24,001 nt of DNA, taken from IMG/VR virus record IMGVR_UViG_3300003894_000027, positions 1 to 24,001 of that record; one strand, 5' to 3'. The notes beneath the pieces are model-generated. The model was not told where the DNA came from. It saw nothing but the letters and a program-made list of their open reading frames with translations, and searched no databases. Source of the stretch: a virus. Position numbers and translations under genes: made by a program. Positions 1 to 24,001 of the stretch are shown piece after piece (positions within the stretch are counted from its first letter, which is position 1; the number at the start of each line of letters is the position of its first letter).

Positions 1-280
1 CCTCAATCCGTTTCGCTTCGTAATGATGTTGGTCAACAGAAAGGTCAATCTTTCCGTCAGTGTTTGCCGAATAGGTAACGGCTGTGTCGGCTGATTTAGC
101 CGCCGCAGTTTCTTCTGTTACCTTCGGGATATGCAGTGTGTCACCACCACCTGCCAACATTGAACTGAAATCAGATACTTGATTGCGAAGACGGAACATC
201 CGTTCTGCATAGTCAAGCAGAGCATCTGACCACATTTCAGGAATAAAATTGGCGGCAGTTGTAGTTGTTACATTAGCCAT
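1..280 (-). CDS. major capsid protein, N-terminal part (gene runs off the window)
   Basis: The gene reads leftwards from ATG at 280 and is still open at base 1, giving 93 codons. An SD (GGAG) lies 8 bases upstream of the ATG. The visible protein starts MANVTTTTAANFIPEMWSDA, then has an arginine-rich stretch (YAERMFRLRNQV), a GGGDTLHIPKV segment and an Ala/Thr-rich part. This resembles, from memory, the N-terminus of capsid proteins of P22-coat-like or related families in marine phages. It lies directly downstream of the scaffold gene, the usual place for the major capsid gene. The fold family cannot be settled from a third of the protein or less. The rest probably lies beyond the left edge. 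Confidence 0.75.
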   Translation of the reverse strand, partial: MANVTTTTAANFIPEMWSDALLDYAERMFRLRNQVSDFSSMLAGGGDTLHIPKVTEETAAAKSADTAVTYSANTDGKIDLSVDQHHYEAKRIE

Positions 281-310
281 TTAAAGACTCCAAATTTGAT
301 ATTATCGTGT

Positions 311-328
311 TTACACTAACGTGTGTAA
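311..328. other. small inverted repeat at the scaffold stop codon
   Basis: TTACAC and GTGTAA form a perfect 6-bp inverted repeat around a 6-base loop, overlapping the scaffold TAG codon and the short gap before the capsid gene. No T-run follows, so it is not a classic terminator. It could tune the scaffold-to-capsid ratio, but six base pairs in AT-rich DNA can occur by chance. Confidence 0.3.
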
Positions 329-870
329 CTATCAAGAATGGATTGCCAATTTTCTCTTTTTTCTTTTTCAGACATATCTTTCATAGGTTTTAGATTATTT
401 CTATCAACCTTCGATTCAGCCTGACCGATATTATTTCTTTGTCCTTTTGAGAACTCTGAAACAATGTTTTTAAGAAGAGAAATATCATTGACTTCTCCAA
501 ACTTCTCTCTTTTTTCCTCTGGCAATCTTTCAAGCAAATCATTCCTAACTCCATCATATAAAGTTTCAAAGTTTTCTTTATATTGTGAAAGTTCGGCATT
601 CTTTGCTCTTTCTTTTTCAAGTAGCGTTTTAAACTCACCTTGCTTTTCCATCTCTTCATCTTGTCGTTTCTTTTCAGCATCGGCAAGGTCTGCAAGTTTA
701 GATTCAACTTCTTTACGCTTCTTGATTTCTTCAGAAAGCCTGTAAAGAGGAACTTGAATATCGGACTTACTGTCCTGTTGTTCCGTTTTTACGTCTTGAC
801 TGACTTCAGTATCTTTTACGTCGCTCTGTTCGACGGATGTTGTTTTAACCTCTTTTGTTGAGTCGGACAT
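316..870 (-). CDS. capsid scaffold protein
   Basis: This 184-residue protein is strongly charged and mostly helical. Residues 1-40 are an acidic, Ser/Thr/Asp-rich head. They are followed by VPLYRLSEEIKKRKE and a long predicted coiled coil (about 48-105) rich in Lys, Glu and Ala, including the GEFKTLLEKE pattern common in phage scaffolds. The tail is charged and lacks Cys. Scaffolds guide procapsid assembly and are then lost or cleaved. The gene lies 35 bases upstream of the capsid gene on the same strand. The start has an SD (AGAGGT) inside a 27-bp duplicated segment. No protease domain is visible here, so scaffold removal must rely on something else. Confidence 0.82.
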   Translation of the reverse strand: MSDSTKEVKTTSVEQSDVKDTEVSQDVKTEQQDSKSDIQVPLYRLSEEIKKRKEVESKLADLADAEKKRQDEEMEKQGEFKTLLEKERAKNAELSQYKENFETLYDGVRNDLLERLPEEKREKFGEVNDISLLKNIVSEFSKGQRNNIGQAESKVDRNNLKPMKDMSEKEKRENWQSILDSYTR

Positions 871-890
871 TTTTACCTCTTTTGTTGAGT
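848..890 (-). repeat. 27-bp tandem duplication spanning the scaffold ribosome-binding site
   Basis: On the minus strand ACTCAACAAAAGAGGT occurs twice with a 27-base period. The upstream copy (875-890) supplies the SD for the scaffold gene. The downstream copy (848-863) lies in codons 4-9 (STKEV). This looks like a slippage or duplication event that left a spare SD-like AGAGGT inside the coding sequence. Confidence 0.7.
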
Positions 891-904
891 AGAATATCGA
901 ATAT

Positions 905-948
905 GTATTTTTACAAAATATGATTGCAAAATACTTATTGCGTATTTT
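905..948. promoter_or_regulatory. candidate operator between the two divergent late operons
   Basis: Three 7-base half sites alternate in orientation: GTATTTT (905-911), AAAATAC (928-934) and GTATTTT (942-948). The last two form a perfect inverted repeat with a 7-base spacer. The array lies in the 129-base gap between the scaffold start (minus strand) and the terminase start (plus strand), where both late promoters should lie. I found no convincing -35/-10 pair in this gap on either strand. A protein binding here could control both operons together. Confidence 0.35.
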
Positions 949-999
949 AAATTAAATAGTCTGCGTTCTGCAACCGCAAATTTAAAAAAAAAATAATCT

Positions 1000-2322
1000 A
1001 TGCAATATGGGACTGATGAAGACCTCGATTTTAAAAGAAAGTGGTTTGAATACATTGGGTACAACCCCCACGATGGTCAAAAGCTATTACATTTTCCTGA
1101 AAAAGATACCGCATCTTTCTTTGTGTGTATCTGTGGAAGGAGATACGGAAAAACTACAGCCGCCTACCGAGAGGCGGAGTTCTACGCCGCCCAGCCTAAT
1201 AAGAAAGTTTGGCTTGTTGGGTTATCGTATAAAAAATCTCGGCTTATGTTCCGAGAAATATGGAAAGATATGGTAATTGGACATGATGAGGATATTAAGT
1301 CAGCATCAGAAAAAGACCAGCATATAGAATTTAAATGGGGAAGTACAGTTTCAGGAATGTCAGCAGACAATCCAAGCTCATTGGTTGGAGAAGGGCTGGA
1401 TTTGCTGATTGTGGACGAGGCGGCAAAGATGCCAAGAAAGATATGGGATATGTATTTATCACCAACATTATCAGACAGAAAGGGTAAAGCGATTTTTATA
1501 TCAACACCAGAAGGATATAATTGGTTATACGACCTATACCTTCTCGGAAAAACCGACCCTCATTGGCATTCTATGAGATTTCCCTCTTGGATAAACAATC
1601 ATGCATTTCCCACTGGGAAGAATGACGATTTTATAGTTGAGAGAAAAAGAAATCTCGCCAAAGAAGTATTTGAACAGGAATACGGAGGAGAATTTTCAAC
1701 ATTCGAGGGAAAGGTTTATCCTTTCGACAGAGAATTGGACTCTGGCGACTTTCCTTTCAATCCAGACCTCCCAACTTATTGTTCTATTGACTTTGGATAC
1801 AGAATGCCATCGGTTTTATGGTTTCAGACTTACAGTCAGGGTGGAATCACTCATATCAATATTATTGACGAGATAGTGCATGAAAGAAATATACCCACAG
1901 AGGTTTTGGCGAGAAGGATTCTAAAAAAAGGATACCCAGTATATACATTCTATGGCGACCCAGCTGGTGTAGCTGTTCAGGGTCAAAGTGGACTCGGGGA
2001 CATAGAAATATTTCGTAGAGAAGGAATATATGTCCGCTTTTTAAAAGACAGATTAAGTCGTAATATAGCATCTGGAGTCGCATATGCGAGAGGATTCTTT
2101 GAAAGTGCCGATGGATTGAGGAAAATTCATATAGATAATAAGTGTACTGGGATTATGGAAGACTTTGAGAACTATCGCTATCCAGCGGAAGTTGAAGGCA
2201 AGAGTTTGTCCCTTGACCCCATAAAGGACGGATACCACGACCACGGTGCAGACGCATTCAGATATTTTATTGTTAATAGATTTCCAATTAAACAAAGAAG
2301 TTTTACTAAAGTAAAAAGGTAG
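1000..2322 (+). CDS. terL: terminase large subunit (packaging ATPase and nuclease)
   Basis: This 440-residue protein is the motor that pumps DNA through the portal and cuts it at headfuls or ends. The ATPase domain has Walker A at 46-53 (GRRYGKTT), Walker B at 134-140 with catalytic Glu (DLLIVDE), and a coupling motif around 168-172 (STPEG). The RNase H-like nuclease domain has acidic residues at Asp264 (SIDFGY), Asp320 (YGDPAG) and Asp418 (HDHGADAF). All key residues are present and the length is normal. An in-frame stop three codons upstream limits the start to this ATG. There is no clear SD, only an A-rich leader, unlike most genes here. The portal gene follows after 3 bases. It lies on the opposite strand to the small subunit, which is unusual. 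Confidence 0.96.
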   Translation: MQYGTDEDLDFKRKWFEYIGYNPHDGQKLLHFPEKDTASFFVCICGRRYGKTTAAYREAEFYAAQPNKKVWLVGLSYKKSRLMFREIWKDMVIGHDEDIKSASEKDQHIEFKWGSTVSGMSADNPSSLVGEGLDLLIVDEAAKMPRKIWDMYLSPTLSDRKGKAIFISTPEGYNWLYDLYLLGKTDPHWHSMRFPSWINNHAFPTGKNDDFIVERKRNLAKEVFEQEYGGEFSTFEGKVYPFDRELDSGDFPFNPDLPTYCSIDFGYRMPSVLWFQTYSQGGITHINIIDEIVHERNIPTEVLARRILKKGYPVYTFYGDPAGVAVQGQSGLGDIEIFRREGIYVRFLKDRLSRNIASGVAYARGFFESADGLRKIHIDNKCTGIMEDFENYRYPAEVEGKSLSLDPIKDGYHDHGADAFRYFIVNRFPIKQRSFTKVKR

Positions 2323-2325
2323 ATT

Positions 2326-3630
2326 ATGGCTCATACAGCAGAAGAGATTATCAAGAACTCATTAAAAGAGTTTAAGCAAACACAATCGAAAGCAAGAAGG
2401 GATGAAGTCCGAAAAATGCTTGATTATTACACAGGAACATCGACTTCCGAGTATATAAAGAAGTATTTTAATTCAGATTCCTTTAGGGAAATCCCTCATT
2501 ACGAGGCGAATTTTACAAAAAAATTCATAAACAAGATTTCACGGATATACACAGTTGGTGCTAACAGGAATGTAAATAAAAAGTACCTTTCATTAACGTC
2601 ATTAAAAGACGTAAGAATGAAGCATGTTGAAAGAATGACACGACTTGTCGGCACTATTGCCTTGAGAATTATGTGGACAGGAGATGAGGACAATCCAGTC
2701 TTCGACTATCGCCCTGTTTATTACTTTGACCCTTATTTCGGTTCAGACCCATTTAATCCAATTGCAATTGTTTATCCTATGAACTCACCTGTAAATGATT
2801 CAAGTTCAACTGAAAAATTGAAATATTGCTATTGGGATTCAGAGATTTTCCGTATTGTTGATGAAAATGGCAACGTTTTAGAGGAAATTGAGCATGGATA
2901 CGGAGTGTTGCCTTTTGTTTTTCTTCATAGAGAAGACCAAATAGATTCATTTTTTGTTGAGGGCAGTCAGGACATTGTTAATTCAAACGAACATGTTAAT
3001 ATTGCAATGACAGAGATGCAACTCGGTTTAAGATTCCAAATGTTCGGTCAGCCTTGGACGAATTTAGATGCAGATAAACCCGTAGCAAGAACTGGTTCTG
3101 ATGAAATTTTAATGCTTGGAGAGGGAGGTCAATTCAACATCTCATCACCAGCTGGTAGTATTTCAGCGGTTATAGAGAATATCAAGTTTCAAATCGAAAT
3201 GGTGGCACAGAATCATCATCTCTGGGTTACTTGGGCTGAACAGGGCGGAGAGGTTCCCTCTGGAATCAGCCTTATGATTAAGGATTTAGAGAGACACGAA
3301 GATTTTATAGACGATATAGAATTATGGAGACTTTACGAAAACCAGATATACAACGTTGAAAGGGCTATCGCCGATTTCAATTTTGTAAGTCTCCCAGACA
3401 GATTTGCTGTAGATTTCAATGAGGTTGAGTACCCAATGACCGTTCAGGATAAAATTATGATGGATGAGTTCGGATTATCCCATAATCTTATCACCGAGGC
3501 AAAACTGATGGTTAGAGACAATAAAGACCTGTCGGTGGAACAAGCACAAAAAATAATCAATGAAAACAGGGAAGTGAATGAGCAATCAGCGAATAGAGGA
3601 CTCTTTTCTACACTACGTCAAGAGGCTTAA
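2326..3630 (+). CDS. portal protein
   Basis: This 434-residue protein matches portal proteins in size, composition and position directly after the terminase. The N-terminal part is helical and charged (about 1-45, with MLDYYTG, common early in portals). A FTKKFINKISRIY segment follows around 64-76 and a beta-rich wing around 130-210. A long middle helix region includes VNIAMTEMQL and the PSGISLMIKD loop. The acidic C-terminal part includes NEVEYPMTVQDKIMMDEFGL. Twelve copies would form the ring at one capsid vertex that binds TerL. The ATG follows the terL stop by 3 bases, with SD AAAAAGG. Its 3' end overlaps the next gene by 53 bases. I see no fused protease or extra domain. Confidence 0.88.
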   Translation: MAHTAEEIIKNSLKEFKQTQSKARRDEVRKMLDYYTGTSTSEYIKKYFNSDSFREIPHYEANFTKKFINKISRIYTVGANRNVNKKYLSLTSLKDVRMKHVERMTRLVGTIALRIMWTGDEDNPVFDYRPVYYFDPYFGSDPFNPIAIVYPMNSPVNDSSSTEKLKYCYWDSEIFRIVDENGNVLEEIEHGYGVLPFVFLHREDQIDSFFVEGSQDIVNSNEHVNIAMTEMQLGLRFQMFGQPWTNLDADKPVARTGSDEILMLGEGGQFNISSPAGSISAVIENIKFQIEMVAQNHHLWVTWAEQGGEVPSGISLMIKDLERHEDFIDDIELWRLYENQIYNVERAIADFNFVSLPDRFAVDFNEVEYPMTVQDKIMMDEFGLSHNLITEAKLMVRDNKDLSVEQAQKIINENREVNEQSANRGLFSTLRQEA

Positions 3631-3799
3631 CGAATTAAACGATATTGAAGTCTCTTTAGATGGTCGTATCGAGGAAATTATGGAAAATCCAGAGAAATGG
3701 GCTGAAGAACAGGCTGAAAAATTGATTTCAGACAATCTTTCAAGGTTTCTTGAGGCAAAGGACACGGGAAAGGAATTAGCTGATGCCCTCCGAGATTAG
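3578..3799 (+). CDS. small acidic head-module protein of unknown function
   Basis: This 73-residue protein overlaps the portal end by 53 bases in another frame and has its own SD (AGGGAAG, about 5 bases before the ATG). It is helical and charged, with a VSLDGRIEEIMENPEKWAEE segment and no Cys or membrane segment. Its place between portal and neck genes, and the 17-base overlap with the next gene, suggest a small morphogenesis factor. I do not recognise the family. The long overlap with the portal is unusual, but the SD and the well-formed sequence past the portal stop support a real gene. Confidence 0.7.
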   Translation: MSNQRIEDSFLHYVKRLNELNDIEVSLDGRIEEIMENPEKWAEEQAEKLISDNLSRFLEAKDTGKELADALRD

Positions 3800-4319
3800 A
3801 ATTATTCGTGGTGAAAAAGTCACCAAAGAAATAGAGACAGAGCTAAATAGACATATCAGAAGAACGGCTGGTGTTTGTCGTGATATAATAAGGCAGACAA
3901 TGAAAAAAGGCAAGAGGATTGACGATAGAAGAAGAAACTACAAACCATTGCAACAATCAACTATTGATATGAGGAAATCAAGAGGTATAAGAAGAACATC
4001 TCCGATGATTGAGACTGGCAATCTAATGAATGCAGTAAAATCTAAAAAATCTACAGGCGGATACGAGGTTTACATATCTGACCGACCTCATCCAAGAAAG
4101 CCAAATGTAAAAGCAAGTGAATATGGGATAACACATATGGCAACACATCCTCCAACTGGAAAATTTAGAGGCACTAAAGCAATAGACACCGAAGCCAGAC
4201 CTTTTTTCGATATTCCAAAAGGATTTTATGAAACAAAGCAGTACAAAGATATTGAAAAACAGCTTGATAAGAAATTAGAAGAAATAATAAAGAAAAATGT
4301 TCGTGTTAAAAGATTTTAG
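3783..4319 (+). CDS. virion morphogenesis / neck protein (Mu gpG or HK97 gp10-like)
   Basis: This 178-residue basic protein shows the pattern of tail-completion and neck proteins related to Mu gpG or HK97 gp10. It has a helical start, then YKPLQQSTIDMRKSRGI (about 53-70), SPMIETGNLMNAVKS (about 75-89), and a C-terminal ARPFFDIPKGFYE segment where the family usually has an R.F motif. Such proteins sit at the head-tail interface. The ATG overlaps the previous gene by 17 bases and has an AAAGGA site about 8 bases upstream. The C-terminal 25 residues are very lysine-rich. The assignment rests on remembered motifs, and a different neck function is possible. Confidence 0.62.
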   Translation: MPSEIRIIRGEKVTKEIETELNRHIRRTAGVCRDIIRQTMKKGKRIDDRRRNYKPLQQSTIDMRKSRGIRRTSPMIETGNLMNAVKSKKSTGGYEVYISDRPHPRKPNVKASEYGITHMATHPPTGKFRGTKAIDTEARPFFDIPKGFYETKQYKDIEKQLDKKLEEIIKKNVRVKRF

Positions 4320-4327
4320 GATTAGGT

Positions 4328-4825
4328 ATGCCTGATGAAAAAAGAGGAAATGTTGATATTAATGACTTTGATACGAGAGATAGAGAAGTTGTTCGATGGG
4401 TTGCTCAAATCCTCGGATATGACATCGAAATCTTCGGACAAAGAATTAGACAGCAAATTGAAGGACTTGCAAACGCTGGAGTTTCAGAACAATCAATTGC
4501 TCGGCTTCTTGATACAGACCTTAAATCCAATGGTAGAATCTTCGGAGAATATGCAAATTCCATTAAGCGAGGAGTTGTGGGAGGAATTATGCAAATATCA
4601 CGTCGAGAACTCAACGTGGGGAATGACGTAAACTATCGTTGGATTGTCGCTCAAGGCGTTAAGAATTGCCCAGACTGTTTAGCCCGAGCTGGTGAAGTTG
4701 ATACTTGGGGCGGATGGGTTAGTCGTGGGATGCCGTCAACTGGATGGTCTGTATGCAAACAACACTGCTACTGTCAAGTAGTGCCAGTGAATACTGATAT
4801 TGACGACATAATTGAGGTTAAATAA
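4328..4825 (+). CDS. Mu F-like minor head protein
   Basis: This 165-residue protein has a helical N-terminal half and a Cys-rich end. KNCPDCLARAGEVDTWGGW begins at about 112, and a WSVCKQHCYCQVVPV cluster at about 140-154 gives Cys114, Cys117, Cys143, Cys147 and Cys149 with His146. The W..(K)xCPxC...G....HPxCRC-like ending is the hallmark of Mu F-type minor head proteins, which bind portal and capsid and are often injected. The usual PxCRC is here QHCYCQV, so the His and Cys order is shifted. It is shorter than Mu gpF and may be the C-terminal domain alone. It ends 2 bases before a convergent gene with no visible terminator between. Confidence 0.75.
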   Translation: MPDEKRGNVDINDFDTRDREVVRWVAQILGYDIEIFGQRIRQQIEGLANAGVSEQSIARLLDTDLKSNGRIFGEYANSIKRGVVGGIMQISRRELNVGNDVNYRWIVAQGVKNCPDCLARAGEVDTWGGWVSRGMPSTGWSVCKQHCYCQVVPVNTDIDDIIEVK

Positions 4826-4827
4826 CT

Positions 4828-5007
4828 TTACGAGTTCGTTTTCTTATATCTTTTCTTATATGCTTCTATTGTTCTTGTAAATCTCCCTCTGTCGCCATCC
4901 CATCCAAACCAACCTTCTCCAAAATAGTGAATAAGGTCATACATTTTAGCCTTTTGCATATCACTATAATGATTTTCTGATTCCATATGCTGATTTCTAC
5001 CCTTCAT
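4828..5007 (-). CDS. 59-residue protein of unknown function, coupled to terminase small subunit
   Basis: Reading from ATG at 5007, this short frame overlaps the last 11 bases of the terminase small subunit gene. It has a good SD (AAGGG, 6 bases upstream) inside that gene, which suggests translational coupling. The protein starts MKGRNQHMES and contains YDLIHYFGEGWFGWDGDRG, an aromatic and Gly-rich core, before a basic helix (TIEAYKKRYKK). A second ATG eight codons in has no better SD. The aromatic motif seems familiar from small phage proteins, but no function is known to me. It may act with the small terminase. It converges with the Mu F-like gene with a 2-base gap. Confidence 0.72.
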   Translation of the reverse strand: MKGRNQHMESENHYSDMQKAKMYDLIHYFGEGWFGWDGDRGRFTRTIEAYKKRYKKTNS

Positions 5008-5662
5008 CGTTAGCCCTTTCTCTCTTTTCTAATTCCTCAATCCAAGCAACCCTTTCGCTTTTCTTATGTCTTCCAGTAGGTAACATCTCCAGCCCGACAG
5101 CATCGGCTCTTTTTCTCAAAGCATATCTTTCTCTCTTTTTCTCAAGGTATTTTGCCTTTTTCTGTTCCTTCCCAATAGACTTATTTAACTGTTTCTTCTC
5201 TTTTTTCTCCCTTGCTCTTGGAAAATCATTTGATTTATCTCTTTCAGGCATATCCATTACCTCAAAATCAGCCTCAATAGCATCAATCTTTTCTTTTTCT
5301 ATAATCTCGCCATTGGTATTGCTTGATTTCAGGAATTTTTCAAAAGGAGAATCTATAGTTACATTAACATTCTTGACCAGCTTCCCAGAATGCTCTAAAA
5401 CCAACCTTCCAGCCTGAACATTACCAGCACAAGCCTCCCTGACCATTGCATTCAGAACAGAAGGAAGTTCAGCCCCAAAGGAAACCATATATCTATCATA
5501 AATAGCCTCCACAAATAATGGGTCTTTCCTCCATTGCTTTATTGTATCCTGATGAACCCCAACAGCCTCGGCAACATCCACATACCTCATCTGCGGATTA
5601 CTTGCGAAACATTCAACAGCCATTAACTTCTTTGGATTCAGCTTTATTGGCTTATTACTCAT
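4997..5662 (-). CDS. terS: terminase small subunit (HTH DNA-binding)
   Basis: From the ATG at 5662 this is a 221-residue protein. The N-terminal helix-turn-helix (about 12-47) reads MRYVDVAEAVGVHQDTIKQW, the type found in phBC6A51-like terminase small subunits and related HTH proteins. A helical middle (about 50-95, VLNAMVREACAGNVQAGRLVLE) may drive oligomerisation. The C-terminal third is highly charged, with Lys/Arg/Glu coiled-coil features. An ATG at 5680 adds six residues, but it sits inside a repeat and lacks an SD. The ATG at 5662 has AAAAGGTG 5-6 bases upstream and is preferred. It would recognise the packaging site and activate TerL. It is on the opposite strand to terL and has its own promoter. 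Confidence 0.8.
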   Translation of the reverse strand: MSNKPIKLNPKKLMAVECFASNPQMRYVDVAEAVGVHQDTIKQWRKDPLFVEAIYDRYMVSFGAELPSVLNAMVREACAGNVQAGRLVLEHSGKLVKNVNVTIDSPFEKFLKSSNTNGEIIEKEKIDAIEADFEVMDMPERDKSNDFPRAREKKEKKQLNKSIGKEQKKAKYLEKKRERYALRKRADAVGLEMLPTGRHKKSERVAWIEELEKRERANDEG

Positions 5663-5676
5663 ATTATCACCTTTTC

Positions 5677-5720
5677 CCATTTGTTGATTTCAACATATGC
5701 ATTTGTCGATTTCGGATTAA
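5677..5720 (-). repeat. two 22-bp iteron copies in the terS leader (candidate operator)
   Basis: On the minus strand two 22-base units lie end to end (5720-5699, then 5698-5677). Both contain a CGAAATC- or TGAAATC-type core followed by CAAATG. The downstream unit matches the first iteron inside the replication initiator gene (11643-11664) at 20 of 22 positions by my alignment. The upstream unit keeps mainly the CGAAATC...CAAATGC half. They lie between the candidate -10 (5730-5735) and the terS SD, where a bound protein would block transcription or ribosome access. Confidence 0.75.
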
Positions 5721-5729
5721 AAACTCAAA

Positions 5730-5758
5730 ATAATATTTAATCTATTTAAAATACCCAA
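5730..5758 (-). promoter_or_regulatory. candidate terS promoter
   Basis: On the minus strand a TTGGGT -35 (5758-5753) and a TATTAT -10 (5735-5730) are separated by 17 bases. The -10 matches the sigma-70 consensus at 5 of 6 positions; the -35 is weaker. Transcription would start near 5723, at the edge of the iteron pair. Confidence 0.5.
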
Positions 5759-6074
5759 GAAATCCCTATCTCCAACAATATCTGCATTTAACTATAATAA
5801 AAAAGTGGTTGATGAATCGCATTTCCCTATAGTAATATTAAGTGTACTGTAGAAACCATTAATTAGATTTTTATAGAACGTTGGGTTATCAAAAACACCC
5901 AGTTTACCCTGTATCTTATTTGTTCCTATCAATACCACTACAGTTAAAATTAACGCCTTGTTAATATGTAATTTATAAATCAATGGACATTCTTTCAACC
6001 ATTTTTCCAAAATTCTGTTTTGGACATTCGTAATTTGACTTTTGAGAGGAGTGGGGATACACACCAGCATAGTC
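5759..6074. other. AT-rich stretch with no gene seen
   Basis: About 316 bases between the terS promoter and the leftward terminator hold no frame with a start, an SD and plausible protein sequence on either strand. A long minus-strand frame crosses it, but it runs through the terminator hairpin and overlaps the next gene, so I rejected it. A weak hairpin (TGGGT and ACCCA around 5883-5902) and one TTATAAAT (5973-5980) are present. It might hold a packaging site or upstream control sites for terS, but nothing shows this directly. Confidence 0.5.
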
Positions 6075-6118
6075 AAAAAAAACCGCCCCCCGCCCCCCTC
6101 GATAGGGGACGAAGGGCG
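6075..6118 (-). terminator. rho-independent terminator of the leftward two-gene unit
   Basis: On the minus strand a GC-rich hairpin has an outer CGCCC/GGGCG stem (118-114 with 88-84 of the 6000s) and an inner CCCCT-ATCG-style stem-loop (AGGGG at 6104-6108 with CCCCT at 6095-6099). Eight T residues follow directly (6082-6075). It lies 31 bases after the stop codon of the last leftward gene at 6150. Confidence 0.8.
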
Positions 6119-6149
6119 TTTACTTGGGATGTGGAGAGGGGTCAGGATG

Positions 6150-6536
6150 TTAAACCGATATAGTTTCACCTGTCTCAAAGCTATAAATAGCACTCTGGTT
6201 ATTTTCCCTTGCTGTTTTTATAGCTCTCCATTTGTTCAGGATGACTATAGTAACATCGACGCAATGCTCCCCAGTCTTCAGGTCTTGCCAACCTCCGAGG
6301 TAATACCTTTCGACGGGATACATAGCAGAGGAGAGAGCCTTGCCCTCGCTGTACCACTCCCAGCATTTTAAGCCCGACTCGAGCGCAGTTTGGCGGTCTT
6401 TCGACCTGTTATCTGTAATACTAACAGCATACCCACTCCCACTGTAGTGTGTGAAGGCTACGGGGTCGAATGTGAAACCTTTGCGCAATTGCGGTGCAAG
6501 TGTTTCAATAATTCGATTTGTTCTGTCTTTAGTCAT
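6150..6536 (-). CDS. phage protein of unknown function in a separate leftward unit
   Basis: From the ATG at 6536 this is a 128-residue protein. That ATG overlaps the previous stop as ATGA and has GGAG 7 bases upstream. The alternative ATG at 6548 is inside the previous gene with no SD. Residues around 20-40 read FDPVAFTHYSGSGYAVSITD. The C-terminal half contains YYLGGWQDLKTGEHCVDVTIVI, then ARENNQSAIYSFETGETI. The pattern GGW.D...(Y)LDV....A...(G)..NQ.AIYD...G..I is, as I recall, common in small actinophage and gut phage proteins of unknown function. Base composition is visibly less AT-rich than in neighbouring genes, a hint of separate origin. The terminator at 6075-6118 ends this unit. Confidence 0.72.
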   Translation of the reverse strand: MTKDRTNRIIETLAPQLRKGFTFDPVAFTHYSGSGYAVSITDNRSKDRQTALESGLKCWEWYSEGKALSSAMYPVERYYLGGWQDLKTGEHCVDVTIVILNKWRAIKTARENNQSAIYSFETGETISV

Positions 6537-6841
6537 TCTGAACTCCATTCGTTTTTTTGTTTGCTATGGAATGCGTTCAGCTCTATAGATAGCTCGTCGA
6601 ATCTTGCTTTGTGCTCTCTGACGTTAAACGTCTCGAACTCCTGCAATTCTGACCTACCTGATGTACGATTGACTCGATGTTTGTTTATTCTAACATACAC
6701 GACGCCGGTGTCCCCATAGCTATTTATACTCATCTCCGAGCCGTCGGGCAATTTAAACGTATAAAATACGTTAAAAGCAAGTTCGTAGTCTTCCGCCAAT
6801 TTGCCCGTTATTAGTTCTGTTGCATTTTGTAGTTCTAACAT
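6533..6841 (-). CDS. hypothetical protein, first gene of the separate leftward unit
   Basis: The ATG at 6841 has an AAAGGA site 8 bases upstream and gives 102 residues. A longer in-frame version starting at 7033 would translate the hairpins and the C-A repeats of the leader and has no SD, so I reject it. The protein has a helical start (MLELQNATELITGKLAEDYE), a beta-rich middle (FYTFKLPDGSEMSINSYGDTGVVYVRINKHR) and a helical end. There is no Cys, signal peptide or membrane segment. I do not recognise the family. It overlaps the next gene by 4 bases, so the two are translationally coupled. Confidence 0.7.
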   Translation of the reverse strand: MLELQNATELITGKLAEDYELAFNVFYTFKLPDGSEMSINSYGDTGVVYVRINKHRVNRTSGRSELQEFETFNVREHKARFDELSIELNAFHSKQKNEWSSE

Positions 6842-6854
6842 TTTCTTTTTCCTT

Positions 6855-6936
6855 TGTTTTTGGTTTTTGGTTTTTGGTACTCGAATCAATAAATATTGAT
6901 TCGTTCCGGACGCTGTCCCTTGGGACGTCCTCGGAA
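6855..6936 (-). promoter_or_regulatory. structured leader of the leftward two-gene unit
   Basis: Reading leftwards, the leader holds a hairpin of nested stems (TTCCG/CGGAA outer, GAC/GTC, and GTCCC/GGGAC around a 2-base loop, 6904-6936). A perfect inverted repeat follows, CGAATCAAT-4 bases-ATTGATTCG (6882-6903). Three tandem CCAAAAA units come next, and then the SD. It could be an operator, an attenuator or an mRNA-stabilising leader. On the plus strand the first hairpin is followed by GTTTTT and might act as a weak plus-strand terminator. Confidence 0.55.
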
Positions 6937-7082
6937 GTTTTTCCCCTCCTCGTTTCAACCCTCGGAGGTAAATTTTCAGGTCGGAAAAACGTTCATTCAT
7001 TTTCAAATAACTGAAAGAAATTAGCAGTCTCAAGGTTAAGATGCAAGTAAATTTTAAAAAAAATAAAAATAAATTTTAACCA

Positions 7083-7111
7083 TTGACATTTGCAAAAAAT
7101 CTCCGTATTTT
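7083..7111 (+). promoter_or_regulatory. candidate early promoter 1
   Basis: A perfect TTGACA -35 (7083-7088) is followed after 17 bases by TATTTT (7106-7111), 4 of 6 for the -10. It points into the early operon, about 270 bases before the first gene. Confidence 0.5.
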
Positions 7112-7166
7112 CCGAAAAAATGGGTCATTCCATCAAAAAATAAGCCAAAAAATTTACGGGATTTCA

Positions 7167-7183
7167 TTAAAGTAAAACTTTAA
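7167..7183. promoter_or_regulatory. palindromic candidate operator
   Basis: TTAAAGT and ACTTTAA form a perfect 7-bp inverted repeat with a 3-base spacer, lying between the two candidate early promoters. A dimeric regulator such as the HTH protein at 9574-9759 could bind here, but this is inference only. Confidence 0.35.
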
Positions 7184-7227
7184 ATTGGAAAAAAATCCTA
7201 ATGGAAAAAATGGGGAAAAACTCCATC

Positions 7228-7292
7228 CTTATAAATGGGGCTTATAAAATTGACCCTTATAAATGGGGCTTATAAAATTGACCCTTATAAAT
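7228..7292 (+). repeat. 28-bp tandem repeat, two full copies plus a partial third
   Basis: Units at 7228-7255 and 7256-7283 are identical, and a third starts at 7284 but diverges after CTTATAAAT. Each unit contains CTTATAAAT-GGGG and CTTATAAAA-TTGACC, so CTTATAA appears five times at alternating 13- and 15-base spacing. The array ends 24 bases before the -35 of candidate promoter 2, a good place for an activator or repressor array. Confidence 0.85.
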
Positions 7293-7315
7293 TTTGAAAA
7301 TAAAAATAAAAAGAC

Positions 7316-7345
7316 TTGACACGAATTATACAAATAGGTTACATT
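7316..7345 (+). promoter_or_regulatory. candidate early promoter 2
   Basis: A perfect TTGACA -35 (7316-7321) is followed after 18 bases by TACATT (7340-7345), 4 of 6 for the -10. The first early gene starts 39 bases further on. The promoter overlaps a longer frame that I therefore treat as noncoding. Confidence 0.6.
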
Positions 7346-7383
7346 CTTTTAGTAGTTCAATAATAAAAAAAGGAGTTTTGAAA

Positions 7384-7662
7384 ATGTACAACTATAGAAA
7401 CGCTGTAAAAGTCGCTGAAGATATTGACGGCTTCAAAAGAAAAACCAAAAAATGGGATAATTTCCAGACTCAAGAGGTTCTATTTGGTTCTTTAATGTCC
7501 TCCTTGTCATTGTTTAAAGACCTAATTAAAGAAGGTGCTGAAGAAGAGGCGAGAATCTTTCTCTTAAGTCTTTTTGATGACATTCTTGGAGCATCGCTTA
7601 TAGGAATTTCCCAAAAGCTAAATGAGAATGAGGTGGACTTTGAGCAAGGCGGAGACTCATAA
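7384..7662 (+). CDS. hypothetical early protein
   Basis: This 92-residue protein starts at an ATG with a strong SD (AAAAGGAG, 9 bases upstream). It is first in the early operon. The N-terminus (MYNYRNAVKVAEDI) resembles that of the protein at 8091. The middle is helical (EVLFGSLMSSLSLFKDLIKE) and the end is acidic. There is no Cys, clear membrane segment or catalytic motif. I do not recognise a function. First genes after an early promoter in phages often serve host takeover, but nothing in the sequence shows that here. Confidence 0.75.
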   Translation: MYNYRNAVKVAEDIDGFKRKTKKWDNFQTQEVLFGSLMSSLSLFKDLIKEGAEEEARIFLLSLFDDILGASLIGISQKLNENEVDFEQGGDS

Positions 7663-7663
7663 A

Positions 7664-7867
7664 GTGAAATCTTCACAAATCTCAAAAAATGATTTTCTCA
7701 ATTTTGAGCAAGTCAGAAGGTTCGGGGGTTGTGATATGCTCGACCCCCGAGCATTTCACCTGACAGGAATGTCAAAAATAAAGTATCTCTTTATATTTGA
7801 GAATTATAAATCACTTCTTGAAAAATACAGGGATGAATTACAAAATAATGAATGGAGTACAAAATGA
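7664..7867 (+). CDS. small conserved-type phage protein (GTG start)
   Basis: The GTG at 7664 has GGAG 9 bases upstream and begins right after the previous stop, giving 67 residues. Residues about 10-60 (FLNFEQVRRFGGCDMLDPRAFHLTGMSK then FENYKSLLEKYRDEL) match a pattern I recall from many small phage and prophage proteins: F..VR..G..NM.D...V..LTGL followed by I..NY..L..KY. No function is known to me. An earlier ATG at 7622 lies inside the previous gene and has no SD. The gene overlaps the next by 4 bases (ATGA). Confidence 0.75.
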   Translation: MKSSQISKNDFLNFEQVRRFGGCDMLDPRAFHLTGMSKIKYLFIFENYKSLLEKYRDELQNNEWSTK

Positions 7868-8088
7868 ATACACCACTAAAAATATGCAGAGAGAATCTAA
7901 CGGAGAGATATAAAAAAAATCTCACAATTGACCTTCATCATGTATATAGTTATGGAACAAAAGTAGCCCTTATAAATCACCAAAACAAAACAATTAAAAC
8001 GTTGGGGTGGTGGAGTGTTACAACATCAAAACATATTAACTACGTTGGTAAACTTTTAGGTTACGATGTAATAAAAAAGGAGTTTTGA
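7864..8088 (+). CDS. small phage protein with an SVTTSKHIN motif
   Basis: The ATG at 7864 overlaps the previous stop (ATGA) and has GGAG 7 bases upstream, giving 74 residues. The core reads HHVYSYGTKVALINHQ, then GWWSVTTSKHINYVGKLLG. This fits a pattern known from many small phage proteins (SY.TPVA...., then S.TTSKHIN), possibly the family I remember as DUF8033, of unknown role. It is likely a small single-domain protein with a beta-rich first half. Its last codons contain the SD of the next gene. An ATG four codons upstream is poorer. Confidence 0.74.
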   Translation: MNTPLKICRENLTERYKKNLTIDLHHVYSYGTKVALINHQNKTIKTLGWWSVTTSKHINYVGKLLGYDVIKKEF

Positions 8089-8090
8089 AA

Positions 8091-8309
8091 ATGGACAACT
8101 ACACAGCCGTTGGAATAGCCGAGGGCTTTATAGAAGCCGAAACAGAACAAGAAGTTATTGATGCTTGGCAGTATCTCGTTGATACTGGTCTTGCGTGGTC
8201 ATTGCAAGGATGGTTTGGCAGAACAGCGAAGCGTTTAATAAATGATGGAATTATAAATACGAAAGCGAAGGGTAAAATAATTTATGAGCATCACAACACA
8301 AAGGAGTAA
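8091..8309 (+). CDS. small phage protein with a WSLQGWFGRTAKRLI motif
   Basis: This 72-residue protein starts at the ATG at 8091 with AAAAGGAG 8 bases upstream. An in-frame TTG at 8085 is too close to the SD. The segment EVIDAWQYLVDTGLAWSLQG and the following WFGRTAKRLINDGII closely match a pattern of small phage proteins (YL.DTGL.W.LQG.FGRTA..LI..G), of which I recall a DUF7417-like family. No function is known to me. The leader and first codons resemble those of the gene at 7384, which suggests duplication. Confidence 0.78.
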   Translation: MDNYTAVGIAEGFIEAETEQEVIDAWQYLVDTGLAWSLQGWFGRTAKRLINDGIINTKAKGKIIYEHHNTKE

Positions 8310-8312
8310 AAA

Positions 8313-8606
8313 ATGCACGACCTAAACACAATAAAAAAAATGAACAAGCCGAATTATAAACCAAAGGAAAGGTTTTATAAATCGAGCCAACAATTAAATG
8401 AAGTCTATACCAATAGCCCTTATATTCACAGGGATATAAACACCATAGCCCATTGGATTATAAATGACTGCGATGACCCAGTTGGAGAAGTCGGTTGGCT
8501 TTTGACAGACCTATTTGTCAGAGGTGGCATAACTGCTAATCAAGAAACTATACGCACAGTCTATGAAACTGTATTTGAGCATATAGAAGAAAGTGAGGTG
8601 GAGTGA
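8313..8606 (+). CDS. hypothetical early protein
   Basis: This 97-residue protein has a good SD (AAAGGAG, about 6 bases before the ATG). The basic start (MHDLNTIKKMNKPNYKPKER) precedes a mostly helical domain with VGEVGWLLTDLFVRGGITA. The acidic tail ends ESEVE, encoded by the repeated junction GAGGTGGA(A/G)TGATG. The stop overlaps the next ATG as TGATG, so translation is coupled. I do not recognise it. Confidence 0.75.
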   Translation: MHDLNTIKKMNKPNYKPKERFYKSSQQLNEVYTNSPYIHRDINTIAHWIINDCDDPVGEVGWLLTDLFVRGGITANQETIRTVYETVFEHIEESEVE

Positions 8607-8758
8607 TGTGCGACTGTAATGAAGGAACTTTGTTAAAGGAATTTGATGATGAAAAAAGCTATTATTGGTCAGAGTTAGCAGAAATGACCGAGGTATGTGC
8701 TTCTTGTGGAAGTGATAAGCCTAATCAAGAAGAAGTAAAAGAAAGTGAGGTGGAATGA
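8606..8758 (+). CDS. 50-residue Cys-containing protein
   Basis: The ATG at 8606 overlaps the previous stop (TGATG) and has GAGGTGG just upstream. The protein starts MCDCNEGTLL and has VCASCGSDKP around 33-42, so Cys2, Cys4, Cys34 and Cys37 could bind one zinc ion. The middle is acidic and aromatic. It ends KESEVE, like its neighbour, because of the duplicated junction. A small zinc-binding regulator is plausible, but no family is recognised. Confidence 0.7.
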   Translation: MCDCNEGTLLKEFDDEKSYYWSELAEMTEVCASCGSDKPNQEEVKESEVE

Positions 8759-9060
8759 TGAGTAAAACAATAACAGCAATAACAAAAACTAATGGCGATT
8801 TAATGGATGCAAAATTCTGTCGCAAATATTGGAATGAGAAAGGGACGGATGAGTTATTGGGAGCGAAAATCGTTAAGGTTGAATATATGTCAAAAGAAGA
8901 AAGTGATGAAATGATGTGGGACGAGCAACCTGTATGCTTGCTATTGAAAAAAGGCAACCAAACATTTTGGGTGTTCCCATCACAAGATGATGAAGGTAAT
9001 AATGCGGGTGCATTGTTCTATGGCGAAGATGGGGTTATGCCAACACTAAGAGAAAGGTAG
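8758..9060 (+). CDS. phage protein with a PSQDDEGN motif
   Basis: I chose the second of two adjacent ATGs (TGATG overlap, 5-6 bases after the SD), giving 100 residues. The C-terminal half has GAKIVKVEYMSKEESDEMMW, then PVCLLLKKGNQTFWVFPSQD and DEGNNAGAL. The pattern (Y)MS.EE...LGW...P..L.L..G....PSQDDEGN.GGAL is, as I recall, widespread in small phage and archaeal virus proteins of unknown function. It is probably a compact beta-rich domain. No catalytic motif is evident. Confidence 0.78.
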   Translation: MSKTITAITKTNGDLMDAKFCRKYWNEKGTDELLGAKIVKVEYMSKEESDEMMWDEQPVCLLLKKGNQTFWVFPSQDDEGNNAGALFYGEDGVMPTLRER

Positions 9061-9068
9061 GTGGAATG

Positions 9069-9239
9069 ATGAACATTGAATTAAAGAATGATTTAATTGC
9101 CTCCCGAACTGAAATTCAAATTGTTCTTGACGAGTGCAAGGTGAGTGATGTTAAGGATATTCAACAGCGGTTAGAATGGGCGTTGCATTGGTTGAATAAA
9201 TATATTACCGATGATGATGTTATGAATGAGGTAGAATGA
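9069..9239 (+). CDS. 56-residue hypothetical protein
   Basis: The second ATG of ATGATG (9069) follows the SD AGGTAGGTGG. The protein is helical and amphipathic: MNIELKNDLIASRTEIQIVL, then DIQQRLEWALHWLNKYI, ending in an acidic stretch (DDDVMNEVE). Two helices of similar length suggest a small helical hairpin or dimer. The stop overlaps the next ATG as TGATG. There is one Cys and no membrane segment. Function is unknown. Confidence 0.68.
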   Translation: MNIELKNDLIASRTEIQIVLDECKVSDVKDIQQRLEWALHWLNKYITDDDVMNEVE

Positions 9240-9463
9240 TGGCTTTTGTTATAAATGAGAATCTAACAAAAAGACTCGGACACGAGTGTAAAGAAAAATT
9301 CAATGAATCACCAAGACCTTCAGATTTTATAGAAACAGAATATTGTTATAATGGTGATATGTCTGCCTATGGAATGGAGTGTCTGCTTTGCGGATACGAG
9401 GTAACGACAGATGAACTGAATGATGTTTATGGCGACATAAATCTTGACCAGTATGGCGACTGA
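9239..9463 (+). CDS. 74-residue acidic protein with CxxC
   Basis: The start is the second ATG of ATGATG, with GAGGTAG upstream. The protein starts MAFVINENLTKRLG, has Cys16 (GHECKEK) and Cys36, and a YGMECLLCGYEVT segment (about 44-56) with a CxxC pair, then a very acidic end (ELNDVYGDINLDQYGD). A single zinc ribbon made with the earlier Cys or His15 is possible. The gene is last in the tightly coupled series and a 110-base gap follows. Confidence 0.7.
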   Translation: MAFVINENLTKRLGHECKEKFNESPRPSDFIETEYCYNGDMSAYGMECLLCGYEVTTDELNDVYGDINLDQYGD

Positions 9464-9514
9464 TGATATGCCTTTGGTCGAGTTTTGGGCTTATAAATAG
9501 ACGATTGAAAATAA

Positions 9515-9543
9515 TTGCATAGTAATAAAAATAGAATTATATT
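9515..9543 (+). promoter_or_regulatory. candidate promoter for the HTH regulator
   Basis: TTGCAT (9515-9520) and TATATT (9538-9543, 5 of 6) are separated by 17 bases. TTATAAAT copies lie on both sides (9491 and 9548), the second near the expected transcription start. The HTH gene starts at 9574. Confidence 0.45.
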
Positions 9544-9573
9544 CTTATTATAAATAGAGGAGAAAAACACAAT

Positions 9574-9759
9574 ATGGATTTAGTTTTGAAAGAATTAAAG
9601 AATCAAGAACGTAGTGTCGCTTGGCTCGGAAGACAGCTTGGCGTATCAAAAACTGCCGTTTATAATTGGGCTTGGGGCAGGGTAATCCCTTCCAGAGCTT
9701 ATAAACTGGCAATGGCTTATGTTCTTGGCAAACCATATGATTGGCTATTTAACGAATAA
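9574..9759 (+). CDS. small HTH (XRE/Cro-type) DNA-binding regulator
   Basis: This 61-residue protein is almost entirely a helix-turn-helix domain. The HTH is around 13-37: SVAWLGRQLGVSKTAVYNW, with WGRVIPSRAYKLAMAYVLG as the following helices. This is a Cro-like layout with no extra domain. The SD GAGGAG lies about 11 bases upstream. It has its own candidate promoter and is flanked by two TTATAAAT sites, so it may regulate itself. Candidate targets are the palindromes at 7167-7183 and 6882-6903 or the TTATAAAT array. As the only small repressor-like gene seen, it could set early gene timing. Without an integrase, a lysogeny role is uncertain. Confidence 0.82.
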   Translation: MDLVLKELKNQERSVAWLGRQLGVSKTAVYNWAWGRVIPSRAYKLAMAYVLGKPYDWLFNE

Positions 9760-9773
9760 AAAAAGGAGTAACT

Positions 9774-10127
9774 ATGCCAGTAACAATACATGGAAAAGAG
9801 TATAAGACTGTGGCAGAGCGTGTTCTTGAATTGCACGAAATGCGTGATGACGTTTCTATTTCAACTGAAATATTGGAATGGAAATTATTTCCCGAAGACC
9901 CAAAGAACGACCAAGTGGTTATTCAGGCGACCCTTGAATATTCTGATGGTCGTAAATTCACAGGAATTGCACACGAGGTCAGAGGTGGAAATTTCATCAA
10001 TAAAACTTCTTATATTGAAGTTTGCGAAACATCGGCTATTGGTCGAGCTTGTGCATCGGCTGGACTGGCTGGTACAGAATACGCATCGGCAGACGAAGTA
10101 GCCAATGCGGTGAGAAATCAAAGATAA
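9774..10127 (+). CDS. putative single-strand annealing protein (ERF/Rad52-like, tentative)
   Basis: This 117-residue protein starts 14 bases after the HTH gene with SD AAAAAAGGAG. It has VAERVLELHE at 13-22, then ISTEILEWKLF, DQVVIQATLEYSDGRKFTGI and, most telling, NKTSYIEVCETSAIGRACA with SAGLAGTEYASADEVANAV. The pattern NKTS..E.CETSA.GRALA..G...ASADEV is, as I recall, common in a compact phage protein family found near recombination genes. The fold may be of the ERF/Rad52 annealing type. The NinG-like protein and nuclease downstream fit a recombination role. It is shorter than classic ERF or Rad52 proteins, so the function is inferred. Confidence 0.5.
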   Translation: MPVTIHGKEYKTVAERVLELHEMRDDVSISTEILEWKLFPEDPKNDQVVIQATLEYSDGRKFTGIAHEVRGGNFINKTSYIEVCETSAIGRACASAGLAGTEYASADEVANAVRNQR

Positions 10128-10133
10128 TTATAA

Positions 10134-10198
10134 TGGGGGCGAATGTGGTTTATTCATTTTCCACGTCAGGTTTTATCGGTTTTCCTGAATCGCCCCCA
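10134..10198 (+). ncRNA. candidate structured RNA or cruciform (three-way junction)
   Basis: A perfect 9-bp outer stem (TGGGGGCGA at 10134-10142 with TCGCCCCCA at 10190-10198) encloses two hairpins. GTGG/CCAC (10145-10148 with 10061-10164 numbering, that is 10161-10164) has a 12-base T-rich loop. TCAGG/CCTGA (10166-10170 with 10184-10188) has a 13-base T-rich loop. It lies between stop codon 10127 and the next probable start at 10215. There is no T-run after the outer stem, so it is not a simple terminator. Confidence 0.55.
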
Positions 10199-10214
10199 GC
10201 CCACCCGTACAATA

Positions 10215-10364
10215 ATGTTTAAACATTGCCCTATTATAAATAGAAAATGTGGATTTTGTGCCAAGTGGAAAGAAGATTTATATTGTGGTTTGGCTAATAG
10301 CCCAAACAAAATTATTAGATTAAACAAATGCCCGAAAGAGAAACTAAAACGCAGAAGAAAATAG
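10215..10364 (+). CDS. 49-residue Cys-rich basic protein
   Basis: From ATG at 10215 the protein has five Cys (residues 5, 12, 15, 24 and 39) in a KHCP, KCGFCAKW, YCGL and KCPK series, and ends KLKRRRK. It is probably a small zinc-binding protein. The ATG lies in a perfect 14-bp palindrome (AATGTTTAAACATT, 10214-10227) and has no SD. An in-frame ATG at 10143 has a G-rich SD-like stretch but would translate the folded element at 10134-10198. The start is therefore uncertain. No family is recognised. Confidence 0.55.
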   Translation: MFKHCPIINRKCGFCAKWKEDLYCGLANSPNKIIRLNKCPKEKLKRRRK

Positions 10365-10442
10365 TAAATGTCAGAATATCGACCAGACAAGTAAGGTGGA
10401 CTGCTACCTTGTTTCGGTTCGGGCAGAATTTTTAGGATAGAT

Positions 10443-10637
10443 ATGTCTTTATATTGGATAACGTTAAAATCAAAAAATAAAAACGAAAATGATTTTAGTA
10501 GTTTTTGTGAAGCCGAAGATATGGAAGAGGCGGTAGAGTATTTTTATAATTACCTAAAATTTGTTCATTTCAGCAAAGATGAAATAAAAAAGAATTTAAA
10601 AAAGGAGACTAAAAATGGAAAACAAAAAGAAGAATAA
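10443..10637 (+). CDS. 64-residue hypothetical protein
   Basis: The ATG has an AGGATAG site close upstream. The protein starts with a short beta strand (MSLYWITLKSKN), has an acidic helix (EAEDMEEAVEYFYNYLKFV), and ends in a Lys/Glu-rich tail that contains the SD of the next gene (AAAAAGGAG). The first half looks like a small ferredoxin-like fold, but I cannot name a family. It overlaps the next gene by 23 bases. Confidence 0.62.
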   Translation: MSLYWITLKSKNKNENDFSSFCEAEDMEEAVEYFYNYLKFVHFSKDEIKKNLKKETKNGKQKEE

Positions 10638-10809
10638 CGTTGATGTTCTTATAAATGAGAACAGGAAATTAAAATCCGTTCTTTGTTATATTTACAGTGT
10701 TGTTCAATCTGTAAAGTCCAACAATCCTAACAATGCGATGATGGGTCTGGATATAATAGATGAGGAGATTGATAAATATTACGAAGTTATAAATGAAATC
10801 AGCGTATAA
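10615..10809 (+). CDS. 64-residue helical hypothetical protein
   Basis: A strong SD (AAAAAGGAG, about 6 bases upstream) precedes the ATG. The protein is two helices: VLINENRKLKSVLCYIYSVV (about 11-30) and a second acidic one, NNAMMGLDIIDEEIDKYYEV (about 38-57). Both helices include stretches coded by TTATAAATGA (LINE and VINE). No catalytic motif is seen. It may be a small coiled-coil adaptor, though nothing proves it. Confidence 0.65.
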   Translation: MENKKKNNVDVLINENRKLKSVLCYIYSVVQSVKSNNPNNAMMGLDIIDEEIDKYYEVINEISV

Positions 10810-10833
10810 AAAACATGGGGATAATGATAAGTT

Positions 10834-10995
10834 ATGAAGTTAAAAGAAAAGAAAATCACATTCAATCCCGTTATAAATGAGATGATAAAATCACAAGTAA
10901 GAAGAGCAAGAGAGCGAACCCTGTATGCACTTGTTGGATTTATTGTTGGAGTTTTTATTGGCATTGTAATATCTGTAACGATAGGTTTATTATAA
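10834..10995 (+). CDS. 53-residue single-pass membrane protein
   Basis: The N-terminal 30 residues are basic (MKLKEKKITFNPVINEMIKS, then QVRRARERT). They are followed by one hydrophobic segment (LYALVGFIVGVFIGIVISVT, about 31-50) ending in IGLL. The positive-inside rule puts the N-terminus in the cytoplasm and the tail in or across the membrane. The SD is weak. As no lysis genes are visible, a holin-like or other membrane role is possible, but an early position argues for host modification instead. The stop overlaps the next ATG (TAATG). Confidence 0.6.
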   Translation: MKLKEKKITFNPVINEMIKSQVRRARERTLYALVGFIVGVFIGIVISVTIGLL

Positions 10996-11096
10996 TGAAG
11001 GATTGGAAAAGACATTTTCAGAATAAAAAAAGTAGATTAAAAAGAAAAGAATCTAAAAGAGTACCATCTAAACAAACAATAGTGAAAAAGAAATAA
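10995..11096 (+). CDS. 33-residue very basic peptide
   Basis: The ATG overlaps the previous stop (TAATG). The sequence starts MKDWKRHFQNKKSRLKRKES and ends IVKKK; about half of the residues are Lys or Arg. Its stop codon TAA ends on the first base of the folded RNA candidate at 11096-11196. It could bind nucleic acid. Its small size means it might be a chance frame, though coupling to the upstream gene supports translation. Confidence 0.42.
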   Translation: MKDWKRHFQNKKSRLKRKESKRVPSKQTIVKKK

Positions 11097-11196
11097 CCCA
11101 GTCAGCATTGGGTTGGCAAACCACTAAACACTTAACTTACGAAAGGCTAAAATAGGTATGCTGGAGTGGTTGACGTTTAAAAAGTGATGACTGGGT
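11096..11196 (+). ncRNA. candidate structured RNA with mutually exclusive pairings
   Basis: The ends ACCCAGTCA (11096-11104) and TGACTGGGT (11188-11196) pair perfectly over 9 bp, extended by CAT/GTG after one mismatch. Inside, AACCACT (11119-11125) pairs with AGTGGTT (11165-11171) over 7 bp. Competing pairings exist: AACCCA (11095-11100) with TGGGTT (11109-11114), and GGTT (11111-11114) with AACC (11119-11122). Two such alternative states are typical of RNA switches. No T-run follows the last stem and a start codon lies 8 bases after it. There is no fit to a tRNA. Confidence 0.6.
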
Positions 11197-11203
11197 AAAA
11201 ATT

Positions 11204-11347
11204 ATGCCGAATAAAAAAGCAAAGGACCGCAAAAGAAACCGCAGAAAACTCAATGCTTGGTTAAGTAAGAACGGCAGAACGGCGAATCAGGTCAGGAAAA
11301 AACGAGAAAAGGAGAAACAAAATGAACGCACACTCATTTCCAGTTGA
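11204..11347 (+). CDS. 47-residue highly basic phage protein
   Basis: The protein starts MPNKKAKDRKRNRRKLNAWL and continues SKNGRTANQVRKKREKEK, with over 40% Lys or Arg. The pattern (K/R-rich)..KLN.WL.K.GRTANQ is one I recall in small proteins of marine phages. It begins 8 bases after the folded element at 11096-11196 and overlaps the replication initiator start by 26 bases; the initiator SD lies within it. It likely binds DNA or RNA, but the role is unknown. The SD is weak. Confidence 0.65.
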   Translation: MPNKKAKDRKRNRRKLNAWLSKNGRTANQVRKKREKEKQNERTLISS

Positions 11348-12149
11348 ACTCGCTGAAAAATTAGGGCTTGAAGAATCTTTGATTTTACAGCATTTTTACT
11401 ACTGGCACAAAAAGAATGAAGGCAACAATAAAAACTTCATTGATGGTCATTATTGGACTTATAATTCAATAGATGGTTTTTCCTCTATCTTCACATATAT
11501 AAGCACTTACAAGATTCGTAATGTTTTAAAAAGGCTCGAGGAAGAAGGTTATGTAATCAAGGGAAATCACAATAAAAAGAAGTACGATAGAACCAGTTGG
11601 TATGCATTAACAGATAAGGCAATTTCTCTTTTCGATACTTCCATTTGTCGAAATCAACAAATGGATTTGTCGAAATCAGCAAATGCATCTGTCGAAATCA
11701 ACAAACCTATACCAGATAGTAATACATATAGTAATACAAATATAAATATATCATTTGATGAATTTTGGAATTTGTATGACAAAAAAGTTAATCGCTCAAA
11801 ATGTGAGAAAAAGTGGAATGCCTTGAGTGATAACGAAAGGGTTGCTGTGATGGGACATCTTCCGAGATATGTTCCATCCACTCCCGATAAACAGTTCAGA
11901 AAGAATCCTATTACCTACTTAAACAATAGAGGTTGGGAAGATGAGGTTCTAAAAACAACAGAACAGTTAATAAAAGAGGAGAATAAAATAGCAGAAGAAA
12001 AGAAAATGACAACTATCATTTGCCCCAATCATTCTGAATATGGATATAAAGTAGAGAAGGGAACTATTAAATTTTGCCCAGTATGTAGAAGAAAAATGGA
12101 AACAAGATTTGAATTAGACTACATGAAATCAATCGGATTAGCACAGTGA
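11322..12149 (+). CDS. replication initiator (lambda O / DnaD-like, with internal iterons)
   Basis: This 275-residue protein starts after a strong SD (AAAAGGAG). Residues 1-105 form a winged-helix domain of the type in phage replication proteins: LEESLILQHFYYWHKKNEGN, then DGHYWTYNSIDG, YKIRNVLKRLEEEGYVIKGN and DRTSWYALTD. A linker (about 106-143) is encoded by three iterons and an AT-rich stretch. A second domain (about 145-210) has FDEFWNLYDKKVNRSKCEKK and NPITYLNNRGWEDE, like partner-binding domains of lambda O or DnaT-like proteins. A C-terminal zinc-ribbon-like part has CPNH at 234-237 and CPVC at 252-255. It should bind the iterons and recruit the host helicase; no helicase gene is visible here. 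Confidence 0.85.
   Translation: MNAHSFPVELAEKLGLEESLILQHFYYWHKKNEGNNKNFIDGHYWTYNSIDGFSSIFTYISTYKIRNVLKRLEEEGYVIKGNHNKKKYDRTSWYALTDKAISLFDTSICRNQQMDLSKSANASVEINKPIPDSNTYSNTNINISFDEFWNLYDKKVNRSKCEKKWNALSDNERVAVMGHLPRYVPSTPDKQFRKNPITYLNNRGWEDEVLKTTEQLIKEENKIAEEKKMTTIICPNHSEYGYKVEKGTIKFCPVCRRKMETRFELDYMKSIGLAQ
11643..11760 (+). repeat. three 22-bp iterons plus AT-rich element: candidate replication origin
   Basis: Three direct repeats at 11643-11664, 11665-11686 and 11687-11708 share (C)GAAATCA(A/G)CAAA. Each is an imperfect palindrome (ATTTGTCGA...TC.ACAAAT). Since 22 is not a multiple of three, each repeat is read in a different frame, so selection must act on the DNA. From 11709 to about 11760 follows AT-rich DNA with a repeated ATAGTAATACA, as expected for a duplex-opening element. 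The layout matches the lambda origin inside gene O. Confidence 0.8.
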
Positions 12150-12562
12150 TGCTTATTAAACACCCAGAAAGAGCAAAGCAAATTATTTCTTTTGAGGGAC
12201 TTGAAAGACATCGCAAGATAATGCCAACCGATATTGATGGATTTATAGATTACAATGGTAGTTCATTTGTTTATATAGAGGCTAAATTAGACAGAACACC
12301 TGTTCAATATGGTCAAAGAATGGCTTTTGAAAATGTTGTAAAATCACATGACATTTCTGGGCATAAATCCTGTGCTGTTATAATTAGACATAATACCAGA
12401 CCAGAGGAAATAATTGTAGCAAAAGACCAGATTGTTGATGAATTTTATTTTAAATATGAGTCCGTTTATGAATGGAGAATGCCGAAAGAGCATAATTATA
12501 ATCTTTTGGATTTTTTAAAATGGTGGGAATTAGAATGTGGCAGAAAAGGTATAGTCTTATAA
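12149..12562 (+). CDS. putative PD-(D/E)XK-type nuclease
   Basis: The ATG at 12149 overlaps the initiator stop (TGATG), giving 137 residues. The core has SFEGLERHRKIMPTDIDGFI (about 14-33) and FVYIEAKLD (about 40-48), then YGQRMAF. Asp28 or Asp30, Glu44 and Lys46 with Gln56 fit the PD-(D/E)XK active site. FEGL...I.PTDIDGF.(E/D)...(V)..E.K is a pattern I recall in phage nucleases. It probably cuts replication or recombination intermediates, and the NinG-like gene follows. A GTG one codon earlier is possible. Confidence 0.72.
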   Translation: MLIKHPERAKQIISFEGLERHRKIMPTDIDGFIDYNGSSFVYIEAKLDRTPVQYGQRMAFENVVKSHDISGHKSCAVIIRHNTRPEEIIVAKDQIVDEFYFKYESVYEWRMPKEHNYNLLDFLKWWELECGRKGIVL

Positions 12563-12942
12563 TGCCGAAGAAAAAACCAAAACGAATGTCTCTGGTCAGA
12601 AAATTGGATAAAATTGTAAGCATTATAATCAGAACAAGAGATAAACATTGTGTGGTCTGTGGAAAAAGGGAATATCTCCAAAACGGACATCTTTTTCCCA
12701 GAGGGAGCTATTCAACGAGATGGGACGTTACACCAAACGGCAATTGCCATACACAATGCAGAGGTTGTAATTTATCTCACAATAGAGACTTTTATCCATA
12801 CTCTAATTGGTATGTTAAAAAGTTCGGTCAAAAAACATATGACAAACTTCACAGAAGATATAAAACGAAAAAAAAGTTTACAGATAAGCAATTGGAGACT
12901 TTATATGAAAAGCTCAAAAAAACAAAAAAAGGAGTTCAATAA
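12562..12942 (+). CDS. ninG: NinG/Rap-like recombination protein
   Basis: The ATG at 12562 overlaps the nuclease stop (TAATG), giving 126 residues. A longer frame starting at 12520 lies within the nuclease gene. Four Cys in two CxxC pairs (Cys30/33 in HCVVCGK and Cys66/69 in QCRGCN) and NGHLFPRG with His43 match the HNH-like zinc core of lambda NinG (Rap), a structure-specific endonuclease for recombination intermediates. The N-terminus is basic and the C-terminus is a Lys-rich helix. It sits between the nuclease and the metallophosphoesterase, so all three may process DNA. The stop overlaps the next ATG as TAATG. Confidence 0.85.
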   Translation: MPKKKPKRMSLVRKLDKIVSIIIRTRDKHCVVCGKREYLQNGHLFPRGSYSTRWDVTPNGNCHTQCRGCNLSHNRDFYPYSNWYVKKFGQKTYDKLHRRYKTKKKFTDKQLETLYEKLKKTKKGVQ

Positions 12943-14165
12943 TGATATTTAATGACGATGGATACATTGTTTCTTGCTCAAGATGTGGCAGTGGAGATTT
13001 GGTTAAGAAATCTAAAGACACAAAAGGTCAGCAAAGATGGCTTTGTAAGGATTGCAATTATAGAAGTTCATATCCTACGATTGCCGAGCCAGACCTTATA
13101 AAAGAGAACGTCAGGATAGCAAAACAAAAACAATCCTTTCAGGATAAAAACAGGATTGAAAGGAAGGCGTTTAGGGAATATGCAAGGATTGAAAACGCCA
13201 TAACAGAGGTGAACAGACACATAAAAGAAATTCTTGATTCTTATAAACTGCACACAAAAATCAAAAAACATAAGCCAAAGAAACAAGATTCCGTTGGGGT
13301 TATTCATCTGTCCGATTTGCACTTTAATGAGCTTGTTGACCTTCCTAATAATAAATATGACTTTGAAATAGCCTCAAAACGCTTAAAAAAGCACGTAGAA
13401 GGCTGTAAATCATATTTTTCGACCCAAGGTATAGGTAAGGTGCTAATCGCACTTACAGGCGATTTAATCAATTCAGACCGCAGACTGGACGAAATGCTAA
13501 ATAATGCGACAAACAGAGCCTCTGCCGTTTTTCTGGCTATTGACATTATGCAACAGGCAGTAATTGACCTTGCCGAAGACTATAATGTTGCAGTTGCCTG
13601 TGTATCTGGAAACGAGGCAAGAACACATAAAGAATACGGATGGTCAGATATTCTTGCTACTGATAACTATGACTTTACAATATTCAATATGCTACGAGCA
13701 TTGTTTATGGGTTCAGATGTTGAGTTCATATCTGGCGACCCGATGGAATTGGTTGTAAACGTAGCTGGTCAAAATCTACTTATGCTACACGGACACGGGG
13801 CAATTACATCAAAGCACGAATCCTCAATCAATCAGATTATGGGAAGATATGCTAATCATGGAGTAGCTGTTGATTATGTGATAAGCGGACACGTCCATAG
13901 TGCGAGAGTTGGAGATACTTATTCAAGAAGTTCTTCAATGGTTGGTGCTAATGATTACTCTGAAAAAGCTCTAAATCTGTCTGGAAGAGCCTCGCAAAAT
14001 TGTTATATCTTTTATACCAATGGAAACAGGGATGGTATAAAGATAGATTTACAGAATGTTGACGATATTGAAGGATACGATATTGATAAGAGCGTTGAGG
14101 CTTACAATCCTAAATCAAGCGGTAAATTAAGACCAAGGACAACAATTTTTGAAGTCAAGGTGTAA
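12942..14165 (+). CDS. metallophosphoesterase with N-terminal zinc ribbon
   Basis: This 407-residue protein has a strong SD (AAAAAAAGGAG). A zinc ribbon at 12-38 (CSRCGSGD, then WLCKDCNYR; Cys12, 15, 35, 38) resembles transposase or DNA-binding ribbons. A helical linker (about 55-105) follows. The calcineurin-like catalytic domain has SDLHF (Asp125, His127), GDLINS (Asp174), GNEAR (Asn224), LHGHG (about 282-286) and SGHVHSARVGD (His317, His319). The usual GNH is here GNE, a variation I think is seen in other phage members. The family hydrolyses phosphodiesters, with SbcD/Mre11 nucleases among its members. Its place after two nuclease-type genes suggests DNA processing. No SbcC partner is seen. 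Confidence 0.82.
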   Translation: MIFNDDGYIVSCSRCGSGDLVKKSKDTKGQQRWLCKDCNYRSSYPTIAEPDLIKENVRIAKQKQSFQDKNRIERKAFREYARIENAITEVNRHIKEILDSYKLHTKIKKHKPKKQDSVGVIHLSDLHFNELVDLPNNKYDFEIASKRLKKHVEGCKSYFSTQGIGKVLIALTGDLINSDRRLDEMLNNATNRASAVFLAIDIMQQAVIDLAEDYNVAVACVSGNEARTHKEYGWSDILATDNYDFTIFNMLRALFMGSDVEFISGDPMELVVNVAGQNLLMLHGHGAITSKHESSINQIMGRYANHGVAVDYVISGHVHSARVGDTYSRSSSMVGANDYSEKALNLSGRASQNCYIFYTNGNRDGIKIDLQNVDDIEGYDIDKSVEAYNPKSSGKLRPRTTIFEVKV

Positions 14166-14167
14166 AA

Positions 14168-14323
14168 TTGAAAAAAGAAGAAGAGGCAAAGATTCTTTTG
14201 GTCCTTAATGAAACAGAATACTATGTTATTATGGATGCGTTAAGACAAAAAAATACACTACAGGCTGGAAAAATATTAAAAGATATTTCAGAACTTAAAA
14301 AAAGAGAGGTAAATTCAAAATAA
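14168..14323 (+). CDS. 51-residue small protein with a TTG start
   Basis: The TTG at 14168 has AAGGTG about 6 bases upstream, and the frame runs directly from the metallophosphoesterase stop. The protein is acidic at first (LKKEEEAKILLVLNETEYYV) and then helical (IMDALRQKNTLQAGKILKDI). It resembles small helical phage proteins but has no recognised function. The only evidence for expression is the SD, the spacing and the good helical pattern. The next element, a folded segment, starts 5 bases after the stop. Confidence 0.6.
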   Translation: MKKEEEAKILLVLNETEYYVIMDALRQKNTLQAGKILKDISELKKREVNSK

Positions 14324-14327
14324 TCTT

Positions 14328-14382
14328 GGGTGGGGCAGTTTTATCCTTTCGGCTCTCCGAAAACCTCCTTTCTGTCCCATCC
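14328..14382 (+). ncRNA. candidate structured leader or small RNA
   Basis: GGGTGGGGCAG (14328-14338) pairs with CTGTCCCATCC (14372-14382) over 11 bp with two G-U pairs in RNA. Inside is a perfect 6-bp hairpin, TTTCGG-CTCT-CCGAAA (14347-14362). It fills the gap before the OB-like gene. The SD (AGGAG) is just outside the stem. No T-run follows, so it is not a standard terminator. Confidence 0.5.
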
Positions 14383-14398
14383 ATAATTAGGAGATAAT

Positions 14399-14602
14399 AT
14401 GGATACAACATATAAACATAAAACAAATAGCGGTTCAGCTTTTCTTAATGATAAGGAAGGGAACGAAAGAAGACCAGACTATAAAGGCTCTGCTGACATA
14501 GGCGGTGAGGATTATTATATCGCTATGTGGAAAAGGGAAACGAAGGACGGAAAAGAATACTTCTACGTCTCCCTTGAAAAGAAAGGCGAAGCTCCCTTTT
14601 AA
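14399..14602 (+). CDS. small OB-fold-like protein, possibly single-strand DNA binding
   Basis: This 67-residue protein starts after SD AGGAGATA. The pattern SGSAFLNDKEGNERRPDYKG, then IGGEDYYIAMWKRETKDGKE and YFYVSLEKK, matches small phage proteins of the form (G).LF.N.....PDY.G...(I)..Y.I..W.K..K.G..YL.L, which I associate with DUF736-like OB folds. Such domains often bind single-stranded DNA or RNA. With a putative annealing protein and a replication initiator nearby, a single-strand binding role is reasonable but unproved. The short length leaves little beyond a single barrel. Confidence 0.65.
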   Translation: MDTTYKHKTNSGSAFLNDKEGNERRPDYKGSADIGGEDYYIAMWKRETKDGKEYFYVSLEKKGEAPF

Positions 14603-14808
14603 TGACAAAAAAAGAGGTCATTGATTGCTTTTTGCAAATGAAAGACGCTCTAAATTTCTATGCTAATAGAGATAATTATAATGCAGATGTAGAAGAAGAC
14701 ATCTCGCTTATTAGATTTGATGAAGGAAAGAAAGCAAGACGAGTTATTAGAAAGTGCCAACAGGTTTCAAAGAGAATTTTACAACCAGAATCCAAGTTGC
14801 GAAAATAG
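14602..14808 (+). CDS. 68-residue small phage protein
   Basis: The ATG overlaps the previous stop (TAATG). Residues MTKKEVIDCFLQMKDALNFY then ANRDNYN and FDEGKKARRVIRKC fit a pattern I recall in many small phage proteins: A...L.FYAD..NY........D.G..AR.AL. It is helical and has no known function. Its last 89 bases overlap the next gene in a different frame, so one of the two may start later than it appears. Confidence 0.62.
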   Translation: MTKKEVIDCFLQMKDALNFYANRDNYNADVEEDISLIRFDEGKKARRVIRKCQQVSKRILQPESKLRK

Positions 14809-15061
14809 CATATCTTGGGTTATTAAAGAATTAGGAAACCAAAGACACGCCACGGAAGACCCGTATATGTTCGATGACGAAAGTGCGGACAATGATATAA
14901 AGTATTGTCCAGTATGCGATTATTGCTGGGAGAAGCCGAGGTCTGGAAAATCAAGGAGAACTCTAATCACTTATAGGAATTTCCCAAGATTTGGTAAAAA
15001 GAAAATGCGTTGTCCGCATTGCCGTGGAGAGCTTAATTTAGACTTCCTGTGTAAATTCTAA
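14720..15061 (+). CDS. zinc-ribbon protein at the end of the early operon
   Basis: From the ATG at 14720 this is 113 residues. The start has no SD and overlaps the previous gene by 89 bases; a later ATG before FDDESADND has GGAAG upstream and is an alternative. The core is DIKYCPVCDYCWEKP, then ITYRNFPRFGKKKMRCPHCRGE: two CxxC pairs flank a basic aromatic linker. C..C..(V)WE...Y..FP..GK....C..C recurs in small phage zinc-ribbon proteins, possibly transcription or replication factors. The gene overlaps the end of the convergent tail operon by 4 bases, and there is no terminator in between. Confidence 0.68.
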   Translation: MKERKQDELLESANRFQREFYNQNPSCENSISWVIKELGNQRHATEDPYMFDDESADNDIKYCPVCDYCWEKPRSGKSRRTLITYRNFPRFGKKKMRCPHCRGELNLDFLCKF

Positions 15062-16077
15062 AATTCTTCTTCAATCTTCATTGACACATCAAACACGTCA
15101 GGTGCAACTTGAGTCATATCGAGAGAGTCCTGTGCAAATCTTGCGAATATATGCTCTGACTCTGCATTACTTCCTTCGGAATCTTTATCTATTGAGAATA
15201 TAAATGGAATATGAGAACCAGCAGTTTTATTCCAAATATCTTCCAAGACAGAATCATCGTCAGTATTGTATTTATGATATTCTGTTGGCATAACATCTGT
15301 TGAATTTAAATAACTGAAATTCAAGTCATATATAATCCTACCTCCGAAGAACCTGTCTTTCATAGCTGTTGTTACAAAAGGACTCATTAACGTAGAATCA
15401 CCGCTTCTTCCAAAACTCGTTGCTGTAGAATATCTCTGACCGCCCAGAGACTCCTGAATCTTGTTTTTATCAAATGCAATTGACCTCTTAACGCTTAAAT
15501 CTGGTGCGTGTGGCATATCGTAATATTCCCCTACAAGAATACAGCCAATTTCCAATTTTGTTGAACCATCAAAAGAAGAAGCACCCTCAAACTGAATCCC
15601 CCAATATCTCGCAGGGTTTTCAGTGAACCTTACAATTGTCGAGCCATCAGATGCTGGTGTAATAAATTGGTTCGAACCACTTATTGCATCAGCGTTAACA
15701 ACCTCCGTTGGGGTTACAGCCGTTGCACCAGACATATCTGCCGCAGTTATGTCTGATGTAGATGTTGCGATTCTGAACTTTCCATTTGCACTGTCCAGAT
15801 TATGATTCAAGATTGCAACAAAACTTTTTTTATAATCACTTTTTAAGTCCAGACTGACAAGAACGTGGTCATTCCCAGAGTCAACAGTCGTATCAAATGA
15901 TACTGCATTCAGTGGTTTCATATCAAATAATTCAACCTCTGAATAACCAGCTTCGGGTGCAATTAAATTAGTCCCTGTCCGCACATCAAAATTTCCATCT
16001 TGAGTAGTGCCTCTTGATAAAAAATAGTTTGTGTAATCAACATAGAACCTCGGTGTTCTAATATTCATATTCGCCAT
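15058..16077 (-). CDS. distal tail / baseplate-type structural protein
   Basis: This 339-residue protein is the last gene of the tail operon. Early residues TPRFYVDYTNYFLSRGTTQD resemble, from memory, the start of structural proteins in uncultured marine siphophages. The middle is rich in Ser, Thr, Asp and Ala with beta-strand character, and has no signal or membrane segment. It ends with an acidic helix (SMKIEEEF). It starts by TAATG overlap with the hub gene stop, so the two are made together. It probably packs on the tail tip, perhaps as a host-contact protein. I see no lysozyme or sugar-binding motif. Confidence 0.6.
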   Translation of the reverse strand: MANMNIRTPRFYVDYTNYFLSRGTTQDGNFDVRTGTNLIAPEAGYSEVELFDMKPLNAVSFDTTVDSGNDHVLVSLDLKSDYKKSFVAILNHNLDSANGKFRIATSTSDITAADMSGATAVTPTEVVNADAISGSNQFITPASDGSTIVRFTENPARYWGIQFEGASSFDGSTKLEIGCILVGEYYDMPHAPDLSVKRSIAFDKNKIQESLGGQRYSTATSFGRSGDSTLMSPFVTTAMKDRFFGGRIIYDLNFSYLNSTDVMPTEYHKYNTDDDSVLEDIWNKTAGSHIPFIFSIDKDSEGSNAESEHIFARFAQDSLDMTQVAPDVFDVSMKIEEEF

Positions 16078-18410
16078 TATGCAATCTCCCTTGCTGTAAT
16101 TTTTAGTTCACCCGCTTTTCTGTGTATATCTGTAATCATAAATTTTATATTAGCCCAACTTGCTGAATTGTAACCATAGGGTGTTTCTGGGTACATATCA
16201 CTAAAATCTATAATACTACCAACATCTAAATTATAATATTTTGGATTTACAATGGTGCATGAAACAATCATTTTAAGGTCGCCAAAAATATTATCATAAT
16301 AACTATAAAAATCATCATTTGGATTGCTCGATGGAGAAGTAGGAATATCATCTTCTGATGCCGTAACACCAACATACGCATCCAGTTTAACTTCTTTTAT
16401 GTTTTCTTTAGACTCAATATTCCATTTTGTTATTGATGTAGTATTAGAAGATGCAACTCTTGTTTCATACTCATTTTTAGCTGGGTGTTTTCTATAAGAA
16501 ATATTCATTTTGGTTAGTAATTCAGAAAAAGATGAGGGCTTTATGCTGACTTTAGAAATATCGCTTTTAGTTAATGTTTCTGATACTGTGACGGAATCAC
16601 CAATATGAATATATTGAGGTGAGCCATCTGCTTTATATCGGAAAATAAAGCCGCCTTCATATTGTAATTGTTCTAATGCTTTTTTTAATTCTGTTTCTTC
16701 GTGTTTCCAATACCTAATTCTCCAATCTTTGGAAGCATTTAATGCTGTCCATCCATCTATATCATCATCTAAATCAGTTGGGTCTAACCCAGCAATGCGA
16801 TTCAGTAAATCTAAATGTGCTTCATGTATTTCTGTAATTGCATTCCCATTATAAGCGGTGTCTGTAACACCATGTGTTAAGCCATCTGCACCTAAATATA
16901 CATATTCGACATCATTTGCTTCTTGTTCAGATGATTGTGGCTCTCTAATATAATCATTGCCAACTTTTATTTGTAAAAACAAATCATAAATTTTTACTGT
17001 ACCTGTGCAACTTGCCGCAGAAATACCAGTTACAATAGCTGTTCCTTGCAGTTGTAATTCGGATGGCAGTTTAAAAGCATTATTCCCAACATCATATATA
17101 GTTGCCCCAGAGGAATGACTTGCTTTAGTCGATAAATACCCACGCTGTACCGCTAAAAGATTAGCACCCGGGTAAGCAACTATAACCCTCATAAATTCAT
17201 CATCTATTTTAATAATATCTTCACGATTAAAAGGTGATTCATCTGATACGGGTACAAAAACATCAGTTGAATTAATAGCAGAGGTAGTGTTTTCACTGGA
17301 ATCAGATAAATCTTGGTATCCGCTTGTTAAATCAAATTCACTATAACCAGTTGTAATACTTGAACCAGATGTTGATGTTGTCCCAGTCGTAGTACGAGAA
17401 ATAATTGCACTTGCATCACTAAAGGTTGATTCTCCCAATGCGATTTGATTACTTGTTCCACTTGCTGCTGTAACGTTGACTTGTCCATTGACATGAAGTT
17501 TAAATTCCCTTAAAACGCCTTGTACTCTTGGCATATTGACCACAAAGACTTTTCTATCTGTATCTACACCAGTCCCTGAAATTTCAGCATCTACAGAAGC
17601 AATAGAAAATGTCAAAAGATTGCCGTCTATACCTTGAGCAGTGCTGGTAAATTCAGTAGTATCGGCAACAGTGGATGGTCTAATTAAAAATGTACCTTTA
17701 ATCAATTCAATATTTACTGGAGAAGCATCAGTGCCGTCAAATGTAGCAGTAGCAACAGCATCATCACCCATGATTATGAATATATCATTATTCCTATCAT
17801 AAAAATGTGGAGACGCACCAGACGTATAATTTTTAGGCGTAATGAAGTATAGAGTATCATCAGATGCTTTTGATTTTTGAATAGGGAATAATTTTTTACC
17901 TGTTTGAAAAGTATCTTCAGTATGTGCTGTATAGTCACCATAGACGATTGGGATATTTATATTACTGGTAGATTTTGTATTCGGAAATGAAAGAAAATCC
18001 CAAGGTCGATAAGAAGTGAGAGAGAGCGTAATTTTATTTCCATCTGATGATATATCTGTTAATCGAAATGAACCAATTTGTTGTTTAGAACCTGCCCCAA
18101 CTATCGAGTAAACAGAAACTGTATGATTCATATAATTATTTGAGCCTCCAAATAATTCTTTGGATACAGGTGAACCTTGATAATCAAAGTCAGGAATAGT
18201 AACAGAAATATTAGATGATTTAGAGGTAGATTGTGCGAGGTCTATAGACTCTCTTATAGATGGAGTGTTTAAAATTACGCCTCGATAAAAATTACCTGAA
18301 TCAGTGACATCGGACAGGGCAAATCTTAAATAGCCAGAGTTATCATTAGCGAAATCAAAAAGCCAATTCTCTGTTATATTGCTTTGTTTTATTTCATTAC
18401 CAAATGCCAT
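16077..18410 (-). CDS. tail hub / tip protein
   Basis: This 777-residue protein follows the tape measure, where siphophages place the distal tail and tail-associated lysin or hub proteins. The first part (about 1-150) is beta-rich and reads GVILNTPSIRESIDLAQSTS and LTSYRPWDFL. A middle section (about 385-440) has IIKIDDEFMRV and LLAVQRGYLSTKASHSSGAT, a pattern common in tail proteins (I.ID.E.M.V...V.RG...T.A..H..G). The C-terminal part (about 565-777) has LEQLQYEGGFIFRYKADGSP and YYNLDVGSIIDF, which I recall from marine phage hub proteins. No peptidase motif is visible. It overlaps the tape-measure stop as TAATG. Confidence 0.72.
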   Translation of the reverse strand: MAFGNEIKQSNITENWLFDFANDNSGYLRFALSDVTDSGNFYRGVILNTPSIRESIDLAQSTSKSSNISVTIPDFDYQGSPVSKELFGGSNNYMNHTVSVYSIVGAGSKQQIGSFRLTDISSDGNKITLSLTSYRPWDFLSFPNTKSTSNINIPIVYGDYTAHTEDTFQTGKKLFPIQKSKASDDTLYFITPKNYTSGASPHFYDRNNDIFIIMGDDAVATATFDGTDASPVNIELIKGTFLIRPSTVADTTEFTSTAQGIDGNLLTFSIASVDAEISGTGVDTDRKVFVVNMPRVQGVLREFKLHVNGQVNVTAASGTSNQIALGESTFSDASAIISRTTTGTTSTSGSSITTGYSEFDLTSGYQDLSDSSENTTSAINSTDVFVPVSDESPFNREDIIKIDDEFMRVIVAYPGANLLAVQRGYLSTKASHSSGATIYDVGNNAFKLPSELQLQGTAIVTGISAASCTGTVKIYDLFLQIKVGNDYIREPQSSEQEANDVEYVYLGADGLTHGVTDTAYNGNAITEIHEAHLDLLNRIAGLDPTDLDDDIDGWTALNASKDWRIRYWKHEETELKKALEQLQYEGGFIFRYKADGSPQYIHIGDSVTVSETLTKSDISKVSIKPSSFSELLTKMNISYRKHPAKNEYETRVASSNTTSITKWNIESKENIKEVKLDAYVGVTASEDDIPTSPSSNPNDDFYSYYDNIFGDLKMIVSCTIVNPKYYNLDVGSIIDFSDMYPETPYGYNSASWANIKFMITDIHRKAGELKITAREIA

Positions 18411-20587
18411 TAAGCCAGATTCATCCTTTCTGCTCTTTGAATTGCTGGAATAATACTTTCCACAACAGTTTCATCTACGAGTGGGGCGGAAATATTGATA
18501 TTAAATACATTAGACGTTCTATTTGAAACTCTGTTATCAGTTGTTAGCGGAGTAACCTTTACGTGTTCTGGTTTATTTTTTTCGCCCGTCAGGAAAACAG
18601 TTGGTCTGTTTACCACCCCGTCAAATCCGTGTTCAGCTCCAACCATTGTTGCAGTCGCAAGTGTCTTTCCAGCCGACATAGCCGCTATTGCGGCTGGGAC
18701 GTTTGTTGCACCAGTAGCAAGAACAGATGCAAACGCCGCTGGACTCCAAAGACCAGCCATCATTTTAGCCTCTGCGGTAACCGCAGTTAGCTGTGCCGCA
18801 TTGGCGGCTTTATCAATAATGGCTTCTGCTATCGCCTTTTTAATTTTTTCCTTGAGCATTTCCCCGAGGAATTTTACAAAACCAGCCTTTGTTGCTTCCC
18901 AAATTCTTTCACGACGCTCTTTTCCAGACATTTCCATATCCGTTAATGATGATACGAATGTATCGTATCCAGCCATAAAAGAACTGTAAAGAGCATTTCT
19001 TTTTTCGAGATGCTTTATAACAATATCTGTTTTAGCCTGTTCAGCCCATTCTGTTATAGCCACTTCGTTAAAACCAAGCTCCTTAAATCTTTCAGCCTGT
19101 GTTTCTATCAGGGATAGTTGAAAATCAAGATTCTCTTTAAATATAATCTGTGCCGCAGACTTTATTTCAGATAATTCTTTTTTTGCTGTTTTAGCAAATT
19201 CTTCAGTTTTCTCGTTTTTTAGCTCTGCTATAAAAGCCTTAAGTGCTTCCTTGTTGTTTTCGAGAGAAGCTAATATTTCTTCTTCGTCTTTTATTAGATT
19301 TTTAGCCCAGTCTTGTGTTGCAAGTCCAAGTTCGTTATATTTTAATTTCATATTAATAACGGAGTGTTCTTGTTCGGCTATTTCTTTGTTTAAAACAGCC
19401 AACCTTCCTCTCGCCTGTTCAAAAGTTAAGCCCCTAATAGAGGATTTCGCTTCATCAATTGACCTTATTAGCTCCCTTACGCTTTTTGTATGTTCGCCTG
19501 TGTTGTCCGTTGCTATTTTTAATTCATCATTATATCTTATAAACTGGGCGACGATTTCTCCAATCCCGACAGCAATAAGACCATAACCTGTCCTAATCAA
19601 TGCTTTTCTAAATTTTCTTGTAGCGATTGCGGCGGCAATTGCCTTTGCCTCTATTGAAACAAATAAAATAGCAATAGCTCCCAAACCAGCGGCATATCCC
19701 TTTAGTGTTGCTGTATCTGCAAAATGAGTCCTAACTCTTAACAATGCATTTGCAAGTGGGATTAATGTTTCGCCAATTGACTTTTGCAAATCTTTTAATT
19801 CACCATTAAATCTTTTTAATTGGTTTGTATATGAATCTTGGGTTTTTACTGCATCTCCGACAGCATCAGTTGTACTGTTTTGTATAACAAGAAGACGTGC
19901 GAGAACTTTTTCTTGTGCAGTAAGCTCTCTTTTTGAGTCTATAATTCCAGAGTTTAATGCCGCTTGTTCTAACTGTGCTTGTGTCAACACTATGCCATAA
20001 GACCTAACGGCTTCGTGATTTCCTACTATTGCAGAGGTAAATGCATTTACAACCTCATCATCTGTTCTATTTTGGAAACTTGCAACGTCTATTGCCAATT
20101 TTGTTACAGCTTTAGAAAGCTCCGCAGAGGTATCCCTTGCAAAGCCAAGGGGAACAAATGTATCCTGAAGCCCAGCCATCATTTCTGTTAAATCAATAAC
20201 GGAGCGACCAACTTTATCCCCAAGTATATTGGCAAACCCAAGGGCATCTTCAGAAGACCTTCCAAAAACAACCCTAAACTTATTCATTATTTCTTCTGCG
20301 TCCGCAGAAACATTAATATACTTACCCAAGGTTTTTTGGAGAGATACTATTCCAAATGTTAAAAGAAGAACTTTTGAGCGAAGAACTGAAAAAGAACCAG
20401 CCATATTTCTGTTATTTCTTACGCCAAGTAAACTTGTATTGATATATGCCTTGGTCTTCTTATCAAGTTTGTCCATATCAACGGCGGTTTCCTTAACCTC
20501 CTTGGACACCTTATCCATTGTACGGATAAAGACTTTACCACCCTTAACTACGAAAGTAAATTCTAAATTACTTGGAATTTTAGCCAT
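18410..20587 (-). CDS. tape-measure protein
   Basis: This 725-residue helical protein sets tail length. At roughly 1.5 angstroms per residue, a usual rule, the tail would be about 110 nm. Coiled coil and basic residues fill 1-60. A conserved-type segment at 130-205 contains TFVPLGFARDTSAELSKAVT and AIVGNHEAVRSYGIVLTQAQ, typical of many tape measures. Hydrophobic segments near 297-325 and 333-351 may help cross the host membrane. Long helices follow (about 360-560). Ala/Gly-rich stretches at about 590-665 lead to EHGFDGVVNRPTVFLTGE near the end. The start overlaps the chaperone gene by 8 bases. There is no obvious muramidase domain. Confidence 0.9.
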   Translation of the reverse strand: MAKIPSNLEFTFVVKGGKVFIRTMDKVSKEVKETAVDMDKLDKKTKAYINTSLLGVRNNRNMAGSFSVLRSKVLLLTFGIVSLQKTLGKYINVSADAEEIMNKFRVVFGRSSEDALGFANILGDKVGRSVIDLTEMMAGLQDTFVPLGFARDTSAELSKAVTKLAIDVASFQNRTDDEVVNAFTSAIVGNHEAVRSYGIVLTQAQLEQAALNSGIIDSKRELTAQEKVLARLLVIQNSTTDAVGDAVKTQDSYTNQLKRFNGELKDLQKSIGETLIPLANALLRVRTHFADTATLKGYAAGLGAIAILFVSIEAKAIAAAIATRKFRKALIRTGYGLIAVGIGEIVAQFIRYNDELKIATDNTGEHTKSVRELIRSIDEAKSSIRGLTFEQARGRLAVLNKEIAEQEHSVINMKLKYNELGLATQDWAKNLIKDEEEILASLENNKEALKAFIAELKNEKTEEFAKTAKKELSEIKSAAQIIFKENLDFQLSLIETQAERFKELGFNEVAITEWAEQAKTDIVIKHLEKRNALYSSFMAGYDTFVSSLTDMEMSGKERRERIWEATKAGFVKFLGEMLKEKIKKAIAEAIIDKAANAAQLTAVTAEAKMMAGLWSPAAFASVLATGATNVPAAIAAMSAGKTLATATMVGAEHGFDGVVNRPTVFLTGEKNKPEHVKVTPLTTDNRVSNRTSNVFNINISAPLVDETVVESIIPAIQRAERMNLA

Positions 20588-21035
20588 CTTTGTTCTTCTC
20601 TAATTGTTTTTGTTGTTTTCTATTTATATAATTTGAAATCACATATGATTTCTGTATCCATTTTGAAGGGTATTCGCCAAACGAACCCTTATATGCTGGT
20701 GTATTAAATTTTTCACAATAAATATATCTGGATATGTCGTTTTGTGCCTTCTGGTCTAAAATAGTATTTACACAAGAAAAAAAGGGCAATTGAGCGTGTA
20801 TAGACTCTGCTATATCAAAACTCTTATTGCCCTCATCGTTGAAAGACTCCGTCTCATTACGGATAAGACGTATCACATCCCAGACATCATCTTTGGATGT
20901 AAACCTCTTTGTCTTGTACTCGCCGTTTTCCATAACTGGTAGCCTTGTTTCGTAAGGAAAGTTATGAAAGTGGCATCCCCCACACCCTGAATCAATTAAG
21001 ACATTAAGTGCTAATGTGAGGGACTCTATTCCCCC
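20580..21035 (-). CDS. tail assembly chaperone, -1 frameshift extension (lambda GT-like)
   Basis: In the -1 frame relative to the upstream chaperone, the reading is open from the GGGGG run at 21035-21031 down to the stop at 20580, with no stop codon across the apparent gap 20934-21025. The bridging residues are GIESLTLALNVLIDSGCGGC and HFHNFPYETRLPV, which lead in frame into MENGEYKTKR at 20933. The fusion made by slippage would be about 235 residues. This is the lambda G/GT arrangement: both products coat the tape measure during tail assembly. Internal start 20933 has only a weak SD and may not be used. The stop overlaps the tape-measure start. Confidence 0.78.
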   Translation of the reverse strand, partial: GGIESLTLALNVLIDSGCGGCHFHNFPYETRLPVMENGEYKTKRFTSKDDVWDVIRLIRNETESFNDEGNKSFDIAESIHAQLPFFSCVNTILDQKAQNDISRYIYCEKFNTPAYKGSFGEYPSKWIQKSYVISNYINRKQQKQLEKNKDG

Positions 21036-21037
21036 AG
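21026..21037 (-). other. candidate -1 ribosomal frameshift site
   Basis: Codons CTG-GGG-GAA-TAG end the short chaperone. With GGG in the P site, a slip back by one base reads GGG again and continues GGA-ATA-GAG without a stop. The site lacks the full X-XXY-YYZ form because the second triplet is GGA, so single-tRNA slippage next to a stop codon is more likely. No strong pseudoknot was searched for. Confidence 0.65.
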
Positions 21038-21286
21038 ACCTTGATACTCCTGTACCTTTAGGGATAGTTCTGTTTTATCCTCTTCAGACAGTGATTTAAT
21101 AAACTTATCATCGCACCCATCAACGCCACGCCTTAACCAAGCCGTTCTTGCTTTTGATAGATTTCTGATGATTGTATTTTCACCTTCTTGGATTAGTTCA
21201 GGAATATCATTGCAATAGTCAATATCGTCAACCGACATTTCTATTACCTTTGCTTTCTTACCAGAAGAAAGTTTAACCTCTTTCAT
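21026..21286 (-). CDS. tail assembly chaperone (lambda G-like)
   Basis: This 86-residue acidic protein starts 26 bases after the major tail gene with an AGGAG SD about 7 bases upstream. It begins MKEVKLSSGKKAKVIEMSVD and has helical Asp/Glu-rich segments and KARTAWLRRGVDG, ending EYQGLGE. Size and position between the major tail gene and the tape measure match lambda gpG. The last codons CTG-GGG-GAA-TAG hold the likely slippage site for making the longer fusion. Normal termination should be the more frequent outcome, as in other phages, but the ratio cannot be read from sequence. Confidence 0.82.
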   Translation of the reverse strand: MKEVKLSSGKKAKVIEMSVDDIDYCNDIPELIQEGENTIIRNLSKARTAWLRRGVDGCDDKFIKSLSEEDKTELSLKVQEYQGLGE

Positions 21287-21312
21287 ATTATCTCCTTTTA
21301 TTCAGACCAGAC

Positions 21313-22281
21313 TTATGCAGTATCTATTGTTACAACGGCGTTGGTTTCAGCCGAATCATCATAGAAACATCTATAAGAAAAATCGTGTTTCCATCCTTCG
21401 TCCGCCAAATCAACAGATAAATCTTCTACCATCGTGTCATTTGCCGTAACGGCAAAAGTACCATCTCCAACAGACAGGGCAATTCCAGCACTACTGTTTG
21501 TGGCAACTGATGCAGAGTTTGCATCTCTTTTGCAATTTATTGAACCAGTAACTTCGTATCCACCAATTGAATACCCGAGAGGTTTAAACTGATTGTCGGA
21601 GTCATAACTGACCCTGTTTACAGCCCTTGAAATATTAAGACTAAAGCCCATTATCAAAAGCTCATTACCGCCAAGAGTTGGTGCGGAAAGGTCGTAAATA
21701 TTAAAAACCGTTCCGAGTGTGCTTGTAGATGAGCTTGGTGTCAATGTTCCTGTTGTTGGATTATATCCTGTTACAAAGTTTGCAACCAGTTGCAACGCAC
21801 CACCGTCCCCACCGATACTGTAAGACAGTTCCATACTCGTACACATACAACTTGTATAATAAATGTCGTTATCGTTTGTACCGCCATTGTCTAATAATAT
21901 TGTAACGGGGATTGCGTTGGTTTCACCATCGTCAAATGTTGTTGTTACTGGTGAACTCCCAAGAAGTATGTTTGGTTGTGAACTGTCCTCAAATAAAGCA
22001 CCGCATATTCTATCTATTGCGGCGGCTGTTCCTTGCATTGTTAAAGATATTTCATACATCTGTTGAGTTCTGTCGTGTTTTGCCATAGACTCTTGCTGTG
22101 CAAAAGAATTTGACCTGAACGGAGCAACCGTCAATGGAGAGCTAATGTCTGCTATGCTATAGTCAACAACGGGCATTTCGTGCCAAGTCCCACCTGCTAA
22201 AGTAGCCGTTCCCATCGTAACTTCAGTTCCAATAAAAACACTAACGTCGCTTTTTGTTTGAAATTTAGTATTTATAGCCAT
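21313..22281 (-). CDS. major tail (tube) protein
   Basis: This 322-residue beta-rich protein lies two genes after the neck proteins and just before the chaperone pair, the standard site for the tail tube gene. It starts MAINTKFQTKSDVSVFIGTE and has repeated Thr, Ser, Gly and Asp-rich strands, including GGDGGALQLVANFVTGYNP and LGYSIGGYEVTGSINCKRDA. The last 80 residues may be a surface domain (AGIALSVGDGTFAVTANDTM). Three Cys lie in the middle. The stop and start overlap neighbouring genes closely. It should form hexameric rings around the tape measure. The start overlaps the previous stop. Confidence 0.82.
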   Translation of the reverse strand: MAINTKFQTKSDVSVFIGTEVTMGTATLAGGTWHEMPVVDYSIADISSPLTVAPFRSNSFAQQESMAKHDRTQQMYEISLTMQGTAAAIDRICGALFEDSSQPNILLGSSPVTTTFDDGETNAIPVTILLDNGGTNDNDIYYTSCMCTSMELSYSIGGDGGALQLVANFVTGYNPTTGTLTPSSSTSTLGTVFNIYDLSAPTLGGNELLIMGFSLNISRAVNRVSYDSDNQFKPLGYSIGGYEVTGSINCKRDANSASVATNSSAGIALSVGDGTFAVTANDTMVEDLSVDLADEGWKHDFSYRCFYDDSAETNAVVTIDTA

Positions 22282-22472
22282 TATTCAGACCCTTTATTTT
22301 TGCTTTTCTTTTGTGATTTTTGTTCTTGTAGATATTCCATAAGTTCTGAAGGCGGATTGCATTCAACCCATAGACCACCTACTAAACGAAGATGTGTGGA
22401 GGCACTACCGAATGCGACAAAGTTTTCGCTATTCGGTAGCTCGTAATATGATTTTTTTGCTTTGTATTTCAT
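22281..22472 (-). CDS. small protein next to the major tail gene
   Basis: From the ATG at 22472, 7 bases after AGGGA, the protein has 63 residues. An ATG two codons earlier touches the SD and is unlikely. It reads MKYKAKKSYYELPNSENFVA, then HLRLVGGLWVECNPPSELME, with a Lys/Ser-rich tail. A short beta-rich domain like those of small head or tail completion proteins is plausible (the VGG.WVEC pattern is common), but no role can be assigned. The stop overlaps the tail tube gene start. Confidence 0.62.
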   Translation of the reverse strand: MKYKAKKSYYELPNSENFVAFGSASTHLRLVGGLWVECNPPSELMEYLQEQKSQKKSKNKGSE

Positions 22473-22504
22473 AACCATTCCCTAACTTTCGTTTCTTCAT
22501 AGTT

Positions 22505-22939
22505 TTATCCTATATTTCCTAAATATAGACCTCTCCATTCCCACTTAACAACATTAAGACCTTCGATTTCATTTTCTTCCTCGGTCTTCTCATTAATCCG
22601 ACAATTATCCAACCTTCCGTTGTAAAAATTGTTAGCCGTGTTGTTCTGGAAAAGAGCTTCTATACGAGACACTTGTCGTAGGATGTGTTCCCAAGCGTCT
22701 CTCTTAACGCCTTTCTCTTTAAAGGCATATGATATTTCGACAACATATTCTCTTACTTCAGATGAATTTGTTATCTCAATCAAATCACTTGATAGGGGAG
22801 TCAACCTTAATGACTGATTACCCATATCTTTAAAATCGCCAGTATAAACTGCGATTGTTCCAGCAAATTCTGTATTAACGAAACTACGGATAGTATCAAG
22901 AATCTTATCTTTCCATATATTCGTAAACGAAATCGCCAT
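22505..22939 (-). CDS. tail terminator / neck protein
   Basis: This 144-residue protein has the length and layout of tail-terminator (lambda gpU-like) or neck proteins. It has a helix (about 5-22, FTNIWKDKILDTIRSFVNTE), strands with LTPLSSDLIEITNSSEVREY, a second helix with RDAWEHILRQVSRIEALFQN (about 77-98), and end strands (VVKWEWRGLYLGNIG). The AGGA site about 8 bases upstream supports the start. It would cap the tail tube or join it to the head. The family match is by position and general pattern, not by a signature motif. Confidence 0.62.
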   Translation of the reverse strand: MAISFTNIWKDKILDTIRSFVNTEFAGTIAVYTGDFKDMGNQSLRLTPLSSDLIEITNSSEVREYVVEISYAFKEKGVKRDAWEHILRQVSRIEALFQNNTANNFYNGRLDNCRINEKTEEENEIEGLNVVKWEWRGLYLGNIG

Positions 22940-22994
22940 TATCTATTCCTAATTTGCAAAATCTTTTATGCTTACTACAACCACTTTATCAAGC

Positions 22995-23942
22995 CTATAG
23001 CCTTGAAGCCCTTGTAGAACGAATTGAAGATGAGCTGTCAACCTCTTCCATTCTCCCAACGACTTCAATTTCCCACTCATCATCAGCAGTGGCAGTGCTT
23101 GAGTCAGAGTCGCCCTGAAATCTAATCTCAAGACCATTGCCGACAGACTGATACTGACCATTGATAGTCTCATTGGTTATGATTTGCTCTGTTTTTAAAT
23201 TATCTGAATTTGCAATATAAACATTATAGGTTGCCGTGCCTATAGCACCGCCAGTTCCTATTGAAACCTTAACCCTATCGTAAATACCAGAATATCGACC
23301 TCTCGTATCTACAATTCTTAATGAACCAGATACTGACATTTCTCTTACAACGCCTTTTGAAGAATCACCAGTGGTCTGCCAAGAGAGTTTGGTTTTGCCG
23401 CCGTTTAGACTATCAATGTTCCCCATCGCCTCTTCCCACATTGTCATTGCTACTTCATTGGTGGGGTCAGAAGAACGAATCAAGAATACGGCGGCAATTA
23501 GTGCAGTAGTTCTAATTATAATATAGTCATAATTGCCATCCTTACCCTTGAACTGTTCTCTTGGTAAAGCACCATCAAGCATTGCATCTAAATATTTTGA
23601 TGCGTTTGATAGATAACGAGTTTTTAGAGTTGCAAAGTCTTCGCCAGACTCCATTAACATATCATTGGGATTGGTGGATGTATTATTATAATAAACCGCA
23701 TCTGCATCAGAATCGTAATACCATTCATCGCTAACCCCAGATGTGTCCACTGCGGCGGCATTAGCCTCTGCCGCACCTAAATCTTTTCCGTTGGCAAATA
23801 ACAAAGTAACAAGACCGCTATTGTCTGCCCTATATCTACTTCCAGAATCAACGACCCATCCGTAAATCGGCGTTTTTGTATCAAAGGAATCAACCTCTGG
23901 AAATACGTCTTTTAAATCTCTATTTGTTGCATATGTCGCCAT
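22995..23942 (-). CDS. head-tail connector / adaptor protein
   Basis: This 315-residue protein has a good SD (AGGGAAG). It starts MATYATNRDLKDVFPEVDSF, a pattern familiar from head-tail adaptors, and has helical segments with FATLKTRYLSNASKYLDAML and ALIAAVFLIRSSDPTNE (about 140-160). The C-terminal half is beta-rich (SGLRIVDTRGRY and VYIANSDNLK segments). It is the first complete gene of the minus-strand neck and tail series, and the gene before it is cut by the right edge. It is longer than small adaptors such as HK97 gp6, so the beta-rich part may be an added surface or structural domain. Confidence 0.62.
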   Translation of the reverse strand: MATYATNRDLKDVFPEVDSFDTKTPIYGWVVDSGSRYRADNSGLVTLLFANGKDLGAAEANAAAVDTSGVSDEWYYDSDADAVYYNNTSTNPNDMLMESGEDFATLKTRYLSNASKYLDAMLDGALPREQFKGKDGNYDYIIIRTTALIAAVFLIRSSDPTNEVAMTMWEEAMGNIDSLNGGKTKLSWQTTGDSSKGVVREMSVSGSLRIVDTRGRYSGIYDRVKVSIGTGGAIGTATYNVYIANSDNLKTEQIITNETINGQYQSVGNGLEIRFQGDSDSSTATADDEWEIEVVGRMEEVDSSSSIRSTRASRL

Positions 23943-23950
23943 AATCTTCC

Positions 23951-24001
23951 CTAATCATTATCTATTAATATTATACTAAATCCACCGCCAAATTCTGTAT
24001 T
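23951..24001 (-). CDS. C-terminal end of a gene cut by the right edge
   Basis: The minus strand is open from base 24001 to the TAG at 23951-23953, coding NTEFGGGFSIILIDND. It ends 8 bases before the connector ATG and contains no start of its own. It could be the end of the capsid gene, if the molecule is circular and slightly longer than the window, or of a small gene between capsid and connector. Confidence 0.55.
   Translation of the reverse strand, partial: NTEFGGGFSIILIDND

Follow-up and report, generated by a model that had tools for sequence, protein, structure and literature searches.

The 5′ leader of the terminase small subunit gene (terS) in IMG/VR virus record IMGVR_UViG_3300003894_000027 carries about one and a half copies of the 22-bp unit that is repeated within the replication initiator gene (rep), and these are best read as a recently transposed ectopic copy of bona fide initiator sites. 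The window analysed here is the whole 24,001-base record, which is probably a genome fragment of an uncultivated phage. The genes and repeats on which the argument turns are as follows.

1000-2322, terminase large subunit
4997-5665, minus strand, terS, terminase small subunit (PF13022, phrog_2538)
9574-9759, Cro-like protein
11322-12149, plus strand, rep, replication initiator of the O-like / phrog_11233 type, winged-helix-like domain at the N terminus
11642-11663, plus strand, in-gene iteron 1 (repeat finder and pattern scan)
11664-11685, plus strand, in-gene iteron 2 (repeat finder and pattern scan)
11686-11707, plus strand, in-gene iteron 3 (repeat finder and pattern scan)
11708-11760, plus strand, AT-rich stretch 3′ of the in-gene iterons, lambdoid-origin-like (from the sequence and the lambdoid layout, PMC7466680)

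The rep product is homologous to O-like / DnaD-like phage replication initiators, with profile matches to phrog_11233 (2.3e-32), phrog_270 (1.1e-18) and phrog_678 (1.2e-8). Homologues were found by tblastn in 107 phage records, while a search of Rep against solved structures gave no significant match. A NinG-like protein is also encoded in the window, as is a phage exonuclease/phosphoesterase (12942-14165; phrog_284) whose N-terminal zinc-ribbon resembles that of InsA transposition proteins. Ahead of the early genes, tandem 28-bp repeats with TTGACCCTTATAAATGGGGCTTATAA occupy 7218-7305, and three related copies, spaced about 39 bp apart, are found at 9697-9912 of contig L108; these repeats are possibly early promoters or operators.

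Within rep, three tandem 22-bp units follow the DNA-binding domain, and three such units occur at the identical place in every Rep relative that covers the region. The initiators of L097, L103 and L102 are only 36-41% identical, yet they carry the same motif at the same place. An array with a 22-bp period also follows the DNA-binding domain in the named phages Pseudoalteromonas vB_PspP-H6/1 and Bacteroides BF766P4, and a weaker one is present at that place in rep of elemoE and BcepMigl; the vB_PspP-H6/1 motif is closely related to that of the window, whereas BF766P4, elemoE and BcepMigl use other letters. Because 22 is not a multiple of three, the array is not a peptide repeat. The recurrence of this array after the DNA-binding domain, in relatives and named phages alike, makes it very probable that 11642-11707 comprises origin sites bound by the initiator. 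In more distant genomes (G014, G015, G018, G019, G023, G024, G026 and G027) the similarity to Rep is confined to its C-terminal part, approximately residues 130-218. It therefore appears that the DNA-binding domain is swapped together with the iteron type, as one module.

This layout resembles that of the lambdoid origin, with O-binding iterons situated midway through gene O and beside AT-rich DNA (PMC7466680). The window likewise has an O-like initiator, tandem near-palindromic iterons mid-gene after the DNA-binding part, and an AT-rich neighbour. Its units differ from the 19-bp lambdoid units in length (22 bp) and motif, and it adds a partial array in front of terS. The in-gene iterons of vB_PspP-H6/1 gp39 belong to the same motif family and have the same 22-bp period (80.7% over 83 bp), but, unlike the window, that phage has no copy outside rep in its whole 36.8-kb genome, including before terS.

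The leader of terS contains the following elements.

5678-5699, minus strand, complete leader unit CATATGTTGAAATCAACAAATG, a near-palindrome, with about 3 nt between its end and the terS Shine-Dalgarno sequence
5700-5721, minus strand, partial leader unit TTTAATCCGAAATCGACAAATG (leader alignment and local alignment)
5766-5874, minus strand, conserved non-coding terS leader block, present in all close relatives
6084-6118, minus strand, terminator-like hairpin upstream of terS

An earlier note on this DNA had described two tandem 22-bp units here that match the iterons, the best pair being identical at 20 of 22 positions. The best pair is indeed this close: the complete unit has 2 mismatches to in-gene iteron 1 and 1 to the IUPAC consensus. 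In the second unit the ATG-proximal half matches the iteron and the distal arm consists of ancestral leader sequence, which lowers the count from two units to about 1.5, although the match to the iterons stands. The terS leader thus holds one complete and one partial initiator-type site, and both sequence and spacing identify them as the same type of element as the origin iterons.

Several comparisons tie the two loci together. The longest inverted-repeat pair that the repeat finder reports in the window joins 5680-5714 to 11671-11705 (35 nt, 89%), and the second-longest joins 5677-5709 to 11632-11664 (33 nt, 82%). The leader pair is identical to in-gene iterons 2 and 3 at 31 of 35 positions, and to arrays of the family at 35 of 39 (G003) and 33 of 37 (G001). 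When the motif was scored across all 24,001 bases, allowing up to 3 mismatches to CATTTGTYGAAATCRACAAATG, only 5678-5699 and the three in-gene units were recovered, and a reversed control pattern had no match in the record. Aligning the 66-bp array with the leader yields a score of 25.0, as against a maximum of 15.0 (mean 12.3, sd 1.2) among 60 random Markov-1 genomes of 24 kb each with the same dinucleotide make-up.

The most likely start of terS is the ATG at 5665-5663, and a Shine-Dalgarno sequence, AAAAGG, lies between it and the sites, which places them within the terS 5′ leader. The hairpin at 6118-6084 suggests that terS has its own transcript. The position of its promoter is uncertain: TTGGGT-N17-TATTAT, the candidate to which the earlier note refers, is weak, falls below the scan threshold and lies in a stretch that is not conserved in relatives. 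The leader sites follow any upstream promoter and precede the Shine-Dalgarno sequence, so that bound initiator could block terS.

The conserved block at 5766-5874 is a candidate packaging or regulatory site. Part of it, 5834-5860, is conserved and non-coding in the window and in the leaders of L017, L018, L108, L020 and L021, approximately 170-200 nt upstream of terS. It includes an imperfect inverted repeat (CTACAGTACACT ... AGTTTACTATAG in L018), a candidate cos/pac site or operator.

Action of the initiator at the RNA level, which had also been suggested, finds no support. The predicted fold of the terS leader RNA is no better than that of shuffled sequences (z = 0.21), the leader has no match in Rfam, and the motif has the same orientation in the terS transcript as in that of rep. 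RNA-level control of terS was rejected on the first two of these results.

The history of the leader copy was traced in aligned leaders of close relatives, whose TerS proteins are 74-81% identical. The leaders of the window and of contig L017 are longer by 26-38 bp, inserted between the conserved body and the ribosome-binding site. In an IMG/VR census with a conserved leader word, which returned eight contigs of the group, the insertion occurs in L017 only; the other seven, representing about four lineages, keep the leader and lack the insertion. One further match, L224, was left out of the census as a single pattern match attributable to chance. Elsewhere, the unit scan found the motif only in rep genes, apart from an isolated match in L105, which has none of the window's genes and was likewise set aside as chance. 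The strict leader pair had no match in the genome contig collection, nor did the consensus pair in the viral contig collection.

L017 and the window are 88-98% identical over 5400-5874, reaching 93-98% in the shared tract, and 63-72% identical over the terS flank at 4800-5200, a difference by which recent exchange explains the presence of the insertion in L017. Judged from these sequences, the insertion probably arose once and was shared through recombination. L017 is too short to reach rep, and both loci together are therefore known in the window alone.

These comparisons bear directly on the proposal that the iterons connect replication with packaging. L020/G005, the only other genome of the group that holds both loci, has the in-gene iterons and lacks the leader sites, and the sites are likewise missing from the leaders of the other close relatives. 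Among 15 other genomes and contigs with this initiator domain, no copy of their own repeats outside rep scores above 15.0, compared with 25.0 here. Comparison of the terS leader with the rep region gave no match in G005 or in eight distant relatives, the best score being 12.0, and a conserved switch built on each phage's own repeats was rejected on this result. Relatives thus keep one site without the other, an outcome that the earlier note had named as refuting its proposal, and for the group as a whole a conserved replication-packaging circuit is unsupported because the link is absent from them. The same comparison does not count against a lineage-specific circuit. As the leader copy is a recent insertion seen in just two sequenced contigs, a switch from replication to packaging is no more than plausible. 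In the papers searched, origin iterons are nowhere described as controlling a terminase gene.

Distant terS leaders have features of their own. Those of L024, L029, L046 and similar contigs carry sigma-70-like promoters very near the start codon, and short operator-like direct repeats such as TTTCTACCAAA, AACTTTGA and AATGTCAA are present near them. When the distant genomes were checked whole, nothing in the rep region was similar to these terS-leader repeats.

We regard it as possible, and close to probable, that the ectopic sites are bound by Rep and impede transcription into terS. Some 26-38 bp inserted immediately ahead of the Shine-Dalgarno sequence would have placed one full and one half initiator site in the leader. 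Rep would bind these as it is predicted to bind the in-gene origin iterons; such binding is likely. Abundant Rep would then impede transcription through the leader, so that terS expression would be lowered or delayed. In lambda, a reporter whose transcription crosses ori was expressed less when O protein levels were raised (PMC3985674), and O binds single iterons in vitro (PMC7466680). Rep at the leader would probably be a mild roadblock. Counting against this reading are the restriction of the insertion to two contigs, the fact that relatives manage without it, the presence of only about 1.5 sites and the uncertain terS promoter.

A more doubtful possibility is that, in this lineage, the initiator doubles as a repressor of terS that delays packaging until initiator levels fall, and that this putative link is newly evolved and has been caught soon after it arose by insertion. 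Initiators with two classes of binding site have precedents. In iteron plasmids such as F, the initiator (RepE for F) represses its own gene through iteron-like operators. The site predicted here is similarly origin-repeat-like and in a promoter or leader region, but RepE targets its own gene, whereas Rep would act on a packaging gene at a distance of 6 kb. Satellite phage P4 has a second initiator-binding region, crr, besides ori, and crr is needed for replication. The window resembles P4 in having two separated clusters of predicted initiator-type repeats in one small genome, but its second cluster, unlike crr, is absent from relatives.

It is somewhat unlikely that the leader pair is instead a recently duplicated, functionless copy that has not yet decayed or been lost. 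Part of an iteron array could have reached the leader through template switching or a short recombination event at CGAAATC, and the junction in relatives, CCGAAA or CTAAATCG, is a plausible microhomology. Occurrence of the insertion in one lineage only is consistent with such an origin, as is the recent exchange that accounts for L017 carrying it. However, the sites are still near consensus and retain the exact 22-bp spacing, and an initiator bound beside a Shine-Dalgarno sequence is unlikely to be wholly silent.

A role in replication, whether as an auxiliary origin element or through titration of, or pairing with, initiator at the in-gene origin, appears improbable; crr of phage P4 would be the comparable case. 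The leader sites do adjoin AT-rich DNA at 5710-5745, in keeping with the general lambdoid origin layout (PMC7466680), but this AT-rich DNA is ancestral leader sequence, there are only about 1.5 units, and relatives replicate without them. The interference of extra origin copies with lambda replication (PMC4488673) is a loose parallel; the published effect came from plasmid-borne copies.

The near-palindromic form of the motif, common in operators, would also suit a different regulator, such as the Cro-like protein (9574-9759), or TerS itself, in which case the in-gene copies would be operators and not iterons. This is very unlikely: outside rep and the terS leader the window has no copy, not even at the Cro-like gene, and in unrelated phages the motif accompanies the N-terminal domain of Rep, whereas relatives of TerS lack it. 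Chance resemblance between two AT-rich regions has almost no probability, being already refuted by the pattern scan and the random-genome scores, and no terS leader of another genome scores above 16.5 against its own loci.

We therefore return to the reading of the leader pair as a recent ectopic copy of initiator sites. The 22-bp in-gene array from which it derives marks the probable origin in a wide range of phages that lack an annotated one. Should the leader sites be unbound, they still document the spread of origin iterons as short insertions. If they are bound, they would represent a new regulatory link created by placing origin repeats in front of a different gene, and would illustrate how the timing of replication can influence packaging.
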